A stretch of 64,000 bases of DNA, taken from contig NZ_CP109473.1 in NCBI RefSeq assembly GCF_036227405.1, positions 4,340,001 through 4,404,000 on the forward strand. Direction: 5' to 3'. Shown one piece after another: positions 1 through 64,000 of this stretch. This DNA comes from Streptomyces sp. NBC_01460 (GTDB taxonomy: Bacteria; Actinomycetota; Actinomycetes; Streptomycetales; Streptomycetaceae). Position 1 is the stretch's first letter. Every line of letters starts with the position of its first letter. Made by a program: the position numbers and the translations under genes. The notes under the pieces were generated by a model. The model was not told where the DNA came from. It saw only the letters and a program-made list of their open reading frames with translations, and did not search any database.

Positions 1-1419
<1,419 letters not shown>

Positions 1420-1454
1420 GCCGGGAAGCCCCCGCCCCTGTGGGGTCATGGCAC

Positions 1455-1495
1455 ACGACGAGGGCGGTACGGGTTTCCCGTACCGCCCTCGTCGT
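1455..1495. terminator. Bidirectional terminator hairpin
   Basis: Perfect inverted repeat with 19-bp arms (ACGACGAGGGCGGTACGGG and its complement) and a 3-nt ttt loop. It lies between two convergent genes, so it can stop transcription from both sides. Confidence 0.85.
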
Positions 1496-1518
1496 ACGCG
1501 TCCACCGGCCTCCGGCCG

Positions 1519-4500
1519 TCAGTTCGTCCCTATCTTCGCCAGCAGATCCACGATCCGGGACTGCACCTCGTCGCTCGTCGAGCGCTCGGCGAGGAAGAGC
1601 ACCGTCTCACCGGCGGCGAGCCTGGGCAGATCCGACTCCTCCATGCCGGCCGAGGTGTAGACGACCAGCGGTGTGTGGTTGAGCGAGCCGTTCGCGCGGA
1701 GCCAGTCGATGATCCCGGCGCGCCGGCGGCGTACCTGCATCAGGTCCATCACCACCAGGTTCGGCCGCATCCGGGTCGCGAGGTCGACGGCCTCGCTGTC
1801 GCCGGACGCGCGCGCGACCTGCATGCCGCGCCGTTCCAGCGTCTCCGTCAGCGCCAGCGCGATCTCCTCGTGCTCCTCGATCACCAGGACCCTCGGCGGA
1901 TGCTGGTCGCTGTCGCGCGGGGCGAGCGCCTTGAGGAGCACGGCCGGGTCGGCGCCGTACGCCGCTTCCCTGGTCGCCTGTCCCAGACCGGCCGTCACCA
2001 GCACCGGGACCTCCGCCGCCACGGCCGCCTGACGGAGCGACTGCAGCGCCGTACGGGTGATCGGCCCGGTCAGCGGATCCACGAACAGCGCGGCGGGGAA
2101 CGCCGCGATCTGGGCGTCGACCTCCTCGCGGGAGTGCACGATCACCGGCCGGTAGCCGCGGTCGCTGAGAGCCTGCTGCGTGGAGACGTCCGGGGCGGGC
2201 CAGACCAGCAGCCGGCGCGGGTTGTCCAGCGGCTCCGGGGGCAGTTCGTCGTCGACGGGCCGCGGCTGCGGGCGGTTGGCCACCTCGACGGCGCCACCGG
2301 GGCCGTCCAGCGGCTCCGGGCCCTCGGCGCCCTCGTCGGGGGCCCCTATCGCGTACGCGCGCCCCTCGGAAGCGGGCGAGGACATCAGCCGGCCCGATCC
2401 GGAGCCCTGCACGGTGCCGCCGGGCTGCGGCGGAACAGGGGCCGGGGCGGGCTGCGGCGGCACGGGCGCCGTGGCGGGCGCGGCCGGGCGCTCGGCCTCA
2501 GGAGGGGCGGCGAGTTTGCGGCGCCGTCCGGCACCGCCGAGCGTCTGGTTCTGCTGGTGCGCGAGGTGCTGTGCGAACGGCACGCCCTGCCCCAGGGTCC
2601 GCACGCTGAAGGCACGGCCCTGGGTCGAGTCCGACGACTCCGGCATCGGCGCCTCCGCGGGCAGCGGCCGGCGCCGCGCGTCCGGGACGGGGGCCGGAGC
2701 GTCGTCGTCGGCAGGATGCTGTTCCGGGGCGGGCACGGGCGCGGGCTCCGGCGCGGGTGCGGGACCGGCCGGGGTGGCGTCGCCCGTGGTGTGGGCGGTG
2801 GTGCCGGGGCCCGTCCAGGACCCGTCGCCGGCCGAGGGCATGTCGCCCTCGGGCGCCGGAGCGGTGGGAACCTGCCCCGTGTCGCCGCTCCGTGCCCAGT
2901 CGGGCTGCGGCGGAACGGCGGGCAGCGGCTGTCCGGGAACCGGATGGCCGGGCCGGGCCTGCGGCTCCTGCGGGGCCTCCGCCGGCCGTGCCCTGCGGCG
3001 CCCGGACGGCACGGGATGAGGCTGCGGCGGGGTGTGGTCCGCCTCCGGCGCGGTGCGTACGGCGTCGTGGCGCTCGGGCAGCGGGCCGTCCGCGGCCGGG
3101 ACCGGCCGCGCGCCGGGCGGTGCCGACCTGGGTGCCGCCGGGGCCTGCTGCGGGGCGGGGGAGGCCGGTGCGACGAGGGACGGCGGTGCCATGACGGGTG
3201 AGCCCGGAGCGATCGGCGGGATCCGGTCCGCCGCGGCCGGGGGCAGCGCGAAGGCGGTCCGGGGGCCCGAGGGCTCGGCCGCTGCGGCGCGTTCCTGCGC
3301 TGCGGCGAGAGCCCGCCGCGCCCGGCGTCCTCCGGGCTGCTGTGCCTGCTCCTGCTGCGAGGACGCCTGGTGCGGAGGAACCTGCTGCGCGGGGGCCTCG
3401 GCCGATGCGAGGGCGGGCAGGGCGGGACGGCCACCGCTGCCCTGGCCCTGGCGCCCGGAAGCGTTCTGCGGCACCCCCTGGGGCGGCACCGTCTGGCCGC
3501 GCTGCGGGCGGCCGCCACCTCCCTGCGCGCCCTCCGCCGCCGTCACGACGGCGCCCTCCGAGGGTGCCGGGGCTGCCGCGGGGAGCGCCAGAGCCTGTCG
3601 GGGCTGGTCCGCCGCGGCCTCCGCGCCCGTCTCCGCGGGGCTGGGCCGGCCGCGCCTGCGGCCCGAACCCTCGCTCCGCTGAGGCGGGGTCATCTCCTGT
3701 ACCTGCTGCTGCTCCTGCGGGTCCGTGGACTCACGGCGTGCCCTGCGCCGCCCCGTCGGCTCCGCGGCCGCGGTGTCACCGGTCTCCGGACCGGCCGCCC
3801 CGCCGTCGACGGGACCGTCCAGGAAGGCGTCCGTCGACCCCCTGCGCGCCCGGCGACGGCCGCCCTGGGCGGGCTGGGGCGCGGACTCCGGTACGGCGGC
3901 TTCCTCGGGCACGGGGAGCGGCTCGGGCGCGACGGCCCCGGAGCCCGTTCCGAGTGGCACCTCCAGGACGTACGCGCTGCCGCTCATCCCCGGCATCTCG
4001 TGCGTCTGGAGCACGCCGCCGTGGGCCCGCACGATCCCGCGCACGATCGGCACGTGCACCGGGTCGCCACCGGCGAACGGGCCGCGCACCTCGATCCGTA
4101 CGACGTCGCCGCGCTGCGCCGCGGCCACGACGACCGTGGAGTCCACGTAGCCGCCGCCCGGCACCGGGCGCGTCTTGCCGGTCGAGTCGACACCGGCCAC
4201 GTCCGCGACGAGATGGGCGAGCGCCGTGATCAGCCGGCCCGCGTCGACCTCGGCCTCGATCGGTGGTGCGTGGACCGCGAACTGCGCCCGCCCCGGACCG
4301 ATCAGCTCGACCGCTCCGTCGATGCCCGCGGTCACGACCGCGTCGAGCAGCACCGGTTGCTTGACGAGATCCTCGGCGCCGGTGTCCAGGCGCTGGTAGC
4401 TCAGTACGTTGTCGACGAGGGTCGTCATGCGCGCGTAGCCAGCGGCGAGGTGGTGCAGGATCTGGTTGGCCTCGGGCCAGAGCTGGCCGGCCGGGTCGGC

Positions 4501-5622
4501 GGCGAGGGCCGAGAGCTCGCCCCGCAGCTCCTCCAGCGGCCCGCGCAGGGACTCGCCCAGTACGGCGGTCAGCTGGGTGTGCCGGGCGTCGAGACCCGCG
4601 AGGCGCTCCGCCTGCTCCTCCAGCTCGGAGGCGTACCGCTCGGTCCGGTCCGCCGACTCGGCCGCGTGCTGTTCGGTGAGCGCGGCGACTTCGGCCTCAC
4701 GGCTCTCGGCGAGCGCCGCGACCTCGGCACGGTGGCTCTCGGTGAGCTCGGCGATCTCTGCCGCGTGCCGTTCGGTCAGCCCGGAGATCTCCTCGGCGTG
4801 CTGCTGCGTCAGCTCCTCGTGGGGCCTGCGGTCGGTGAAGGTCATGACGGCGCCGACCAGCTGGTCGCCGTCCCGCACCGGCGCGGTGGTCAGATCGACC
4901 GGCACCTGCGCACCGCTCTTGGACCAGAGGACCTGCCCGCGCACCCGGTGCTTGCGCCCGGACCTCAGGGTGTCGGCGAGCGGCGACTCCTCGTACGGGA
5001 AGTCCCCGCCCTCCGCCCGCGAGTGCAGGATCAGCGGGTGGAGCTCCTGGCCGCCGAGGTCGCTGGCGCGGAAGCCGAGGATCTGGGCGGCCGCGGGATT
5101 GACCAGGACGACGCGGCCGTCCGTGTCGGTGCCGACGACCCCCTCGGAGGCGGCGCGCAGGATCATCTCCGTCTGGCGCTGCGAACGGGCCAGCTCGGCC
5201 TCGGTGTCGACGGTGCCCGAGAGGTCCCGCACGACGAGCATGAGCAGCTCGTCGCCGGTGTAGCTGGAGTGGATGTCGTTGTACCCGGCCTGGCCGCTGT
5301 CCAGCGAGGCACTGGTGACCTCGACGGGGTAGTCGGTGCCGTCGGTCCGGCGCGCGATCATCCGCGTCGGCTTGGTCCTGCCCTGCTCGTCCGCAGATTC
5401 CGGCCTGCGCATCGACCCCGGGATCAGCCTGGAGTCGAACTCCGGAAGCAGATCGAGCAGCCCGCGGCCGACGAGCGCCGTGCCCGGGGTCTCGAACATC
5501 TCGAGGGCGATGGTGTTGGCGTTGACGACCGTGCCGTTGCAGTTGACGAGCAGGAGCCCGTCCGGGAGGGCGTCGAGTATGGCTGCGAGGCGAGCAGCGC
5601 CTCGGGATGGCCTGCTGCTCAC
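1519..5622 (-). CDS. Large PAS/kinase-like/receiver protein lacking the kinase histidine
   Basis: Predicted cytoplasmic signalling protein of 1367 residues. Order of parts: PAS domain (about 10-130), second PAS domain (about 140-265), a coiled coil of repeated Glu/Ala/His heptads (about 270-345), a histidine-kinase-like dimerisation/ATPase region (about 350-560), a long Pro/Ala-rich disordered stretch studded with basic GRRRARR motifs (about 560-1130), and C-terminal receiver-like modules. At the place where kinases have SHELRTPL the protein reads ESLRGPL, so the phospho-acceptor histidine is absent. The last receiver keeps VVMDLM but has EE in place of the usual acidic DD pair. Start: I prefer GTG at 5622, preceded by a strong GGAGGAAG; an ATG at 5670 would add 16 residues. 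It is probably a scaffold or phosphate-independent sensor rather than an active kinase; ligand unknown. Confidence 0.85.
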
Positions 5623-5966
5623 GAGACGCTTCCTCCCTGAATACCGCACCTTGCCGACAGCGGGCCCCATCCTGCCCCTCGGGCCTCAGGCTGTCACTGG
5701 AGGAGTCTAAAGGCAGGGAGCGCATGGCGGGCGGCGGATGAGGGGGAGCTCTCACCAAGGTTCTGTGCACACGGTGTACGCCGGTGGCCTATGACGTCAC
5801 CGCGAGCGCCCCCTCTGACGTGCGTCGACGGATTGCGGTGTGCGCCGGCAGCCGACCCGAAGTGCCCCTGGAAAACGGCCTGGAAGCCTTTCGGGCGGCT
5901 GCTGTGCGCCCCGGTGCACGCCCTCCCGCCGGCCGGAGTCTCCCGGCGCACGCCCCGCCGAACCGG
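5623..5966. other. Intergenic region upstream of the large PAS protein
   Basis: About 340 bp between the start of the PAS protein and the end of the SSI-type gene, both on the minus strand. It should hold the promoter of the PAS gene and the 3' end of the inhibitor gene. I see no convincing ORF, RNA or operator in it. Confidence 0.5.
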
Positions 5967-6437
5967 CTACCTGGCGGACGGGAGAACCGGCACGAGGTTG
6001 TTCCAGCGCGAGATCTCGCAGCCGTTGGCCCGGCTGAACCGCGCGTCGACGTTCTCCCCCTGCCAGGTGCCCTGGACCCGCGCGGCGGCCGGGCCGCCGG
6101 CCTGCTGGGTGCACATGGCGTTGCGGTCGGTCGCCACGAAGGGGTTGTCCCCCGACCCCGCGGCCTCGTCCAGCAGATCGCAGGCCCGCTGGGCGGCGGG
6201 GTGGCTGCCGCCCGCCGGACCGCACTCCAGCTCGAAGACCCCGTCGGCCGACGGATTGCCGGACTCCGAGACCGTCACGGTGAGGCGGGTCCGCGTGTCC
6301 TGCTCCAGCGGCCAGTCCCCCTGGAGCACGGGGAGCGGGGGCAGCGGTACAAGAGGGGACACGGCGGTGGCGGCGGGCGCCGCGGCGGACAGCGCGGCGA
6401 GGGACGCGACAGCGGCGAGAGTGAGACGGCGCAGCAT
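5967..6437 (-). CDS. Secreted SSI-family protease inhibitor
   Basis: Streptomyces subtilisin inhibitor (SSI) family protein, 156 residues with the signal peptide. These small secreted dimers block extracellular serine proteases. A basic start MLRRLTLAAVASL followed by an Ala-rich hydrophobic stretch gives a clear Sec signal peptide. The mature part has the family pattern FELECGPAGGSHPAAQRAC, a second Cys pair (AMC and NGC) and QGTWQGENV. Four cysteines match the two conserved disulfides. By alignment from memory with SSI (Cys-Pro-Met-Val), the reactive loop here reads CTQQ, giving Gln at P1, which is unusual. The start at 6437 is set by AGGAG six bases upstream; a longer in-frame start at 6524 would bury the signal peptide. 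Confidence 0.88.
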   Translation of the reverse strand: MLRRLTLAAVASLAALSAAAPAATAVSPLVPLPPLPVLQGDWPLEQDTRTRLTVTVSESGNPSADGVFELECGPAGGSHPAAQRACDLLDEAAGSGDNPFVATDRNAMCTQQAGGPAAARVQGTWQGENVDARFSRANGCEISRWNNLVPVLPSAR

Positions 6438-6784
6438 GCGGGGCTCCTGATGTTCTGGCGCGCCCAGGAGCGCGCCGGTCTGCCGCGCACGCGCCGCCGG
6501 GTGGGGGCGCGCACGGGCACACACGGGGGTGACGGACGGAGGGCGGAGCCCTCGTCCTCTCTAACGCTCCTTACGCCCGCACGTTGCGCAACTCATGGGG
6601 GGCCGACCGGAACAACCGTCCGGACGGCCCCCTGGCCCCACGTCCTCGACCGGCCGGCCCCGACACCTCCCTAAGTGCTTTGCCTCGCCGCCCACCTGCC
6701 TAGTACCGTGGGCGGCGATTGGTGACAGCGCGCTCGAATGTGTCATCATCTGCACGCACCACTCGCGTTCGCGCGGGGTGTGCT
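6438..6784. other. Promoter region of the inhibitor gene
   Basis: About 350 bp between the inhibitor start and tRNA-Ser. It must hold the minus-strand promoter of the SSI gene and the plus-strand promoter of tRNA-Ser. I see no further gene. Confidence 0.4.
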
Positions 6785-6875
6785 GGAGGCGTCGCCTAGT
6801 CCGGTCTATGGCGCCGCACTGCTAATGCGGTTTGGGTTTTAAAACCCATCGAGGGTTCAAATCCCTCCGCCTCCG
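6785..6875 (+). tRNA. tRNA-Ser (anticodon GCT)
   Basis: Class II tRNA with acceptor GGAGGCG pairing with CGCCTCC, an anticodon loop CTGCTAA giving anticodon GCT, a long variable arm (GGGTTTTAAAACCC region) and the T arm GAGGGTTCAAATCCCTC. Discriminator base G, followed by CA. Confidence 0.95.
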
Positions 6876-6881
6876 CAGGAA

Positions 6882-6916
6882 CCCGAAGCCCCGTGCCCCA
6901 GGCACGGGGCTTCGGG
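6882..6916. terminator. Terminator after tRNA-Ser
   Basis: Inverted repeat with 16-bp arms (CCCGAAGCCCCGTGCC and complement) and a 3-nt loop, seven bases past the tRNA. Confidence 0.85.
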
Positions 6917-7082
6917 CGTACCCGGCTCGGGAAACCCCCGCCTGAACGGTGTTTTGCCAGGTCAGGCGGGGTGCGGCTAATGGATTTCGCGTCACGGCGC
7001 AGGTCATGTAATGTTGTTCTCGCAACGCCGACCGGGGAGAAAAACCCCGGGGGGGCGGGACCGAGGCCCCGGCCGAGGACAC

Positions 7083-7155
7083 GCACTCGTAGCTTAACGG
7101 ATAGAGCATCTGACTACGGATCAGAAGGTTGCAGGTTCGAATCCTGCCGAGTGCA
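7083..7155 (+). tRNA. tRNA-Arg (anticodon ACG), AICE integration site
   Basis: Acceptor GCACTCG pairs with CGAGTGC, anticodon loop CTACGGA gives ACG, T arm GCAGGTTCGAATCCTGC, discriminator A followed by CA. From base 7114 onward the sequence is shared with the copy at 25406, so the 3' part of this tRNA is supplied by the integrated element and the gene stays functional. Confidence 0.96.
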
Positions 7156-7203
7156 CAGCAGGCCAGAGGCCCCCAGGAGAAATCCTGGGGGCCTCTCGCG
7201 TTG
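7114..7203 (+). repeat. attL (90-bp direct repeat)
   Basis: The 90 bases match 25406-25495 with one difference (A at 7181 versus G at 25473); the first 67 bases are identical. The repeat covers the tRNA-Arg from the anticodon loop to the 3' end plus the downstream terminator hairpin. Confidence 0.95.
7165..7196. terminator. Terminator after tRNA-Arg (within attL)
   Basis: Inverted repeat with 14-bp arms (AGAGGCCCCCAGGA and complement) and a gaaa loop. It follows the tRNA directly. The copy at the right end has the loop gaga. Confidence 0.85.
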
Positions 7204-7206
7204 CCC

Positions 7207-7230
7207 GTACAGCAGCGAAGTACAGCAACC
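7207..7230 (+). other. Candidate integrase arm-binding site, left
   Basis: This 24-base segment begins GTACAGCAGCGAAGTAC and matches 25300-25323 in 22 of 24 positions and in the same orientation. Both copies are just inside the element, beside the att core, as expected for arm-type sites of tyrosine integrases. Confidence 0.55.
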
Positions 7231-7233
7231 GTG

Positions 7234-8460
7234 TCAGCCGGTACCGCCCATCGCGTCGGACAGCTTGCCGATCGCGGCGCGTACCTCTTCCTCGCTGGCC
7301 TCGGCGTAGACCTCCATCGTCATGGCGATCTGTGAGTGCCGAAGGATTCGCTGAGCGATCTTCGGGTGCACTTTGAGCGCGACCAGGAGCGAACTGCATG
7401 TGTGCCGCGTGTTCCGCAGCGGGATGACCCGGAGGCCGGCGCGGCGGGCCCGAAGTGCGAACATCCGGGTGAGGTTCCCCGGCTCGATCGGAGTGCCGTA
7501 CTTGGTGGTGAACACCAGGCCGTGCGCGTCCTGCCAGAGTTCGCCCGCGGCCGTCCGGTCGCCGACCTGCTGAGCCCGGTGCATCCGTAGGGCTTTCAGG
7601 CAGAGGGACGGCAGGGGCAGGAAGTCGTCAGAGTCTTCGGTCTTGGTCTCGCGGTGGAGGATCTGCCTGCCAGCCCGCTGGATCTGGTGGTCCACGTACA
7701 GTTCGCCGGCCTCGAAGTCGATGGACTTCCACGTAAGCCCCAGAACCTCCCCGCGTCTCAGGCCGAGCGTCAGCACAAGAACCCAGGCTGCGAAGAGGTG
7801 GTCATCGCGAGCGGCAGCGTCCGCGAGGAACTGGCCGGCCTCAGCAACAGACCACGGCTTGATCCGGCGTCGACGAGGCTTCGGCACCTTCACGAGCGAG
7901 GCGACGTTCTTACCGATCTCCTCCTCTGTGACCGCATGCGTCAGGGCAGCCCGCAGAGCGTCGCGGGATGCCTGGATCACCCGGCGGGACGGGTACGACT
8001 CGCAGCAGTCTCCGACCGCGCAGCACTTCCGTCGAGCAGCCGCCCTCTTCTCGTCCTTCCCCTGGGCGCAGCACTGACAGACGGTGCCCAGCTTGGTCAG
8101 CCACTCGCGCACATCCCGGACGGTGAGCTTGTCGAGCCGCTTGGAGCCGAGGTGAGGGGTGATGTAGAGCCTGACGTACCCCTCGTACGAGACGTAGGAC
8201 AGCGGGGCGAGGTTGGGCTTCACGATCGAGTCGAGCCAGTACGCCAGGAAGGCGTCGAGGGTGCGGTGCCGGGTGGCCACTGGCCCCTTCTTCGCTTCCG
8301 CGTGGAGGGCCAGCCACTTGTCGTGGACCTCTTCGCGGGTCTTGCCGTACGCGTACTTCCTTGCGCGCTTCCCGTCCGGCTTGGTCACCCAGACGTAGGC
8401 CGCGAAGCCGTTCTTGTACGGGTAGATGGAGCCCTCTCCGTTGCCGCGCTTGCCGGTCAT
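7234..8460 (-). CDS. int: Tyrosine integrase of the AICE
   Basis: Site-specific recombinase, 408 residues, for integration into and (with Xis) excision from tRNA-Arg. The N-terminal arm-binding region (about 1-65) is followed by a SAM-like core-binding domain and the catalytic domain (about 200-400): Arg235 in LGLRRGEVLG, box II at 349-353, His375 in RHSQ and the nucleophile Tyr385 in MTMEVY. Box II reads RNTRHT, so the usual first His is Arg, a variant I have seen in actinomycete integrases. A Cys-rich insertion (C128, C130, C131, C146, C147, C152, C153) in the core-binding domain may bind zinc. The start ATG at 8460 overlaps the excisionase stop by 4 bp, showing translational coupling; an upstream-extended frame to 8730 is an artefact. 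Confidence 0.96.
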   Translation of the reverse strand: MTGKRGNGEGSIYPYKNGFAAYVWVTKPDGKRARKYAYGKTREEVHDKWLALHAEAKKGPVATRHRTLDAFLAYWLDSIVKPNLAPLSYVSYEGYVRLYITPHLGSKRLDKLTVRDVREWLTKLGTVCQCCAQGKDEKRAAARRKCCAVGDCCESYPSRRVIQASRDALRAALTHAVTEEEIGKNVASLVKVPKPRRRRIKPWSVAEAGQFLADAAARDDHLFAAWVLVLTLGLRRGEVLGLTWKSIDFEAGELYVDHQIQRAGRQILHRETKTEDSDDFLPLPSLCLKALRMHRAQQVGDRTAAGELWQDAHGLVFTTKYGTPIEPGNLTRMFALRARRAGLRVIPLRNTRHTCSSLLVALKVHPKIAQRILRHSQIAMTMEVYAEASEEEVRAAIGKLSDAMGGTG

Positions 8461-8663
8461 GCTGCCCACCCTTCGGCGTCGGCGGAGACGCGCTGGATGT
8501 ACTCGTCCACCCAGGCCGGGAGGATGCGGCGGTTGCGACCGACTTTCACGGAACGGATCTCCCCGGTGAGCACGAGCATTTTCGTCTTGGAGAGCCCGAA
8601 GCCGAGCATCTCGGCGACCTCGGTGGTGGAGTGCCACTTGCGCTCGATCACGGTGGTGGTCAT
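8457..8663 (-). CDS. xis: Excisionase / MerR-like helix-turn-helix protein
   Basis: A 68-residue DNA-binding protein with a winged-helix excisionase fold: STTEVAEMLGFGLSKTKMLV is the helix-turn-helix and SVKVGRNRRILPAWVDEYI the wing and C-terminal helix. It should bend the att arms and steer the integrase to excision. It lies between the initiator and integrase genes, overlapping each by 4 bp (ATGA), the arrangement seen in pSAM2 (repSA-xis-int). Confidence 0.93.
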   Translation of the reverse strand: MTTTVIERKWHSTTEVAEMLGFGLSKTKMLVLTGEIRSVKVGRNRRILPAWVDEYIQRVSADAEGWAA

Positions 8664-10072
8664 GCAGCTGTCCCTTCCAGAGCGTCATACCGGGCTTCGC
8701 GGGCGGTCTCGCGGTTGGTTTGGAGATCACGGGCGATGGTGGCGGCGAGAGCTCCTTCGCCGGGGGTGTGCCCGTGGCCTACGTACTGCCAGTCGGTCAG
8801 GACGAGGACGGTGTCCGGTTCGCGGTCGGCGAGGCCGAGAGCAGGCGCTTCCTGGGCGGCGCGGTAGTCGGCGCGTTCCTGACGGAGGGCGCCGAGGGTG
8901 GTGGAGTAGGTGCGGGACTTGGACGAGAAGTGGCCGCGGAAGCCGAGCATGTGGGCCCAGGCCCAGAGACGTCGGTCCGGATAGAGGCTGTCGAGCTCAC
9001 GGCATGCGGTGATGAGCCGACGGGTGTGATCGGGAACGCGGTGGCGGTCGAGTTCGGCGAGCTCACCGATACGGCGGTCCAGGGTGCCGGTGTTCTCGGC
9101 GGCTTTGGTGGCGTACTTGGCCACGTACGAGGCGACGGCCTGTTCGGTGACATCTGAACCGTCGCCGAAGGCCTTGACCGGGCGGACGTCGAGCTGTCGT
9201 CCCCATTGGAAGGTCCGGGCCGACTGTTCACCGGCAGCCGGGACGGAGACCGACGTGTACGAGTGCGCGGCTGCGGCTCGTATCGCGTCGGTGAGGAGAT
9301 CGACCGTGGCCCAAGAGGGCGGCGGAGTGCAAGGTCCCTCCGGGCCGTCGAGACGTACGACGGCGTGGAAGTGGAGGGCTCCGCGCTTCTGGAATTCGGC
9401 GACCTTGCCGAAGGAGACGCGGAGATGGTCACCCAGCTCACGGCGTGGGATGCCCGCGTGGATGGCGAGTTCGCGGCGGAGTCGGGTGGTGAAGCGCTGC
9501 CAGAGCTCCCCGGCGTGGTTGTTGAAGAGCACGGCGCCCGCGTAGTCGTAGGTCTCCGGGTCAAGGGCGGAGCCCAGGTCCGCGGAGTCCGAGGCGTGTG
9601 CCGTGCCGCACCGGCAGGTGCCCCGGTCGGGGCGGTTGTGGACAGGGCCGAACGAGGGTGCGGTGAGGGTGGCGAATACGCGCGGGTGGTCGCGGACGGC
9701 GGCGGTGATGTCGCGGCGGTCGTCTCCGGCGAGGCCGGCGCGGATCAGGTGGTAGGTGTCGCCCGCGTAGGTCCAGGCGCAGGAGGGGCAGCGGGAGGCG
9801 CGGCGGTTGCCGCAGGCGATGCGGAGACGCCCGCCCGGCTCGTACGCGGTCGAGTAGCGGTGCAGGGTCTCGCCGGTGGTCTTGTCCTTGTGGGTTACCC
9901 AGCCGCTCAGGTGGACGGGGTCGGCACAGCCGCCGGTGCGGCGGATCTGGTCCTCCCAGCGGGTGTAGTCGGAGGCCGAGGCCACCCGGAGGACGTCCCC
10001 GAGGACGGTCGGGTCGAGCTGTGGGGCGGGCGTGGACCGCTTCTGTTTCGAGGGTGAGGGCCGGTGGGCCAT
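8660..10072 (-). CDS. RepSA-type rolling-circle replication initiator
   Basis: Replication initiator of 470 residues for the excised circular form. Seen: an N-terminal Cys cluster (CGNRRASRCPSC, then CRCG at about 153), motif FATLTAPSFGP at 133-143, the metal-binding HUH motif HFH at 234-236 (GALHFHAVV), and the tyrosine motif VASYVAKYATKA at about 313-323, where Tyr317 or Tyr320 is the likely nicking nucleophile. This order matches RepSA of pSAM2 and related actinomycete initiators. Its stop overlaps the excisionase start. The origin (dso) is usually within or near this gene; I could not place it. Confidence 0.93.
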   Translation of the reverse strand: MAHRPSPSKQKRSTPAPQLDPTVLGDVLRVASASDYTRWEDQIRRTGGCADPVHLSGWVTHKDKTTGETLHRYSTAYEPGGRLRIACGNRRASRCPSCAWTYAGDTYHLIRAGLAGDDRRDITAAVRDHPRVFATLTAPSFGPVHNRPDRGTCRCGTAHASDSADLGSALDPETYDYAGAVLFNNHAGELWQRFTTRLRRELAIHAGIPRRELGDHLRVSFGKVAEFQKRGALHFHAVVRLDGPEGPCTPPPSWATVDLLTDAIRAAAAHSYTSVSVPAAGEQSARTFQWGRQLDVRPVKAFGDGSDVTEQAVASYVAKYATKAAENTGTLDRRIGELAELDRHRVPDHTRRLITACRELDSLYPDRRLWAWAHMLGFRGHFSSKSRTYSTTLGALRQERADYRAAQEAPALGLADREPDTVLVLTDWQYVGHGHTPGEGALAATIARDLQTNRETAREARYDALEGTAA

Positions 10073-10162
10073 GCTGGGGGTTCCTTCCGGTTGCGAGATC
10101 GATCGGTGGGCACGGCTCCCGGGCGGCGGATGCTTGGCGGTATCGAGGCCGCCCGGGGCCGG

Positions 10163-10474
10163 TCAGCGGCGTTTGGCGTCGGACGCGATCAGGGAGCGCA
10201 GGACGACCGCGCAGACGGCGACCGATGCGCTGGTGACGGCGACCGCCAGGAGCAGCGAGACCAGGACGGTGCCGACGACCAGGACGACGGCAGTGCCGGC
10301 ACCGACGAGCGCGACCGCGGTGCCGGGGGTGAGTTGTACGACCGGACGGGTCGGCGGAGGGGCGGCGGGTGCCGGGGCAGGCGTGCCCGGCGTGATGGTG
10401 GTCGGCTGGATGACGGCGGGTGGGGTGACCAGGCCCGAGGGCTGCGGCATGGTCGGGATCTTGGGCTGGAACAT
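10163..10474 (-). CDS. Small Spd-like membrane protein
   Basis: 103 residues: a Pro/Thr-rich N-terminal half, then two closely spaced hydrophobic segments from about residue 50 (VALVGAGTAVVLVVGTVLVS and LLLAVAVTSASVAVCAVVL) and a basic tail. Position between the initiator and transfer genes and the Pro-rich plus two-helix design fit the small spread (Spd) proteins that help transferred DNA move between hyphal compartments. Assigned by position and architecture, not by a strong motif. Confidence 0.75.
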   Translation of the reverse strand: MFQPKIPTMPQPSGLVTPPAVIQPTTITPGTPAPAPAAPPPTRPVVQLTPGTAVALVGAGTAVVLVVGTVLVSLLLAVAVTSASVAVCAVVLRSLIASDAKRR

Positions 10475-10501
10475 GGGTGGTTCTCCTCTCCCGGGCGCGG
10501 G

Positions 10502-10657
10502 CTACTTGACGGCGGTGTCGATGACCGAGGCGAAGAGGCTGTCGGCGAGGAGGTAGCCGCCGAGGAGGAGCACGCAGATCAGCCACGCCGGCGGGCGGAA
10601 GAGCTTGATGCCGAGGTAGCCGACGACCAGCAGGGCGATCCAAAGGGGGACGTCCAT
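10502..10657 (-). CDS. 51-residue membrane peptide (Spd-like)
   Basis: A small gene (ATG at 10657, TAG at 10502) encoding MDVPLWIALLVVGYLGIKLF, then a second hydrophobic helix WLICVLLLGGYLLADSLF. Two transmembrane helices and placement in the operon 12 bp after the preceding gene argue that it is real and belongs to the spread functions. The start is preceded by AGGAGACAGCGTCC. Confidence 0.75.
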   Translation of the reverse strand: MDVPLWIALLVVGYLGIKLFRPPAWLICVLLLGGYLLADSLFASVIDTAVK

Positions 10658-10669
10658 GGACGCTGTCTC

Positions 10670-10861
10670 CTAACGGACGGTGCAGCGGTGGGTACGGGCG
10701 GCGAGTTGGGCGGCGGTCCGGCTGGAGTAGTCGGCGGACCAGCCGCAGCGGTCGGCAGTGCAGACGGCGGCGTGGACGGTGCGGCCGGTGCGGTCGCGGT
10801 GGGTGCCGATCTGTACGGGGCCGATACGCATCACGGAGTGGAAGCTGTCGCGGGCGGGCAT
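10670..10861 (-). CDS. Mobile element transfer protein, small zinc-finger-like
   Basis: 63 residues containing MRIGPVQIGTHRDRTGR, then CTADRCGW and RTHRC, i.e. two Cys pairs with a His that could form a small zinc site. This pattern is common in AICEs, where it is annotated as a mobile element transfer (Spd) protein; the biochemical role is unknown. It sits 5 bp after the next upstream gene's stop in the transfer operon. Confidence 0.8.
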   Translation of the reverse strand: MPARDSFHSVMRIGPVQIGTHRDRTGRTVHAAVCTADRCGWSADYSSRTAAQLAARTHRCTVR

Positions 10862-10866
10862 GCCGG

Positions 10867-11052
10867 TCAGCCCCTGTCGGTCGTCGGGTCGGTGTACTGG
10901 GCGCGGAGGCTTCGGGCGGTGGCCGGGTCGTCGACGCGTCGTGCGGCTTCCTCGGCGAGCAGGTGGGCCAGGAAGGGGCGTCCGGCTGCGGCCATCTCAC
11001 GCGCTCCGTCGAGGTAGTCGGCCACGGTCAGGTCGGCGGGATCGTGGGTCAT
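10867..11052 (-). CDS. Small hypothetical protein of the transfer operon
   Basis: 61 residues, acidic and Ala-rich, predicted mostly helical (DYLDGAREMAAAGRPFLAHL). No known domain. Evidence for being a gene is its place in the operon with 18-bp and 5-bp gaps and a GAGAACTGAG ribosome-binding region. Confidence 0.65.
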   Translation of the reverse strand: MTHDPADLTVADYLDGAREMAAAGRPFLAHLLAEEAARRVDDPATARSLRAQYTDPTTDRG

Positions 11053-11070
11053 CTCAGTTCTCCTTTGCGG

Positions 11071-11736
11071 TCAGCTGAGGCGGGCGGCGATGGCGTCGGC
11101 GAGGTGGGGCGGAACGCCGAGGCGGGAGCGGAGGGTGTCGGTGTCGATCGGTGATCCGGTGCGGGTGCGGTACTCGTCGGCGACCTTGCGGGCGTGGTCG
11201 ATCAGCACGGCGGGAACGGGCGTATCCGGGGAGGGGGCCGGTGGCGAGGACAGGGCCGTTGTCGCTGGGGGCTCATCGGCTTGGGATGGGATCGGGGCCG
11301 CGTCAGGCACACGCGTCGGCCCGACGTCCTTTGTCTCCGTGACGGCGGCTGGCGGAGCTGGCTCCGGCTTCCGCGACGAGTGGGCGAGGAGAGTGCCGCC
11401 GAGGAAGGCGAGTGCGGGCCATCCGGCGATGCCGAGCCGGAGCGGGGCCGGCGGATCGGCCAGGTCGAGGAACCCGGCGGTGGCGACGTTGGCGCCGAGC
11501 GAGGCGAACAGGGCGATCAGGAACCAGCACCAGGCCAACCGGGACGGGCCCTCACTGCGCAGCCGACGCCAGGCGGCGACAAGGAGCAGGTCGACGCTGA
11601 CCGGGTAGGCCCATGCCTTCCAGCCGTCCTGTCCGGCCGCGGCGGCGAGGTCGTGCAGGTGGGCGAAGGACAGAGCTCCGGCGATGACCGCCTGGATCAA
11701 CACCGCGTCGATCCGGAGACCGTGCCGGGCGCCCAT
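11071..11736 (-). CDS. DUF2637 / SpdB-like transfer membrane protein
   Basis: 221 residues. The N-terminal 120 residues have four hydrophobic segments (around 10-30, 45-60, 68-90 and 100-117), followed by a Pro-rich linker and a C-terminal helical region (IDHARKVADEY, DTDTLRSRLGVPPHLADAIAARL) that looks like a small winged or DNA-binding helix bundle. This four-helix N-terminus with cytoplasmic tail is the DUF2637 family, often called SpdB in AICEs and thought to work with TraB at the septal membrane. Its ATG shares bases with the upstream gene's stop (TGATG). Confidence 0.85.
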   Translation of the reverse strand: MGARHGLRIDAVLIQAVIAGALSFAHLHDLAAAAGQDGWKAWAYPVSVDLLLVAAWRRLRSEGPSRLAWCWFLIALFASLGANVATAGFLDLADPPAPLRLGIAGWPALAFLGGTLLAHSSRKPEPAPPAAVTETKDVGPTRVPDAAPIPSQADEPPATTALSSPPAPSPDTPVPAVLIDHARKVADEYRTRTGSPIDTDTLRSRLGVPPHLADAIAARLS

Positions 11737-11918
11737 CAGGAGTCCTCAGCGGGGTCGGAGTCGTCCGGGAACGTGCCCGGCGGCTCCGGCAGCGACACGG
11801 CGAGGGACGGGCTGACGACGTCCACGAAGTCGAGGTCGGCGCCGGCCATGTCGGCGTACAGGGCGAGTTGGCCGAGCAGAAGCACGGTCCGGGCGAAGTC
11901 CTCGCAGTCGGGGCACAT
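11736..11918 (-). CDS. Small acidic protein with CPDC motif
   Basis: 60 residues starting MCPDCEDFARTVLLLGQLAL. The acidic tail and CxxC at the start suggest a small soluble accessory protein, function unknown. The start ATG at 11918 has GGGAG seven bases upstream; a longer frame to 11942 lacks a good site. It is coupled to the SpdB-like gene by TGATG. Confidence 0.65.
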   Translation of the reverse strand: MCPDCEDFARTVLLLGQLALYADMAGADLDFVDVVSPSLAVSLPEPPGTFPDDSDPAEDS

Positions 11919-11998
11919 GGCGGTTCTCCCTTCTCTGGGCATGGCAGTGGTAGGGACTCGGCGCGAAGACGGTCACGCCTACCGAGTGGGGGGAGAGA

Positions 11999-13351
11999 TC
12001 AGGCGGTGGCCGGAGAAGCCTTCGCCGATGGCACAAGCTCGGTGGCGGTGCCGGTGGTGGGCCGGAAAGGGGCCAGCTCGGGCAGGTCCGGGGTCCTGTC
12101 GGCGTACCGGTTGCAGAGGTTCACGGCCTGGCGGAGCGAGGTGTGCGGAGCGCGGATGCGGTGCCAGCCGCCGGACGAGTCTCCCGCGATAGCAAGGCCT
12201 CGCAGTTCGGCGGGAATCTGGATGGCGGCGAGGACCGCGTCCGGGGCGATGTCGCCGAAGGCCATGTTGGCGGAGGTCTCGTCGTTGAGACGGTGGGCGG
12301 TGCGGCCGGTGAGTTGGGCGCGGAGCATGGTGATGCCCTTGCCGAGTTCGGAGCCGAAGCGCTGTCCGCAGATTTCGAGGTAGATACCGGCGGCGCGGCC
12401 GAGCTGTGCGAGACGGACCAGGGCGGTGATGATGCGGTCTCGCCGCCTCTCCTCCTCCTTCGTTGCGTACAGGGCGAGTTCGGCCACCTCGTCGACCAGG
12501 ACGACGACCGGGGTCGGGCGGAGCTCCTCAGGCAGGTCCCAGATGTCGGCGGCGATCTCCGCGTCCGGCACATCGACGGTGATGCGCTGCTGGGTACGGA
12601 TGAGGCGGTAGACGTCCGCCATCCGCGCCACGAGTGCATCGAGGAGTTCGGCAGCGGTGTCCGGGCTGTCGGCCAGCGCTGAGAACCTGCTTGCCAGCGG
12701 GAAGAGTTCGACCCCTTGTTTGCAGTCGATGCCGACGAGGGCAACGTCCAGAGGAGCAAGGCCGGCGACCAGGTTGCGTTGGTAGACCGACTTGCCGGAC
12801 TCCGTGGCACCGAGGGTGAGGGCGTGAGGGTTCGCGCGGTAGTCGCGGTAGTGCACCGACCCGTCCTCCCGAAGGGCGACCGGTACCCGCATCGGCCGGG
12901 TCTCCGTCTCAGCAGGCATCTGCACCCGCTTGAGCACGTCGTATCCGGTCATCCGCACCTCGACGACACCGGACCGCACCTCACGCGAGGTCACGCCGAA
13001 CATCGAGAACGAGTGCCGAAGCCGGTCCGAGGCCGCAGCGATGTCGAAGACGTCCTGCCCGGGACGGAGCTTGAGTCGGAGGACCAGGCCGGTGCGAGTC
13101 GGCCACAGTCGTCGGATACGCGGTGGGCGGGGTTCAGGTATCGGCTGGTTGGTGGCCCGAGCCAGAGATAACCGCCAACGCGCCGGCGGAACGGTCAACC
13201 CGCACGCGTCCATGACCGAGCGGTACCGGACCAAGACCCGCAGCGCGGCCAGAGTGACCCCGAAGCCCAGCCAGTACCAGGCGGGCCGCCGCCACCGCAG
13301 GAGACCCGCAGCGGCGACGACCAGCACCAGAGCGACCGTGAAGGCGGTCAT
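11999..13351 (-). CDS. TraB-type FtsK/SpoIIIE DNA translocase (conjugation)
   Basis: The conjugative DNA pump, 450 residues. Two N-terminal membrane segments (about 3-18 and 25-42) anchor it; the motor domain has Walker A GATESGKS at 181-188 and Walker B VVVLVDE at 282-288, with the RecA-like arginine region further on. In Streptomyces a single protein of this class translocates double-stranded DNA from the clt site, without a type IV secretion system. I cannot see a clear C-terminal winged-helix gamma domain beyond the short helical tail. The ATG at 13351 lies 2 bp after the upstream stop, so translation is coupled. Confidence 0.93.
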   Translation of the reverse strand: MTAFTVALVLVVAAAGLLRWRRPAWYWLGFGVTLAALRVLVRYRSVMDACGLTVPPARWRLSLARATNQPIPEPRPPRIRRLWPTRTGLVLRLKLRPGQDVFDIAAASDRLRHSFSMFGVTSREVRSGVVEVRMTGYDVLKRVQMPAETETRPMRVPVALREDGSVHYRDYRANPHALTLGATESGKSVYQRNLVAGLAPLDVALVGIDCKQGVELFPLASRFSALADSPDTAAELLDALVARMADVYRLIRTQQRITVDVPDAEIAADIWDLPEELRPTPVVVLVDEVAELALYATKEEERRRDRIITALVRLAQLGRAAGIYLEICGQRFGSELGKGITMLRAQLTGRTAHRLNDETSANMAFGDIAPDAVLAAIQIPAELRGLAIAGDSSGGWHRIRAPHTSLRQAVNLCNRYADRTPDLPELAPFRPTTGTATELVPSAKASPATA

Positions 13352-13353
13352 GA

Positions 13354-13713
13354 TCAGGCCGCCTTCGACCCTGTGGTGGCGACGTCGGCGAGCGAGGTGA
13401 CCGCGACCGCGCGGAACGCGATGCCGTGCCGCCGCTGGCCGTTGAAGTCGTTCTCCCACGGACGGGCGACCAGGCCGGTGAGCGCGACCGGCGTACCCAT
13501 GGCCAGCTCACCGGTGATCCCGGGCTCCGGAACGGTGACGGACAGGATCTCCACCTCCTCGTTCGCCGCGAACATCACGTCCACGGTCATGAGCTGAGCA
13601 CCGGTCTCCATGTCGGTGGCGATCTCACCGGTGCGGCGGTCACGGACCTTGACCTGCGGAATCTTGGCGACCATCACGACAGCGCTGGAGGTGTCGACGG
13701 GAATCTGACGCAC
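13354..13713 (-). CDS. SCO3933-family putative regulatory protein
   Basis: 119 residues, first gene of the excision-replication-transfer operon. The pattern IPVDTSSAVVMV, VRDRRTGEIATD, LTGLVARPWEN and RHGIAFRA is the widely spread AICE family I know as SCO3933-like. It is predicted to be a beta-rich, perhaps OB-like, single-domain protein; it may act as a regulator or single-strand-binding accessory protein, but no function has been shown to my knowledge. Two operator copies lie immediately upstream. Confidence 0.85.
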   Translation of the reverse strand: MRQIPVDTSSAVVMVAKIPQVKVRDRRTGEIATDMETGAQLMTVDVMFAANEEVEILSVTVPEPGITGELAMGTPVALTGLVARPWENDFNGQRRHGIAFRAVAVTSLADVATTGSKAA

Positions 13714-13748
13714 AGCAGATCACTCCTCTATAGATGCTGAACTCCATC

Positions 13749-13764
13749 ACTCATGTATATGAGT
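13749..13764. promoter_or_regulatory. KorSA-like operator O1
   Basis: ACTCATGTATATGAGT, arms ACTCAT/ATGAGT. First of three related sites around the GntR gene; it lies 35 bp upstream of the transfer operon's first ATG. Confidence 0.7.
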
Positions 13765-13784
13765 GACATGAAGAAGAGTGCCTG

Positions 13785-13800
13785 ACTCCTGTACATGAGT
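13785..13800. promoter_or_regulatory. KorSA-like operator O2
   Basis: ACTCCTGTACATGAGT, same consensus as O1, centre-to-centre distance 36 bp, between the transfer operon and the 3' end of the GntR gene. Confidence 0.7.
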
Positions 13801-13852
13801 CAACCCGCCGCGAAGAAGAACTCACGACGGGTTGCGGGAAGTTGAGCGGACG

Positions 13853-14632
13853 TCAGTCGTCGGCAGGAATCCGATACTCGAAAACGAACTGGTCAGCGGC
13901 CATGAGCGTGTCGCACACCTCGACCACCCGACCCGCGGTCGTACGGGCCTCCCGGATCAGGTGAACCACGGGCGCGCCAGGGCTGAGCGCCAGTTCCGAC
14001 GCCTCCGACTTCGAGGCCGGGCGCGCTTGCAGCGTCTCGACGAACTCCGCGAACTCATGCCCGTGGTCTTCGAGTCGGGCGTAGATGCCACCGCCACCGG
14101 GGTTCTCGGCGAACAGCTCGGGAATCTCCTTCACCACGTCCCAGGGCAGGTACGACGAGGCGGTTTCCACCGGGGTGCCGTTGCGGAAGTAGAGGCGCCG
14201 GCGGGCCAACACCTGCGTACCGGCGGGGACACCCAGCCGCTCGGCGGCGTCCTCGGGCGCGTCCATGGGACCGATGTAGAGGACGCTGACTTTCGCGGTG
14301 GCGCCGGACTGTGCGGACTCCGCGAGGTAGGCGGCCTGGCCACCTTGCCGGAGCGAGCGCCGGAACCGATCGGAGGAGCGGTGCCGTACGGGGGGCCGGT
14401 CCTTCACAATCGAGCCCTTGCCATGCCTGGTCTCGACGAGCCCACTCGCCCGTACCTCGACCATGGCCTTACGGATCGTCCCGCCGGAGACGCCGTAGCG
14501 GTCCACCAGCTCGGATTCGCTCGGCACCATGTCGCCGGCCTTGAGGACCCCTGCCCGGATCTGCTGCACGAGGTCATCAGCGATCTGCACATACCGAGGA
14601 CCGGAACCGGCCCCTCCCGCCGCAGTTCCCAT
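13853..14632 (-). CDS. GntR/HutC-type repressor (KorSA-like)
   Basis: 259-residue transcription factor: winged helix-turn-helix in the first 80 residues (IADDLVQQIRAGVLKAGDMVPSESELVDRYGVS region), then a UTRA-type ligand-binding domain (about 95-250). In pSAM2 the GntR protein KorSA represses the gene controlling replication/transfer; the position next to a Nudix gene and the three shared operators support the same role here. The start ATG at 14632 has GGGAAGGACT upstream; a longer frame from 14671 would overlap operator O3. Confidence 0.9.
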   Translation of the reverse strand: MGTAAGGAGSGPRYVQIADDLVQQIRAGVLKAGDMVPSESELVDRYGVSGGTIRKAMVEVRASGLVETRHGKGSIVKDRPPVRHRSSDRFRRSLRQGGQAAYLAESAQSGATAKVSVLYIGPMDAPEDAAERLGVPAGTQVLARRRLYFRNGTPVETASSYLPWDVVKEIPELFAENPGGGGIYARLEDHGHEFAEFVETLQARPASKSEASELALSPGAPVVHLIREARTTAGRVVEVCDTLMAADQFVFEYRIPADD

Positions 14633-14652
14633 AGTCCTTCCCTGCCTCCTAT

Positions 14653-14668
14653 GCTCCTCTACATGAGT
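14653..14668. promoter_or_regulatory. KorSA-like operator O3 over the Nudix start
   Basis: GCTCCTCTACATGAGT. Only 30 bp separate the divergent GntR and Nudix starts and this site covers the Nudix start codon at 14663, so a bound repressor would block both genes. Confidence 0.65.
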
Positions 14669-15115
14669 CAATCACAGGAAGCGACACCCACTCCCCTGCA
14701 CTCCGTGTCCGTCGCCGGAGTAGTGGTGCGCGAGGACGGCCGCCTCCTGGCGATCCGCCGAGCCGACAACGGCACCTGGGAGCTTCCTGGCGGCATCCTC
14801 GAACTCAACGAGACACCCGAGGCCGGCGTTGCCCGCGAGGTCTGGGAAGAGACAGGCATCCACGTCGAAGTGGACCAGCTCACCGGCGTCTACAAGAACA
14901 CGACCCGAGGCATCGTCGCTCTAGTCTTCCGCTGCAAGCCCTCCGGCGGCACCGAGCGCACCTCAAGCGAGTCGACCGCCGTCTCCTGGCTCACACCCGA
15001 CCAGGTCAGCGAGCGCATGGCAGAGGTCTACGCGGTCCGTCTGCTGGACGCCCTGGACGGCAACGGCCCTCACGTGCGGAGCCACGACGGCAAGCAGCTC
15101 ACCTCAGCGGGATAA
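14663..15115 (+). CDS. Nudix hydrolase, Pif-like (transfer immunity)
   Basis: 150-residue Nudix protein with a complete Nudix box: GGILELNETPEAGV followed by AREVWEETGI (pattern G-x5-E-x7-RE-U-x-EE-x-G-U). Nudix enzymes hydrolyse nucleoside diphosphate-linked compounds. In pSAM2, Pif, a Nudix protein, prevents transfer between cells that both carry the element; gene position beside the GntR repressor makes the same job likely here. Start could be ATG 14663 or ATG 14651 (adds MLLY); neither has a Shine-Dalgarno sequence, so it may be leaderless. Confidence 0.85.
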   Translation: MSQSQEATPTPLHSVSVAGVVVREDGRLLAIRRADNGTWELPGGILELNETPEAGVAREVWEETGIHVEVDQLTGVYKNTTRGIVALVFRCKPSGGTERTSSESTAVSWLTPDQVSERMAEVYAVRLLDALDGNGPHVRSHDGKQLTSAG

Positions 15116-15387
15116 GACTTTCTCTACTTCATCAAGGCGGCTCGCTCCGCTCGCCGCGCGCTCCCCGGCTCACCGCCGGGGCCTGACGCTCCTGCCTTCG
15201 GCCCGCTCTGGCCCCGGCTACGCCGGTCGCGCGGCTGGAGCGAGCACCATGGTGGGGAAGAAGCCCACTCTGGCTGGGGCAGTCGGCTCCACTGCGTCAC
15301 AATGATGCCTCCGGCGGGGGCGCTCAGACTCCGGGATGGACGGGGCGCCGTTCGCGAGTGCCGGCCGGAGCGGGGCGAGCGTCGTGA

Positions 15388-15539
15388 AGCTCCCATCCCG
15401 ACCACCTTCGACCCAGGCAGAGCCGAGCAGTCGCGGCCCAGGGCGTCAAGGTCGTTCGTACAGTGGCGCGCTCCACCTTGACGCCCTGAACCACGACCGC
15501 TCCACGGTGTGTGGGTCGAAGGCGGACGGGATGGGAGCT
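15388..15539. repeat. 152-bp imperfect palindrome
   Basis: Outer arms 15388-15415 and 15512-15539 match over 28 bp with two mismatches; inner arms 15439-15452 and 15475-15488 are a perfect 14 bp (CAGGGCGTCAAGGT and complement) around a 22-nt loop. The middle parts also pair partly. The whole can fold as one long hairpin or cruciform. No coding frame explains it. Possible roles are single-strand origin, transfer locus or structured RNA. Confidence 0.75.
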
Positions 15540-15616
15540 ACGGGTGTTGGTCAACAGATCCAGGGCAGTTGCCCGGAAGCTCATCGCGGCCCTCGAAGAA
15601 CCGTTCCCGAGCAGAG

Positions 15617-15650
15617 AATGCTGGGCCCTACATTTGCAGGGCCCAGCATT
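15617..15650. terminator. Terminator-like hairpin
   Basis: Perfect 13-bp arms (AATGCTGGGCCCT and complement) with an 8-nt loop, located just past the 3' end of the minus-strand membrane-protein gene at 15696. Confidence 0.7.
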
Positions 15651-15695
15651 GATGGCACACGTACCTGAGAAGGGGCTGGGGGTTGCGCTCCGAGG

Positions 15696-16067
15696 TCAGG
15701 CCTCGTTGCGTCGGTTGCCCAGGAACACGTAGACGATCGGGATGACCGCCAGGATCAGCGCCAGAGCAAACTTCGCGCTCCAGTGCATCTCCAGGTTCGC
15801 AATGGCCTGAAGCAGGATGATCGGTCCAGCGGTGGAGCTCACCATTCCCAACAATATGGGGGAGATGGCGATCAACTGATCGGCGTTCTCGGGAGGGACT
15901 TCGATCCCAGCCTCCGCGCCTAGCCTCTCGATCTTGAAAGTCACCGATGCGCCCATCGTGGGCGCCTCCAGCTCCTCCTCCTGGCTAGTCCTGATGCGAA
16001 CCTCGGATCGTTCCGAGGGCTGTTCCTCGTCTTCCGGCAACTCTGCCGGGATGACGCCATCCGACAC
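15696..16067 (-). CDS. Hypothetical two-helix membrane protein
   Basis: 123 residues from GTG at 16067. An acidic N-terminal cytoplasmic segment (about 1-65, rich in Glu) precedes two hydrophobic helices (about 67-88 and 98-115: FALALILAVIPIVYVFLG) and a short basic tail. I recognise no family. The G+C bias and codon pattern are like the neighbours. It could be an accessory or superinfection-type membrane protein; that is speculation. Confidence 0.6.
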   Translation of the reverse strand: MSDGVIPAELPEDEEQPSERSEVRIRTSQEEELEAPTMGASVTFKIERLGAEAGIEVPPENADQLIAISPILLGMVSSTAGPIILLQAIANLEMHWSAKFALALILAVIPIVYVFLGNRRNEA

Positions 16068-16283
16068 GGGTGGTGGATCCTTTCGTCCCTTAGGGCAAAC
16101 CGAGCATCAGGTTCGCGCTCGGTGGACGCAGCGGATCAGAGGGCATGGCCCACTAGATCAGCCACGATCGCCGCGGGACTCACCACGTGATCGAGGAGGG
16201 TTGCCCGTCTAGGGCGAACCCCCCTGGAGATCGACGGTGAGTGCAGGCGATGTAACCAACATTTGCTACCCCCAGTAGCGAAT

Positions 16284-16383
16284 GAGCTCGGTGGATCCGA
16301 GCTCCGTCGACAGCGCCTCAGCGAGCTCGGCGTATCCGAGCTGCCAACGACGAGCTGCCAGCGAGCCCGGTGGATCCGAGCTC
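16284..16383. repeat. Three 21-bp inverted repeats at 39/40-bp spacing
   Basis: Copies at 16284-16304, 16323-16343 and 16363-16383 share the form GAGCTCGG-nnnATCC-GAGCT, each itself an inverted repeat with GAGC arms. Start-to-start distances are 39 and 40 bp, about four helical turns, so all face the same side of the DNA. This looks like an operator or iteron cluster. Confidence 0.7.
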
Positions 16384-16439
16384 TGCTTGCGGCGAGCATA
16401 CTCCCGTCGCGACCCGCACTGCACCCGTAACCCAAAGTT

Positions 16440-16470
16440 TTGGTGCGTTTAACGCACCAATCTGGTGCGT
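16440..16470. promoter_or_regulatory. Palindromic operator before the RHH gene
   Basis: 16440-16460 is palindromic apart from its central base (arms TTGGTGCGTT / AACGCACCAA); a further half site TGGTGCGT is at 16463-16470. It lies about 60 bp upstream of a ribbon-helix-helix gene and is a likely autoregulatory site. Confidence 0.65.
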
Positions 16471-16529
16471 GATTGATTGGCGCATGCGATGATGGAGGTC
16501 ACCCGGGGGGCAGACAGAAGGCCAGGGAT

Positions 16530-16832
16530 GTGATCTCTGAGGTCAAATGGGACGAAAAAGAGCAGCCGGGGGACCTTACAGAGAGGATGGTGCACGTGAC
16601 TCGTTCAAGCGGCCTGCAAGCCGTGCGCGAGAGCGAGCGCTTTACCGTGACCCTCATCGCAGCAGCTGTTCAAGCGGTCGCCACGTTGATGAGGACTACC
16701 GGCCTGTCCAAGACGGACGCCATCAACCGCTCGGTGCAGGTGTATGGCTTCCTTGCCGAACAGATGGAGGATGGCAAGGAAGTGCTCCTACGAGACGAGC
16801 AGGGCAACTTGGAACGCGTTCACATCGTGTGA
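16530..16832 (+). CDS. Ribbon-helix-helix (CopG/MetJ-like) DNA-binding protein
   Basis: About 100 residues from GTG at 16530 (ATG 16587 and TTG 16473 are in-frame alternatives). The C-terminal half has the RHH pattern: strand RFTVTLIAAAV, helix AVATLMRTTGLSKTDAINRS, helix VQVYGFLAEQMEDG, then an EVLLRDEQGNLERV tail, as in small Streptomyces RHH proteins. It would dimerise and bind the palindromes upstream. No toxin partner is visible next to it. Confidence 0.7.
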   Translation: MISEVKWDEKEQPGDLTERMVHVTRSSGLQAVRESERFTVTLIAAAVQAVATLMRTTGLSKTDAINRSVQVYGFLAEQMEDGKEVLLRDEQGNLERVHIV

Positions 16833-17164
16833 CCGCAGACAGGCGGGCCCGGGTGACCACATGGCGCCCGGGCCTATCTACATCTCCGGCCGAAAGAACG
16901 CTCATCAGTCGTGGCGTGTGGTTAGAGCTGAGAATCAGAAGACAGCCGTCCGTGCCAGAACCGTGCCACAAGGGTCGGTAAACAGCGGTCGACGACAGAG
17001 GCTGACAGCGGACTGCCCAGGCGTGCCACCCTCTGCTCGCGCAGACCAGAGGCCCGTTCGAGCCTCGATCACCCATGATTCCCAAGCTCCGTAACAACGC
17101 GGGCTACAGCCGTGAGTCATAACTGCCGGGCGGCCGACGGGCGAAGGTTCTAGCCTCTCCTGTC
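16833..17164. other. Intergenic region
   Basis: About 330 bp downstream of the RHH gene. No supported ORF, RNA or clear repeat; it probably carries the promoter of the gene at 17165. Confidence 0.4.
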
Positions 17165-17644
17165 ATGGAGTGGATACCGCTGGTCAGTACGGCACTTGGT
17201 GCGGCAATCGGGGTTGGCTCCACCTTGTTGGCCGATCGGGCCAGGTGGCGCAGGGATCGTGCCGGCCAGGACCTCGATGTGCGAAGGCAGTTGTATGCCG
17301 ACTACACCGCTGCGCTCTCACGGATCCGCACAGCGCTCAATGAGTGCGCCCAGGAGGACATCCCAACCGCCGAGCGAACGCGAAAAGTCCGTGAAGTGTT
17401 CCTGACGCCTGGCGCGTACGAGATCCGTCATCAGTTGGCCATCGTCGCACCACCGGAGATCGTGGACGCCGCACGATCAGCCTTCGTGGTCCTGAGGGAT
17501 ACCCGAGACCTGCTCGCGGCAGGTGCCTCGGTCGACGACGCGGCATATGCGGATTTGGAGGAGAGGTTCGATGCCGCCGTAGCCGCGCTCCGCACCCTCA
17601 TGCGCCTTGATCTTGGGGCTGCCAAGTCGATCACGGAACGATGA
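17165..17644 (+). CDS. Hypothetical N-anchored protein
   Basis: 159 residues. A single N-terminal hydrophobic segment (WIPLVSTALGAAIGVGSTLL, about 3-22) is followed by a basic stop (ADRARWRRDR) and a long alpha-helical cytoplasmic part. This resembles the many small membrane-anchored helical proteins in Streptomyces accessory regions; no function known. ATG at 17165 follows CTAGCCTCTCCTGTC; no strong ribosome-binding site. Confidence 0.65.
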   Translation: MEWIPLVSTALGAAIGVGSTLLADRARWRRDRAGQDLDVRRQLYADYTAALSRIRTALNECAQEDIPTAERTRKVREVFLTPGAYEIRHQLAIVAPPEIVDAARSAFVVLRDTRDLLAAGASVDDAAYADLEERFDAAVAALRTLMRLDLGAAKSITER

Positions 17645-18052
17645 CCCGCAGCCCGGCGGGGCGGTAGCCCGTAGCCCGTAGCCGCGGAAGGCTGGCGCCA
17701 GATGCGCACCAGTTGGTACAGCGAACCGCGGTCAATGACAACTGCCTTGTGTCGTGCCCCGGGTTGTTGAGGAGCTGGCGCCAGATCTCTGGCGGCAGCA
17801 ACGGGGCGAGTGTCTAACTGCGTGACAACGCCCACGAACAACGGCGAACAAGCTTGAACGTCTACCGACTATCAGCGCAGGTAAGAGGCACCCCATCCCA
17901 AGGCACCACCCCCACCCAAGTTGCTTCGGGACGAAGCGGTCCTCAGACGTCCAAGGTCGACGGAAGTCGCCGAATAGGGCCAGAGGCCCATGGCATCTGA
18001 TCTGGTCAGATGCCATGGGCCTCTCTTGCTGTGCTGGTCGGCGGGCCGTAGA
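17645..18052. other. Intergenic region with hairpin
   Basis: About 400 bp between convergent genes. The only structure I can support is the strong hairpin at 17982-18024. Confidence 0.5.
17982..18024. terminator. Bidirectional terminator hairpin
   Basis: Perfect 19-bp arms (AGAGGCCCATGGCATCTGA and complement) with a 5-nt loop, between the convergent genes ending at 17644 and 18053. Confidence 0.8.
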
Positions 18053-18361
18053 TCAATAGGCGGACTCACGCGGATCGCTTGTTGGCTGGCGGCGACCGCG
18101 GCTCGTTGCGACGCGGAAGATGTCCCGCAGAGCCCCGGTCAGCTCTCTGACCAGGCACCGCATCTCGTCATGGGACGTGTCCTCGTTGTCGAGAGCTTCT
18201 GAGGCCTCGTCCAACAGTTCGCGGGCCGTGCCGAGTTGGGCCGCTTCGATGTCGTCTGCGAGCCGGGACATGTAGCCGTCCGGGTCGTCAGTGCTCAGGT
18301 AGCAGGGCTTGTCCCCGGGGCCCGACCACGGGAGGAGCCGAAGTTCGTTCGGTGTTGTCAT
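18053..18361 (-). CDS. Hypothetical protein coupled to GntR gene
   Basis: 102 residues, starting MTTPNELRLLPWSGPGDKPC and then mostly acidic helices (SRLADDIEAAQLGTARELL). I know this family as the frequent downstream partner of GntR genes in Streptomyces, without a known function. Its ATG overlaps the GntR stop by 4 bp. Confidence 0.8.
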   Translation of the reverse strand: MTTPNELRLLPWSGPGDKPCYLSTDDPDGYMSRLADDIEAAQLGTARELLDEASEALDNEDTSHDEMRCLVRELTGALRDIFRVATSRGRRQPTSDPRESAY

Positions 18362-19101
18362 CCTTGGGTTGGCCTCTCGTTGAGCACGTGGTGGGCGGTG
18401 AAGACGGCGTCGACTCGGTCTCCTGGGAAGGCCAGGAGCGCGGCTTCAACGACGCGACCGGTGGCGTCGGTGGCGATGCGCGTGATCGAGAGAACGGCCA
18501 TGTTGTTGCCGATGCGGAGGGCCGACGCTTCGTCTGGGGTGGGAGATCGGGCGCAGACCGTCTCTCGGATGGTGGCCGGCGACGGGCCGAGGACGGCGAA
18601 TCTCGTGGCTGCCTCCCGGCACACGGAGTCGTTGTCGAGGATTCCGGCCGGGGCCAGGTCGCGCGGGATGTAGATGCGGGCCAGGCCGTGAGGCGACCCC
18701 TGTTCGAGGCTGAGGCAGGTGTACTCCGCGAGAGGGCTGCCCGTTGGCACCTTCAGCAACGTCGTCAGCTGCACGGAGGCCGGAACCGTGGCGCTGCGAA
18801 CTGTGATGCGCAACGTTGGCTCAGCGGCGGTCCAGGGGTCCAGCGTGCCCCAGCCGCTGACGTACATGATCTTGCGGCGGGGGCGACGGACGTAGTTGCC
18901 CTTGCCGTGGATCTTCTCGACGAGTCCTTCGCCCTGGAGCACGGCGAGAGCGCGTCGCAGGGTCACCGTGCTGACCCTGTACCGGGCGGCCAGGCCAGTT
19001 TCCGACGGGAGGCGTTCGCCAGGCTTGATGCTGCCCGTTGTGATCTGGTGGCGTAGGTCGTCTGCGATGTCGTGATGGCGTCGGGGCACGGAGCGGGTCA
19101 C
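18358..19101 (-). CDS. GntR/UTRA transcriptional regulator
   Basis: 247 residues: winged helix-turn-helix (about 5-75; GERLPSETGLAARYRVSTVT) followed by a UTRA effector domain (about 90-240). Second of three GntR regulators on the element. GTG start at 19101 overlaps the upstream small gene's stop, so it is part of a five-gene minus-strand cluster (20124 to 18053). Ligand and targets are unknown. Confidence 0.9.
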   Translation of the reverse strand: MTRSVPRRHHDIADDLRHQITTGSIKPGERLPSETGLAARYRVSTVTLRRALAVLQGEGLVEKIHGKGNYVRRPRRKIMYVSGWGTLDPWTAAEPTLRITVRSATVPASVQLTTLLKVPTGSPLAEYTCLSLEQGSPHGLARIYIPRDLAPAGILDNDSVCREAATRFAVLGPSPATIRETVCARSPTPDEASALRIGNNMAVLSITRIATDATGRVVEAALLAFPGDRVDAVFTAHHVLNERPTQG

Positions 19102-19322
19102 CGCCTTCTCAGCAGTCGCAGGGCGGTGAGCCGGGTACGGGCGTGTATGGCCAGCAGTTCGCCCGACTCGAAGACCAGTTGCTTGGCCCCCTGGGGGAGC
19201 TGGAAGAGGTCGCTCACTCGGCAGGCCTGACCGCCGAGTTGGATGATGTCGCCTCGCTGCACCGTGGCCGCAGTGACCTCGACGGTGGAAACCAGCGCGC
19301 CGCCGGGGGCTGGGGCCCTCAT
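19098..19322 (-). CDS. Small hypothetical protein
   Basis: 74 residues from ATG at 19322 (MRAPAPGGALVSTVEVTAAT). The VQRGDIIQLGGQACRVSDL segment suggests a small beta-barrel; typical of GntR-linked small genes of Streptomyces. Overlaps both neighbours by 4 bp. A longer frame to 19598 would overlap the upstream gene entirely and is rejected. Confidence 0.65.
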   Translation of the reverse strand: MRAPAPGGALVSTVEVTAATVQRGDIIQLGGQACRVSDLFQLPQGAKQLVFESGELLAIHARTRLTALRLLRRR

Positions 19323-19522
19323 GCCGTCACCTTCATGGGCACGGACGGGTCGGGGGTCGAGTGGCACGGGCAGATGCACTCCTCGTAGGTCACCGGTACG
19401 TCCTCCGTCGCCGCAGGCGGGGACGGCTCGGTGCAGGAGTGGTGCGTCCCGATCCAGCAGGCGATCGAGCGGTAGGGGGCGGAAGTCCTGCCCGCCGGGT
19501 GCAGTTCTCGGCGAGGAGGCAT
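19319..19522 (-). CDS. Small Cys-rich hypothetical protein
   Basis: 67 residues from ATG at 19522, with RSIACWIGTHHSC and CICPCHS: five Cys and several His that could bind a metal. The family occurs next to GntR regulators in many streptomycetes, role unknown. Coupled to both neighbours (TGATG upstream, ATGA downstream). Confidence 0.65.
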   Translation of the reverse strand: MPPRRELHPAGRTSAPYRSIACWIGTHHSCTEPSPPAATEDVPVTYEECICPCHSTPDPSVPMKVTA

Positions 19523-19833
19523 CAGTGGGCCCCCGCGAGTGCCGACCAGGCATCGGTCGGCAGGTGCGGGGCGACGAGCACCGTGCGCGTCCGTGCACGC
19601 TCTTCCCACGCCAGCAGGTACGGACGGACGAGCGCGACGTCTTCTCCCCTCAGCGGGTAACGGTGGACCGTGCCGACCGGAGCTCGCCTCAGGGTGACGG
19701 TCGAAGCGTCAGCGGGCGCGGGGCAGGTGGGAGAGGCCAGCGGCCAGGCGGGCGTTAAGGGACGGCGATGCCGACCGTTGGGGAAGCACCGCGCTCTGGT
19801 GCACGCGATGGCTTGGCGGATACGGTTGAGCAT
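19522..19833 (-). CDS. Small basic hypothetical protein
   Basis: 103 residues. The N-terminus MLNRIRQAIACTRARCFPNG is basic; the central part PLRGEDVALVRPYLLAWEER is the conserved segment I associate with a common Streptomyces family of unknown function. AGGAG lies nine bases before the ATG at 19833. Confidence 0.65.
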   Translation of the reverse strand: MLNRIRQAIACTRARCFPNGRHRRPLTPAWPLASPTCPAPADASTVTLRRAPVGTVHRYPLRGEDVALVRPYLLAWEERARTRTVLVAPHLPTDAWSALAGAH

Positions 19834-19845
19834 GCTGTTCAGCTC

Positions 19846-20124
19846 CTATCGCTGATAGCCCGGTCCCCCGACGTCGCGTGTCGTGGGGACCGTCTTACGT
19901 ACGACCGCCCATAAGGTGCGGCCGTTCAAGCTGGTGGCCACGAGCCCGAATCGATCGGCATCGGCCACCGCGTCCAGGACCTCCCGCCATGAGTCGGCGG
20001 AGAGCGTGTCCGGTACTTCTGCCTCGACCGTCGTGAACCGGGTGTCCTCCTCCACGCGCGGGCGGAGGCCAGCGGCGGACAAGCGGGCGGCGATAGCCGC
20101 CGCGGTCACTTCCGAAGCGGACAC
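19846..20124 (-). CDS. Small hypothetical protein, first of the cluster
   Basis: 92 residues from GTG at 20124, chosen because GGAGGG lies seven bases upstream; an in-frame start at 20151 has no such site. Predicted alpha/beta fold (AIAARLSAAGLRPRVEED, ADRFGLVATSLNGRTLW). Unknown function. It is divergent from the GntR gene at 20203 and shares its operator region. Confidence 0.65.
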   Translation of the reverse strand: MSASEVTAAAIAARLSAAGLRPRVEEDTRFTTVEAEVPDTLSADSWREVLDAVADADRFGLVATSLNGRTLWAVVRKTVPTTRDVGGPGYQR

Positions 20125-20162
20125 AGCGCACCCTCCGTTGCTAGCGATCACTTTCAGTGAAG

Positions 20163-20193
20163 CTAGTTAACTAGATTAGAGCTAGTGGACTAG
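20163..20193. promoter_or_regulatory. Paired GntR-type operators
   Basis: Two related 12-bp sites, CTAGTTAACTAG (20163-20174, perfect palindrome) and CTAGTGGACTAG (20182-20193), 19 bp apart, lie between divergent genes and directly before the ATG at 20203. Likely autoregulatory sites of that GntR protein. Confidence 0.7.
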
Positions 20194-20202
20194 ATTTTCC
20201 AT

Positions 20203-20958
20203 ATGTCTGAGCAACCGCCGTACCTCCGCATCGCCGACGAACTCCGGCAGCGCATCGCGGAGCACGTCTGGGAACCGGGCGACCGTCTCCCATCCCGCGC
20301 CCAGATCGGCCAGGAGTGCGGCGTGGGAGAGAACGTGGTGCGCAGGGCACAGGAGTTGCTGATCTCCCAAGGAGTGCTGGAAGGCCGGGCCGGATCGGGG
20401 ACGTACGTCGCCGAGCCCCGGGAGCGCGTGAGAGTCGTCCGGTCGTCGGCACGTGAGCAGCCCAGTGGGTCCCCGTTCCGCCAGGACATGAAGGCCCTTC
20501 GCCGACAGAGCGACTGGGAGAGCCGGACCGACGCGAAGGTGCCGGCCCCGGCGGAGATCGCGTCGCGGCTCGGGATCGCTGAGGGGGAGCTGTGCGTGCG
20601 GACGACGTACGAGTTCCTTGCGGACGGGAAACCGGTTCAGCTGTCGACGAGTTGGGAGCCGTACGCCGTCACTGGCGGAACCCTCGTCGTTCTCCCCGAG
20701 GGAGGGCCACACGCGGGGGCCGGGGTCGTGAACCGCATGGCCGCGATCGGAGTGACCATCAGCCTCGCGGTGGAGCAGCCCGAACCCCGGCACGCGACCG
20801 CCGAGGAAGCATCGCTACTCGGCATCCAGAAAGCCGCACTCGTGACGCACATCCGGCGGACGTACTACAGCGACGACGGCCGGCCCGTGGAGACAGCGGA
20901 CATCGTGGTGCCCGCAGCGCACTGCGAGATCGTCTACGAGATCCCGATCAACCGCTGA
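20203..20958 (+). CDS. GntR/UTRA transcriptional regulator
   Basis: 251 residues: winged helix-turn-helix (LRIADELRQRIAEHVWEPGD, then QIGQECGVGENVVRRA) followed by a UTRA domain (about 95-245). Third GntR regulator on the element. There is no Shine-Dalgarno sequence before ATG 20203 (gattttccat), so the mRNA may be leaderless. It probably controls the divergent five-gene cluster through the sites at 20163-20193. Confidence 0.9.
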   Translation: MSEQPPYLRIADELRQRIAEHVWEPGDRLPSRAQIGQECGVGENVVRRAQELLISQGVLEGRAGSGTYVAEPRERVRVVRSSAREQPSGSPFRQDMKALRRQSDWESRTDAKVPAPAEIASRLGIAEGELCVRTTYEFLADGKPVQLSTSWEPYAVTGGTLVVLPEGGPHAGAGVVNRMAAIGVTISLAVEQPEPRHATAEEASLLGIQKAALVTHIRRTYYSDDGRPVETADIVVPAAHCEIVYEIPINR

Positions 20959-21066
20959 CGAGCAGCCCCGGCACCCCCAAAGTCGTGGCCCAGCCGTGCC
21001 CCTTCCGTGCCCGACAGAGCGGGAAACCAGGGGGAACAGCGGTGCCCGGCAGGGAGCGGGCAGGGC

Positions 21067-21103
21067 AGAGGCCCTCGACCATACGAACTGGTCAGGGGCC
21101 TCT
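21067..21103. terminator. Terminator hairpin
   Basis: Arms of 15 bp (AGAGGCCCTCGACCA against TGGTCAGGGGCCTCT, 13 pairs) around a 7-nt loop, downstream of the GntR gene. Confidence 0.7.
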
Positions 21104-21109
21104 CGCCTG

Positions 21110-21169
21110 CGGTGGGTGTGGGATTTGAACCCACGGTGACATCGCTGCCACGACGGTTCTCAAGACCGT
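21110..21169 (-). pseudogene. tRNA-Ser-like 3' fragment (anticodon TGA)
   Basis: Minus strand: anticodon arm ACGGT-CTTGAGA-ACCGT, a paired long variable arm (GTGGCA with TGTCAC), T arm GTGGGTTCAAATCCCAC and the 3' acceptor strand ACCCACC with discriminator G. A matching 5' acceptor (GGTGGGT) and a normal D arm are missing; instead a separate hairpin (21171-21196) precedes it. It looks like the 3' half of a class II tRNA, the usual size of an att core left by an integrative element. Confidence 0.7.
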
Positions 21170-21297
21170 GCAGCGGAAGCAATCCAAGCTTCGCTGACCT
21201 GCACTTAAGACTGGCACGCCCAGGGGCCGATGCTGACCGCGGCTTACTGTCGGAACTGGCACGGTTCTGACACGCACGTGGCCGACGAGCCAAACGC

Positions 21298-21534
21298 CTA
21301 GAAGATGCGGGCAAGCCTTTGTAGGTCATCCCGGTCGGCCTGTGTCAGCAGCGTGCCGGACTGCTGGAAGTTGTTGCTGTCCGCCCTTGTTGCCGTCACG
21401 ACGAGCGATCGAGCCCGGCCGACGTCTTCACTCTGGTCAGCGCGTGGGCGGTACGTGCTGTGAGGCCTGTTCGGGCGTCGTGCGCTCCCCTGCGCGCTGG
21501 TTGCGACCTTGTATGACTCGCCTGGCCGCAGCAC
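21298..21534 (-). CDS. Doubtful small ORF
   Basis: 78 codons from GTG at 21534, product MLRPGESYKVATSAQGSARR and onward, ending TQADRDDLQRLARIF. No ribosome-binding site and no known family. It is divergent from the gene at 21592. Composition is compatible with coding, but I could not confirm it. Confidence 0.3.
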   Translation of the reverse strand: MLRPGESYKVATSAQGSARRPNRPHSTYRPRADQSEDVGRARSLVVTATRADSNNFQQSGTLLTQADRDDLQRLARIF

Positions 21535-21591
21535 GGTTTCAGTTGAACGCTGCTCGGTGCCTGCAAGACCACCAAGGAAGGACGGTACGTC

Positions 21592-22176
21592 GTGGGTTCA
21601 GCCAGTCGGTGGGCACGTGAGACCTTCGGAGACACAGCCAGCGAACTGTCCGACATCATCCCGGCCTGCCTCGTCCGGGCTCATGAGCGAGCACGCACAG
21701 GGCAGGAGGGCGTCCATACCCAGACGCTCGAAGCCTACGGACATGGCCTCTACGCGGTGCAATACGAGGAACTGGCCGCCGGCATCTCCGGACTCGGAGA
21801 ACCAGTACGCCTGCAAGGACGCATGATGATGCTCGTCCGCGGGCAACTGATCTACCCCCTCCGCTATGCGAAGAGGGATCTGCCTGTCACGGCTGCACGT
21901 CTCCGTCGAGCCACAGGCTTCCGAGCAGACCTGATCCGACGCCACGGCCCACAGCCCATGCAGCAAGCCTTCGACTTGGACTTTGGGGAACTTGAAGACT
22001 CTGAGGTGCATCCAGACATGGAGCTGCTTCCCGAAGACGTGCAACTCGTCCTCGTCGCCTACGCCTGCTCCATGGAGAGGGGCGTCATGCGCATCGAGTG
22101 GGGCTCTGCGGAGCTGCGCCGCGAGGACAGGTATCTGATCTGGCACCGTCACGAGCCGCTACCCATCTCAGACTGA
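21592..22176 (+). CDS. Hypothetical soluble protein
   Basis: 194 residues from GTG at 21592, with AAGGAAGGAC upstream. Predicted mixed alpha/beta, no signal peptide or membrane segment. Distinctive parts are HTQTLEAYGHGLYAVQYEEL, GRMMMLVRGQLIYPLRYAK and ELLPEDVQLVLVAYACSMER, followed by a Trp/Arg-rich end (IEWGSAELRREDRYLIWHRH). I recognise no domain. It is cargo between the GntR block and the AAA+ module, about 270 bp upstream of the latter, and could be related to it or independent. Confidence 0.7.
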   Translation: MGSASRWARETFGDTASELSDIIPACLVRAHERARTGQEGVHTQTLEAYGHGLYAVQYEELAAGISGLGEPVRLQGRMMMLVRGQLIYPLRYAKRDLPVTAARLRRATGFRADLIRRHGPQPMQQAFDLDFGELEDSEVHPDMELLPEDVQLVLVAYACSMERGVMRIEWGSAELRREDRYLIWHRHEPLPISD

Positions 22177-22444
22177 CCTGCGGGTGTCGGCTGCCACACC
22201 TGTCGGTGACGGCCGTCCTCGAGCGCCTTCGCACTGCCCAAGGACGGCCAGGGCACAGGCGTCGTGACCATCGCTACGTACGTGCGCCCTTCCCGTGGCA
22301 CGCCGGACGTTGTATCGGGTCGCTGATCTGAGTATCTGGAGTGTGCCATCTCGTCAGTTTGCGTGTGCTGTACTCTCTCCCCCCACCTTGAGGTCATTCA
22401 GACCATCAGGAGCGGTGCCACTTCGGGAGCAGCGGAGGAAGATC

Positions 22445-23650
22445 TTGCGCCAAGAAGCTGTAAGTGTAAGCAAGCCTCGAACAGTGGCCCGTGTCAGCCA
22501 CATCAGCGAGGACAGACAAACGACGTTCCTGGAACTCCGGGATGGGCGAACCGCTACGGCAGATCATATGGAGCCGTTCGCCGAGGTTGGGGACATCATT
22601 TTCATGGATCCGGACGATGGATCGGTTGAGCTAGCTCCCCATGACCTATGGAGGGAAGATGTCTGGGTCGGCGTAACGAAACTTGTAGTTGGCGATCGAG
22701 TTGTAGTCGAAATCGGAGGTCGGCTACGCCTATTCTCCAATACGTTTGCTGAACCTTTGCGCGCAGGCCTAACCGTGGAGGGTACGGATTCAAACGGAAT
22801 CCTAGGAATTCTCTCCGAAAAAGCGATTAAATTCCTGGACGACTCGACAGAGGATGCCCTTCCAGAGCGATTCATCGTGCCACCGAACGAGAATCTCTCC
22901 TTCAAGGATTTTGGCGGTTACTCTGATATCGTCACAAGAGCGCGTGAACTAATTGAACTACCGTTGAAATACCATGACGCCTTGAATGAAATCGGCGCCA
23001 GGCCGATCAAGGGAGTTCTTTTTTCTGGCCCGTCGGGAACGGGTAAGACACTGCTCGCCCGAATCATCGCTAACCATGCCGACGCAGTTTTCTATGCCAT
23101 CAACGGCCCGGAAGTTCTCAGCAAGTGGTATGGCCAAAGCGAAGAGATCATTCGGCGAATTTTCGAGGACGCCAAGAAGCGTGAACGCGCTATTATTTTC
23201 TTCGATGAGATTGACAGCTTGGCATCCCAGCGTAGCGATGAGTCGCATGAGGCGTCCCGGCGAGTAGTAGGGCAACTTCTGGCGCTTATGGATGGCTTTT
23301 CGCCTGACACTAATGTGATGGTCCTAGGCACCACCAACCGGCCGCAGGATGTCGATTCTGCGCTTCGTAGACCTGGGCGTTTCGACTGGCACGTAGATTT
23401 CCCAATTCCGACCGAAAGGGACAGGGAAGAAATCCTCACAACTTCAAGCAGGAAACTGCGACTCAAAGAAGACATGCCACATCTCTGGGTGGCCGAGCGG
23501 ACAGAATCATGGACGCCGGCTGAACTTGCAGCAATCTGGACTGAAGCCGCGCTGCTTGCAGTCGCGGACCGACGTAGGGCGCTTCTACCTGAGGACTACA
23601 TCGGTGGGTATGAGCGAGTCGCCAAGCAGCGCATGGGGCCGAGAGGATAA
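22445..23650 (+). CDS. AAA+ ATPase with ARC/Cdc48-like layout
   Basis: 401-residue AAA+ ATPase. The N-terminal 140 residues look like two small OB-type beta domains (VARVSHISEDRQTTFLELRD; VTKLVVGDRVVVEIGGRLRL), as in ARC/Mpa or PAN. The motor has Walker A GPSGTGKT at 195-202, a pore-loop-like KWYG at 227-230, Walker B AIIFFDEID at 249-257, sensor-1 GTTNRPQ around 298 and Arg-finger candidates in LRRPGRFD (308-312). It should form a hexameric ring that remodels or unfolds a substrate; the C-terminus (KQRMGPRG) lacks the HbYX proteasome-docking motif. TTG start at 22445 is set by GGAGG six bases upstream. G+C is much lower than the rest. Stop lies 5 bp before the partner gene. Confidence 0.9.
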   Translation: MRQEAVSVSKPRTVARVSHISEDRQTTFLELRDGRTATADHMEPFAEVGDIIFMDPDDGSVELAPHDLWREDVWVGVTKLVVGDRVVVEIGGRLRLFSNTFAEPLRAGLTVEGTDSNGILGILSEKAIKFLDDSTEDALPERFIVPPNENLSFKDFGGYSDIVTRARELIELPLKYHDALNEIGARPIKGVLFSGPSGTGKTLLARIIANHADAVFYAINGPEVLSKWYGQSEEIIRRIFEDAKKRERAIIFFDEIDSLASQRSDESHEASRRVVGQLLALMDGFSPDTNVMVLGTTNRPQDVDSALRRPGRFDWHVDFPIPTERDREEILTTSSRKLRLKEDMPHLWVAERTESWTPAELAAIWTEAALLAVADRRRALLPEDYIGGYERVAKQRMGPRG

Positions 23651-23655
23651 TTAAG

Positions 23656-25023
23656 GTGATTCAGAGACTGAAAATGTGGATTAGAGTCAAAATTCTCCGC
23701 CGTGGAGTTCGCGAGATGAAGCGTGTTCGCGAGTTCATCTATCTCGATGAGGTGAGCGTTACCAGCCTGCTGGCGTCGATTCTGGGAGCTATTCCCAGCG
23801 AGATCACGGAGAAACTCACCAACTCCACACGAACAGAGCTTGGCGGTGGGGGAGAGTTTAAGGCAGGGGCGGGTAAGGCGAATGCCGCGATGAAGCGTGA
23901 GGTCACCCGCGCCAGCGATTATCAAGTGCTACGAAAGGCATCTATCCAAGCTACATTCAAGGATTTGTACGCAACTGTTGAGTCATCTCTAGTGCTGCGT
24001 TCCGGTCCCTTCCCGGAGCTAAAACCGGCCGCTATGCGAAAGGTTCGCTACGCCTCATCCATGCATTCGGAATTTTCGCCATGGATCGTTGACGGTGCGA
24101 GCCTAAAGCGGGGTCGTCTTATTGAGCTTGAAGTGGAACTCCGTGCCGATGCAATCTTCCGGACGAGCACCATCATCACGAGCATGACCAATATCATCGG
24201 CCAGTCGCCCGCGCTTGCTGCCGAAGTCGAAACGCAAGAGATGCGAACAGCGATTGAGGTGAACGGTTTCATTCAAGAATTGATGGCTGGCCTAATTCCG
24301 ATTAAATGTCGAGCGATTAACTATGAAGTTTCCACCGTTGAGGGACGCGACTTCCTCATCGCTGGCGACATCTTCCCTGAACTCCCTGAGGCCTATCGGC
24401 TGAACCGGAGGCCTCTGTACCTGGTCGGTGTTGTTGAGGAAGCGCTTTTCTGGAAAGATATTAGGCGCGTTCTCTTTTCGGGATCGTCGGTAAAGGTGCT
24501 TTGCCGGGTGGGGCGCGATCAAGTGCAAGACTCCTGGAGTCCGGTTAAGTTGGTCGATGTGCTCAAAGAAGTAGTCCCAGACATGGAAAGCGCAATGGAT
24601 GAATTTGGCCCCTCTGCCCTTAGGGCGATGACGGGAGGCGTGGATGACAGTGGCGACGTGACGCAGCTACGTGAATCTGCGTTGGCTCGTTACGGTGATC
24701 TTCTTGTCGAGTCGCAGGGCGCAACTATGTCGGAAGAGCTGCGGGCAAGAATCGCACAAGTTGTGTCCAGTAGGTCTTCGGAAATGGGGTCAGTCGTTGC
24801 CAACCGTGCTGTTTTCCGCGCAGTTGCAGAGTGCGTATCTGATGAGCTTTCATGTCAGTTCACCTCCGACGACGAAGCTCGGATGCGTGGCGAAGCGCTG
24901 ACGCAGCATGGACTCATGGTGGACGGCAGCCTCTCAGTCCGTCCTGGAAACTCAAGTGGTCACCTTGATGACACTGTTGATGGAAAATGCATTGATGCTG
25001 AGATCGTGGCGATCTACTGGTGA
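23656..25023 (+). CDS. DUF6414-like protein, partner of the AAA+ ATPase
   Basis: 455 residues from GTG at 23656, 5 bp after the ATPase stop; ATG 23716 (with GGAG eight bases upstream) would start at MKRVREFIYLDEVSVTSLLA, which is where the recognisable similarity begins. The REFIYLDEVSVTSLLAS opening followed by IPSEITEKL resembles the DUF6414 family as I remember it; the function of that family is unknown. The middle (about 60-300) looks alpha/beta (LIELEVELRADAIFRTSTII), the end contains a possible nucleotide or dimer region. The first 20 residues from GTG are basic and amphipathic. Low G+C like its partner. Tight coupling argues the two act together; an anti-phage or anti-plasmid role is inference from location. 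Confidence 0.85.
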   Translation: MIQRLKMWIRVKILRRGVREMKRVREFIYLDEVSVTSLLASILGAIPSEITEKLTNSTRTELGGGGEFKAGAGKANAAMKREVTRASDYQVLRKASIQATFKDLYATVESSLVLRSGPFPELKPAAMRKVRYASSMHSEFSPWIVDGASLKRGRLIELEVELRADAIFRTSTIITSMTNIIGQSPALAAEVETQEMRTAIEVNGFIQELMAGLIPIKCRAINYEVSTVEGRDFLIAGDIFPELPEAYRLNRRPLYLVGVVEEALFWKDIRRVLFSGSSVKVLCRVGRDQVQDSWSPVKLVDVLKEVVPDMESAMDEFGPSALRAMTGGVDDSGDVTQLRESALARYGDLLVESQGATMSEELRARIAQVVSSRSSEMGSVVANRAVFRAVAECVSDELSCQFTSDDEARMRGEALTQHGLMVDGSLSVRPGNSSGHLDDTVDGKCIDAEIVAIYW

Positions 25024-25405
25024 TACGGCTCCTGAAGGTCGGCTACTTCATGGGGCTCAGCCACCAGCCGACCACCCCAGCCACAGAGAGTGCCTCCCCC
25101 TTTCGTGCCTGCCGCCGCCGGGCGCGGCCAGCCGGGGCGGAGACAGGAGGCAGGCCGCGCCGCTGGGGCGGCGCGTGCCCGCTCGGTGCGCGGGCCTTGA
25201 CGTGGTGGGAAATTCTTGCGCCGTCTGATCCGCTGGCCACGATCGAGCGATACCCAGGGTGATGTGCATGCGCATGGGCGACCTGTAGCTGGGGCTGCTG
25301 TACAGCAGCGGAGTACCGCAACCACAGCAACCGGCCCCGACCGCCACCGTCTCTCCCGACCCTCGTAACGGCCGGTATGGCCGTCACTGACCGATCCGGC
25401 TAGAG
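25024..25405. other. Right-end non-coding region of the AICE
   Basis: About 380 bp between the last cargo gene and attR. It contains the right integrase arm-site candidate (25300-25323). ORFs here overlap each other on both strands without ribosome sites and are not supported. Confidence 0.55.
25300..25323 (+). other. Candidate integrase arm-binding site, right
   Basis: Begins GTACAGCAGCGGAGTACC; 22 of 24 bases equal the left copy at 7207-7230. It ends 83 bp before the att core. Confidence 0.55.
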
Positions 25406-25495
25406 CTACGGATCAGAAGGTTGCAGGTTCGAATCCTGCCGAGTGCACAGCAGGCCAGAGGCCCCCAGGAGAGATCCTGGGGGCCTCTCGCGTTG
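25406..25495 (+). repeat. attR with tRNA-Arg 3' remnant
   Basis: Second copy of the 90-bp repeat. It contains the tRNA-Arg from the anticodon loop to the 3' end and the downstream hairpin, but no 5' half (upstream bases are unrelated), so it is not a tRNA gene. Marks the right end of the element. Confidence 0.95.
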
Positions 25496-25765
25496 TCCGT
25501 ACGGCGGCGAGGTGTGCACGGAGCTCGCTGCTGCGGCCGGTCCGTCACGACCGCCCTCGCGTGACGCATCAGCGGCTGGCACCGACACGGCCCGTCCTTG
25601 GTGAATCCCGCCGTACGCAGTCGGCCGGCGCGGCGCGGTACGGGGTATTCCGTCGTGCCGGGTGTCCGTCCACGACCTGACACGGGTGAGGCCACAGGTC
25701 GAGTCCTGCGCTCGACGTGCACGCGCATCTGGTGAGCAGACACAGGGGCATGCCAGGATCACCCT

Positions 25766-25981
25766 GTGAACGAGCCTTCGACGCCCGCGAAAGTGAACAG
25801 GGCTCTCGACTGGGCAGGGCTGCCCCTGTCTGTTCTGCTTCTTGCGACCGGCATCAGGGACTACCGCGATGGAGCCTCCATGGGGTGGCCGATCGGCGGA
25901 GGGGTGCTCGTCCTGGTCAGCCTCTGGGTGATCTGCCGAGGGATGCATCGCCGGAGCGGCAGGACCATCGAGTCGCCTTAG
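25766..25981 (+). CDS. Small two-helix membrane protein
   Basis: 71 residues from GTG at 25766, with AGGA seven bases upstream. Two hydrophobic helices (about 17-30 and 41-58, IGGGVLVLVSLWVICRG) and a basic tail. Unknown function. First gene of the chromosome to the right of the element; the 270 bp before it hold only the att repeat and, apparently, a promoter. Confidence 0.55.
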   Translation: MNEPSTPAKVNRALDWAGLPLSVLLLATGIRDYRDGASMGWPIGGGVLVLVSLWVICRGMHRRSGRTIESP

Positions 25982-26232
25982 GGGTGCGGCGGCTCCGTAC
26001 CGCAACCCCGGTAACCGTCCCGGCCGGGAGCGGCCCTGCGGGGCCGAGAGGCGTCGGCCCGTTCTCCCCGGGTCGATGGACGTGCGGCCCGTGTCGGGAG
26101 GCCGAGCTCAGATGATCCTCAGGTTTCGGCCCTCCGGGCTCCACGCGCACGGCCGGGATGCCATGTTCGTCCACGCGGCACTTGATCGTGTGCCGCGTGG
26201 GCCGATGCCAACTGGCTGCTGAGGAGACGGAC

Positions 26233-26343
26233 ATGATCGGGACGATGGATCTGGGTGGTGTGATCGGAGCGCTGGTCACGGTCGCTGTCGTCGGGGGCGT
26301 CGTCGTGGTCGCCGCCAGGCGGTTCTTCGCGCGAGGCCGGTAG
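26233..26343 (+). CDS. 36-residue membrane peptide
   Basis: Start ATG 26233 with GAGGAG upstream, then MIGTMDLGGVIGALVTVAVV and a basic end RRFFARGR. One transmembrane helix. A tiny gene that is plausible because of its ribosome site, not because of any known family. A longer frame to 26158 is not needed. Confidence 0.4.
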   Translation: MIGTMDLGGVIGALVTVAVVGGVVVVAARRFFARGR

Positions 26344-26386
26344 GCCGAGGCCGGGTGCCGGAGCGTGCGTCGGTGTCCCGGGGCGC

Positions 26387-27583
26387 TCAGGCCGTCGCCT
26401 CGGCGGCCGAGCCCTCGGGGGCCGGCTCCTGTACGACGCGGCGGTGCCGGGCCGGTGTTCCGAGCGTCGGGTTGGCGACGGCCCAGGCCGCGCCCTTGCA
26501 GACCAGTTCCTTGTAGACGGCGGCCATCCGGCCGGTCAGGGCCGCCCGGACGGCTCGGTCGTCGGCGGTGACGTACTGGATCAGGCCTTCCTTGCGGCCC
26601 AGTGAGATGCACTGGTTGAAGTAGCGGAGCGGCGTGGTCGGGATCTTCCCGCCCGTCAGGCGTGCGGCGAGTGCGTCGGCTGCCTGCCATGCGGTGGGGG
26701 TGCCCGAGGCGCACGACATCCGCAGCGGCTTGTCGGCGGGGCCCATGGCCATGGCCGCGTCGCCGATGGCGTACACGTCGGGGTGCGAGACCGAGCGCAT
26801 GGTCCGGTCGACCACGATCCGGCCCGTGGCGGTGCTCTCCAGGGTGGTGGCCTTCGCGACCGGGTGGACGGCGAAGCCGGTGGTCCAGACGGTGACCGCG
26901 GACGGGACCGCCGTGCCGTCGGCCGTGGTGACGCGGTCGGCCTCCACGCCGGTGACGGCGGTGTGTTCGTGGACGGTGATGCCGAGCTTGTCGCAGACCT
27001 TCCGCACGTGCGCGCGGCCCTTGGGCGAGAGCCAGTCGCCGAGTTCGCCGCGGGCGGCGAGGGCGACGTCGAGGTCCGGGCGGGCCTCGGCGAGCTCGGT
27101 CGCGGTCTCCAGTCCGGTGAGACCGCCGCCGACGACGAGCACGGGCTGTCCGGCGTCCAGGGCTGCCAGGCGCTCGCGCAGCCGGAGTGCGCCGGGGCGG
27201 CCGGAGACGTCGTGGGCGTGTTCGGTGATGCCGGGTACGTCCTGGGTGTTCCAGCCGCTGCCGAGGGCGTAGACGAGGCTGTCGTACGCCAGTTCCTCGG
27301 TCCCCTCCGTGCCGCTGACGGCGACCGTCCTGCGGTCGGCGTCGACACCGGTGACCTCCGCGAGCCGGAGTTCGACGCCGGTGCCCGCGAACATCTCGAT
27401 GAAGGGCCGGGGCCGGAGGTCCTGGCCGACCGCCAGCTGGTGCATCCGGACCCGCTCGACGAAGTCGGGTTCGGCGTTGACGAGGGTGATGGAGACGTCG
27501 TCCCGGTGCAGGCGCCTGGCGAGGCGCCCGGCAGCGATGGCTCCGGTGTATCCGGCTCCGAGGACGATGATGCGGTGCGTCAT
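26387..27583 (-). CDS. FAD-dependent NAD(P) oxidoreductase (NDH-2-like)
   Basis: 398 residues, pyridine nucleotide-disulfide oxidoreductase fold. FAD Rossmann motif IIVLGAGYTGAIAAG at the N-terminus, second NAD(P) motif VLVVGGGLTGLETATELAE in the middle, and the FAD closing motif VYAIGDAAMA near residue 290. No redox Cys pair, so it resembles type II NADH dehydrogenases or flavin reductases, not disulfide reductases. Start ATG 27583 with GGAGCAGGGAA upstream. It is downstream of, and co-oriented with, the ECF41 sigma gene; such oxidoreductases are usual ECF41 partners. The upstream region has TGTCAGG and CGGTTC at ECF-like spacing. Confidence 0.92.
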   Translation of the reverse strand: MTHRIIVLGAGYTGAIAAGRLARRLHRDDVSITLVNAEPDFVERVRMHQLAVGQDLRPRPFIEMFAGTGVELRLAEVTGVDADRRTVAVSGTEGTEELAYDSLVYALGSGWNTQDVPGITEHAHDVSGRPGALRLRERLAALDAGQPVLVVGGGLTGLETATELAEARPDLDVALAARGELGDWLSPKGRAHVRKVCDKLGITVHEHTAVTGVEADRVTTADGTAVPSAVTVWTTGFAVHPVAKATTLESTATGRIVVDRTMRSVSHPDVYAIGDAAMAMGPADKPLRMSCASGTPTAWQAADALAARLTGGKIPTTPLRYFNQCISLGRKEGLIQYVTADDRAVRAALTGRMAAVYKELVCKGAAWAVANPTLGTPARHRRVVQEPAPEGSAAEATA

Positions 27584-27677
27584 TTCCCTGCTCCTGTCTC
27601 GCGCGGTTTCTGCCCCTTGAACCGGGCAGCCCGCCGATTCCTGACAGGAGAGCGATGTGAAGCAGCTCACACCATGG

Positions 27678-28622
27678 TCAGAAGATGGTGAGCAGGGGCT
27701 CTCCATGGTCCGAGGCCGCCCACTGCCTGGTCGCGCGCTCGAGCTTGTCGGGGTTGACCTGGCTGCGGAACGCGACGATGCCGTCCGCGGTGATCTCCAG
27801 GCAGATGATGCCGACGACCCGGCTGTCGGAGACGGCCACCAGGGCGGGGGCGCCGTTGGCGGTCGTGGCGTGGACCTCGGGGGAGTCGCCGACGTAGGCG
27901 CGTTTGGCCGGGCTCGGCCTGAACAGACCGCGCATGAACTTCGCGACCGCGAGGGCACCCTCGACCGCCCTGGCGCGGGCCGGGACCTTTCCTCCGCCGT
28001 CGCCGATCGCGATGGCGTCGCCGGTGAGCAGCCGGACGAGCGGCTCGGTCCGGCCGCTGGTGGCCGCGGCGAGGAACTCCTCGACGATCCGCCGGGCGGC
28101 GGCCTCGTCGATCTCGGTGCGGGCCTTCCCGTCCGCGACGTGCTTCTTCGCGCGGTGGAGGATCTGCTGGCTGGCGGCCTCGGTGAGGTCGAGGATCTCG
28201 GCGATCTGGCGGTGCGGGTAGTCGAAGGCCTCCCGCAGCACGTACACCGCCCGCTCGTTGGGGGAGAGGCGCTCCATGAGGGCGAGGACGGCGTACGAGA
28301 CGGATTCGCGCTGCTCGGCGGTTTCGGCAGGGCCGAGCATCGGGTCCCCGGCGAGCAGCGGCTCGGGCAGCCACTGGCCCACATAGGTCTCGCGCCGGGC
28401 GCGGGCCGAGGTGAGCTGGTTGAGGCAGAGGTTGGTGAGGACCTTCGTCAGCCAGGCCTCGGGGACCTCGATACGTCCGGTGTCGGCGGCCTGCCAGCGC
28501 AGGAACGTGTCCTGCACGGCGTCCTCGGCATCGCTCGCGGAGCCGAGGAGGCGGTAGGCGATGGCCTCCAGGCGGGGCATGGCGGCCTCGAACCGGTCCG
28601 TGTCGTTCATGGTCAGAGCCAT
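27678..28622 (-). CDS. ECF41-type sigma factor with SnoaL-like C-terminus
   Basis: 314 residues (ATG 28622; ATG 28610 possible). Sigma-2 region (about 10-75, AIAYRLLGSASDAEDAVQDT), sigma-4 region (about 115-165, SPNERAVYVLREAFDYPHRQ), then a SnoaL/NTF2-like extension. The linker motif WLPEPL, DGGGK and the NPDK motif near the C-terminus are the hallmarks of the ECF41 group, in which the extension rather than an anti-sigma factor controls activity. It likely drives its own and the oxidoreductase gene. Confidence 0.93.
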   Translation of the reverse strand: MALTMNDTDRFEAAMPRLEAIAYRLLGSASDAEDAVQDTFLRWQAADTGRIEVPEAWLTKVLTNLCLNQLTSARARRETYVGQWLPEPLLAGDPMLGPAETAEQRESVSYAVLALMERLSPNERAVYVLREAFDYPHRQIAEILDLTEAASQQILHRAKKHVADGKARTEIDEAAARRIVEEFLAAATSGRTEPLVRLLTGDAIAIGDGGGKVPARARAVEGALAVAKFMRGLFRPSPAKRAYVGDSPEVHATTANGAPALVAVSDSRVVGIICLEITADGIVAFRSQVNPDKLERATRQWAASDHGEPLLTIF

Positions 28623-28703
28623 GGCCCGGATCCTAGCCCTCACCCCGCGTAGGGGCCGGTCCCCCGCGACCGCCGGGCGCGGGGCAGACAGGGGGCGGGC
28701 GCG

Positions 28704-29123
28704 TCAGCCGGTTCCTCGGCCCGCGCCGTGTCCTCCGCCGTTCCGTCTCAGGGCGGCGATGCCGAGGGCGAGGCCGGCCGTCGTGACGAGGCTTCCCGCC
28801 ACGATCATGCCCACGCCGACGACGAAGAGGCCGCTGGAGTCGTCCGACCAGTCGTAGAAGGAGGCGACTCCCAGGCCGCCCGTGATGCCGAGCACCGCGC
28901 CCGCGATGTTCTGCCGGGACGCCGCCCAGTACAGGGGTGCCAGCAGGGTCAGCACCAGCCCGATCACCTGCCACGCCTCGTAGGGTCCGGAGACCGATCC
29001 GTCGGGGTGGACGTCGCGGTGCTGGTCCCAGCCGAGCCAGGCGGCCCACAGCGCGAGTGTGGCGAGGAAGGGCAGCAGGGCCGTCCACAGCTGGTGGGAG
29101 GCGTTCCGAAGAGGTGTTCGCAT
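28704..29123 (-). CDS. Four-helix membrane protein
   Basis: 139 residues with four hydrophobic segments (about 14-32, 52-70, 76-92 and 98-122) and a Gly-rich basic tail. The segment DQHRDVHPDGSVSGPYEAWQ lies in the first outside loop. Unknown function. Confidence 0.8.
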   Translation of the reverse strand: MRTPLRNASHQLWTALLPFLATLALWAAWLGWDQHRDVHPDGSVSGPYEAWQVIGLVLTLLAPLYWAASRQNIAGAVLGITGGLGVASFYDWSDDSSGLFVVGVGMIVAGSLVTTAGLALGIAALRRNGGGHGAGRGTG

Positions 29124-29246
29124 GGGTCGAGCTTCCCGGCTCGCGGCGCGGTGTGCCGGAGCGCAGGTACTCGTTCACGCCTGAGTACTTCAGCCATGAA
29201 CCCATGAACCCTGGTCCATGACCCGGCCCGTGGGCGGTGGCCGGGG

Positions 29247-30015
29247 TCAGCGGGCGTACGAGCCGAGGCCGATCAGGCAGTACACGTATGATGCGTTGAG
29301 GGTCGCTCCGTTGAGGGTGTAGCGGTACGAGAACGCGTACTGCGTGCGTGCCTCGGCGTCGCACCGGCTCATGTCCGACGTGGCGGGGATCGTCCGGATC
29401 ACCTGGTAGTGGGCGTCGGGGGCCGAGCAGGAGACCTCGTCGACACCGCTGACCTCCTGAGCCGTGGTGGAGTCCGGCAGGGTCCCGTTGAGGCAGGTCC
29501 CGGATTCGTACGGGTCGGGCTCTTCAGCACCCGTGTCGTACGGGTCTTCGAACGGGTCCTCCGTGTAGGTGTCCCCCGCGTCCTCCGTCTCCTCGGCTGC
29601 GGGTTCTGCGGTCTCCTCGGGTGTGGGCTCCTCGCTGTACGGGTCCCCGGTCTCCTCGGCTTCCGTTGCCTCCGCGTACGGGTCGGACGTGGAGGAGGCG
29701 TACGCGGAGGAGCCGGACGAGGGGCCGGTGGACGTGCCGTCGTCGTCGAGTCCGGTGGCCAGGAACACCGCCGACGCGACGACGGCGGCGATCCCGAGCA
29801 GCCCCAGCCGTGCGGGGCCGCTCGACAGGGCGCCCCGGGTGACCCGGATACGCAGGAGCACCTCCCGGCCGTTCACCTGGGCCCGGACGAGGTCGCCGTC
29901 GTCGGCGGGCGGGATGCGGATGCGGGTGGCCCCGGTCGGCAGGGGGACGGTGACGACCGCGCCTTCGGCGGCCTGCCGGAGGCGAGAGCGAGAGCGGGAT
30001 CTCCGGTGAGGACAC
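29247..30015 (-). CDS. Acidic membrane-anchored protein with apparent N-terminal frameshift
   Basis: The continuous frame 29247-29876 (GTG start) gives 209 residues: RIRV beta end, one transmembrane helix (LGLLGIAAVVASAVFLATGL), an acidic Pro/Glu/Thr linker (about 45-115) and a Cys-containing extracellular domain (TCLNGTLPD, DEVSCSAPD, SRCDAEART, YVYCLIGL) like the LppU/SCO3897-type proteins. Upstream in the same frame, without a start codon, is AEGAVVTVPLPTGATRIRIP and PADDGDLVRAQV, the usual N-terminal cytoplasmic domain of this family; in the other frame GTG 30015 begins SSPEIPLSLSP. Joining them needs one base change in length near 29990. Either a real mutation or a sequencing error. Confidence 0.65.
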
Positions 30016-30055
30016 GAGGGTCAGTGTGGACGGACCGTCACTCGACTGGAGGAAC

Positions 30056-30078
30056 TTTCTAGAAAACCACTCTAGAAA
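30056..30078. promoter_or_regulatory. AT-rich inverted repeat
   Basis: TTTCTAGA and TCTAGAAA with a 7-nt spacer; the left half is the perfect palindrome TTTCTAGAAA. Conspicuous in this G+C-rich setting, between divergent genes (30015 and 30271). A possible operator. Confidence 0.4.
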
Positions 30079-30270
30079 TACGCACGCCGTCGAGACGCGG
30101 TCCCCCATGTTCCCCCACCCCGACGGGGCATCGGCCGAGGCCGCCGCTTCGTTAAGGTTTCTCCGGCTCGCGGCCGCGGGGTACCGCCCCTTGCCGGACC
30201 GTCCTGGGCCGACCGCCCCCGAGGAGACCGACATGCGCCCACACCTCCACACCCTCCGTGCGGGCCGGGC

Positions 30271-31161
30271 ATGAGCGGCTGGAGGTGTACCGGGCTGCGC
30301 TGGCCCCACCACGGCGGGCCCGAGCTCGGATGGGCGCGGAGCGACCGGTCCGGGCAGGGGCGGGTGAGCGTCCTGGCGTACGGCAAGGAGCTCGGGTTCC
30401 GGGCCGTCGGGGAGCGGCACTGCGTGGGGGCGCGGGACAACCCGTGTCCGGTCGGGGCCGTGGTGCCCGCGCGGAGCACGGGGGCGCGGTGCGAGGAGTG
30501 CGCGCGCCTGGACCGGGCCCACTCCGTGGCCGCCGACACGATCGCCGACGACCCGCGCCCGTACCGCGTCTACCTGGCCTGGTTCGGGCCGGGCATGGTC
30601 AAGGTGGGGATCACCGGGGAGGCGCGGGAGGCCGCGCGGCTGCGGGAGCAGGGAGCGGTGGTGTTCAGCTGGCTGGGGCGCGGGCCACTGATGGCCGCGC
30701 GGCGCACGGAGGAGCTGTTGCGCACGGCGCTCGGGGTGCCCGACCGGATCCCGTACGCACGCAAGCGGGCGGTCCGCGGCGAGCTGCCCGGGGTGGCGGA
30801 GCGGGCCGCCGAGATCGAAGGCCTCTACCGGCGGGCCGCCGCGCTGGAGGGTGCCGGATGGCCGGAGGCGCTGGAACGGCTGCCGTTCGAGGCGGTCGAT
30901 CACGCCGGGGTGTTCGAGCTGGCCGGCGCGGGGCCGGCCGCGCGCGTGGTGACAGGGCTCGCGGACGGCGGGGTGGTGGCCGGGCGACTGGTCGCGGCGG
31001 CCGGACCCGATCTCCACCTGGAGACCGCGGCCGACGGGATCGTCGTCCTGGACACACGGCTCGTCACCGGCTGGGACCTGGTGGGAGCCGACGCGCGGGC
31101 GGGGACGAGCGTGCCGACCGTGGCCGTGGGGGGCGGTGGTGTGCAGGACGGGCTGTTCTGA
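30271..31161 (+). CDS. DUF2797 domain protein
   Basis: 296 residues. The N-terminal part has Cys residues (ERHCVGARDNPCPVG, GARCEECARLD) that may bind zinc; the core YRVYLAWFGPGMVKVGITGE and ARRTEELLRTALGVPDRIPY are the DUF2797 signature, a GIY-YIG-like alpha/beta domain. Unknown biochemical role. ATG 30271; no overlap with the small upstream frame that I reject. Confidence 0.85.
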   Translation: MSGWRCTGLRWPHHGGPELGWARSDRSGQGRVSVLAYGKELGFRAVGERHCVGARDNPCPVGAVVPARSTGARCEECARLDRAHSVAADTIADDPRPYRVYLAWFGPGMVKVGITGEAREAARLREQGAVVFSWLGRGPLMAARRTEELLRTALGVPDRIPYARKRAVRGELPGVAERAAEIEGLYRRAAALEGAGWPEALERLPFEAVDHAGVFELAGAGPAARVVTGLADGGVVAGRLVAAAGPDLHLETAADGIVVLDTRLVTGWDLVGADARAGTSVPTVAVGGGGVQDGLF

Positions 31162-31189
31162 GATCGTCGCCGGGATCGTTCCTGGAGCC

Positions 31190-31259
31190 GTACGAGACGT
31201 GCGAGACGTACGAGACGTACGAGACGTACGAGACATGCGAGACGTACGAGACATGCGAG
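31190..31259 (+). repeat. Nine-bp tandem repeats
   Basis: About eight copies of a 9-bp unit based on GTACGAGAC, with variants GTGCGAGAC and ATGCGAGAC, in the gap between two genes. In one frame they would read Glu-Thr-Tyr repeats, but no gene covers them. Confidence 0.85.
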
Positions 31260-31272
31260 TTGGGTGGGTCGG

Positions 31273-32154
31273 ATGGGTGGCGAGGACGGTGACCGTGAGG
31301 ACGTGGTGCGGTTCTGGAAGCGGCTCGGGCTGCCCGGGATCATCGACGTCCACACGCACTTCATGCCGGAGCGGGTGCTCAGCAAGGTGTGGGCGTACTT
31401 CGACGCGGCGGGCCCGCTGACCGGGCTGGAGTGGCCCATCACCTACCGGCGGGCGGAGGACGAACGCCTCGCGCTGCTGCGGTCGTTCGGTGTGCTCCGG
31501 TTCACCTCGATGCTCTACCCCCACAAGGCCGGCATGGCTGCCTGGCTGAACGGCTGGGCGGCCGGGTTCGCGGCACGCGTGCCGGACTGTCTGCACACCG
31601 CGACCTTCTTCCCCGAGGAGGGTGTGGAGACCTATGTGCGCGAGGCGGTCGAGGCGGGCGCGCGCGTCTTCAAGTCACATCTCCAGGTGGGGGCCTACGA
31701 CCCGAACGATCCGCTCCTGGAGCCGGTGTGGGGGCTGCTGGCGGAGGCCGGGATCCCGGTGGTGACGCACTGCGGTTCCGGGCCGGCACCCGGCGCCTTC
31801 ACCGGCCCGGGGCCGATCGGCCGGCTGCTCTCCCGCCACCCCCGGCTGAAGCTGGTGGTGGCGCACATGGGGATGCCGGAGTACCCGGAGTTCCTGGAGC
31901 TGGCAGCGGCGTACCCGGGGGTCCGACTCGACACGACCATGGCGTTCACCGACTTCACCGAGGACTTCATGCCGTTCCCGGCCGCCGAGCACGGCCGTCT
32001 GGCGGATCTGGGGGACCGGATCCTGCTGGGCACGGACTTCCCGAACATCCCGTACCCGTACGTGCACCAGCTGTACGCCCTGGAGCGGCTGGGGCTGGGC
32101 GACGCCTGGCTGCGGGCGGTCTGCCACGGGAACGCGACCGCGCTGTTCCGGTGA
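31273..32154 (+). CDS. Amidohydrolase family 2 (metal-dependent hydrolase)
   Basis: 293 residues, TIM-barrel amidohydrolase of the decarboxylase/lactone hydrolase type (PF04909). Seen: IIDVHTHFMP (two metal His), HCGSGPAPG, VVAHMGMPE and GTDFPN, the expected metal and catalytic positions. Substrate unknown. Start ATG 31273 or GTG 31264; the repeat array lies just upstream. Cytoplasmic, monocistronic. Confidence 0.88.
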   Translation: MGGEDGDREDVVRFWKRLGLPGIIDVHTHFMPERVLSKVWAYFDAAGPLTGLEWPITYRRAEDERLALLRSFGVLRFTSMLYPHKAGMAAWLNGWAAGFAARVPDCLHTATFFPEEGVETYVREAVEAGARVFKSHLQVGAYDPNDPLLEPVWGLLAEAGIPVVTHCGSGPAPGAFTGPGPIGRLLSRHPRLKLVVAHMGMPEYPEFLELAAAYPGVRLDTTMAFTDFTEDFMPFPAAEHGRLADLGDRILLGTDFPNIPYPYVHQLYALERLGLGDAWLRAVCHGNATALFR

Positions 32155-32237
32155 GGAGAGCCGCCCGGGCGGCGTTTCTCAGCGAATTCACAGGTGGGCG
32201 AAAGCTCGCTCTCACGGCCGTCTCACAGGCTTGAGCC

Positions 32238-32975
32238 ATGACGACGACCTCGCCCCAGGGGCGTACAGAACTGCTCAGGCCCGACCGCAGCCCCGTCCGG
32301 GTGCTGGTCGTGGACGACGAGGCCCCGCTCGCCGAGCTGCTCTCCATGGCCCTGCGCTACGAGGGGTGGGAGGTGCGCAGCGCCGGGGACGGCGCGAACG
32401 CGCTCCGCACGGCGCGCGACTTCCGTCCGGACGCGGTGATCCTCGATGTGATGCTGCCCGACATGGACGGACTCGCCGTGCTCGGCCGGCTGCGGCGCGA
32501 GCTCTCCGACGTGCCCGTGCTGTTCCTGACCGCACGGGACGCGGTGGAGGACCGGATCGCCGGGCTCACGGCGGGCGGTGACGACTACGTGACCAAGCCG
32601 TTCAGCCTGGAGGAGGTCGTGGCACGGCTGCGCGGGCTGATCCGCCGGTCCGGCACCGCCTCCGTGCGCAGCGAGTCGACGCTCGCCGTCGGCGACCTGG
32701 TGCTGGACGAGGACAGCCACGAGGTGAGCCGGGGCGACGACTCGATCCATCTCACGGCGACCGAGTTCGAGCTGCTCCGCTTCCTGATGCGCAATCCGCG
32801 CCGGGTGCTGAGCAAGGCGCAGATCCTGGACCGGGTCTGGAACTACGACTTCGGCGGCCAGGCGAACGTCGTCGAGCTGTACATCTCCTACCTGCGCAAG
32901 AAGATCGACGCGGGGCGCACCCCGATGATCCACACCCGGCGTGGGGCGGGATACCTCATCAAGCCGGGTGAGTAG
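32238..32975 (+). CDS. OmpR/PhoB-type response regulator
   Basis: 245 residues. Receiver domain (about 20-135) with the acidic pair in VLVVDDE, phospho-acceptor Asp in VILDVMLPD, Thr in FLTARD and Lys in TKPF; winged-helix DNA-binding domain (about 145-240; TATEFELLRFLMRNPRRVLS, YLRKKID, RRGAGYLI). It is followed by its kinase gene with almost no gap and then the glycosyltransferase genes, suggesting the system controls or senses cell-surface glycosylation or cell-envelope state. Confidence 0.96.
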   Translation: MTTTSPQGRTELLRPDRSPVRVLVVDDEAPLAELLSMALRYEGWEVRSAGDGANALRTARDFRPDAVILDVMLPDMDGLAVLGRLRRELSDVPVLFLTARDAVEDRIAGLTAGGDDYVTKPFSLEEVVARLRGLIRRSGTASVRSESTLAVGDLVLDEDSHEVSRGDDSIHLTATEFELLRFLMRNPRRVLSKAQILDRVWNYDFGGQANVVELYISYLRKKIDAGRTPMIHTRRGAGYLIKPGE

Positions 32976-32979
32976 CCCT

Positions 32980-34710
32980 GTGAGCAGGAAGGACACGGGC
33001 CGCCCCTGGACGCTGAGGACCCGGCTCGTCGTGTACGCGGTGACGCTCATCGCGGTCGTCGCGGCGGTGATCGGCTCGGTCACCGCCATCGCCTTCCACG
33101 AGTACATGTACGGAAAGCTGGACGGCCAGCTGCACGACATGGCCATGGTGGCCAAGGCACCCCCGCCGGGCAGCGGCAAGGGCCTTCGAGGGGGCCCGGA
33201 GGGCGACAGCGAGGAACCGCTGGCCTTCATCGGCAGGGGCACCCCCGACACGTTCGGCGCCGTGGTCTCCGACGGTTCCGTCACCGCGTCGAAGGTGATC
33301 AAGGGGCCGGACGCCCGAGAGAGCGCCCAGGAGCTGACCGGCGCGCAGGAGGACGCCCTCGAGGCCGCCGACGTGGCCCCGGACGGCGCAGCCCACGACG
33401 TCGAGCTCCCCGGCCTGGGCGGCTACCGCGTGCAGGTCGTCCCGTCGGGCGCCGGTGCGTCCGTCCTGGTCGGCATCCCCACGGCCGAGGTGGACAAGGC
33501 CGTCAACACTCTGATCCTCGTCGAGGTCTGTGTCACCGGGGCCGGGCTCATCGCCGCCGGGATCGCGGGTGCCGCCATGGTCGGTGTCGCCCTGCGCCCG
33601 CTGCGCAGGGTGGCGGCCACCGCGACCCGTGTCTCCGAACTCCCGCTGCACAGCGGTGAGGTCGCCCTCCTCGAACGGGTCCCGGAGGCGGAGGCCGATC
33701 CGCGCACCGAGGTCGGGCAGGTCGGAGCGGCCCTCAACAGGATGCTGGGCCACGTCGGTTCGGCCCTGGACGCCCGGCAGAAGAGCGAGACACGGGTCCG
33801 GCAGTTCGTCGCGGACGCCAGCCATGAGCTGCGGACCCCGCTCGCCTCGATCCGCGGGTACGCCGAACTGACCCGGCGCGGGCGGGAGAACGCCGGCCCC
33901 GACACCCGGCACGCGCTGGGCCGGATCGAGTCCGAGGCGGAGCGGATGACGGGCATGGTCGAGGACCTGCTGCTCCTGGCGCGCCTCGACGCGGGACGCC
34001 CGCTCTCCTACGAGAGCACCGATCTCTCCCCGCTCGTCATCGACGCGGTGAGCGATGCCAGGGTCACGGACCGCGCCTCGGGCGGTGCCGCCGGAGCCGG
34101 TCACCACTGGCGCCTGGAGCTGCCGGAGGTGCCCGCGACCGTGCTCGCCGATCCGACCAGGATCCAGCAGGTGCTGGTCAACCTGCTCGCGAACGCCCGT
34201 ACGCACACACCGCCGGGGACCACTGTGACCGTCCGCGTGCGTGAGGCGCGCGGGGATGTTCCCTGGGTGACCCTCGAGGTCCAGGACGACGGGCCCGGCA
34301 TCCCCGCCGAACTGCAGCCACGCGTCTTCGAACGGTTCGCGCGCGGCGACGCCTCGCGCTCCCGCCATGCCGGATCGACGGGGCTCGGCCTCGCCATCGT
34401 GCAGGCCGTCGTCGCCGCCCACGGAGGGGTGGCGGAGGTGCGTTCCGTGCCCGGGAACACGGTGTTCGCCGTCCATCTGCCGGCGGATTCGGTGTACGGG
34501 GGGTACGGGCCGAACGGCTCCACGGACGAGCCCCCGGCCGGCCCGGCGCACCCCGGGAACCCTCCCCTGGCGGATCCGGGCGGCTCCCCGTACGCGCCCG
34601 TGGCGGGTCAGGGCCACGTCCCGTACGCGCCCGTGGCGGGTCAGGGCCACGTCCCGTACGCGCCTCTGGCGCACTCACAGGCGGACCACAGGCTCAGCAC
34701 ACGGATGTGA
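32980..34710 (+). CDS. Sensor histidine kinase
   Basis: 576 residues. Transmembrane helix near 12-35, an extracytoplasmic sensor part (about 40-170), second helix (about 180-205), HAMP linker, H-box DASHELRTPLASI, N-box LVNLLANARTHTP, G1 DDGPGIP and G2 GSTGLGLAIV. The C-terminus has a Pro/Gly-rich tail with 11-residue repeats (PYAPVAGQGHV). GTG start at 32980, 4 bp after the regulator stop (GTG 32968 overlapping it is possible). Confidence 0.95.
   Translation: MSRKDTGRPWTLRTRLVVYAVTLIAVVAAVIGSVTAIAFHEYMYGKLDGQLHDMAMVAKAPPPGSGKGLRGGPEGDSEEPLAFIGRGTPDTFGAVVSDGSVTASKVIKGPDARESAQELTGAQEDALEAADVAPDGAAHDVELPGLGGYRVQVVPSGAGASVLVGIPTAEVDKAVNTLILVEVCVTGAGLIAAGIAGAAMVGVALRPLRRVAATATRVSELPLHSGEVALLERVPEAEADPRTEVGQVGAALNRMLGHVGSALDARQKSETRVRQFVADASHELRTPLASIRGYAELTRRGRENAGPDTRHALGRIESEAERMTGMVEDLLLLARLDAGRPLSYESTDLSPLVIDAVSDARVTDRASGGAAGAGHHWRLELPEVPATVLADPTRIQQVLVNLLANARTHTPPGTTVTVRVREARGDVPWVTLEVQDDGPGIPAELQPRVFERFARGDASRSRHAGSTGLGLAIVQAVVAAHGGVAEVRSVPGNTVFAVHLPADSVYGGYGPNGSTDEPPAGPAHPGNPPLADPGGSPYAPVAGQGHVPYAPVAGQGHVPYAPLAHSQADHRLSTRM
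34588..34667 (+). repeat. 33-bp tandem repeat in the kinase tail
   Basis: Two complete and one partial copy of a 33-bp unit (starts at 34588, 34621, 34654) encoding PYAPVAGQGHV. In-frame repeats of this kind vary in number among strains. Confidence 0.85.
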
Positions 34711-34736
34711 CAGCGCGGTTGGCGAGTGTCTGTGTC

Positions 34737-36047
34737 ATGCGAACCGACACTCCTTGGAGCACCCTGCCGGCCCGGGAACACCTCCTGGCCGCAGCGGTCG
34801 GCGCTGCCGGCGCTCCCGTACCCGTACTCGACGTGGTGATCCCCGTGTACAACGAGGAGAAGGACCTCGAAACGTGTGTGCTGCGCCTGCACGACCACCT
34901 GGCGCGGACGTTCCCCTACGGCTTCCGGATCACCGTGGCGGACAACGCCAGCACCGACCGGACGCCCCAGGTGGCGGCGCGGCTCGCGGCCCTGATCCCC
35001 GAGGTGCGGTCGTACCGGCTGGAGGAGAAGGGCCGGGGCCGGGCGCTGCGGACCGTCTGGTCCCACTCGGACGCCCCGGTCCTCGCCTACATGGACGTCG
35101 ACCTCTCGACGGACCTGAACGCACTGCTCCCCCTGGTGGCCCCGCTGATCTCCGGGCACTCCGACCTGGCCATCGGCTCCCGCCTGGCCCGTAGTTCGCG
35201 GGTGGTGCGGGGCTCGAAGCGGGAGTTCATCTCGCGGGCCTACAACCTGATCCTGCGCTCCTCACTGGCCGCCGGGTTCAGCGACGCCCAGTGCGGCTTC
35301 AAGGCCATACGGCGCGAGGTCGCGCAGCGGCTGCTGCCGATGGTCGAGGACACCGGCTGGTTCTTCGACACGGAGATGCTGGTGCTCGCCGAGCGGGCCG
35401 GGCTGCGCATCCACGAGGTGCCGGTCGACTGGGTCGACGACCCCGACTCCACGGTGCACATCGTGAGAACGGCGACCGACGACCTCAAGGGGGTCTGGCG
35501 GGTGGGCCGGGCCCTGGCCACCGGAGCGCTGCCGCTGGACCGGCTGGCGCGGCCCTTCGGGGACGACCCGCGCGACCGGGCCGTGCCCGGGGTGCCGCGC
35601 GGACTCGCCCGGCAGCTGGCCGGCTTCTGCGTCGTGGGGGCGCTCTCGACCCTCCTCTACCTCGCCCTGTACTCCCTCTTCAGGCTCGGCGTCGGCCCAC
35701 AGTTCTCCAACGCGGCGGCCCTGCTGGTCTCCGCCGTCGCCAACACGGCGGCCAACCGTCGACTCACCTTCGGCGTACGTGGCCGGGGAGGCGCCGTGCG
35801 CCACCAGGCGCAGGGCCTCGTCGTCTTCGCGATCGGGCTCGCCCTGACCAGCGGTTCGCTCGCCGCGCTGGGCACGGCGTCCGGATCCGCGTCGCACGGC
35901 ACGGAACTCGCCGTGCTGATCGCGGCCAACCTCGCGGCAACGGTGCTGCGGTTCCTGCTCTTCCGCGCCTGGGTCTTCCCCGACCGGCGCACCGACCACC
36001 AGGACGCCCGCAAGGGTGCCGCACACGAACTGAGGGACGTCCGATGA
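34737..36047 (+). CDS. GT2 glycosyltransferase fused to GtrA-like membrane domain
   Basis: 436 residues (ATG 34737; GTG 34707 overlapping the kinase stop is possible). The GT2 domain (about 25-265) has VVIPVYNEE, the nucleotide/metal motif YMDVDLSTD and the QCGFKA motif typical of dolichol/polyprenyl-phosphate mannose or glucose synthases. The C-terminal 140 residues have four hydrophobic helices of the GtrA type. It likely transfers a sugar from a nucleotide to polyprenyl phosphate and helps flip it. The stop overlaps the next gene (ATGA), which encodes the expected lipid-sugar user. Confidence 0.9.
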   Translation: MRTDTPWSTLPAREHLLAAAVGAAGAPVPVLDVVIPVYNEEKDLETCVLRLHDHLARTFPYGFRITVADNASTDRTPQVAARLAALIPEVRSYRLEEKGRGRALRTVWSHSDAPVLAYMDVDLSTDLNALLPLVAPLISGHSDLAIGSRLARSSRVVRGSKREFISRAYNLILRSSLAAGFSDAQCGFKAIRREVAQRLLPMVEDTGWFFDTEMLVLAERAGLRIHEVPVDWVDDPDSTVHIVRTATDDLKGVWRVGRALATGALPLDRLARPFGDDPRDRAVPGVPRGLARQLAGFCVVGALSTLLYLALYSLFRLGVGPQFSNAAALLVSAVANTAANRRLTFGVRGRGGAVRHQAQGLVVFAIGLALTSGSLAALGTASGSASHGTELAVLIAANLAATVLRFLLFRAWVFPDRRTDHQDARKGAAHELRDVR

Positions 36048-38236
36048 CCGCGGCCACGCACTCCGACCACTTCCCGGCCCCGCCCGGCACCCCAGCGGCG
36101 CCCGCGCACGCCATGGACAGGCGCGAACCGCTGTCGCGGCGCATCCGCCGGGGCCGGCCCGGGGACCCGCGGTGGGCGAGGCCCGCCTTCTTCGGGATGC
36201 TGCTGGTCATCGCGCTCGCGTACCTGTGGAACCTCAGCGCTTCCGGCTACGCCAACTCCTTCTACTCCGCCGCCGTGCAGGCCGGCAGCCAGAGCTGGAA
36301 GGCCTTCTTCTTCGGCTCGCTGGACTCCGCGAACGCGATCACCGTCGACAAGCCCCCGGCGACACTCTGGCCGATGGCCTTGTCGGTCCGGATCTTCGGC
36401 CTGAGCTCCTGGGCGATCCTCGCACCGCAGGTGCTGATGGGCGTTGCCACGGCGGGCGTCCTGTACGCGGCCGTGCGCCGCCGCTTCAGCGCCGCCGCCG
36501 GGCTGATCACGATGGCGGTCTTCGCGCTGACGCCGGTGGCCGCGCTGATGTTCCGCTTCAACAACCCGGACGCGCTGCTCGCGCTCCTGATGACCGTCAC
36601 CGTCTACTGCGTGCTGCGCGCCCTGGAGGGCGGCCGTACGAAGTGGCTGGTCTGGGCGGGCGTCGCGGTGGGCCTCGCGTTCCTCTCGAAGACCCTTCAG
36701 GCGTTCCTGATCCTGCCGCCGCTGGCCGTGCTGTACGCGGTGTTCGCACCGGTCCCGGTGCGGAAGCGGTTCGGTCAACTGGGGCTGGCCGCGGTCGCGA
36801 TGGTCGTCTCCGGCGGCTGGTGGGTGGCGATCGTCGAGCTGTGGCCCGCCTCCTCGCGCCCGTACATCGGGGGCTCGCAGAACAACTCCTTCCTGGAGCT
36901 GACCTTCGGCTACAACGGACTCGGCCGGATCAACGGCGAGGAGACCGGCAGTGTCGGCGGTGGCGGTGGAGGTGGAGGCCAGGGCGGCGGCTGGGGTGAG
37001 ACCGGCATCGGCCGGATGTTCAACTCGGAGATCGGCAGCCAGATCGCGTGGCTGCTGCCCGCGGCGCTGATCCTGCTGGCCGCGGGTGTCTGGATGACCT
37101 GGCGGGCGAAGCGGACGGACACGGCCCGCGCGGCGTTCCTCGCCTGGGGCGGCTCGCTGCTGATGACGGCTTTCGTCTTCAGCTTCATGGCCGGCATCTT
37201 CCACCAGTACTACACGGTCGCCCTGGCCCCCTCCATCGCGGCGCTGGTGGGCATGGGCGCCACGACCCTCTGGGAGGAACGGGCCACCTGGTGGGCGGGC
37301 ACCGTGCTCGGCGCGACCGTCGCGGTGACGGCCGTCTGGTCGTACGTCCTGCTGGGGCGCACCCCGGACTACGTCCCCTGGCTGCGCTGGGCCGTCCTGA
37401 TCGGCGGTCTGGCGGCCGCGGTGGGGCTGCTGCTCGCCGCACGGCTGGGCCGGCCGCTCGCGCTGGGTGTGGTGGGGCTGGGCCTCGCGGCGTCGCTGGC
37501 CGGGCCGACGGCGTACACGATCAGCACGCTGGACACCGGGCACCAGGGTTCGATCGTCACCGCCGGTCCGTCCGGCGCGAGCATGGGCGGTCCCGGTGGC
37601 GGCCGGGGCGGTGGCCCCGGTGGCGGTGAGGGCCCCGGCGGCGGTATGCAGCCTCCCGGCCAGGGCACGCAGCAGCAGGGCACCCAGCAGGGCGGGGGCC
37701 AGGCCCCGGGCACCAACGCGCAGGGCGGCGGCTTCCCTGGCGGCGGCACCCCGGGCCAGGGCCAGGCTCCCGGCAGTCAGCAGGGCCGGGCTCCGGGCGG
37801 CATGCAGGGCGGCATGCCTGGAGGCGGCACGGGCGAAGGCGGCATGGGCGGCGGTGGCGGCGGTATGGGAGGCCTGCTCAACGGCGCCTCCGTCGACTCC
37901 GAGGCCAGGACGCTCCTGAAGCAGAACGCGGACGCCTACACCTGGACCGCCGCGGCCATCGGTTCGCAGAACGCCGCGAGTTACCAGCTCGCCACCGGTG
38001 ACCCGGTGATGGCGATCGGCGGATTCAACGGCAGCGACCCGTCCCCGACGCTCGCCCAGTTCAAGAAGTACGTGGCGGACGGAAAGATCCACTACTTCAT
38101 CTCGGGCGGCGGCATGGGCGGCGGTGCGGGCGGCGACGGTGCCTCGTCCCAGATCTCGGCGTGGGTGGAGGACACCTTCAAGGAGGTCACGGCGGGAAGC
38201 GCGACCTTCTACGACCTCACCCAGTCGGCGAGCTGA
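36044..38236 (+). CDS. GT39 (ArnT/PMT-like) glycosyltransferase
   Basis: 730 residues, polytopic membrane enzyme using a polyprenyl-phosphate sugar. A first luminal acidic/aromatic loop NSFYSAAVQAGSQSWKAFFF and the motif DKPPATLWPM, about 11 hydrophobic helices, a Gly-rich luminal loop (SVGGGGGGGGQGGGWG region, about 302-320), then a 100-residue Gly/Gln/Pro-rich stretch (about 508-610) before a C-terminal soluble domain with QNAASYQLATGDPVMAIGGF. Partner of the preceding lipid-sugar synthase. The Gly-rich insertions are unusual for the family; the target acceptor is unknown. Confidence 0.9.
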   Translation: MTAATHSDHFPAPPGTPAAPAHAMDRREPLSRRIRRGRPGDPRWARPAFFGMLLVIALAYLWNLSASGYANSFYSAAVQAGSQSWKAFFFGSLDSANAITVDKPPATLWPMALSVRIFGLSSWAILAPQVLMGVATAGVLYAAVRRRFSAAAGLITMAVFALTPVAALMFRFNNPDALLALLMTVTVYCVLRALEGGRTKWLVWAGVAVGLAFLSKTLQAFLILPPLAVLYAVFAPVPVRKRFGQLGLAAVAMVVSGGWWVAIVELWPASSRPYIGGSQNNSFLELTFGYNGLGRINGEETGSVGGGGGGGGQGGGWGETGIGRMFNSEIGSQIAWLLPAALILLAAGVWMTWRAKRTDTARAAFLAWGGSLLMTAFVFSFMAGIFHQYYTVALAPSIAALVGMGATTLWEERATWWAGTVLGATVAVTAVWSYVLLGRTPDYVPWLRWAVLIGGLAAAVGLLLAARLGRPLALGVVGLGLAASLAGPTAYTISTLDTGHQGSIVTAGPSGASMGGPGGGRGGGPGGGEGPGGGMQPPGQGTQQQGTQQGGGQAPGTNAQGGGFPGGGTPGQGQAPGSQQGRAPGGMQGGMPGGGTGEGGMGGGGGGMGGLLNGASVDSEARTLLKQNADAYTWTAAAIGSQNAASYQLATGDPVMAIGGFNGSDPSPTLAQFKKYVADGKIHYFISGGGMGGGAGGDGASSQISAWVEDTFKEVTAGSATFYDLTQSAS

Positions 38237-38319
38237 CGAGCCGACGAGCTGACGGCCACGGTCGCACGACCGACGACAGGACGGCCACGGCACGGCGTCC
38301 CCAACAGGACGGCCGCAAC

Positions 38320-38360
38320 AGGGCGGTGGCCCCGGGCAGAGGCTCCGGGTTCACCGCCCT
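38320..38360. terminator. Terminator hairpin
   Basis: Arms AGGGCGGTG and CACCGCCCT plus inner CCCGG/CCGGG, following the GT39 gene. Confidence 0.75.
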
Positions 38361-38403
38361 CCCGCGTCAGCCGGTGAGATTCCGGCATCTTCGGTAAGCC
38401 AGT

Positions 38404-38460
38404 TGTACGGCGTACAGGAAGTGCCTTACGGTGTATGGCGAAGCACTGGCCATACACCGT
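38404..38460. promoter_or_regulatory. Operator region of the MFS gene
   Basis: Two palindromes: TGTACGGCGTACA (38404-38416) and a perfect 12-bp inverted repeat ACGGTGTATGGC (38428-38439) / GCCATACACCGT (38449-38460) with a 9-nt spacer, just upstream of the exporter start. Likely bound by the TetR protein encoded downstream. Confidence 0.7.
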
Positions 38461-38487
38461 ACAGCTGCACCGGAACCAGGAGTCCGC

Positions 38488-39987
38488 ATGACGGCGACCG
38501 CCGCCGAACAGAACGACCTCACCCCCCGGGACGGCCATGCGCGGCGCTGGCTGATCCTCGGAGTCATCTGTCTCGCCCAGCTCACGGTGCTGCTCGACAA
38601 CACCGTCCTGAACGTCGCGATCCCCTCCCTCACCACCGAGCTGAACGCCTCCACGGCCGATGTGCAGTGGATGATCAACGCCTACTCGCTCGTCCAGTCC
38701 GGTCTCCTGCTCACCGCCGGAAGCGCCTCCGACCGCTACGGCCGCAAGAAGATGCTGGTCGCGGGCCTTCTCGTGTTCGGTGTCGGTTCGCTGGCGGCCG
38801 GACTCGCGCAGTCCTCCGGGCAGCTGATCGCCGCCCGTGCGGGGATGGGCGTCGGCGGCGCGCTGCTGATCACGACCACCCTCTCCGTCGTCGTCCAGAT
38901 CTTCGACGACACCGAACGCGTCAAGGCCATCGGGATCTGGTCGACCGTCAATTCCCTGGGCTTCGCGGCGGGTCCGCTGCTCGGCGGGGCCATGCTCGAC
39001 CACTTCTGGTGGGGCGCGATCTTCCTGATCAACATCCCCGTGGCGGTCCTCGGCCTGATCGCGGTCGTCCGGCTCGTACCGGAGTCCAGGAACCCGAGCG
39101 GTGACCGCCCCGACCTGGTCGGGGCGCTGCTCTCGACCCTGGGTATGGCGGGCGTCGTGTACGCGATCATCTCCGGGCCCGAACACGGCTGGGGCTCCGG
39201 CCCGGTCCTGCTGGCCGCCTTCGCGGGGATCGCCGTCCTCGCCGGATTCGTCCTGTGGGAGCTCCATGTCCCGTACCCGATGCTGGACATGCACTTCTTC
39301 CGCAACCAGCGGTTCACCGGCGCGGTGGCCGGCGCGATCCTCGTCGCCTTCGGGATGACGGGCTCCCTCTTCCTGCTCACCCAGCACCTGCAGTTCGTGC
39401 TGGGCTACGAGCCGCTGGTGGCCGGGCTGCGCACCGCCCCGCTCGCCCTCACCGTCGTCGCCCTGAACCTCACCGGGCTCGGCGCCCGGCTCGTCGGGAA
39501 GCTGGGGACGCCCGCCGTCATCGGCGCCGGGATGTCCCTGCTGGCCGCCGGGCTCGCTGCGATCGCGCTGCTGGGCGGGCGGGACTACGGCGGCATGCTG
39601 CTCGGCCTGGTCGTCATGGGGGCGGGCGTCGCGCTCGCCATGCCCGCCATGGCCAACGCGATCATGAGCTCCATCCCGCGCGAGAAGGCGGGGGTGGGCG
39701 CCGGAGTGAACGGCACGCTCGCCGAGTTCGGCAACGGGCTCGGGGTCGCCGTGCTCGGCGCCGTGCTCAACTCGCGGTTCGCCGCACTCGTGCCGGGAGC
39801 GGTCGGCGCGGCCTCGCTCCCCGTCGTGCTCGCCTCGGCGGACGGCCCGGCGGAGCGGGAGCGCATCACGGACGCCTTCGCCTCCGGTCTGGAGACCAGC
39901 CAACTCGTGGGGGCCGCGGCGGTCCTGGCGGGCGGGCTGCTGGCCGCGGGCCTGCTGCGGAGGGCGGAGCGCGCGGAAGCGGACTGA
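38488..39987 (+). CDS. MFS drug exporter, DHA2 (14-TMS) family
   Basis: 499 residues, about 14 membrane helices. Motif A-like GSASDRYGRKKML, motif C PLLGGAMLDHFWW and the N-terminal VLLDNTVLNVAIPSL pattern are typical of EmrB/QacA-type proton-driven drug antiporters. Start ATG 38488 with AGGAG. The TetR gene lies 80 bp downstream on the same strand. Confidence 0.94.
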   Translation: MTATAAEQNDLTPRDGHARRWLILGVICLAQLTVLLDNTVLNVAIPSLTTELNASTADVQWMINAYSLVQSGLLLTAGSASDRYGRKKMLVAGLLVFGVGSLAAGLAQSSGQLIAARAGMGVGGALLITTTLSVVVQIFDDTERVKAIGIWSTVNSLGFAAGPLLGGAMLDHFWWGAIFLINIPVAVLGLIAVVRLVPESRNPSGDRPDLVGALLSTLGMAGVVYAIISGPEHGWGSGPVLLAAFAGIAVLAGFVLWELHVPYPMLDMHFFRNQRFTGAVAGAILVAFGMTGSLFLLTQHLQFVLGYEPLVAGLRTAPLALTVVALNLTGLGARLVGKLGTPAVIGAGMSLLAAGLAAIALLGGRDYGGMLLGLVVMGAGVALAMPAMANAIMSSIPREKAGVGAGVNGTLAEFGNGLGVAVLGAVLNSRFAALVPGAVGAASLPVVLASADGPAERERITDAFASGLETSQLVGAAAVLAGGLLAAGLLRRAERAEAD

Positions 39988-40067
39988 GCTCCCCGGACGA
40001 CGGGCATAGCATCGTGGCAGGGGTGCCGGTACGCAGGAGTGCCACCGCGAGACAAGGAGCGTGCGCC

Positions 40068-40841
40068 ATGGGATCCGCGGCAGACCGTGGGAACAGCCCT
40101 TCGCGGGTCAGCGTCTGGCTGGACCGGCGGACACCCTCACGCACCCGCAAGGCGGAGCAGCCGACCGGCCTCGACCGGGACAGGATCACGGCGGCGAGCG
40201 TCCGGCTGCTGGACGCCGACGGCCTCGCGAAGTTCTCCATGCGCCGCCTCGCCGCCGAGCTCGACGTCACGGCGATGTCCCTCTACTGGTACGTCGACAC
40301 CAAGGACGACCTGCTGGAGCTCGCCCTGGACACCGTCTTCGGCGAGATCCCGGCGACGGCGGAGGACCTCGACTGGCGCGACCGCCTGCGTGAACTGGCC
40401 ACCAGTTACCGGAAGATGTTCGTCCGGCACCCCTGGGTGTCGGCCCTCGTCGGCAGCTTCCTGAACATCGGCCCGCACTCGATGCTGTTCTCGTACGCCG
40501 TCCAGGACGTCGTCCGGGCCACCGGTCTGCCCCTGGAGCGGCAGACGGGCGCGATGGCGGCGGTCTTCCAGTTCGTCTACGGATTCGGCACCACCGAGGG
40601 GCACTTCGTGCAGCGCACGGTGGAGGCCGGGCTCACCCAGGACGAGTACTTCGAGCGGGCGATGGGAACGATCCGCGCGGACCCGGAGATCCACGAGGCC
40701 ATGCGGCCCTCGGAGAGCCTCATGGAAGCGCGCGGCGGGGCGACGGTGGAGGAGATGCGCGAGCGGGACTTCACGTTCGCGCTGGACCTCCTGATCGCGG
40801 GCATCGAGGCGACGTGCGAACGGGCGGCGCGCCACCCGTAG
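40068..40841 (+). CDS. TetR-family regulator
   Basis: 257 residues. N-terminal extension with basic residues, helix-turn-helix at about 40-85 (RITAASVRLLDADGLAKFSM; LDVTAMSLYWYVDTKDDLLE), then a tetracycline-repressor-type C-terminal domain (about 95-255). The AAGGAG before ATG 40068 sets the start. It probably represses the exporter through the palindromes at 38404-38460. Confidence 0.92.
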   Translation: MGSAADRGNSPSRVSVWLDRRTPSRTRKAEQPTGLDRDRITAASVRLLDADGLAKFSMRRLAAELDVTAMSLYWYVDTKDDLLELALDTVFGEIPATAEDLDWRDRLRELATSYRKMFVRHPWVSALVGSFLNIGPHSMLFSYAVQDVVRATGLPLERQTGAMAAVFQFVYGFGTTEGHFVQRTVEAGLTQDEYFERAMGTIRADPEIHEAMRPSESLMEARGGATVEEMRERDFTFALDLLIAGIEATCERAARHP

Positions 40842-40897
40842 AACGGCCCGCCACCCCTGCGGGTCGGCCAGCCCTCAGTAGGACGGCCCGCCCGCCC

Positions 40898-41845
40898 TCA
40901 GTATCCGCGCCGGGTGTCCACGGCCAGCGCGGGCGTACGTCCCTCGGTGACCGCCTCCCAGCAGGCCTCGAAGTCGGCGACGACGTCCTCGTCGGCCGTG
41001 ATCCCGGCCGAGTGCGAGGTGATCACCGTGCGCGGCAGCCGCCAGGCGGGGGCGTCGGGCCCGGCGGGCTCGTCGGGAAGGACGTCGAGGACGGCCCGGC
41101 GCACGGTCCCGCCGCGCAGCGCCGCCTCCAGGGCCGGCAGGTCCACCGTCGCGCCGCGGCCCACGTTGATGAAGGTGGCGCCCCGCATCGCGGTGAACCG
41201 GGAGGCGTCGAAGAAGCGCTCCGTGGCACCGGTGAGCGGCAGGGCGGAGACCACCCAGCGGGCGTCCGCCAGCGCGGCCGCCTCGTCCTCGGAGCCGGAG
41301 ACGACCACCCGGTCGAAGCCCTCGGGCACCTCGCGGGGCGTGCGGCCCACGCCCACCGTGCGCACGGAACAGGCGCGCAGCAGACCGGCGACGGCGGAGC
41401 CGATGCGCCCGGTGCCGTGGACGACGGCGGTACGCCCGGCGACGAGCTCGGACGGGAGCCGCCGCCACTCCGCCCTGGCGTGCTGGGCGGAGTGCTCCGG
41501 GACGGACTGGCACTCGGCGAGCACCCAGGCCAGCGTGTACTGGGCGATGCGCTCGCCCATCCGCCCCACGGTCCGCGTCAGCAGGGCCCCCTCGGGCCAG
41601 GGCCCGGCGGCGAGCAGCGCGTCCGTCCCGGCGTTGACGCTGTGGAACCACAGCAGCCGCGGGCTCCGCAGCCCTTCGGGAAGCACGTCCCCCACGTACA
41701 CGAAGGGACCGTCGGGCGCGGTGGCGTACACGGGTCCGGCCGGTCGTCCGGCGATCCGTTCCAGCTCACGCACCACGGCGGGGCTCATGGAGGGGGAGGT
41801 CAGCAGTCGGGCCCGCGCGAGCGGGTCCTGGCGGGGCGGTGTCAT
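40898..41845 (-). CDS. D-isomer-specific 2-hydroxyacid dehydrogenase
   Basis: 315 residues. NAD-binding motif VVHGTGRIGSAVAG, catalytic Arg in INVGRGATVD, Glu in ALDVLPDEP-like VLDVLPDEPAG and His in TSHSAGIT. Two-domain dehydrogenase acting on a 2-hydroxyacid or 2-ketoacid; substrate unknown. Ends upstream gene's start overlap region with an 8-bp gap to the PPOX gene, which precedes it on the same strand. Confidence 0.9.
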   Translation of the reverse strand: MTPPRQDPLARARLLTSPSMSPAVVRELERIAGRPAGPVYATAPDGPFVYVGDVLPEGLRSPRLLWFHSVNAGTDALLAAGPWPEGALLTRTVGRMGERIAQYTLAWVLAECQSVPEHSAQHARAEWRRLPSELVAGRTAVVHGTGRIGSAVAGLLRACSVRTVGVGRTPREVPEGFDRVVVSGSEDEAAALADARWVVSALPLTGATERFFDASRFTAMRGATFINVGRGATVDLPALEAALRGGTVRRAVLDVLPDEPAGPDAPAWRLPRTVITSHSAGITADEDVVADFEACWEAVTEGRTPALAVDTRRGY

Positions 41846-41853
41846 CGGTACGC

Positions 41854-42324
41854 TCAGCTGCCCCCGGCCAGGTGGGCGGGGAAGCCCCCGGTCGCGACCG
41901 GGCTCCAGCGCTCCGGGGTGATCCGGATGATGGACTTCCCCTGCCTGGTCATCGCCTCCCGGTACTCGTCCCAGTCCGGGTGCTCCCCGGAGATGGTGCG
42001 GAAGTACTCGACGAGGGGCTCGACCGAATCCGGGGAGTCGATCACCTCGGCCGACCCGTCGACCTGGACCCACGGGCCGTTCCAGTCGTCCGACAGGACG
42101 ATCACGCTCACCCGCTCGTCCCGCTTGGCGTTACGGGTCTTCGCGCGTTCGGGGTAGGTCGAGACGACGATCCGCCCCGCGTCGTCGACACCGCAGGTGA
42201 GCGGGGAGCCCTGCGGGCGGCCGTCGGACCGGGTGGTCAGCAGGATCGCCCGGTGCCTCGGCCGTACGAAGTCGAGCAGTTCCCCGAGGTCCACGGCGGT
42301 GTTGGTCGCGATGTTGGGTGCCAT
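41854..42324 (-). CDS. PPOX-class flavin/F420-dependent protein
   Basis: 156 residues, split beta-barrel of the pyridoxamine-phosphate-oxidase-like class: FVRPRHRAILLTTRSDGRPQ, TYPERAKTRNAKRDERVS and GPWVQVDGSAEVID are the typical strands. Such actinobacterial proteins bind F420 or FMN and reduce or oxidise unsaturated substrates. Start ATG 42324 (a longer frame to 42399 exists). Co-oriented with the dehydrogenase, so a small operon. Confidence 0.9.
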   Translation of the reverse strand: MAPNIATNTAVDLGELLDFVRPRHRAILLTTRSDGRPQGSPLTCGVDDAGRIVVSTYPERAKTRNAKRDERVSVIVLSDDWNGPWVQVDGSAEVIDSPDSVEPLVEYFRTISGEHPDWDEYREAMTRQGKSIIRITPERWSPVATGGFPAHLAGGS

Positions 42325-42441
42325 ACGGCCAACCCTAGGCCGTGTCCGCGACGTTCCGCCGTACGCCCGCGGCATGTGCGGGGCGCCGCGTGCCGGCACC
42401 GTGTGCCGGGCCGGACATCGCGGACAGGGCCCGGGCCGGTG

Positions 42442-43260
42442 CTAGCCCGTCGGGAGGGAGTCGCCCTGGACCGCCTGGATGTCGAGCTCCACGCGCAGGG
42501 TCGTGCCGATCGCGGAGATGCCCGCCTGCAGCACCTGGTTGTAGTTCATGGCGAAGTCGTCGCGGCGCAGCTCGGCGGTGGCGTTGAAGGCCGCCCGCAC
42601 CCCGCCCCACGGGTCCGGTCCGGTGCCCAGGTAGCTGAGGTCCAGATCGACGTCGCGCGCGATGCCGTGCATCGTGAGCACGCCGTGCACCGTCCAGCGG
42701 TCGGGTCCGGCCGGGGTCAGCGCGCGGGACCGGTAGGTGAGCTCCGGGTACGTCTCCACGTCCAGGAAGTCCGCCGAGCGCAGGTGCTTGTCGCGCATGG
42801 AGTTGCCCGTGTCGATGCTGCCGGAGGAGATGTAGGCCTCCACCCGGGAGTGCTGTACGTTCTCGGCGATCTCGATGCGGCCGCCGAACTCGGTGAACCG
42901 GCCGTGCACGCTGGAGATCCCCAGGTGCTGGGCGACCGCGGCCACGGAGGAGTGCACCGGGTCCAGCGACCAGGTGCCCGGGGGTGGCAGTTCCACGCCT
43001 CCCTGGCGGGCCAGCACCACGGTCCCGGCCTCGACCCGGCCGCTGGCCGTGACGAGCGCGGTGGAGGCGGCGGGGGCGTAACCCACCGCCGTGACGATCA
43101 CCGTGTACGCGCCGGCCTGCAGGAGATCGTCGGTGCGGACGGCCCCGTTCTCGTCGGCGGCGGCGCGGAGCACCTGGGTGCCCGTCATGTCGGTCACCGT
43201 GACGACCGCGTGCTGGACCGCCCAGCCGTCCCGCGTGCGTACCTGTGCGCGAAGTCCCAT
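42442..43260 (-). CDS. YceI-like protein with N-terminal regulatory-like domain
   Basis: 272 residues. Residues about 1-95 form a carboxypeptidase-regulatory-like (Ig-like) domain (VTVTDMTGTQVL, LLQAGAYTVIVTAVGYAPAA); residues about 97-268 are a YceI lipocalin-like barrel that binds isoprenoid-type lipids (WSLDPVHSSVAAVAQHLG, TGNSMRDKHLRSADFLDVET, GVLTMHGIARDVDLDL). No signal peptide, so cytoplasmic, unlike E. coli YceI. It follows the exporter with the same kind of domain. GTG/ATG start at 43260. Confidence 0.9.
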   Translation of the reverse strand: MGLRAQVRTRDGWAVQHAVVTVTDMTGTQVLRAAADENGAVRTDDLLQAGAYTVIVTAVGYAPAASTALVTASGRVEAGTVVLARQGGVELPPPGTWSLDPVHSSVAAVAQHLGISSVHGRFTEFGGRIEIAENVQHSRVEAYISSGSIDTGNSMRDKHLRSADFLDVETYPELTYRSRALTPAGPDRWTVHGVLTMHGIARDVDLDLSYLGTGPDPWGGVRAAFNATAELRRDDFAMNYNQVLQAGISAIGTTLRVELDIQAVQGDSLPTG

Positions 43261-43443
43261 CCCGTGTTCTCTCCTTGCTCAAATCACTCGTGAAGCAGCG
43301 ACTCAATGAGTCGGGCCCCGGGCGGGATCGGCAGGCCGTCCCCTGCCTGCCGTTCCCGCCACGGGGCCCATTTCCGCCGGCGCCACAGCCTCTCCGCTCG
43401 AAGTGCTGTTCCGCCAGGGGTCTTTGTGGATCTTCCGGTGTGT

Positions 43444-45927
43444 CTACTCGCCCGGGTGGGCGAGCTCGATGTCGTGACCGTCGACTCCGCCGCCGCTCAC
43501 GGTCAGCGAACCGGCCACCGGCGGGTAGCCGGTCGCGATCACGGAGTAGTCACCGGCGTCCAGGTCGGTGAAGGCGTACACACCGTCGTCGCCGGTGGTC
43601 GACGTGGCGACCACGTTGCCGGCCGCGTCGATCAGCGTGACGCGGGCGTCGTTCAGCGGGGCCCGGCCGGAGCCGGCCCTGACGACACCCCGCACCAGCG
43701 CGCCGGAGCGCAGGGCGACGTCGACCCGGGTGACACCCTGGCCGCCGACCTCCACCGGCAGCGCAAGCGGACGGAAGCCCGCAGCCGTGACGGCGACGGT
43801 CACCGAGCCGGGGATGAGCTCACCGAAGGTGAACTCGCCCGCGTCGCTCGACACGCCCGTGGCCAGTACGTCGCCGCGCACATCGGTCACGACGACCATG
43901 GCGCCCTGGACGGGGGTGCCGCCCTCGGAGGTCCGCACGGTCCCGGAGAGACCGCTCGTACCGGCGAGCAGGATGTCGTAGGCCAGCGGCTCGTCGCCGA
44001 CGACCACGGTGGACGCCTGCGGCTGGAAGCCGTCGGCGGACGCGATCAGGACGTAGCTGCCGGAGCCCGGCGCGTCCAGGACGTAGCCGCCGTCGGCCTG
44101 GGCGACGGAGCGCCCCAGCTGCCGGCCGCCCAGCGAGATCAGCGTGACGGCGGCGCGGGCGACGGGTGCGCCCTCGGCGCCCCGCACCACACCGCGTACG
44201 GGCGTTCCCTGCATGGTCAGCTCCTTCGTGGCAGCCGTCTGCTCCAGGGTGTCGACCGAGGTGGCCTCGGCGACCGGCGCGGCACCGGTGGTGGCCTCGA
44301 CGGACTCCGTCGTGGGGGCCGCCTCCGGGGAGGAGGTGTCGTTGCCCGACCTGGTCTTCAGGGCGACCTCCTTGATGAAGATCGTCAGGAGGAACGCGAC
44401 CAGCGCGGCGGGCGCGGCGTAGAGGAAGACGTCGCCGACACCGTGGCCGTAGGCGACCTCCATGACCGTACGGAGCGGCGCGGGGAGCGCGTCCAGGTCG
44501 GGGATGCCCCCGCCACCGGTTCCGCCGTGGCCGAACGCCGCACCCTGGGGGCCGAGGTCGGCGAGGCCGTCCTTGACGTAGTGGGTGACGCGGTTGCCCA
44601 GGACGGCACCGAGCGCCGAGACGCCGATGGCACCACCGAGGGAACGGAAGAAGGTGACGACGGAGCTGGCCGCGCCGAGGTCGGCGGGAGCCACCTGGTT
44701 CTGCGTGGCGAGCACCAGGTTCTGCATCATCATGCCGATGCCGAGGCCCATGACGAACATGAAGATCGCGATGTGCCAGTACTCGGTGTCGTACCGGATG
44801 GTGCCCAGCAGGCCGAGGCCCGCGGTGAGCAGGAAGCCACCGGTGACGAGCCAGGCCTTCCAGCGGCCCGTCTTGGTGATGATCTGGCCCGACACGGTCG
44901 AGGACAGGAAGAGACCGGCGATCATCGGGATGGTCATGACGCCGGACATGGTCGGCGACTTGTCCCGCGCCAGCTGGAAGTACTGGCTGAAGAAGACGGT
45001 GCCCGCGAACATGCCGATACCGACGAACAGCGAGGCCGCGGAGGCCAGCGTGATGGTGCGGTTACGGAAGAGGCGCAGCGGGATGATCGGCTCGCGGGCC
45101 TTCGTCTCGACGAACAGGAACAGCGCGGCCAGGACGACGGTTCCGCCGAGCATCGTCCAGGTCTGCCAGGAGATCCAGTCGTACTTGTCACCTGCGAAGG
45201 TGACCCAGAGCAGCAGCAGCGAGACCGCGGCGCTGATGAGGAACGCGCCGGACCAGTCGACCTTGACGCCCTCGCGCTTGACCACGGGGAGCTTCAGGGT
45301 CTTCTGCAGCACGATCAGGGCGATGATCGCGAACGGCACACCCACGTAGAAGCACCAGCGCCAGCCCATCCAGCTGGTGTCGGTGATGACTCCGCCGAGG
45401 AGCGGGCCGCCGACGGTGGCGACGGCGAAGACCGCGCCGAGGTAGCCGCTGTAGCGCCCGCGCTCGCGCGGGGCGATCATCGCGGCCATCACGATCTGGG
45501 CGAGGGCCGAGAGGCCGCCGACGCCGATGCCCTGCACCACACGGCAGGCGATGAGCATGCCGCTGCTGGTCGACAGGCCGGCGACTATGGAGCCGCCCAC
45601 GTAGATGACCAGCGCGATCTGGACCAGCAGCTTCTTGCTGAACAGGTCGGCGAGCTTGCCCCACAGCGGGGTGGTGGCGGTCATGGCCAGCAGTGAGGCC
45701 GTCACGACCCAGGTGTAGGCGCTCTGGCCGCCACCGAGGTCGGAGATGATCTCGGGCAGGGCGTTGGAGACGACCGTCGACGACAGAATCGCGACGAACA
45801 TGCCGAGCAGCAGCCCGGTCAGCGCTTCCATGATCTGCCGGTGTGTCATCGGCGTGCCGGCGGGGGCTTCTGCAGCCCCGTGCTTGGCGTGGCCGCCCCG
45901 CACACCGGGTGGTGTGGTCGTAGCCAT
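43444..45927 (-). CDS. DHA2-type exporter with carboxypeptidase-regulatory-like tail
   Basis: 827 residues. The first 535 residues form a 14-helix DHA2 transporter (MTHRQIMEALTGLLLGMFVA, WGKLADLFSKKLL, GPLLGGVITDTSWMGWRWCF). Residues about 560-827 carry four repeats of a carboxypeptidase-regulatory-like (SpaA/Cna-B-like) fold (for example TPVRGVVRGAEGAPVARAAV, DAPGSGSYVLIASADGFQPQ, SSDAGEFTFGELIPGSVTVA). Such a fusion is rare. ATG 45927 has AAGGAA upstream. It follows a MarR gene and shares the operator region with it; a related exporter without the tail is at 50302-51948. Confidence 0.93.
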   Translation of the reverse strand: MATTTPPGVRGGHAKHGAAEAPAGTPMTHRQIMEALTGLLLGMFVAILSSTVVSNALPEIISDLGGGQSAYTWVVTASLLAMTATTPLWGKLADLFSKKLLVQIALVIYVGGSIVAGLSTSSGMLIACRVVQGIGVGGLSALAQIVMAAMIAPRERGRYSGYLGAVFAVATVGGPLLGGVITDTSWMGWRWCFYVGVPFAIIALIVLQKTLKLPVVKREGVKVDWSGAFLISAAVSLLLLWVTFAGDKYDWISWQTWTMLGGTVVLAALFLFVETKAREPIIPLRLFRNRTITLASAASLFVGIGMFAGTVFFSQYFQLARDKSPTMSGVMTIPMIAGLFLSSTVSGQIITKTGRWKAWLVTGGFLLTAGLGLLGTIRYDTEYWHIAIFMFVMGLGIGMMMQNLVLATQNQVAPADLGAASSVVTFFRSLGGAIGVSALGAVLGNRVTHYVKDGLADLGPQGAAFGHGGTGGGGIPDLDALPAPLRTVMEVAYGHGVGDVFLYAAPAALVAFLLTIFIKEVALKTRSGNDTSSPEAAPTTESVEATTGAAPVAEATSVDTLEQTAATKELTMQGTPVRGVVRGAEGAPVARAAVTLISLGGRQLGRSVAQADGGYVLDAPGSGSYVLIASADGFQPQASTVVVGDEPLAYDILLAGTSGLSGTVRTSEGGTPVQGAMVVVTDVRGDVLATGVSSDAGEFTFGELIPGSVTVAVTAAGFRPLALPVEVGGQGVTRVDVALRSGALVRGVVRAGSGRAPLNDARVTLIDAAGNVVATSTTGDDGVYAFTDLDAGDYSVIATGYPPVAGSLTVSGGGVDGHDIELAHPGE

Positions 45928-45950
45928 TGAATTCCTTCTCTTTGCTTCTG

Positions 45951-46463
45951 TTACACGGGTGTACGGGTGTGCACATCGTCGGGGTGCCCGGTGCGGCAGT
46001 CGCCGCTGTGCCGTCCGGGGGCGCATCCTCCGGGGCCGCGGCAGGAGAAGCTGTCGCGCAGCCGGGACAACAACGAGTTGAGCTGCCCGACTTCTTCGTC
46101 GGACCAGTCGTCGAGGTGGTCGGCGAACATTTCCGTCGTCCGTCGGCCCAGTTCGTCGATCATGTCGGCGCCGGCGGGGGTCAGCCGCAGGATGCGGGAC
46201 CGCTTGTCCGTCGGGTCCGAGGACCGTTCGATCCAGCCGTTCTCCACCGCGTGGGTCACATGTCTGCTGGTCACCGACATGTTCACGGCCAGGAGCTCGG
46301 CGAGTCGGGAGATCCGCATCTCCCCGTACTTGGCCAGCAGCGTCAGCACGGTGGCCGAGCCACCGGGACACTCGGCGGGCAGGATGCGGGCGAGGCCCCG
46401 CTTGACGGCTCCGACGGCGCTGAGCTGCCGGGCCAGTTCTTCGTACTGGCTCCGTGCTGCCAC
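45951..46463 (-). CDS. MarR-family repressor
   Basis: 170 residues. Winged helix of the MarR type (LTLLAKYGEMRISRLAELLA, NMSVTSRHVTHAVENGWIER, DKRSRILRLTPAGADMI) flanked by dimerisation helices; the C-terminus is unusually Cys/His rich (FSCRGPGGCAPG, DCRTGHPDDVH), perhaps a redox or metal site. GTG 46463 with GGAGG five to six bases upstream. It is 23 bp upstream of the exporter it most likely controls. Confidence 0.92.
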   Translation of the reverse strand: MAARSQYEELARQLSAVGAVKRGLARILPAECPGGSATVLTLLAKYGEMRISRLAELLAVNMSVTSRHVTHAVENGWIERSSDPTDKRSRILRLTPAGADMIDELGRRTTEMFADHLDDWSDEEVGQLNSLLSRLRDSFSCRGPGGCAPGRHSGDCRTGHPDDVHTRTPV

Positions 46464-46495
46464 CGACCCTCCAGACGTCTCGCGAGGTCATCTTG

Positions 46496-46537
46496 TTGCT
46501 TAGGGCAACGATAGAAGCAGTTGGTTGCCACAGGCAA
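46496..46537. promoter_or_regulatory. Two MarR-type operators
   Basis: TTGCTTAGGGCAA (46496-46508) and TTGCCACAGGCAA (46525-46537), both of the form TTGC-N5-GCAA, 29 bp centre to centre, 33 bp and more upstream of the MarR start. Confidence 0.75.
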
Positions 46538-46789
46538 ACGAAAGCGGGCTTGCAGAAGTAAAGGAACGCAAAAGCCTGCGTAGGGGCCGGGTCAAGCGTG
46601 CAGCGCACAGGGGGCGGGCCGCGCCGGATGTGTCCCTCGCCACACACGGAGTCCCCTGGTGGGGGCCGTGGAGGCGGTGCGCGGCGCCCGGGCGGGCGGG
46701 TGAAGAGGCCGTGCGCACCGGGAACGGGCATCGGCCCCCGGGGCCCCGGGGGTTGGGCGGAAGGCCTGCGTTCGCTAGGGTCCTGGGCC

Positions 46790-47005
46790 ATGGCACACAA
46801 CCCCCACGCCCCGCAGCCGGGCCCCGAGGGCACTCACGACCCGGCGGGCAGCACGCAGATGTTCCGCGCGTTTGTCGACGAGGGCGAGCCGCAGCGCAGG
46901 CCGCAGCCCGCAGCGACCTCGTCCGGCCCGAGGACCGGAGTGATCGTGGCCGTCGTCGCGGTCATCGTCGTCCTCGGCGCGGTCGCCTGGCTCGCGCTCG
47001 GCTGA
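46790..47005 (+). CDS. Small membrane protein
   Basis: 71 residues from ATG 46790, downstream of a TAGGGT element that suggests a leaderless start. Hydrophilic N-terminal half with Gln/Pro, then one helix (GVIVAVVAVIVVLGAVAWLA) and the C-terminus. Unknown function; conserved small single-pass proteins of this kind are common in Streptomyces. Confidence 0.7.
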   Translation: MAHNPHAPQPGPEGTHDPAGSTQMFRAFVDEGEPQRRPQPAATSSGPRTGVIVAVVAVIVVLGAVAWLALG

Positions 47006-47236
47006 CCGGACCCCCCGTCCCCTTCACCGCAGGCCCGCCGCCCCTCTCCGGGGGGCTCAGGGCCCGCGAGGCGCCCACGTGAGCGTGCGCGCCGCCTCTT
47101 TCCGTACCGCTCCCGCTCCGCCCGTCGGCGCGGGAGCGTCTGCGTTCTCCCGCCGCGTTCCACGACCACCCCTCCTGCTGCACGGGGATGCGTTCCAGGA
47201 TCGCCGCGCCGGCCGGGCGGGGAGGCCCGGGCACGG

Positions 47237-47275
47237 CGAAGCCGCCGGGGCGGTGATCGTGCCCCGGCGGCTTCG
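47237..47275. terminator. Terminator hairpin downstream of sigN
   Basis: Perfect 14-bp arms (CGAAGCCGCCGGGG and complement), 30 bp past the sigN stop on the minus strand. Confidence 0.7.
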
Positions 47276-47304
47276 GGAGCCGTTCCGGACGGACCCGCAG
47301 GGGG

Positions 47305-48171
47305 TCAGTCGGCGATGAGCCCCTCCCTGAGCTGGGTGAGCGTCCGGGTCAGCAGGCGCGAGACGTGCATCTGCGAGATGCCGACCTCCTCGCCGATCTG
47401 CGACTGGGTCATGTTGGCGAAGAAGCGCAGCATGATGATCTGCCGCTCGCGCGGGGCGAGCTTGGCCAGCAGCGGCTTCAGGGACTCGCGGTACTCGACG
47501 CCTTCCAGTGCCGTGTCCTCGTACCCCAGACGGTCCGCCAGCGAGCCCTCGCCGCCGTCGTCCTCGGGGGAGGGCGAGTCCAGCGAGGAGGCCGTGTAGG
47601 CGTTGCCCACGGCGAGGCCGTCGACCACGTCCTCCTCGGAGACCCCGAGCGCCTTGGCCAGCTCCGGCACCGTCGGCGAGCGGTCGAGCTTCTGGGCGAG
47701 CTCGTCGCTGGTCTTCGTGAGGGCGAGCCGCAGCTCCTGGAGGCGGCGCGGCACCCGGACCGACCACGAGGTGTCGCGGAAGAAGCGCTTGATCTCCCCC
47801 ACGACGGTCGGCATCGCGAACGTGGGGAATTCCACGCCCCGTTCGCAGTCGAAGCGGTCGATCGCCTTGATCAGGCCGATCGTCCCGACCTGGACGATGT
47901 CCTCCATGGGTTCGTTACGGCTCCGGAACCGCGCCGCCGCGTACCGCACGAGCGGGAGGTTGAGCTCGATGAGTGTGTCCCGCACATAGGCCCGCTCCGG
48001 GCTGTCCGTTCCGTCGGGGCCCGATGCGGGGCCCAGCGCGGCGAGCCGCAGGAACAGGGAGCGGGACAGCGTGCGGGTGTCGATGGCTTCCGGCGAGCTG
48101 GTGAGCACGGCAGGTGCCGGCACGCTCTTCGTGAGCGTGAGCACCTTCGAGCTGCCCTGTTCTGTGGACAT
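47305..48171 (-). CDS. sigN: Sigma-B/F-type sigma factor SigN
   Basis: 288 residues, stress/sporulation sigma factor of the SigB-SigF family. Region 2 [20 protein letters not shown] and [18 protein letters not shown], region 3 RRLQELRLALTKTSDELAQK, region 4 KLAPRERQIIMLRFFANMTQ and [15 protein letters not shown]. The tandem arrangement with a second such gene upstream on the same strand is that of sigF-sigN in S. coelicolor, which is why I use the symbol; N could be another paralogue. Starts ATG 48171. Confidence 0.85.
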   Translation of the reverse strand: MSTEQGSSKVLTLTKSVPAPAVLTSSPEAIDTRTLSRSLFLRLAALGPASGPDGTDSPERAYVRDTLIELNLPLVRYAAARFRSRNEPMEDIVQVGTIGLIKAIDRFDCERGVEFPTFAMPTVVGEIKRFFRDTSWSVRVPRRLQELRLALTKTSDELAQKLDRSPTVPELAKALGVSEEDVVDGLAVGNAYTASSLDSPSPEDDGGEGSLADRLGYEDTALEGVEYRESLKPLLAKLAPRERQIIMLRFFANMTQSQIGEEVGISQMHVSRLLTRTLTQLREGLIAD

Positions 48172-48283
48172 GCCACCCCCTTGAGGTCGCGGACGGTCGC
48201 GGTGGCCACGACCATCGGAGGAACGCAGCCTCCACCTGAATACCGGAGGTAGGGCTGCGGCAAACGCGGTTCCAGCAGAATGT

Positions 48284-48315
48284 CACATGTCGGCAACACG
48301 CTGTAGTGACATGTC
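48284..48315. promoter_or_regulatory. Repeated ACATGTC motif before sigN
   Basis: TGTCACATGTC and GTGACATGTC occur 24 bp apart (CACATGTC 48284-48291; GACATGTC 48308-48315), with TGTCAC/GTGACA facing each other. The GACATGTC palindrome occurs again before sigF. Confidence 0.4.
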
Positions 48316-48405
48316 GACAAGTAAGCGTGGAAACTGCGCAGGAAACTGGGGGTGTGGGGCTTTTGCGCCCCCGGATTCCGTCCTCCCGGGGTCTACCCGT
48401 TCTGG

Positions 48406-49263
48406 TTACGCCTCGATCCTGTTTGCGGACCTCAGTCGGGCGAAACTTCTGGCCAGAAGCCTTGACACGTGCATCTGGGAGACACCCAGTTCCGCGCTGA
48501 TCTGCGACTGCGTCAGGTTGTTGTAGTAGCGCAGCAGGAGGATCCGCTGCTCGCGCTCGGGGAGCTGCACGAGCAGGTGCCGGACGAGGTCCCGGTGTTC
48601 GACGCCGGCCAGGGCCGGGTCCTCGTAGCCGAGCCGGTCCAGGAGCCCGGGCAGGCCGTCGCCCTCCTGCGCCGCCTCCAGCGAGGTCGCGTGGTACGAG
48701 CGGCCCGCCTCGATGCAGGCGAGGACCTCGTCCTCGGAGATCTTCAGGCGCTCGGCGATCTCGGCGGTGGTCGGTGAGCGGCCGTGAGCGGTCGTCAGGT
48801 CCTCGGTGGCGCCGGTGACCTGGACCCAGAGCTCGTGCAGCCGCCGCGGTACGTGCACGGTCCGGACGTTGTCCCGGAAGTAGCGCTTGATCTCGCCGAC
48901 CACGGTGGGCATGGCGAACGTGGGGAACTGGACGCCGCGTTCCGGGTCGAAGCGGTCGATGGCGTTGATCAGGCCGATGGTGCCGACCTGGACGACGTCC
49001 TCCATCGGCTCGTTGCGGCTGCGGAACCTGGCCGCCGCATAGCGCACGAGCGGCAGGTTCGCCTCGATCAGCGCGGTACGCACCGCGTGGTGCTCGGAGG
49101 TGCCCGGTTCGAGGTCCTTGAGCCGTCCGAACAGCACCTGGGTCAGTGCCCTGGTGTCCGCGCCCCGGGTCCTGGCGGGCGTGCTCGGATCGGGGGTCTC
49201 GGTCTGGATGTCGTCCGTCTGGACGTTCTGGGGCGGGACTTGAGGCGCTGTACTGGCCGGCAC
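48406..49263 (-). CDS. sigF: Sigma factor SigF
   Basis: 285 residues, same family as sigN. Region 2 [37 protein letters not shown]; region 4 [20 protein letters not shown] and [17 protein letters not shown]. In S. coelicolor sigF is needed late in spore maturation. GTG start at 49263 with AAAGGGG upstream. Co-oriented with sigN but separated by 234 bp, so each probably has its own promoter. No anti-sigma gene lies next to it. Confidence 0.88.
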
Positions 49264-49330
49264 GGTGTCGCCACCCCTTTGCGGTCAACTACGGTCAACT
49301 CATCCGTCAAAAGCGGTCATAGCATCACAA

Positions 49331-49338
49331 GACATGTC
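49331..49338. promoter_or_regulatory. GACATGTC before sigF
   Basis: Eight-base palindrome 68 bp upstream of the sigF start, identical to the one before sigN at 48308-48315. Confidence 0.3.
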
Positions 49339-49400
49339 CACTGTGTGCAAGCACCGCATGGAGTCGTGTTGAGGGCGTTTTGGTTTAAACATGCCGAAAA

Positions 49401-49424
49401 GCCCCTCTCCTGTAGGGGAGGGGC
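49401..49424 (-). terminator. Rho-independent terminator of the Dabb gene
   Basis: GCCCCTCTCC/GGGGAGGGGC hairpin with a short loop, followed on the minus strand by TTTT. Confidence 0.8.
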
Positions 49425-49449
49425 CGGTGGGACCAGGGGGCCGAAAGGA

Positions 49450-49743
49450 TCAGAAGGGGTAGTCGGCGATCACCCAAGTGGCGAACTCACGCCACTGCCC
49501 GGCCGCGGCCTGGTGCTCGGGGTGCTCGACGTACCGCTTGAGCGCGTCCTCGTCGGCGACCGCCGAGTTGATGGCGAAGTCGTAGGCGATCGGCCGGTCG
49601 GTGATGTTCCAGGCGCACTCCCAGAACTCCAGCTCGGGGATCTTCCCGCCGAGCTCCCGGAAGGCCTCCGCACCGGCGACGACCCGCGGATCGTCCCGCT
49701 CGACGCCGTCGTTCAGCTTGAACAGGACCAGGTGGCGGATCAT
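49450..49743 (-). CDS. Dabb (stress-responsive A/B barrel) protein
   Basis: 97 residues, a single dimeric alpha/beta barrel: MIRHLVLFKLNDGVERDDPR, IPELEFWECAWNITDRP, DEDALKRYVEHPEHQAAAG and WVIADYPF match the Dabb pattern. Probably a small stress-related protein. ATG 49743 with GTAGGAG. Confidence 0.9.
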   Translation of the reverse strand: MIRHLVLFKLNDGVERDDPRVVAGAEAFRELGGKIPELEFWECAWNITDRPIAYDFAINSAVADEDALKRYVEHPEHQAAAGQWREFATWVIADYPF

Positions 49744-49751
49744 GGGTTCTC

Positions 49752-49913
49752 CTACTTCACGAGCTCGGACATGAAGTCTCCGACGCCCTGCGCGGCGCTC
49801 GAAATACCTTCGAACCCTACTTGGACGAGATCGGCTGCCCGCTCGGGCGAGGTGATGATCGTGTACAGCACGAAGACCACAATCATGTAGAGCGCGATCT
49901 TCCTCGCTTGCAC
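49752..49913 (-). CDS. Small membrane protein
   Basis: 53 residues from GTG 49913 (or 64 from GTG 49946): QARKIALYMIVVFVLYTIIT is a membrane helix and the rest an amphipathic tail (VQVGFEGISSAAQGVGDFMS). Known only as a small conserved Streptomyces family. It precedes the Dabb gene by 8 bp and is probably co-transcribed. Confidence 0.7.
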   Translation of the reverse strand: MQARKIALYMIVVFVLYTIITSPERAADLVQVGFEGISSAAQGVGDFMSELVK

Positions 49914-50301
49914 CACGGCCAGCCCCCGCCTCTCCCCTTCGATCACCTGTGCAGTCGGGTGATTCTAGCCGCACGTATGGCCGTATCCGCTGGCCGTTTC
50001 CGATCACTCGGGCGGCTTTTAGGGCCGAAGGACCCGTCGATTCGGGCCCTTTGTCGGCGGCTGCGGCTTACGTCGAGGAGGAGGATGGGGGGTGAGCCCG
50101 CCGCACCCTCAGGAATGCGCGGGCCGAGGAACGGGACCTGCACGAGGTCCCCACCGCGTGACTCCCCCCGACCGCGGCGAGGACCTACGGTCCCCGTTCT
50201 CACCGGGGGAAGCGGCTTGTCCCCCCGATGCCGCTTCCCCCGACCTGACGTCCGAAGGGCCCGGCGCATCGCGCCGGGCCCTTCGTGCGTCCTCCCGCGG
50301 G
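49914..50301. other. Intergenic region with two hairpins
   Basis: About 390 bp between minus-strand genes. It contains a perfect 15-bp-arm hairpin (50253-50285) and a second stem at 50205-50241 (GGGGGAAGCGGC and complement). No gene. Confidence 0.55.
50253..50285. terminator. Terminator of the MFS gene
   Basis: Perfect 15-bp arms (CGAAGGGCCCGGCGC and complement), 3-nt loop, 17 bp past the MFS stop. Confidence 0.8.
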
Positions 50302-51948
50302 TCAGTCCTTCCGGAGGCCGACCGCGCCGGGGGCGGCGTCCTGGGCGCCCGGGGCCGAGCCGTCCCGGGGCGCCGGCACGGTGACGGCCGCCGCGTCCTC
50401 CGCGGCCAGGCGCTCCATGCCGCTCGTCGTCTTGAGGGGCTTCTCCTTGATGAAGAGCACCGCGAGCAGACCGAGGAAGGCGAACGGGGTGGCGATGAGG
50501 AAGAGGTCGCCGGTCGCGACGCCGTAGGCGTGCTCGACGATGTTCTTCATCGGCTCGGGCAGCGTGGTCATGTCGGGCACGGCGCTGCCGTGGCCGCCGC
50601 CCGCCACCGGGATGCCGTTCTCCGCGAGGCCCTTGGCCATCTCGTCGGCCACCCGGTTGGCGAGGATCGCGCCGAGCACGCTGGTGCCGACGGTGCCGCC
50701 GAGGCTGCGGAAGAAGGAGAGCACGGAGGTCGCGGCGCCCAGCTCGTGAGCGGGCACGTCGTTCTGCGCGGCGAGCACGAGGTTCTGCATCAGCATGCCG
50801 ACGCCGATCCCCATGAAGGCCATGTACACGCTGAGCAGACCGAAGTGGGTGTCGGCGTCGATGGTCGAGAGCAGACCGAGGCCCGCGGTCATGACGACGG
50901 CGCCCGAGACGAGGTAGATCTTCCACTTGCCGGTCGCGGAGATGATCTGCCCGGCGATGGTCGAGGAGACCAGCAGGCCGCCGATCAGCGGGAGGCTCAT
51001 GAGCCCTGCGACGGTCGGGGACTTGCCCAGCGAGATCTGGAAGTACTGGGAAAGGAACACGGTCCCGGCGAACATCGCGATACCGACGAAGAAGCTCGCC
51101 AGGGTCGTGAGCGACACCGTGCGGTTACGGAAGATGCCCAGCGGGATGATCGGCTCGGCGGCCCTGGACTCGACGAGGACGGCCGCGGCCAGCAGCACCA
51201 CGCCGCCGGTCACCAGGGCGGCCGTCTGCCAGGAGGCCCAGTCGAAGCTGTTGCCCGCGAGCGACGTCCAGATCAGCAGCGCGCAGACGCCCGCCACGAT
51301 CAGGAAGGCGCCCAGCCAGTCGATCCTGACCTGGCGGCGGACCGTCGGGAGCTTCAGGGTGCGCTGGAGCAGCACGATCCCGGCCAGCGCGAACGGCACA
51401 CCGATGAAGAAGCACCAGCGCCAGCCGAGCCACGAGGTGTCCACGAGGACACCGCCGATCAGCGGACCCGCGACCGTGCCCACGGCGAAGACCGCGCCGA
51501 AGATGCCCGCGTACTTGCCGAGCCGGCGCGGCGGGATGATCGCGGCCATCACGATCTGGGCCAGCGCGGTGAGGCCACCGGCGCCGACGCCCTGGATGAC
51601 CCGGCTGATGATCAGGGTGACGACGTCCTGGGAGAAGCCGGCCACCAGGGAGCCGACGACGAACAGGCCGAGCGACAGCTGGAGCAGCAGCTTCTGGTTG
51701 AAGAGGTCGGCGAGCTTGCCCCACAGCGGCACGGTGGCCGTCATGGCGAGCAGCTCGGAGGTCACGACCCAGGTGTACGAGGACTGGCTCGCGCCGAGGT
51801 CGGCGATGATCCGCGGCAGGGCGTTGGCGACGACCGTGCCCGCGAGGATGGCGACGAACATGCCCGCCATCAGGCCGGACATCGCCTGGAGTATCTGGCG
51901 GTTGGACATGGAGGAGGGCGCCTGCCCGGGCGCCTCGGTAGCGGTCAC
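50302..51948 (-). CDS. DHA2-type MFS exporter
   Basis: 548 residues (GTG 51948, AAGGAC upstream). Fourteen helices, motif MSNRQILQAMSGLMAGMFVA, WGKLADLFNQKLLL, GPLIGGVLVDTSWLGWRWCF. It closely resembles the tailed exporter at 43444-45927 (same N-terminal pattern) but ends in a short Ala/Pro-rich tail. The TetR gene is upstream on the same strand, 74 bp away. Confidence 0.94.
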   Translation of the reverse strand: MTATEAPGQAPSSMSNRQILQAMSGLMAGMFVAILAGTVVANALPRIIADLGASQSSYTWVVTSELLAMTATVPLWGKLADLFNQKLLLQLSLGLFVVGSLVAGFSQDVVTLIISRVIQGVGAGGLTALAQIVMAAIIPPRRLGKYAGIFGAVFAVGTVAGPLIGGVLVDTSWLGWRWCFFIGVPFALAGIVLLQRTLKLPTVRRQVRIDWLGAFLIVAGVCALLIWTSLAGNSFDWASWQTAALVTGGVVLLAAAVLVESRAAEPIIPLGIFRNRTVSLTTLASFFVGIAMFAGTVFLSQYFQISLGKSPTVAGLMSLPLIGGLLVSSTIAGQIISATGKWKIYLVSGAVVMTAGLGLLSTIDADTHFGLLSVYMAFMGIGVGMLMQNLVLAAQNDVPAHELGAATSVLSFFRSLGGTVGTSVLGAILANRVADEMAKGLAENGIPVAGGGHGSAVPDMTTLPEPMKNIVEHAYGVATGDLFLIATPFAFLGLLAVLFIKEKPLKTTSGMERLAAEDAAAVTVPAPRDGSAPGAQDAAPGAVGLRKD

Positions 51949-52022
51949 GGTGTCCTTCTTCGGTACGGGAGCAGAACGGGGTCGGTGGTGTGCGGAGCGG
52001 CGGCCGGTGCGGGCCGGGCCCG

Positions 52023-52670
52023 CTACTCGGTGGGGCGCGGGAGGCCCTGGGCCAGCTGGGTGAAGACCTCGTGGAAGGCGTCCGCGAGCGCGGTCTCGCC
52101 GGGGTGGTCGCACCAGTGCTCGAGGGCGACCCGCAGGGCGGTCAGGGTGACGGCGGCGAGGAGCCGCGCGAAGAGGGCGGTGCCGGGGGCCTCTTCCGTG
52201 TCCGGCCCCGGGCCGTGGAGCCGGTCGGTGAGGGCGACGGCGAGCGCCCGTTCGTCCGCCATGTGCGCCTGGAGGCCGCGGTGGATGAGGTGTGGCGAGC
52301 GCTGGAGCACCTTGGACTGGAGGGCCCACAGCTCCTGACGGCTCTCGAACCCGTCGAGCTCGGTGACGAGGGCGTCGCGTACGACGTCGAGCGGCGGCAG
52401 GTCGGCGGGGGCGCTGCGCACGGACTCCCTGATCCGTTCGCCCACCTCGTCGTCGACCAGGACGAACGCGTCGTCGTGGCTGGGGAAGTAGTTGAAGAAC
52501 GTCCTGGGTGAGACACCGGCGGCCTCGCTGATGGCCTCGACGGTGACGTGCTCGACGCCGTGCTCGGCGGCCAGCCGTACGGCGGCCTCGGCGATGGCCC
52601 TGCGCGTGGCCCGCTTCTTGCGCTCCCGCAGCCCGGGCGCGGAGGTCGTCGTCTTCGGCACAACGTGCAT
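52023..52670 (-). CDS. TetR-family regulator
   Basis: 215 residues. Helix-turn-helix at about 20-65 (RAIAEAAVRLAAEHGVEHVT; AAGVSPRTFFNYFPSHDDAF), C-terminal ligand domain. Start ATG 52670, probably leaderless: the start codon sits inside the inverted repeat GTGCAT-N11-ATGCAC (52665-52687), so the protein likely represses itself and the exporter behind it. Confidence 0.92.
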   Translation of the reverse strand: MHVVPKTTTSAPGLRERKKRATRRAIAEAAVRLAAEHGVEHVTVEAISEAAGVSPRTFFNYFPSHDDAFVLVDDEVGERIRESVRSAPADLPPLDVVRDALVTELDGFESRQELWALQSKVLQRSPHLIHRGLQAHMADERALAVALTDRLHGPGPDTEEAPGTALFARLLAAVTLTALRVALEHWCDHPGETALADAFHEVFTQLAQGLPRPTE

Positions 52671-52687
52671 AGTAGGCAAAGATGCAC
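52665..52687. promoter_or_regulatory. TetR operator overlapping its start codon
   Basis: GTGCAT (52665-52670) and ATGCAC (52682-52687) separated by 11 nt. Confidence 0.6.
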
Positions 52688-52846
52688 ATCCTGCAAAATT
52701 ATTTACCCGGTGGAGCGGAGCCGTCGGCGGCCTGCGCATCAGCCGGGGCGTCCACGCGTGCGAGCCCAGCGGTGCCAGGACGCTCGGACCGGGCCGGGAC
52801 GACCGGCTGAGACGACCCCGGGACGACCGACCGGGACGGAACGCAG

Positions 52847-52882
52847 TGAAGGGACCGACCCGCAACGGGGTCGGTCCCTTCA
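52847..52882. terminator. Terminator of tRNA-Ser
   Basis: Arms TGAAGGGACCGACCC and its complement, located just beyond the tRNA-Ser 3' end on the minus strand. Confidence 0.8.
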
Positions 52883-52889
52883 TTCACAG

Positions 52890-52977
52890 CGGTAGCGGTG
52901 GGATTTGAACCCACGGTGACGGGTTACGCCACACTCGCTTTCGAGGCGAGCTCCTTCGGCCGCTCGGACACGCTACC
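52890..52977 (-). tRNA. tRNA-Ser (anticodon CGA)
   Basis: Acceptor GGTAGCG pairs with CGCTACC, anticodon loop CTCGAAA gives CGA, variable arm and T arm GTGGGTTCAAATCCCAC. Discriminator G. Confidence 0.95.
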
Positions 52978-53055
52978 GAGAGAGAGCTTAGACCATGCCG
53001 GGCCTGGTTCGAAATCCGATTCCCCGCGCCCTGCCGGTGCGTCCGACGGGACGGG

Positions 53056-53565
<510 letters not shown>

Positions 53566-54141
53566 CTAACGGACGGCCTCCAGGACCTCGGCCGCTCCCA
53601 GCGCGTCCGCGATCTCCGCCAGTGCGTCGGTGCGCAGGGTCAGCAGGTCCTTCTCGGACAGCCCGAGGTCGGCGAGGACCCCGAGATCGCCCAGCGGCCC
53701 CGCCGGTACGGCGTCGGGGTCGTCCTCCAGGTCGGGTTCGGTGACAGCGGGGCCGGCCCGGCCGTCGCCGCTGTCCTGGGCTTCGTCCGGCTCGCCGTCC
53801 TCCGTACCGTCGAGGTCGACGAGCTCCTCGAGTGCGGCGATCTCGTCCTCGGCCCCCGGTTCGCGGCCGAGCAGTTCATCGGTGAGCAGGATCTCCCCGT
53901 ACGAGGAGCGGGCGGCGGCGGACGCGTCCGAGACGTAGATACGGGGGTCCTCCTCACCGTCCACCCGGACGACGCCGAACCAGGCGTCCTCCTGCTCGAT
54001 GTAGACGAGGACCGTGTCCTCGTCCACCGAGGCCTCACGGGCCAGATCCGTCAGGTCGGACAGGGTTTCCACATCGTCGAGCTCTGTATCGCTCGCTTCC
54101 CACCCGTCTTCGGTGCGAGCGAGCAGTGCGGCGAAGTACAC
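53566..54141 (-). CDS. TadA-associated protein
   Basis: 191 residues from GTG 54141, chosen because GGGAG lies seven bases upstream (ATG 54162 is the alternative). Conserved start VYFAALLARTEDGWEASDTE, VLVYIEQEDAWFGVVRVDGE, acidic linker, and a C-terminal helical region (GLSEKDLLTLRTDALAEIAD). Known as a tRNA-adenosine-deaminase-associated protein because of its constant position next to tadA; function unproven. Confidence 0.85.
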   Translation of the reverse strand: MYFAALLARTEDGWEASDTELDDVETLSDLTDLAREASVDEDTVLVYIEQEDAWFGVVRVDGEEDPRIYVSDASAAARSSYGEILLTDELLGREPGAEDEIAALEELVDLDGTEDGEPDEAQDSGDGRAGPAVTEPDLEDDPDAVPAGPLGDLGVLADLGLSEKDLLTLRTDALAEIADALGAAEVLEAVR

Positions 54142-54358
54142 CGTGACTCTCCCACTGGTCATAGGTGAATCGGTCCGACGGGAGGGCAGACGGTCATCCG
54201 GCTGCTCTGGGTCCCGCCCAATCGGCATCGTGGCAGAAACGAGCGCGATGCGAGACCTCTTCGACCGTTGCGTCGGCCATCAGTTCCTGGAGCGGGTGCC
54301 GGCTGACGGTGTTCACCCGCGCCCCACGGGGCCGCCGAGCGGCCTCCGGCTGACGGCC

Positions 54359-54607
54359 TCACCAGCGGAACGTACGCATCCGCATCTGTTGGCGCATACG
54401 GGCCGCGCGGGCCCGGCGCGGCTGGACCCGGTCGCGCAACTGCTTCGCCTCGTGGAGCTCACGGAGGAACTGCGCCCTGCGCCTCCGGCGTGCCGCGTCA
54501 CTCTCCTGCGCGTCCGGCACGTTCTCCTGAGCCTCGGGCAGGTCGCGCGCGTCGCGTCCTGCCCGCCGTTGATCCCGCTGCTCCCCGTCGCGCAATCGAC
54601 ACACCAC
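54359..54607 (-). CDS. Arg-rich coiled-coil protein (tentative)
   Basis: About 82 residues, ending [16 protein letters not shown]. Highly basic helix ([20 protein letters not shown]) with heptad periodicity. I believe it belongs to a small family next to upp in other streptomycetes. GTG 54607 is only one of several possible starts and no strong ribosome-binding site is visible. Confidence 0.45.
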
Positions 54608-54710
54608 CCCAAGCCCGGGTCCGTATGCCCCCACCTTCCCCCCGAACAGGTGCTTGATGCCAGTGCGGACCGGCGGGAACCCGGTCCGGGGCCCGGTTAC
54701 TGTTGACGGC

Positions 54711-55346
54711 ATGCGGATCCACGTCGTCGACCACCCGCTGGTGGCGCACAAACTCACCACGCTGCGCGACAAGCGCACCGACTCCCCGACCTTCCGGCGG
54801 CTCGCCGACGAGCTGGTCACCCTCCTCGCGTACGAGGCCACCAGGGATGTGCGGACCGAGCAGGTCGACATCGAGACCCCGGTGACGCCCACGACCGGGG
54901 TGAAGCTGTCGCATCCGCGTCCCCTGGTCGTCCCGATCCTGCGCGCCGGCCTCGGCATGCTGGACGGCATGGTGCGGCTGCTCCCGACCGCCGAGGTCGG
55001 CTTCCTGGGCATGATCCGCAACGAGGAGACGCTCCAGGCGGAGACGTACGCGACGCGGATGCCCGAGGACCTCTCCGGCCGTCAGGTCTATGTCCTGGAC
55101 CCGATGCTGGCCACCGGCGGCACGCTCGTCGCGGCCATCCGGGAGCTGATCAAGCGCGGTGCGGACGATGTCACCGCGGTCGTGCTGCTGGCGGCGCCCG
55201 AGGGCGTCGAGGTGATGGAGCGCGAACTGGCGGGGACGCCGGTCACGGTCGTCACGGCCTCGGTCGACGAGCGGCTCAACGAGAACGGCTACATCGTGCC
55301 GGGGCTCGGCGACGCCGGTGACCGGATGTACGGCACCGTCGACTGA
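54711..55346 (+). CDS. upp: Uracil phosphoribosyltransferase
   Basis: 211 residues. Salvages uracil to UMP with PRPP. PRPP loop [19 protein letters not shown]/uracil loops [15 protein letters not shown] and [19 protein letters not shown] 54711, leaderless-like (TTACTGT upstream). Ordinary chromosomal upp. Confidence 0.95.
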
Positions 55347-55403
55347 CCTGGCCGCCCCGGCCTCCCGGCCGGGACCTGCCGTAGTACGAGTGCCCCGGCC
55401 GCC

Positions 55404-56024
55404 TCAGCAGGAGGACGGTGCCGGGGCCGGCTTCGTCAGCGCCGTGAGCGCCGACGCGGCGGCCGCGGGGGTGCTGAACGCCTTGAACTTCGTGCCGATG
55501 ATCAGATCGACGTCCGCGGTCCTGCGGGTGTCGGTCTTCTGCGCCGCCCCCGGCAGCTGCGTGGCGAGCACGGGGAACGAACCGTTCATGGCGGTCGGGC
55601 CGCCGAGCAGCATCCCGGTGCCGGGCACCTTCTTGTCGTAGGCGGCCGGGGCGTTGTCCACCTTGCCGATCGCGAAGCCGCGCTTCTTGAGCTCGTCGGC
55701 CGCGGCCTTGGCGAGCCCGCTGCGGGGCGTCGCGTTGTAGATGTTGACCTTGATGGTGGCCGGCTTCGGGAGCGCCTTCGCGGGCGCCGAGGCGCTCGGG
55801 GAGGGGCAGGCCTTCGGGCGGTCCGCGGCGTTGGCCTGCTTGTCGCCGCCGGTGAAGACGTCGATGAGCTGGAGCGTGCCCCAACCGGCCAGGCCGAGGG
55901 CCACCACGGCGGCGGCCGCCGAGAGCACCAGCTTGCGGCGATTGCGGGGGCGGCGCATGCGGGGGTAGGTGTTACCCGTGATGCGGTACTTTCCGCCCAT
56001 GCCGGGAGGGGTGAGCATGCTCAT
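55404..56024 (-). CDS. LytR_C-domain cell-envelope protein
   Basis: 206 residues. Cytoplasmic N-terminus (RMRRPRNRRK), one helix (LVLSAAAAVVALGLAGWGTL), Pro/Ala linker and a C-terminal LytR_C domain (about 95-200; VNIYNATPRSGLAKAAADEL, VDLIIGTKFKAFS). Such proteins are linked to the LCP wall-polymer ligases. Converges on upp. Confidence 0.9.
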   Translation of the reverse strand: MSMLTPPGMGGKYRITGNTYPRMRRPRNRRKLVLSAAAAVVALGLAGWGTLQLIDVFTGGDKQANAADRPKACPSPSASAPAKALPKPATIKVNIYNATPRSGLAKAAADELKKRGFAIGKVDNAPAAYDKKVPGTGMLLGGPTAMNGSFPVLATQLPGAAQKTDTRRTADVDLIIGTKFKAFSTPAAAASALTALTKPAPAPSSC

Positions 56025-56141
56025 GGGCGCAGCGTAGTGCGACCTGGTGATGATGCCTACTAAACGATCAACCTATGGCACCCGAACGTGCATAAAAGCA
56101 CTCGAAAGGCCCGAAATGCTCCACGGGTGGGTGTGGCGCGT

Positions 56142-56438
56142 TCAGCCCATCTCGAGCACGCGCGCGTGCAGCACCTGGCGCTGCTGCAGGGCGGCGCGCA
56201 CGGCGCGGTGGAGCCCGTCCTCGAGGTAGAGGTCGCCCTGCCACTTCACGACGTGGGCGAAGAGGTCGCCGTAGAACGTGGAGTCCTCGGCGAGCAGGGT
56301 CTCCAGGTCCAGCTGGCCCTTGGTGGTCACGAGCTGGTCGAGGCGGACCGGACGCGGCGCGACATCCGCCCACTGTCGGGTGCTTTCCCGGCCGTGGTCG
56401 GGGTATGGCCGCCCATTTCCGATGCGCTTGAAGATCAC
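56142..56438 (-). CDS. Small conserved actinobacterial protein, ParB-like
   Basis: 98 residues from GTG 56438. The motif LYLEDGLHRAVRAALQQRQV resembles the ParB/sulfiredoxin active segment. I have seen it annotated as a VapB-type antitoxin, but no toxin is next to it. Function unknown. Confidence 0.75.
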   Translation of the reverse strand: MIFKRIGNGRPYPDHGRESTRQWADVAPRPVRLDQLVTTKGQLDLETLLAEDSTFYGDLFAHVVKWQGDLYLEDGLHRAVRAALQQRQVLHARVLEMG

Positions 56439-56675
56439 ACGGAAAGCCTACCGGGCAAGGGCCTCCGGGCGCAGCCACGGAACACGACCGGGAAACCGTT
56501 CAAAAGACCGCACAACGGGATGAAACGCCGCTCGGTCTGTCTTGTTTGTGGTGCATGTTTGTGTCGCTGCCCCGGTGGACGCACGAGTGGCCGCGCGGTG
56601 ACGGCTCGGTGAAGCCCGGGTGCGTCGCTCCCCGCGGACGGGGCGTGGTCCCCGCCCGCGGAGTGCGGACGTGTG

Positions 56676-58223
56676 TCAGCGGGTGACGCCGTGCGCGTGG
56701 CCCTCGCGCAACCCGCCGCTGTCCCTGGCCGCGCCGGAGGCCGAGGTGGCCGGTACCGGGCGGCTCAGGGAGCTCAGGTCGTGCGCGTAGGTGCCCACGG
56801 CGTGGGCGATCACGTCGATGTTGGTGTCGAAGTGCTTCAGGTCGACGTTGTCGAGGTCGTCGCAGGCCGCGTGGTAGCAGGGGTCGTACGCGAGGCCGGC
56901 CTTGCCGCCGTACGTCTCGGCCTGCTCGGCCGTCTTGATGCCCTCGGCGCCGGTGTCGGTGCCGCCGGACGGGATGCCGACCTCGATGAACGGGCCGTAG
57001 TCGGAGCGTCCGGTGAAGTCCGTGCCGGTGTGCGGCTTGTCCTCGCTGTCCAGGAACGCGTTGATGTCATGCTCCAGCTGGGCGGAGCCCTCGGGGCCGG
57101 GGCCCGCTCCGGTGCCGTCGGAGTCGTCGCCGTCGAAGACGAACTGCGCGCCGTTCGGGGAGGCGATCATGTCGAAGTTGAGGTAGAGCGCGATCTTCGC
57201 GCGCTGTGCCTCGGAGAGCTTCGCGACGTATGCCTCCGAGCCCAGCAGCCCGTTCTCCTCCGCCGACCACCAGGCGAATCGCACCTTGTTGGCGGGCGTC
57301 CGGTGGGACTCGGCCAGTTCCAGGGCGACTTCGAGGAGTCCGGCCGAGCCGGACGCGTTGTCGTTGATGCCGGGGCCGTCGGTGACCGAGTCGAGGTGCG
57401 CGCCGAGCATGACCGTCTTCGCCGCGTTGCCGCCGGGCGTCTCGGCCACGACGTTGTGGGTGGTGCGCTCCTCCTGGAACTCGCGGATCTCGAAGGAGAC
57501 CTTCACCTCCCCTTTCGCCAGGTCCGCGACCAGCTTCTCGCCCTCGTCCCGGGTGAGTCCGCCGGTGGGGATCTTTCCCGCGGCGGCATCTCCGAGGGTT
57601 CCGGAGAGGGCCCCGTCGGTGTTGTTGTAGATCACCGCCCCGGTGGCGCCCGCCACCGCGGCCGCCGCCTGCTTCTCCGCGAAGGAGCAGCCGCCCCGCT
57701 TGATGAGGGCGATCCTGCCGGTGTACGCGGCCGAGGCGTAGTCGGCCGCCTCGCAGCCGGTGGTGTCGTCGACGGGGACGGCGACGAGAGCCGCCGTGAT
57801 GCCGCCCTCGGCGGTGGAGGCGGTGTACGTCATCGCCCGGATCGAGATGTCCCGGGGGGTGGGGGAGACCACGGCGAGCTTCTCGGCGAGGGTCTCGGTG
57901 TAGAGGAAGTCGAACGCCTGGTAGCCGACCCGGTATCCGGCCTTCCGGAGGAGGCGGTGGACGTAGGCGGCGGAGGCGTCATGGCCGGGCGATCCGGCCG
58001 CGCGGTGTCCGTCCGCCGCGTCGGCTATGGCCTGGAACCGCTCCAGATGCCGGTAGGCACCCTTGGCGGAGGAGTTCTTGACCAGCTGCCGGGAGAGCTT
58101 GGCGGCGTCCCTGGCCGGGTCCTGCGACGCGTGTCCGTGGTCCGGGGACGCGGCGAGGAGAAGCGGTGCGGCCAAGGCGGTGGCGGCCACGGCTGCCATG
58201 GCTCTGCGACGGTGTGCGTGCAC
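56676..58223 (-). CDS. Secreted M28-family aminopeptidase with PA domain
   Basis: 515 residues. Signal peptide (RRRAMAAVAATALAAPLLLA). PA domain at about 150-250 (ALIKRGGCSFAEKQAAAAVA). Peptidase M28 core (about 270-480): metal ligands in GAHLDSVTDGPGINDNASGS, catalytic Glu in WWSAEENGLLGSEAY, Asp in NFDMIASPN, and late His in YDPCYHAACDD. Releases N-terminal residues outside the cell. GTG 58223 with AAGGA upstream. Confidence 0.94.
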   Translation of the reverse strand: MHAHRRRAMAAVAATALAAPLLLAASPDHGHASQDPARDAAKLSRQLVKNSSAKGAYRHLERFQAIADAADGHRAAGSPGHDASAAYVHRLLRKAGYRVGYQAFDFLYTETLAEKLAVVSPTPRDISIRAMTYTASTAEGGITAALVAVPVDDTTGCEAADYASAAYTGRIALIKRGGCSFAEKQAAAAVAGATGAVIYNNTDGALSGTLGDAAAGKIPTGGLTRDEGEKLVADLAKGEVKVSFEIREFQEERTTHNVVAETPGGNAAKTVMLGAHLDSVTDGPGINDNASGSAGLLEVALELAESHRTPANKVRFAWWSAEENGLLGSEAYVAKLSEAQRAKIALYLNFDMIASPNGAQFVFDGDDSDGTGAGPGPEGSAQLEHDINAFLDSEDKPHTGTDFTGRSDYGPFIEVGIPSGGTDTGAEGIKTAEQAETYGGKAGLAYDPCYHAACDDLDNVDLKHFDTNIDVIAHAVGTYAHDLSSLSRPVPATSASGAARDSGGLREGHAHGVTR

Positions 58224-58426
58224 AGGAGTCCTTCCGGTGTGAACGGATGTGGGGGGAAGCTAGCGATCCGGCCGGTGTCTGTGAACAGGTGCGGCCGTTC
58301 CTGACCCGGCGTGTGGCTGGTTCCGTACAGGTACGGGTACGGGTACGGGGGCGGGCGCGCGGACCGGACGCCGTCCCGGGCCGGCCTGACGGACTGCTCC
58401 GCGCCCGGGCGCCCTGCCGCTCGCGG

Positions 58427-59038
58427 TCACGTGGAGCGGCCCGCCGCCTTGGCCGCCGCCTTCGCCTGCTGCTTGAAGGCCCGCACCTCGGCGAGCGAGT
58501 CGGGACCGGTGATGTCCGCCACCGACCGGTGCGAGCCGTCCTCGCCGTAGGCCCCGGCGGCCTCCCGCCAGCCCGTCGGACGTACGCCGAACTGCTTGCC
58601 CAGCAGAGCGAGGAAGATCTGGGCCTTCTGGGTCCCGAAACCGGGCAGGGCGTTGAGCCGTTCCAGCAGCTCGGCCCCCGTGGCGGCGTCCGCCCAGACC
58701 CCTTCCGCCCGCCCGTCGTACTCCGCCACCAGGAACTGGCAGAGCTGCTGCACCCGCTTGGCCATGGAGCCCGGGTACCGGTGAAGGGCGGGTTTCGCGG
58801 TGAACAGCTCCGTGAAGGCCTCGGGGTCGTACGCGGCGATCTCCCGGGCGTCGAGATCGTCCTCGCCCATGCGCCGCGCCAGCGTGAGCGGCCCGGTGAA
58901 CGCCCACTCCATCGGCACCTGCTGGTCCAGCAGCATGCCGACGAGGGCGGCCAGCGGACTGCGGCCCAGCAGCGCGTCCGCGTCGGGTTCCTGGGCGATC
59001 CGTACGGTGCGGGCCTTGCCGCTGTCGCTCGTGGTCAT
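58427..59038 (-). CDS. HhH-GPD base-excision repair protein
   Basis: 203 residues. Helix-hairpin-helix plus Gly/Pro loop (LERLNALPGFGTQKAQIF), helical glycosylase-like fold. Likely excises damaged bases (alkylated or deaminated); the specificity is not clear, and the catalytic Asp region LPGFGTQKAQIFLALLGKQF is only similar. ATG 59038; converges with neither neighbour. Confidence 0.85.
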   Translation of the reverse strand: MTTSDSGKARTVRIAQEPDADALLGRSPLAALVGMLLDQQVPMEWAFTGPLTLARRMGEDDLDAREIAAYDPEAFTELFTAKPALHRYPGSMAKRVQQLCQFLVAEYDGRAEGVWADAATGAELLERLNALPGFGTQKAQIFLALLGKQFGVRPTGWREAAGAYGEDGSHRSVADITGPDSLAEVRAFKQQAKAAAKAAGRST

Positions 59039-59101
59039 GTATTCGATGATCGCGAGGGTGACCGGGATCGGCGACTCGGTCACCACCGCGGCGGTGGCCT
59101 C

Positions 59102-60358
59102 CTACCCGGGGCTCCCACCGGCCGGCGGCAGCAGCCGGGATGCCCGCATCCGCAGGTAACGGGCCTCGGGTGCGCTGAGCGTGCGGCCCGCCGCCCGCTG
59201 ATAGGCGGCGCGTGCCGCCTCGTGGTCCCCCGCCCTCTCCAGCAGATGGGCCCGCACGGCGTCCAGCCGGTGGTGTCCCGCCAGCCCGTCCTCCAGGGCC
59301 GCGACCGCGGACAGCCCGGCCCGGGGGCCCTGCACCATGGCGAGGGCCACCGCCCTGCCCAGCTCCGCCATCGGCTCCGGGGTCCGGTGCACGAGGAGGT
59401 CGTACAGGGCCAGGATCTGGGGCCAGTCGGTGTCCTCGGCACGGGCCGCCTCGTCGTGCAGCGCGGCGATCGCCGCCTGCAGCTGGTACGCCCCCGCCGG
59501 CCCCTGGGAGAGGGCCTCCTCCACCAGGGCCGTGCCCTCGTCGACGGCCGCCCGGTCCCAGCGGGTGCGGTCCTGCTCGTCGAGCGGGATCAGCTCGCCG
59601 TGCGGTCCGGTGCGTGCCCCGCTACGGGCCTCGGTGAGCACCATCAGGGCCAGCAGGCCGGTCACCCGCCCGTCCCGGGGCAGCAGGCCGCGGACGGCAC
59701 GGGTCAGCCGGACCGCCTCCCGGGCCAGGTCGGCGCGGTGCAGAGCGCTGCCCGACGTCGCGGTGTACCCCTCGTTGAAGATCAGGTAGAGCACCTGGAG
59801 CACCGCGCCGAGACGCTGGTCGCGGTCGGCGGGGCCGGGCTGCCGGAACGGCACACCCCGCACCTTCTGCTTGGCCCGGCTGATCCTCTGCGCCATCGTC
59901 GCCTCGGGCACCAGATGGGCGCGGGCGATCTCGGCCGTCGTCAGGCCGCCGACGGCGCGCAGCGTCAGTGCGACCTGGGCGGCGGGGGAGAGCACGGGGT
60001 GGCAGCAGAGGAAGAGCAGGGTGAGCGTGTCGTCGGCGGACGGTGCGCGGCTCTCGCCGGGCGGCGGGGCGGTGAAGGCGTCGCGCGGGGTGAGCGCGGC
60101 GGCCCTCGCCTCGCGCCGCTGCCGTGCGCTGTCCCCGCGGAGCTGGTCCGTCAGCCGCCTGGACGCGGTCCGGATGAGCCAGCCGCGCGGATTGTCCGGC
60201 AGCCCTTCGGCCGGCCACTGCTGGGACGCGGCGAGCAGCGCCTCCTGCACGGAGTCCTCCGCCGTGTCGAAGTGGCCGTAGCGGCGTACGAGCGCGCCGA
60301 GGACCTGCGGCGCGTGGTGGCGCAGCAGGTCCTCGATGCCGGCCGGCGTGTCGTTCAC
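59102..60358 (-). CDS. ECF42-type sigma factor (DUF6596)
   Basis: 418 residues. Sigma-2 (about 5-80, GHFDTAEDSVQEALLAASQQ), sigma-4 (about 110-180, FLCCHPVLSPAAQVALTLRA), then a long C-terminal extension of TPR-like/ DUF6596 helices (TLVYNEGY-like LIFNEGYTATSG, AIAALHDEAARAEDTDWPQI). This is the ECF42 group; the partner is the DGPF gene just upstream. GTG 60358. Confidence 0.92.
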   Translation of the reverse strand: MNDTPAGIEDLLRHHAPQVLGALVRRYGHFDTAEDSVQEALLAASQQWPAEGLPDNPRGWLIRTASRRLTDQLRGDSARQRREARAAALTPRDAFTAPPPGESRAPSADDTLTLLFLCCHPVLSPAAQVALTLRAVGGLTTAEIARAHLVPEATMAQRISRAKQKVRGVPFRQPGPADRDQRLGAVLQVLYLIFNEGYTATSGSALHRADLAREAVRLTRAVRGLLPRDGRVTGLLALMVLTEARSGARTGPHGELIPLDEQDRTRWDRAAVDEGTALVEEALSQGPAGAYQLQAAIAALHDEAARAEDTDWPQILALYDLLVHRTPEPMAELGRAVALAMVQGPRAGLSAVAALEDGLAGHHRLDAVRAHLLERAGDHEAARAAYQRAAGRTLSAPEARYLRMRASRLLPPAGGSPG

Positions 60359-60380
60359 ACGGTTCCTCCCGGTGGGCGTC

Positions 60381-60791
60381 CTACGCGGGGGCGCCGTCGT
60401 CGATCGGACGGATCAGTACCGGGTAGACGGGCGCGCCCTCCGGCTGCGGACACGCCTGGATGCGCGCGGCGATCTCGGTGACCCTGTCGAGGCTCGCGCA
60501 GTCGAGCACCCAGTACCCGGCGAGCTGCTCCTTGGTCTCCCCGTAGGGGCCGTCCGTGATCACCGGCCGGCCGTCCGCGCCCGGCAGCACCGAGCGGGTC
60601 CTGGCGGGTTCGGTCAGGCCCTGGCCCTCGACCATCTCGCCGGACTCGGCCAGGTCGTTGTTGATCCCTTCCATGAAGGCGAACATCGCCTGGACGTCCT
60701 TCTCACTCCACGCGGGGCTCTGAGCCGAACCCCTGCCGCTCATGGCCTCGTAGTCGGCCTGCGAGCCCTGAACCATCACGAGGTACTTCAT
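60381..60791 (-). CDS. DGPF/YciI-like protein
   Basis: 136 residues, ferredoxin-like fold of the YCII type: KYLVMVQGSQADYEAM, DGPYGETKEQLAGYWVLDC (DGPF motif). Constant neighbour of ECF42 sigma factors, probably their target operon. ATG 60791 is 22 bp upstream of the sigma gene, same strand. Confidence 0.9.
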   Translation of the reverse strand: MKYLVMVQGSQADYEAMSGRGSAQSPAWSEKDVQAMFAFMEGINNDLAESGEMVEGQGLTEPARTRSVLPGADGRPVITDGPYGETKEQLAGYWVLDCASLDRVTEIAARIQACPQPEGAPVYPVLIRPIDDGAPA

Positions 60792-60974
60792 GGTGTCGCT
60801 CCTCGGCTTCTCGGTAGCCGCCCCTTGTGGGCAACTCTCACAGGGGACGTCGGAGCCCGCGACCGGTTCTCGACACCACGCGGGAGGTTTTCCGGGATCA
60901 CTCCGCCGCGCGGGCCCGGAAACGCTCCCCGTAGAGTTCGGCTGCGTCGTCCCACCAACTCCGAGGTACCGGCC

Positions 60975-62279
60975 GTGGCCCCCGCATCACCCCTGTCCGC
61001 CGTCCCGGCGGCCCTGTCCGCCGTGAGTGTCGTGGGCATCGGTGCCGACGGCTGGGCCGGACTGCCGGACTCCGCCCGCGCGGTGCTCCTGGACGCCGAC
61101 GTCCTGATCGGTGGTGAGCGCCAGCTCGGCCTGCTCCCGCCGGAGTGCGAGGGCCTGCGCGTGCCCTGGCCCTCGCCGCTGCGGCCGGCCGTGCGGGGTC
61201 TGCTCGCCGCCCACGCGGGGAGCGGGACCGCCGTGCTGGCCAGCGGCGACCCCATGTTCTACGGCATCGGCCGGGCCCTCACCGAGGAGCTGGGCGCCGG
61301 CGCGCTGCACGTCCTGCCGCACCCCTCCTCGGTGTCGTACGCCTGCGCCCGGCTCGGCTGGCCGGTGGAGGACACCGAGACCGTCACCCTCGTCGGGCGG
61401 CCCACGGCCCGGCTGGCCGCCGCGCTGCACGACGGGCGCCGGCTGCTGGTGCTCTCCGCGGACGCGGCCACGCCCGCCGCCGTGGCCGCGCTCCTGCGTG
61501 AGCGGGGCTTCGGGCCCAGCCGGATGCGGGTGCTGGAACAGCTCGGCTCCACGGCCGAGGACTGCGTGGAGGGCGTCGCCGACAGCTGGGAGCACCCGCC
61601 GGGCGACCCGCTCAACGTCGTCGCGGTGGAGTGCCGGAGCGCCCCGGGGACCCTGCGCCTCGGAGCCGTACCCGGGCTTCCCGACGAGGCGTACGAGCAC
61701 GACGGGCAGCTCACCAAGCGCCATGTGCGGGCGGCCACGCTCGGCGTGCTCGCGCCCGCCCCCGGGGAACTGTTGTGGGACGTCGGCGGAGGCTCCGGGT
61801 CGATCGCCGCCGAGTGGATGCGGACCCATCCGTCCTGCCGCGCCGTGACCGTGGAACGCGATCCGGCACGGGCGGCGCGCATCGCTCGCAACGCGGACCG
61901 GCTCGGCGTCCCCGGGCTGCGCGTGGTCACCGGGCGCGCACCGGACGCCCTGGCCGGACTGCCGGTGCCCGACGCGGTGTTCATCGGCGGCGGGCTGACC
62001 GCACCCGGGCTGCTCGACGCCTGCTGGGAGGCGCTGCCCCCGGGCGGCCGGCTGGTCGCCAACACGGTGACGCTGGAGTCGGAGGCGCTCCTCGCGGAGT
62101 GGTACCGGCGGCTCGGCGGCGACCTGGTCCGCCTCGCGGTGGCCCACGCCGTGCCCGTCGGAGGATTCACCGGCTGGCGTCAGGCCATGCCCGTCACCCA
62201 GTGGTCCGTACAGAAGCCCCCGCACGCCCCGCCCCCGCACGCCCCAGAACCCTCGCACGCCCCAGGAGACGACCAATGA
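60975..62279 (+). CDS. cobL: Precorrin-6Y C5,15-methyltransferase (CobL, CbiE+CbiT fusion)
   Basis: 434 residues, two-domain SAM enzyme of cobalamin biosynthesis. CbiE-like part (about 15-205; VVGIGADGWAGLPDSARAV, SGDPMFYGIGRALTEELG) methylates C5; CbiT-like part (about 215-410; LLWDVGGGSGSIAAEWMRTH, FIGGGLTAPGLLD) methylates C15 and decarboxylates. The His/Pro-rich C-terminus (HAPPPHAPEPSHAPGD) is a low-complexity tail. GTG 60975 is supported by GAGG upstream. The stop overlaps cobM (ATGA). Confidence 0.95.
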   Translation: MAPASPLSAVPAALSAVSVVGIGADGWAGLPDSARAVLLDADVLIGGERQLGLLPPECEGLRVPWPSPLRPAVRGLLAAHAGSGTAVLASGDPMFYGIGRALTEELGAGALHVLPHPSSVSYACARLGWPVEDTETVTLVGRPTARLAAALHDGRRLLVLSADAATPAAVAALLRERGFGPSRMRVLEQLGSTAEDCVEGVADSWEHPPGDPLNVVAVECRSAPGTLRLGAVPGLPDEAYEHDGQLTKRHVRAATLGVLAPAPGELLWDVGGGSGSIAAEWMRTHPSCRAVTVERDPARAARIARNADRLGVPGLRVVTGRAPDALAGLPVPDAVFIGGGLTAPGLLDACWEALPPGGRLVANTVTLESEALLAEWYRRLGGDLVRLAVAHAVPVGGFTGWRQAMPVTQWSVQKPPHAPPPHAPEPSHAPGDDQ

Positions 62280-63025
62280 CCGTGTACTTCATCGGTGCGG
62301 GACCCGGCGCCGCCGACCTGATCACGGTGCGCGGCGCCCGCGTCCTCGCCGCCAGCCCGGTCTGCCTGTACGCGGGCAGCCTGGTCCCCCGCGAGCTGCT
62401 CGCCTCGTGCCCGCCCGACGCGCGGCTCGTGGACACGGCCCTGCTGGACATCGACCAGATCACCGCCGAGCTGGTGCGGGCTCACGGGGAGGGCCACGAC
62501 GTGGCCCGGCTGCACTCCGGCGACCCGTCGGTCTTCAGCGCCGTGAACGAGCAGATGCACCGGCTCGACGAGGCCGGGGTGCCGTACGAGGTGGTGCCCG
62601 GGGTGCCCGCCTTCGCCGCGGCCGCGGCGGCGCTCAAGCGGGAGCTGACGGTGCCCACGGTCGGCCAGACCGTGATCCTCACCCGGATCGCCCAGCGGGC
62701 CACGGCCATGCCGGAGGGCGAGGCCCTGGCCACGCTGGGCCGCAGCGGCGCGCTGATCGTGCTGCACCTCGCCGCGCGGTACGTGGACCGCGTGGTCGAC
62801 GAGCTGCTGCCGCACTACGGGGCGGACTGCCCCGCCGCCGTGGTCGCCATGGCCTCGCGCCCGGACGAGATCATCCTGCGCGGAACGCTGGACTCCATCG
62901 CCGGCCAGGTGAAGGAGGCGGGGGTCATCCGTACCGCGGTGATCATGGTCGGCCGGACGCTGGGCGCGGAGCAGTTCCGCGACAGCCACCTGTACTCCCC
63001 GGCGCGGGACCGCCACAGCTGCTGA
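62276..63025 (+). CDS. cobM: Precorrin-4 C11-methyltransferase
   Basis: 249 residues, SAM-dependent tetrapyrrole methylase (CbiF/CobM). Motifs YFIGAGPGAADLITVRGARV, LYAGSLVP, HSGDPSVFSAVNEQM and VVPGVPAFAAAAAALKRELT. Next step after the preceding enzyme's group of reactions, overlapping by 4 bp, so co-translated. Confidence 0.96.
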   Translation: MTVYFIGAGPGAADLITVRGARVLAASPVCLYAGSLVPRELLASCPPDARLVDTALLDIDQITAELVRAHGEGHDVARLHSGDPSVFSAVNEQMHRLDEAGVPYEVVPGVPAFAAAAAALKRELTVPTVGQTVILTRIAQRATAMPEGEALATLGRSGALIVLHLAARYVDRVVDELLPHYGADCPAAVVAMASRPDEIILRGTLDSIAGQVKEAGVIRTAVIMVGRTLGAEQFRDSHLYSPARDRHSC

Positions 63026-63063
63026 CGGGCGGGAAGGTGGGGCGGACGCCGCCCCACCCTCGC

Positions 63064-64000
63064 TCAGCGCATCTCGCTGCGCCCGACCACGGCTCCCGCC
63101 CGGTCGATGCAGATGATGTCCACCGCGACCGGGGCTCCCCGTAGGACCGACAGTGCCTGGTCACGGGCCGCCACCGCGACCAGGTCCCCGAGCGGGACGC
63201 CTGCCGCCATGCACAACTGCAGTGCCGCGAGGCCGGTGTTGGCGACCTCGATCTCGCCCGCCAGCGCCTCGCTCGCGCCGCCCTGGCGGGCCAGCCGCGC
63301 CAGGAACGGCTTGTCGACCTGGGAACGGCCCGAGTGCAGGTCCAGATGTCCGGCGGCCAGCTTGGACAGCTTGGCGAACCCGCCGCAGATGGTCAGCCGC
63401 TCCACCGGGTGCCGGCGTACGTACTTCAGCACGGCGCCCGCGAAGTCCCCCATGTCCAGCAGGGCGATCTCCGGCAGCCCGTACTCGGCCACCACCGTCT
63501 TCTCCGAGGTCGAGCCCGTGCACCCCGCGACATGACGGTGTCCGGCCGCGCGCGCCACGTCCACCCCGCGGCGGATCGAGTCGATCCAGGCGGAGCAGGA
63601 GTACGGCACCACGATGCCCGTCGTGCCCAGGATCGAGATCCCGCCCAGGATGCCCAGGCGAATGTTCCACGTGAAACGTGCGATCTCCTCGCCGTCGTCC
63701 ACCGAGACCGTGATCTCGACGTCGCCGGTGGAGCCGTGTTCCGCCGCCACCCGCGCGATGTGGTCCCGCATCATCTGGCGGGGGACGGGGTTGATCGCGG
63801 GCTCCCCGACGTCGAGCGGCAGCCCGGGGAGCGTCACCGTCCCCACGCCGGGCCCCGCCCGGAACACCACGCCGGACCCGGCGGGCAGCAGCCGCACGGT
63901 GGACCGCACCAGGGCACCGTGGGTGACGTCCGGATCGTCGCCCGCGTCCTTGACCACACCGGCCGTGGCCCGCCCGTCGCCGAGCTCCTCCACCGCCAGG
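63064..64000 (-). CDS. cbiD: Cobalt-precorrin-5B C1-methyltransferase CbiD (start missing)
   Basis: At least 312 residues visible; the gene runs off the right edge, as the frame is open at 64000 with LAVEELGDG. CbiD-type motifs: GPGVGTVTLPGLPLDVGEPA, NPVPRQMM, GILGGISILGTTGIVVPYS, CTGSTSEKT, GDFAGAVLKY, ICGGFAKLSKLAAGH. It converges on cobM, so it is a separate transcription unit of the same pathway. Confidence 0.94.
   Translation of the reverse strand, partial: LAVEELGDGRATAGVVKDAGDDPDVTHGALVRSTVRLLPAGSGVVFRAGPGVGTVTLPGLPLDVGEPAINPVPRQMMRDHIARVAAEHGSTGDVEITVSVDDGEEIARFTWNIRLGILGGISILGTTGIVVPYSCSAWIDSIRRGVDVARAAGHRHVAGCTGSTSEKTVVAEYGLPEIALLDMGDFAGAVLKYVRRHPVERLTICGGFAKLSKLAAGHLDLHSGRSQVDKPFLARLARQGGASEALAGEIEVANTGLAALQLCMAAGVPLGDLVAVAARDQALSVLRGAPVAVDIICIDRAGAVVGRSEMR

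Follow-up and report, generated by a model that had tools for sequence, protein, structure and literature searches.

What two adjacent genes of low G+C content do in the cargo slot of a mobile element is the question raised by this locus of Streptomyces sp. NBC_01460. The window (the whole 64,000-nucleotide stretch of DNA that was analysed) carries an 18.3-kb pSAM2-type AICE, which houses a gene for an AAA+ ATPase followed by a gene for a DUF6414 protein. The pair is small (2.6 kb). As judged from sequence comparison, it is most likely an undescribed mobile immune module.

The host element and its cargo slot

The AICE is bounded by a 108-nt direct repeat (7114–7221 and 25406–25513, 95% identity), the left copy of which overlaps a tRNA-Arg gene (7083–7156). 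Three genes on the minus strand, encoding a tyrosine integrase (7234–8730; Phage_integrase, 6.4e-14), the pSAM2-type replication initiator RepSA (8660–10072; PF20199, 9.1e-145) and an FtsK/SpoIIIE-type transfer protein (11999–13459; PF01580, 5.9e-44), place the element in the pSAM2-type class, and the att repeats at a tRNA gene and the GntR regulators of such elements are present as well.

The pair ends about 380 bp ahead of the right att copy (attR). Its two genes are separated by 5 bp and each has a G+C content of 0.541, compared with 0.673 for the rest of the AICE and 0.702 for the window; an earlier note on this DNA had described the same spacing, base composition and position in a cargo slot beside attR. 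One border of the slot is a conserved AICE gene (21592–22176, plus strand), which is represented by homologues in 63 of the 295 genus genomes, counting its own, and aligned in 20/20 fetched elements, L137 retaining just a 74-nt remnant of it. The far border is a conserved sequence (25066–25200) aligned beyond different cargo in 2/20 fetched elements, L118 (83% over 147 nt) and L119 (78% over 92 nt); in L124 the match spanned 26 nt, too short to count. Between the same border sequences, L118 holds an ATPase + DUF4276 pair (PADLOC HEC-01A/B; AriA-like) instead, in which the ATPase belongs to family AAA_15/21 and the partner is unrelated to DUF6414. Ten cargo proteins of related elements were scanned with Pfam, and they also included a transporter of the MFS type and one RHS protein. 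The occurrence of diDNases in AICEs near defence genes is described in one published study (PMC11706625).

The ATPase and the DUF6414 protein

Both genes, and all features described in this section, lie on the plus strand. The ATPase (22445–23650, 401 aa) has a TTG start after GGAGGA and consists of two N-terminal beta regions, a single classic-clade AAA motor and a lid, after which the protein stops. The Pfam AAA domain (PF00004) was matched at 5.5e-42 with 143.7 bits, and AAA_lid_3 scored above its cut-off. Conservation was assessed over 61 pairs, that is, the 64 loci fetched from GTDB genomes less eight partial, broken or contig-edge ones, plus four plasmid pairs and the window. The Walker A and B motifs, the sensor Asn and two arginine-finger residues of the classic clade were invariant in 61/61: G195, G198, G200, K201 and T202 in Walker A (residues 195–202, GPSGTGKT; 23027–23050), D254 and E255 in Walker B (residues 249–257, AIIFFDEID; 23189–23215), and R309, G311 and R312 in the arginine-finger stretch (residues 308–313, RRPGRF; 23366–23383). 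Pore loop 1 (residues 225–231, LSKWYGQ; 23117–23137) has an aromatic residue at position 228 in 59/61 pairs (W in 55, Y in three, F in one). The complete motor and aromatic pore loop (SKWYGQS) proposed earlier are therefore present, and so is the predicted lack of a proteasome-docking C-terminus, as an HbYX tail was found in 0/61 pairs. Of the two OB-like N-domains that had been proposed, the model contains two five-stranded beta regions (residues 13–64 and 74–124; block pLDDT 79–89), but the OB-likeness amounts to a loose alignment of the second region with the N-domain region of Rpt chains. The ATPase alignment was built from 120 listed sequences of 6155, minus five dropped for length.

The best structural matches of the ATPase were PAN, Rpt, FtsH and p97, and its best NCBIfam scores were those of CDC48 and PAN, all far below the family cut-offs. 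It scored 230.5 bits against PAN (cut-off 500) and 132.7 bits against pup_AAA of ARC/Mpa (cut-off 504.75), and in contrast to PAN, ARC(Mpa) and Rpt it has neither the HbYX tail nor, in the model, an N-terminal coiled coil. With Cdc48 (TIGR01243) the score was 240.2 bits against a cut-off of 802.65, and there is one AAA module here, not two; actinobacterial Cpa is described as an N-domain with two AAA modules (PMC6017811). FtsH was matched with 188.3 bits (cut-off 600), but its C-terminal metalloprotease domain is absent, and a Pfam scan of the ATPase found no protease domain. Structure alignment gives about 40% identity between the AAA domain and p97 D1, and the WYG pore loop resembles that of p97 D2.

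The second gene (23656–25023) has a GTG start after GAGAGGA and encodes a DUF6414 protein of 455 aa, the long AAA-linked form. Its match to PF19952 (3.1e-45, 155.6 bits against a curated cut-off of 25) shows that the family named in the earlier note was right; of 7998 candidates that were scored, 843 were homologues at E ≤ 0.001. Across Pfam, NCBIfam, PADLOC and PHROGs the only matches were DUF6414 itself and one PHROG of unknown function, so that no housekeeping family was found in these collections, nor a nuclease family in Pfam or PADLOC, a protease in Pfam or any PADLOC match at E ≤ 1. The model (mean pLDDT 77) had no significant or convincing PDB or viral fold match, and no conserved catalytic set is visible, the invariant columns being F, G, L, P, W, D, R, Y and W.

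Residues 1–24 (23656–23727) form a cationic N-terminal extension with a net charge of +0.29 per residue, compared with −0.03 in the body. The extension is present in 97/119 aligned sequences (118 homologues and the window, from 120 listed of 843 minus the partial P0011 and P0051), and 85 of these 97 have a W within the first 16 residues. An amphipathic N-terminal helix was considered and rejected, the helical moment being unexceptional (18% of body windows were equally high). The adjoining Gly/Ser/Ala-rich stretch (residues 51–89; 23806–23922) is modelled as flexible, with pLDDT below 50. In the family average, residues 55–87 show the alternation of a beta strand. A pore-forming hairpin is nevertheless kept as speculation only, since beta alternation was insignificant against shuffles: in the independent loci alignment the best alternation score anywhere in the protein was reached in 13% of shuffles, and the 55–87 window ranked 11th.

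The model has helices between residues 298 and 417, within an insertion (about residues 298–425; 24547–24930; limits set by eye) between the beta core and its last strand. That strand is the C-terminal tail A-I-Y-W (25009–25020). All 119 aligned sequences, which were not selected by a YW-containing pattern, end in YW; the 60/64 count in the fetched loci holds partly by construction, as one search pattern includes YW. The YW tail is kept in Haloarcula, Halorientalis and Salinigranum and is missing from the partner in Halobacterium (L160). Stand-alone DUF6414 proteins belong to the same Pfam family, but the six that were read are short (about 260–335 aa) and show no helical insertion; two end in AIYR and one in AIALY. 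No AAA+ gene of this type was found in their fetched flanks of about 1.5 kb, and six of the eight genus genomes with PF19952 have DUF6414 without this AAA+.

Distribution and defence-gene context of the pair

The AAA+ gene lies directly upstream of DUF6414 in 62/64 loci fetched by a GTDB genome scan with two peptide patterns, one including the YW tail, a design that favours this DUF6414 type; the start-to-stop offset was −4 in 29 of the 62. The pair was present in Chloroflexi, Alphaproteobacteria and other groups and on four haloarchaeal plasmids. Pair-type matches occurred in 17/72,556 plasmid records, of which seven were examined together with one from the ATPase search, whereas no pair was found in phage records or IMG/VR contigs. 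A full-length AAA+ of this type was found in 2/246 genus genomes, both with a full-length DUF6414, and in three genomes of a 396-genome phylum sample, 3/3 with a full-length DUF6414, in profile searches that scored the best four to seven candidates per genome. The pair is thus neither confined to this locus nor a chromosomal core operon, two outcomes that the earlier note had named as counting against its proposal, together with a housekeeping match of the second protein. Distances between AAA+ proteins correlated with those between DUF6414 proteins over the 61 pairs (r = 0.882; shuffle maximum 0.189), a correlation that shared descent alone also gives. Judged by these patterns, the two genes are one horizontally moving module, in which DUF6414 is inherited with the ATPase. 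tRNA genes are common integration sites, and one was found in 16/64 fetched loci, a count made without a control.

Defence markers were counted only when their reading frame could be located in the sequence of the locus, for which 50 of the 64 loci were used. HSDR_N lay within 10 kb of 5/50 pairs (5 of 43 matches over 50 genomes; expected 0.24, Poisson 5e-6), although these loci are not all independent, the layouts of L035 and L040 being nearly identical; in these two, L044 and L051 the pair overlaps the last gene of a type I restriction operon. OLD-like TOPRIM genes lay within 10 kb of 3/50 pairs (3 of 20 matches; expected 0.09, Poisson 1e-4). N6_N4 methylase genes were weakly enriched, near at least 3/50 pairs (4 of 123 matches; expected 0.62, Poisson 0.03), the 17 coordinate-compatible matches having been picked by eye, so that one may be missed. 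TIR was rejected as a linked marker: of its 87 matches, 17 had compatible coordinates, most with internal stops or another frame length, and one was frame-verified (L038; expected 0.33, P 0.28), with a possible further one at the edge of locus L009. UvrD was too housekeeping-rich to be used. Loci linked to any of the four evaluable markers numbered 10/50, a modest share.

PADLOC was also run on 227 of the 412 called genes within 4.5 kb of the pair (two per side, at most 1300 aa). Among the 25 families visible per gene set were Gabija, type I and IV enzymes, Hachiman HamB, AbiE, SspD and TIR, with one to four genes each. Family counts, used qualitatively, were 102 (99 genes) and 195 (128 genes) for the near sets, 122 for a far control (125 of 253 genes, 5.5–10 kb from the pair) and 41 for a random control (127 genes), in which mostly helicase models were among the families listed. 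For the random control, 20 regions were taken from 20 genomes of the window's genus and phylum instead of from the genomes that carry the fetched loci. As the far genes also score, the signal comes from islands rather than from one neighbour. Genes of the fetched loci were called with a custom crude scorer instead of a standard gene finder. Inspection by eye of 22 neighbour clusters present in at least three loci revealed, apart from restriction genes, no third gene that keeps its place next to the pair.

The neighbourhood comparison proposed earlier thus found the pair near known defence genes above chance for HSDR_N and OLD-TOPRIM, weakly for N6_N4 methylases and not for TIR. These results support the anti-phage or anti-plasmid module suggested in the earlier note, and by guilt by association the pair may have a defence role.

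Possible functions of the pair

In the broad sense, an immune or element-exclusion role is quite probable. The narrower reading that the pair is a mobile module most likely serving to protect against phages or other invading DNA, with DUF6414 remodelled by the unfoldase, is favoured by a small balance of probability. The likelihoods given here and below overlap and do not form exclusive shares.

Several known systems resemble the pair in part. CBASS HORMA-TRIP13 likewise combines an AAA+ remodeller with a dedicated partner, and TRIP13 models match the AAA domain (6.8e-15), but the partner here has no HORMA model match and no cyclase was found among the window genes scanned. A two-component ATPase–nuclease anti-phage complex (PMC11291478) also joins an ATPase with a partner, but that partner is a nuclease, whereas DUF6414 has no nuclease family match.

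How the two proteins would cooperate is more tentative. One direction, itself less likely than not, is that the ATPase remodels DUF6414, which then acts. Infection would alter the ATPase cycle or the ATPase–DUF6414 complex, and a hexameric AAA+ ring would use its pore to thread or remodel DUF6414, for which the helical insertion and the near-invariant Ala-Ile-Tyr-Trp C-terminus are possible points of grip; as the tail is modelled as the last strand of the beta core, pulling on it would open the core. Because no conserved catalytic set is visible, the remodelled protein would act non-enzymatically, its cationic N-terminus serving, for example, to act at a membrane or on nucleic acid.

The intact motor with its aromatic pore loop and the missing catalytic set of DUF6414 would suit reversed roles, in which DUF6414 is a sensor or adaptor and the AAA+ is the executioner that unfolds a phage, plasmid or host protein delivered by it; AAA+ unfoldases of the classic clade commonly use adaptors. 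We consider this rather doubtful, as stand-alone DUF6414 proteins imply an ATPase-independent function and the recurrent neighbours included no recognisable protease gene, save a small metalloprotease-like gene that belongs to the type I operons.

A role between elements, namely exclusion, incompatibility or maintenance of plasmids or AICEs rather than anti-phage defence, is unlikely but agrees with the presence of the pair on an AICE and plasmids, its absence from the phage records and IMG/VR contigs searched, the tRNA genes in the uncontrolled locus count and the incompatibility role of the AAA-based IetAS. IetAS is also a two-gene unit with a classic-clade AAA+ ATPase, and among PADLOC models IetA matched the ATPase best (1.3e-29), over the AAA domain only (residues 174–379). 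However, the ATPase scored 88 bits against a cut-off of 510 for NCBIfam IteA (NF042959), and the IetAS partner, IetS, is a subtilase, in contrast to DUF6414. Against a role between elements, embedding in restriction operons is more typical of defence, and no gene for replication or partition stood out when the recurrent neighbours were inspected by eye.

That the pair is neutral hitch-hiking cargo with no immune role is very unlikely: the variable slot does carry non-defence cargo too, but the pair and its motor residues are conserved over phyla and two domains, and the defence context is non-random. An accessory proteasomal or Cdc48-type unfoldase with DUF6414 as its adaptor, suggested by the best structural and NCBIfam matches, is scarcely credible given scores far below the cut-offs, the absent HbYX tail and a patchy occurrence that extends to Chloroflexi and Alphaproteobacteria.

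Returning to an immune module in which the ATPase remodels DUF6414, a more general principle of bacterial and archaeal immunity can be put forward as a long shot: a protease-free Cdc48/PAN-like unfoldase would serve as a conformational trigger that releases a non-enzymatic effector acting on membrane or nucleic acid. A grip on the AIYW tail or the helical insertion would open the beta core, and DUF6414 would then act through its cationic N-terminus and the adjoining flexible stretch.

Neither the name DUF6414 nor its Pfam accession appears in the main texts of the literature searched, in which nothing recognisable on the AAA+/DUF6414 pair was found; as the DUF6414 protein also matches no PADLOC model, the pair looks undescribed and widely spread. 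It represents a tight two-gene partnership, in two domains of life, that joins a familiar unfolding motor to a partner without a known fold. An immune role, if true, would mean that microbial immunity also works by protein remodelling, and would be the first function assigned to DUF6414; if the unfoldase is indeed a trigger, DUF6414 would be a new effector fold, with short variants used without this ATPase.

The gene pair and the AICE cargo slot

The pair consists of an AAA+ ATPase gene (22445-23650, + strand, 401 aa; Pfam AAA, 5.5e-42) and a DUF6414 gene (23656-25023, + strand, 455 aa; PF19952, 3.1e-45), separated by 5 bp and each preceded by a purine-rich ribosome-binding sequence recognizable by eye. 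The G+C content of both genes is 54.1%, compared with 67.3% in the remainder of the element and 70.2% in the window. The genome comprises 8.8 Mb in two contigs, and the closest homologues were from Streptomyces (94-95%). The element is bounded by a 108-nt direct repeat (7114-7221 and 25406-25513, copies 95% identical) that overlaps a tRNA-Arg. Since a tyrosine integrase, RepSA (9.1e-145), an FtsK/SpoIIIE protein and two GntR/UTRA regulators are encoded between the repeats, the element is a pSAM2-type AICE, and the pair lies inside the repeats in a variable slot. The closely spaced gene order, low G+C, DUF6414 membership and cargo position on a mobile element, all proposed in the earlier note, were thus confirmed.

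Homologues of the border gene preceding the pair (21592-22176) occur in 63 of the 295 genomes of the genus. In the closest relative of the element, this gene (86%) and the far border (83%) flank an AAA_21 ATPase and DUF4276 pair (L118:1243-3199, + strand) matching HEC-01A/B in the defence-gene model set PADLOC. The same slot of a related AICE holds a TIR-type protein (L119:2236-3897, - strand; PADLOC, 1.8e-10), and the far border was detected in only these two of the 20 fetched elements. Slot cargo of other relatives includes an MFS transporter and an RHS protein, and four of ten cargo proteins of related elements had no Pfam match. In a second DUF6414 arrangement in this slot (L137:2703-4336, + strand; same place as L005), a 74-nt border-gene remnant is followed by a 268-aa protein, in which inspection by eye points to a probable transmembrane helix, and by a short stand-alone DUF6414. 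With HEC-01, TIR, MFS, RHS and stand-alone DUF6414 at one position, the slot is a general cargo position that at times holds immune genes. Two adjacent dynamin-like GTPases of 767 and 778 aa in the slot of a related AICE (L126:3135-8006, - strand) are possibly a further cargo module. A NERD-domain protein (L004:3059-3910, + strand; 5.2e-14) was seen downstream of a stand-alone DUF6414.

Recurrence of the pair

The DUF6414 profile identified 64 loci in GTDB genomes, assigned by record title to Actinobacteria, Chloroflexi, Acidobacteria, Alphaproteobacteria, Ignavibacterium, Polyangiaceae and others. An AAA+ gene was located directly upstream on the same strand in 62 of them, the exceptions being one at a contig edge (L065) and one with a broken DUF6414 and no ATPase match (L070). 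The commonest offset from ATPase stop to DUF6414 start, counted from the furthest upstream start, was -4 (29/62). Pairwise distances of the two proteins were correlated (r = 0.882 over 61 pairs; the maximum in 2000 shuffles was 0.189), part of which reflects shared descent.

PF19952 was detected in 8 of 246 genus genomes, only two of which carry the long ATPase-linked form; a profile search that scored the best 4 to 7 candidates per genome found the full-length ATPase in the same two. In a phylum sample of 396 genomes, scored likewise, the three with full-length ATPase were the three with full-length DUF6414; further genomes had one broken DUF6414 and, in two cases, fragments. Among plasmid records, 17 of 72,556 contained DUF6414, and the seven opened carry pairs from Streptomyces, Corynebacterium, Tsukamurella and Novosphingobium and from three archaea, Haloarcula, Halobacterium and Halorientalis, the last with its DUF6414 frame split in two. 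The ATPase search added a pair from Salinigranum. Searches of 50,697 phage records and of IMG/VR contigs gave no DUF6414. Broken DUF6414 frames (L038, L070, L071, L076/L079 and L159; in L071 the ATPase frame also) come from MAG contigs, one phylum genome and one haloarchaeal plasmid record, and indicate either loss or sequencing errors.

Association with defence genes

In four loci (L035, L040, L044 and L051) HsdR, a small gene and the pair are arranged in this order, with consecutive overlaps of a few to ~50 bases, and HsdM- and HsdS-like clusters, named by eye, lie upstream of HsdR; PADLOC type I methylase matches occur among the far genes of the loci. In L058 the pair comes after HsdR and a GajA/OLD-like gene. 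Whole genomes of 50 of the 64 loci were searched for five marker families, four of which gave counts (UvrD did not), and a marker was counted as near only when its reading frame was present in the locus DNA. The results showed that HSDR_N (5/43 matches near the pair vs 0.24 expected; Poisson 5e-6), OLD-like TOPRIM (3/20 vs 0.09; 1e-4) and, more weakly, N6_N4 methylases (4/123, in three loci, vs 0.62; 0.03) were enriched, whereas TIR was not (1/87 vs 0.33). At least one of the four counted markers was present in 10 of 50 loci. The layouts of L035 and L040 are nearly identical, so the five HsdR loci may represent fewer than five independent cases.

PADLOC matches among 227 neighbour genes included Gabija, type I and IV enzymes, Hachiman, AbiE, SspD and TIR, with few genes each; more distant genes of the same loci also scored. 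Random genes, taken from genomes other than those of the loci, gave fewer families, mostly helicase models among those shown. In L049, L059 and L063 a DNA N6/N4 methylase gene (frame verified) lies ~2.7-3.0 kb upstream, followed by a large gene and the pair, an arrangement resembling a type III restriction operon to which the pair has been added. The Salinigranum plasmid pair (L184:1-7047) adjoins DUF1156 and DUF262 genes, names met in other prokaryotic defence loci.

Taken together, the earlier observation was right in its tested parts. The pair recurs beyond the window, in 62 of 64 loci and on archaeal plasmids, and its expected proximity to known defence genes held for HSDR_N, OLD-like TOPRIM and N6_N4 methylases but not for TIR. 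The candidate defence reading is supported, short of function. AAA+-based two-gene defence modules as such are already known, and we rate the pair as a candidate module of this kind with an unexplained partner fold.

The DUF6414 partner and the candidate mechanism

A cationic N-terminal extension (net +0.29 per residue) is present in 97 of 119 long-type DUF6414 sequences, 85 of these 97 having a Trp within it. The structural model predicts a poorly resolved flexible stretch (residues 51-89), a beta core, a helical insertion (about 298-425) and a last strand forming the protein end; the insertion is absent from the short stand-alone members read. Tyr-Trp is the C-terminus of every one of the 119 sequences aligned (the window protein and 118 homologues), in 106 cases as part of Ala-Ile-Tyr-Trp, and the tail is kept by the Haloarcula, Halorientalis and Salinigranum partners. 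The Halobacterium plasmid pair (L160:3631-6056, + strand) adjoins an integrase gene, and its DUF6414 has no Tyr-Trp, the family match ending before the tail region. No catalytic set was evident by eye among the invariant residues (F, G, L, P, W, D, R and Y). Comparison with solved and viral structures gave no convincing match, and no mention of DUF6414 or PF19952 was found in the main texts of the papers searched.

The sequence evidence shows that the motor is conserved and has a dedicated partner, and that the pair is mobile and lies in surroundings biased towards defence genes. We infer that the ATPase ring remodels DUF6414, which it may pull by the C-terminal strand or the helical insertion; infection would shift this cycle, and DUF6414 would then act non-enzymatically. 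The boldest form of remodelling, a protease-free unfoldase serving as a conformational trigger that releases a non-enzymatic effector, is unlikely, and the tailless Halobacterium partner makes it slightly more so. The main rival to remodelling is the reverse order, in which DUF6414 would deliver a target to the unfoldase. Both remodelling and target delivery predict that protection requires both genes as well as ATP hydrolysis.
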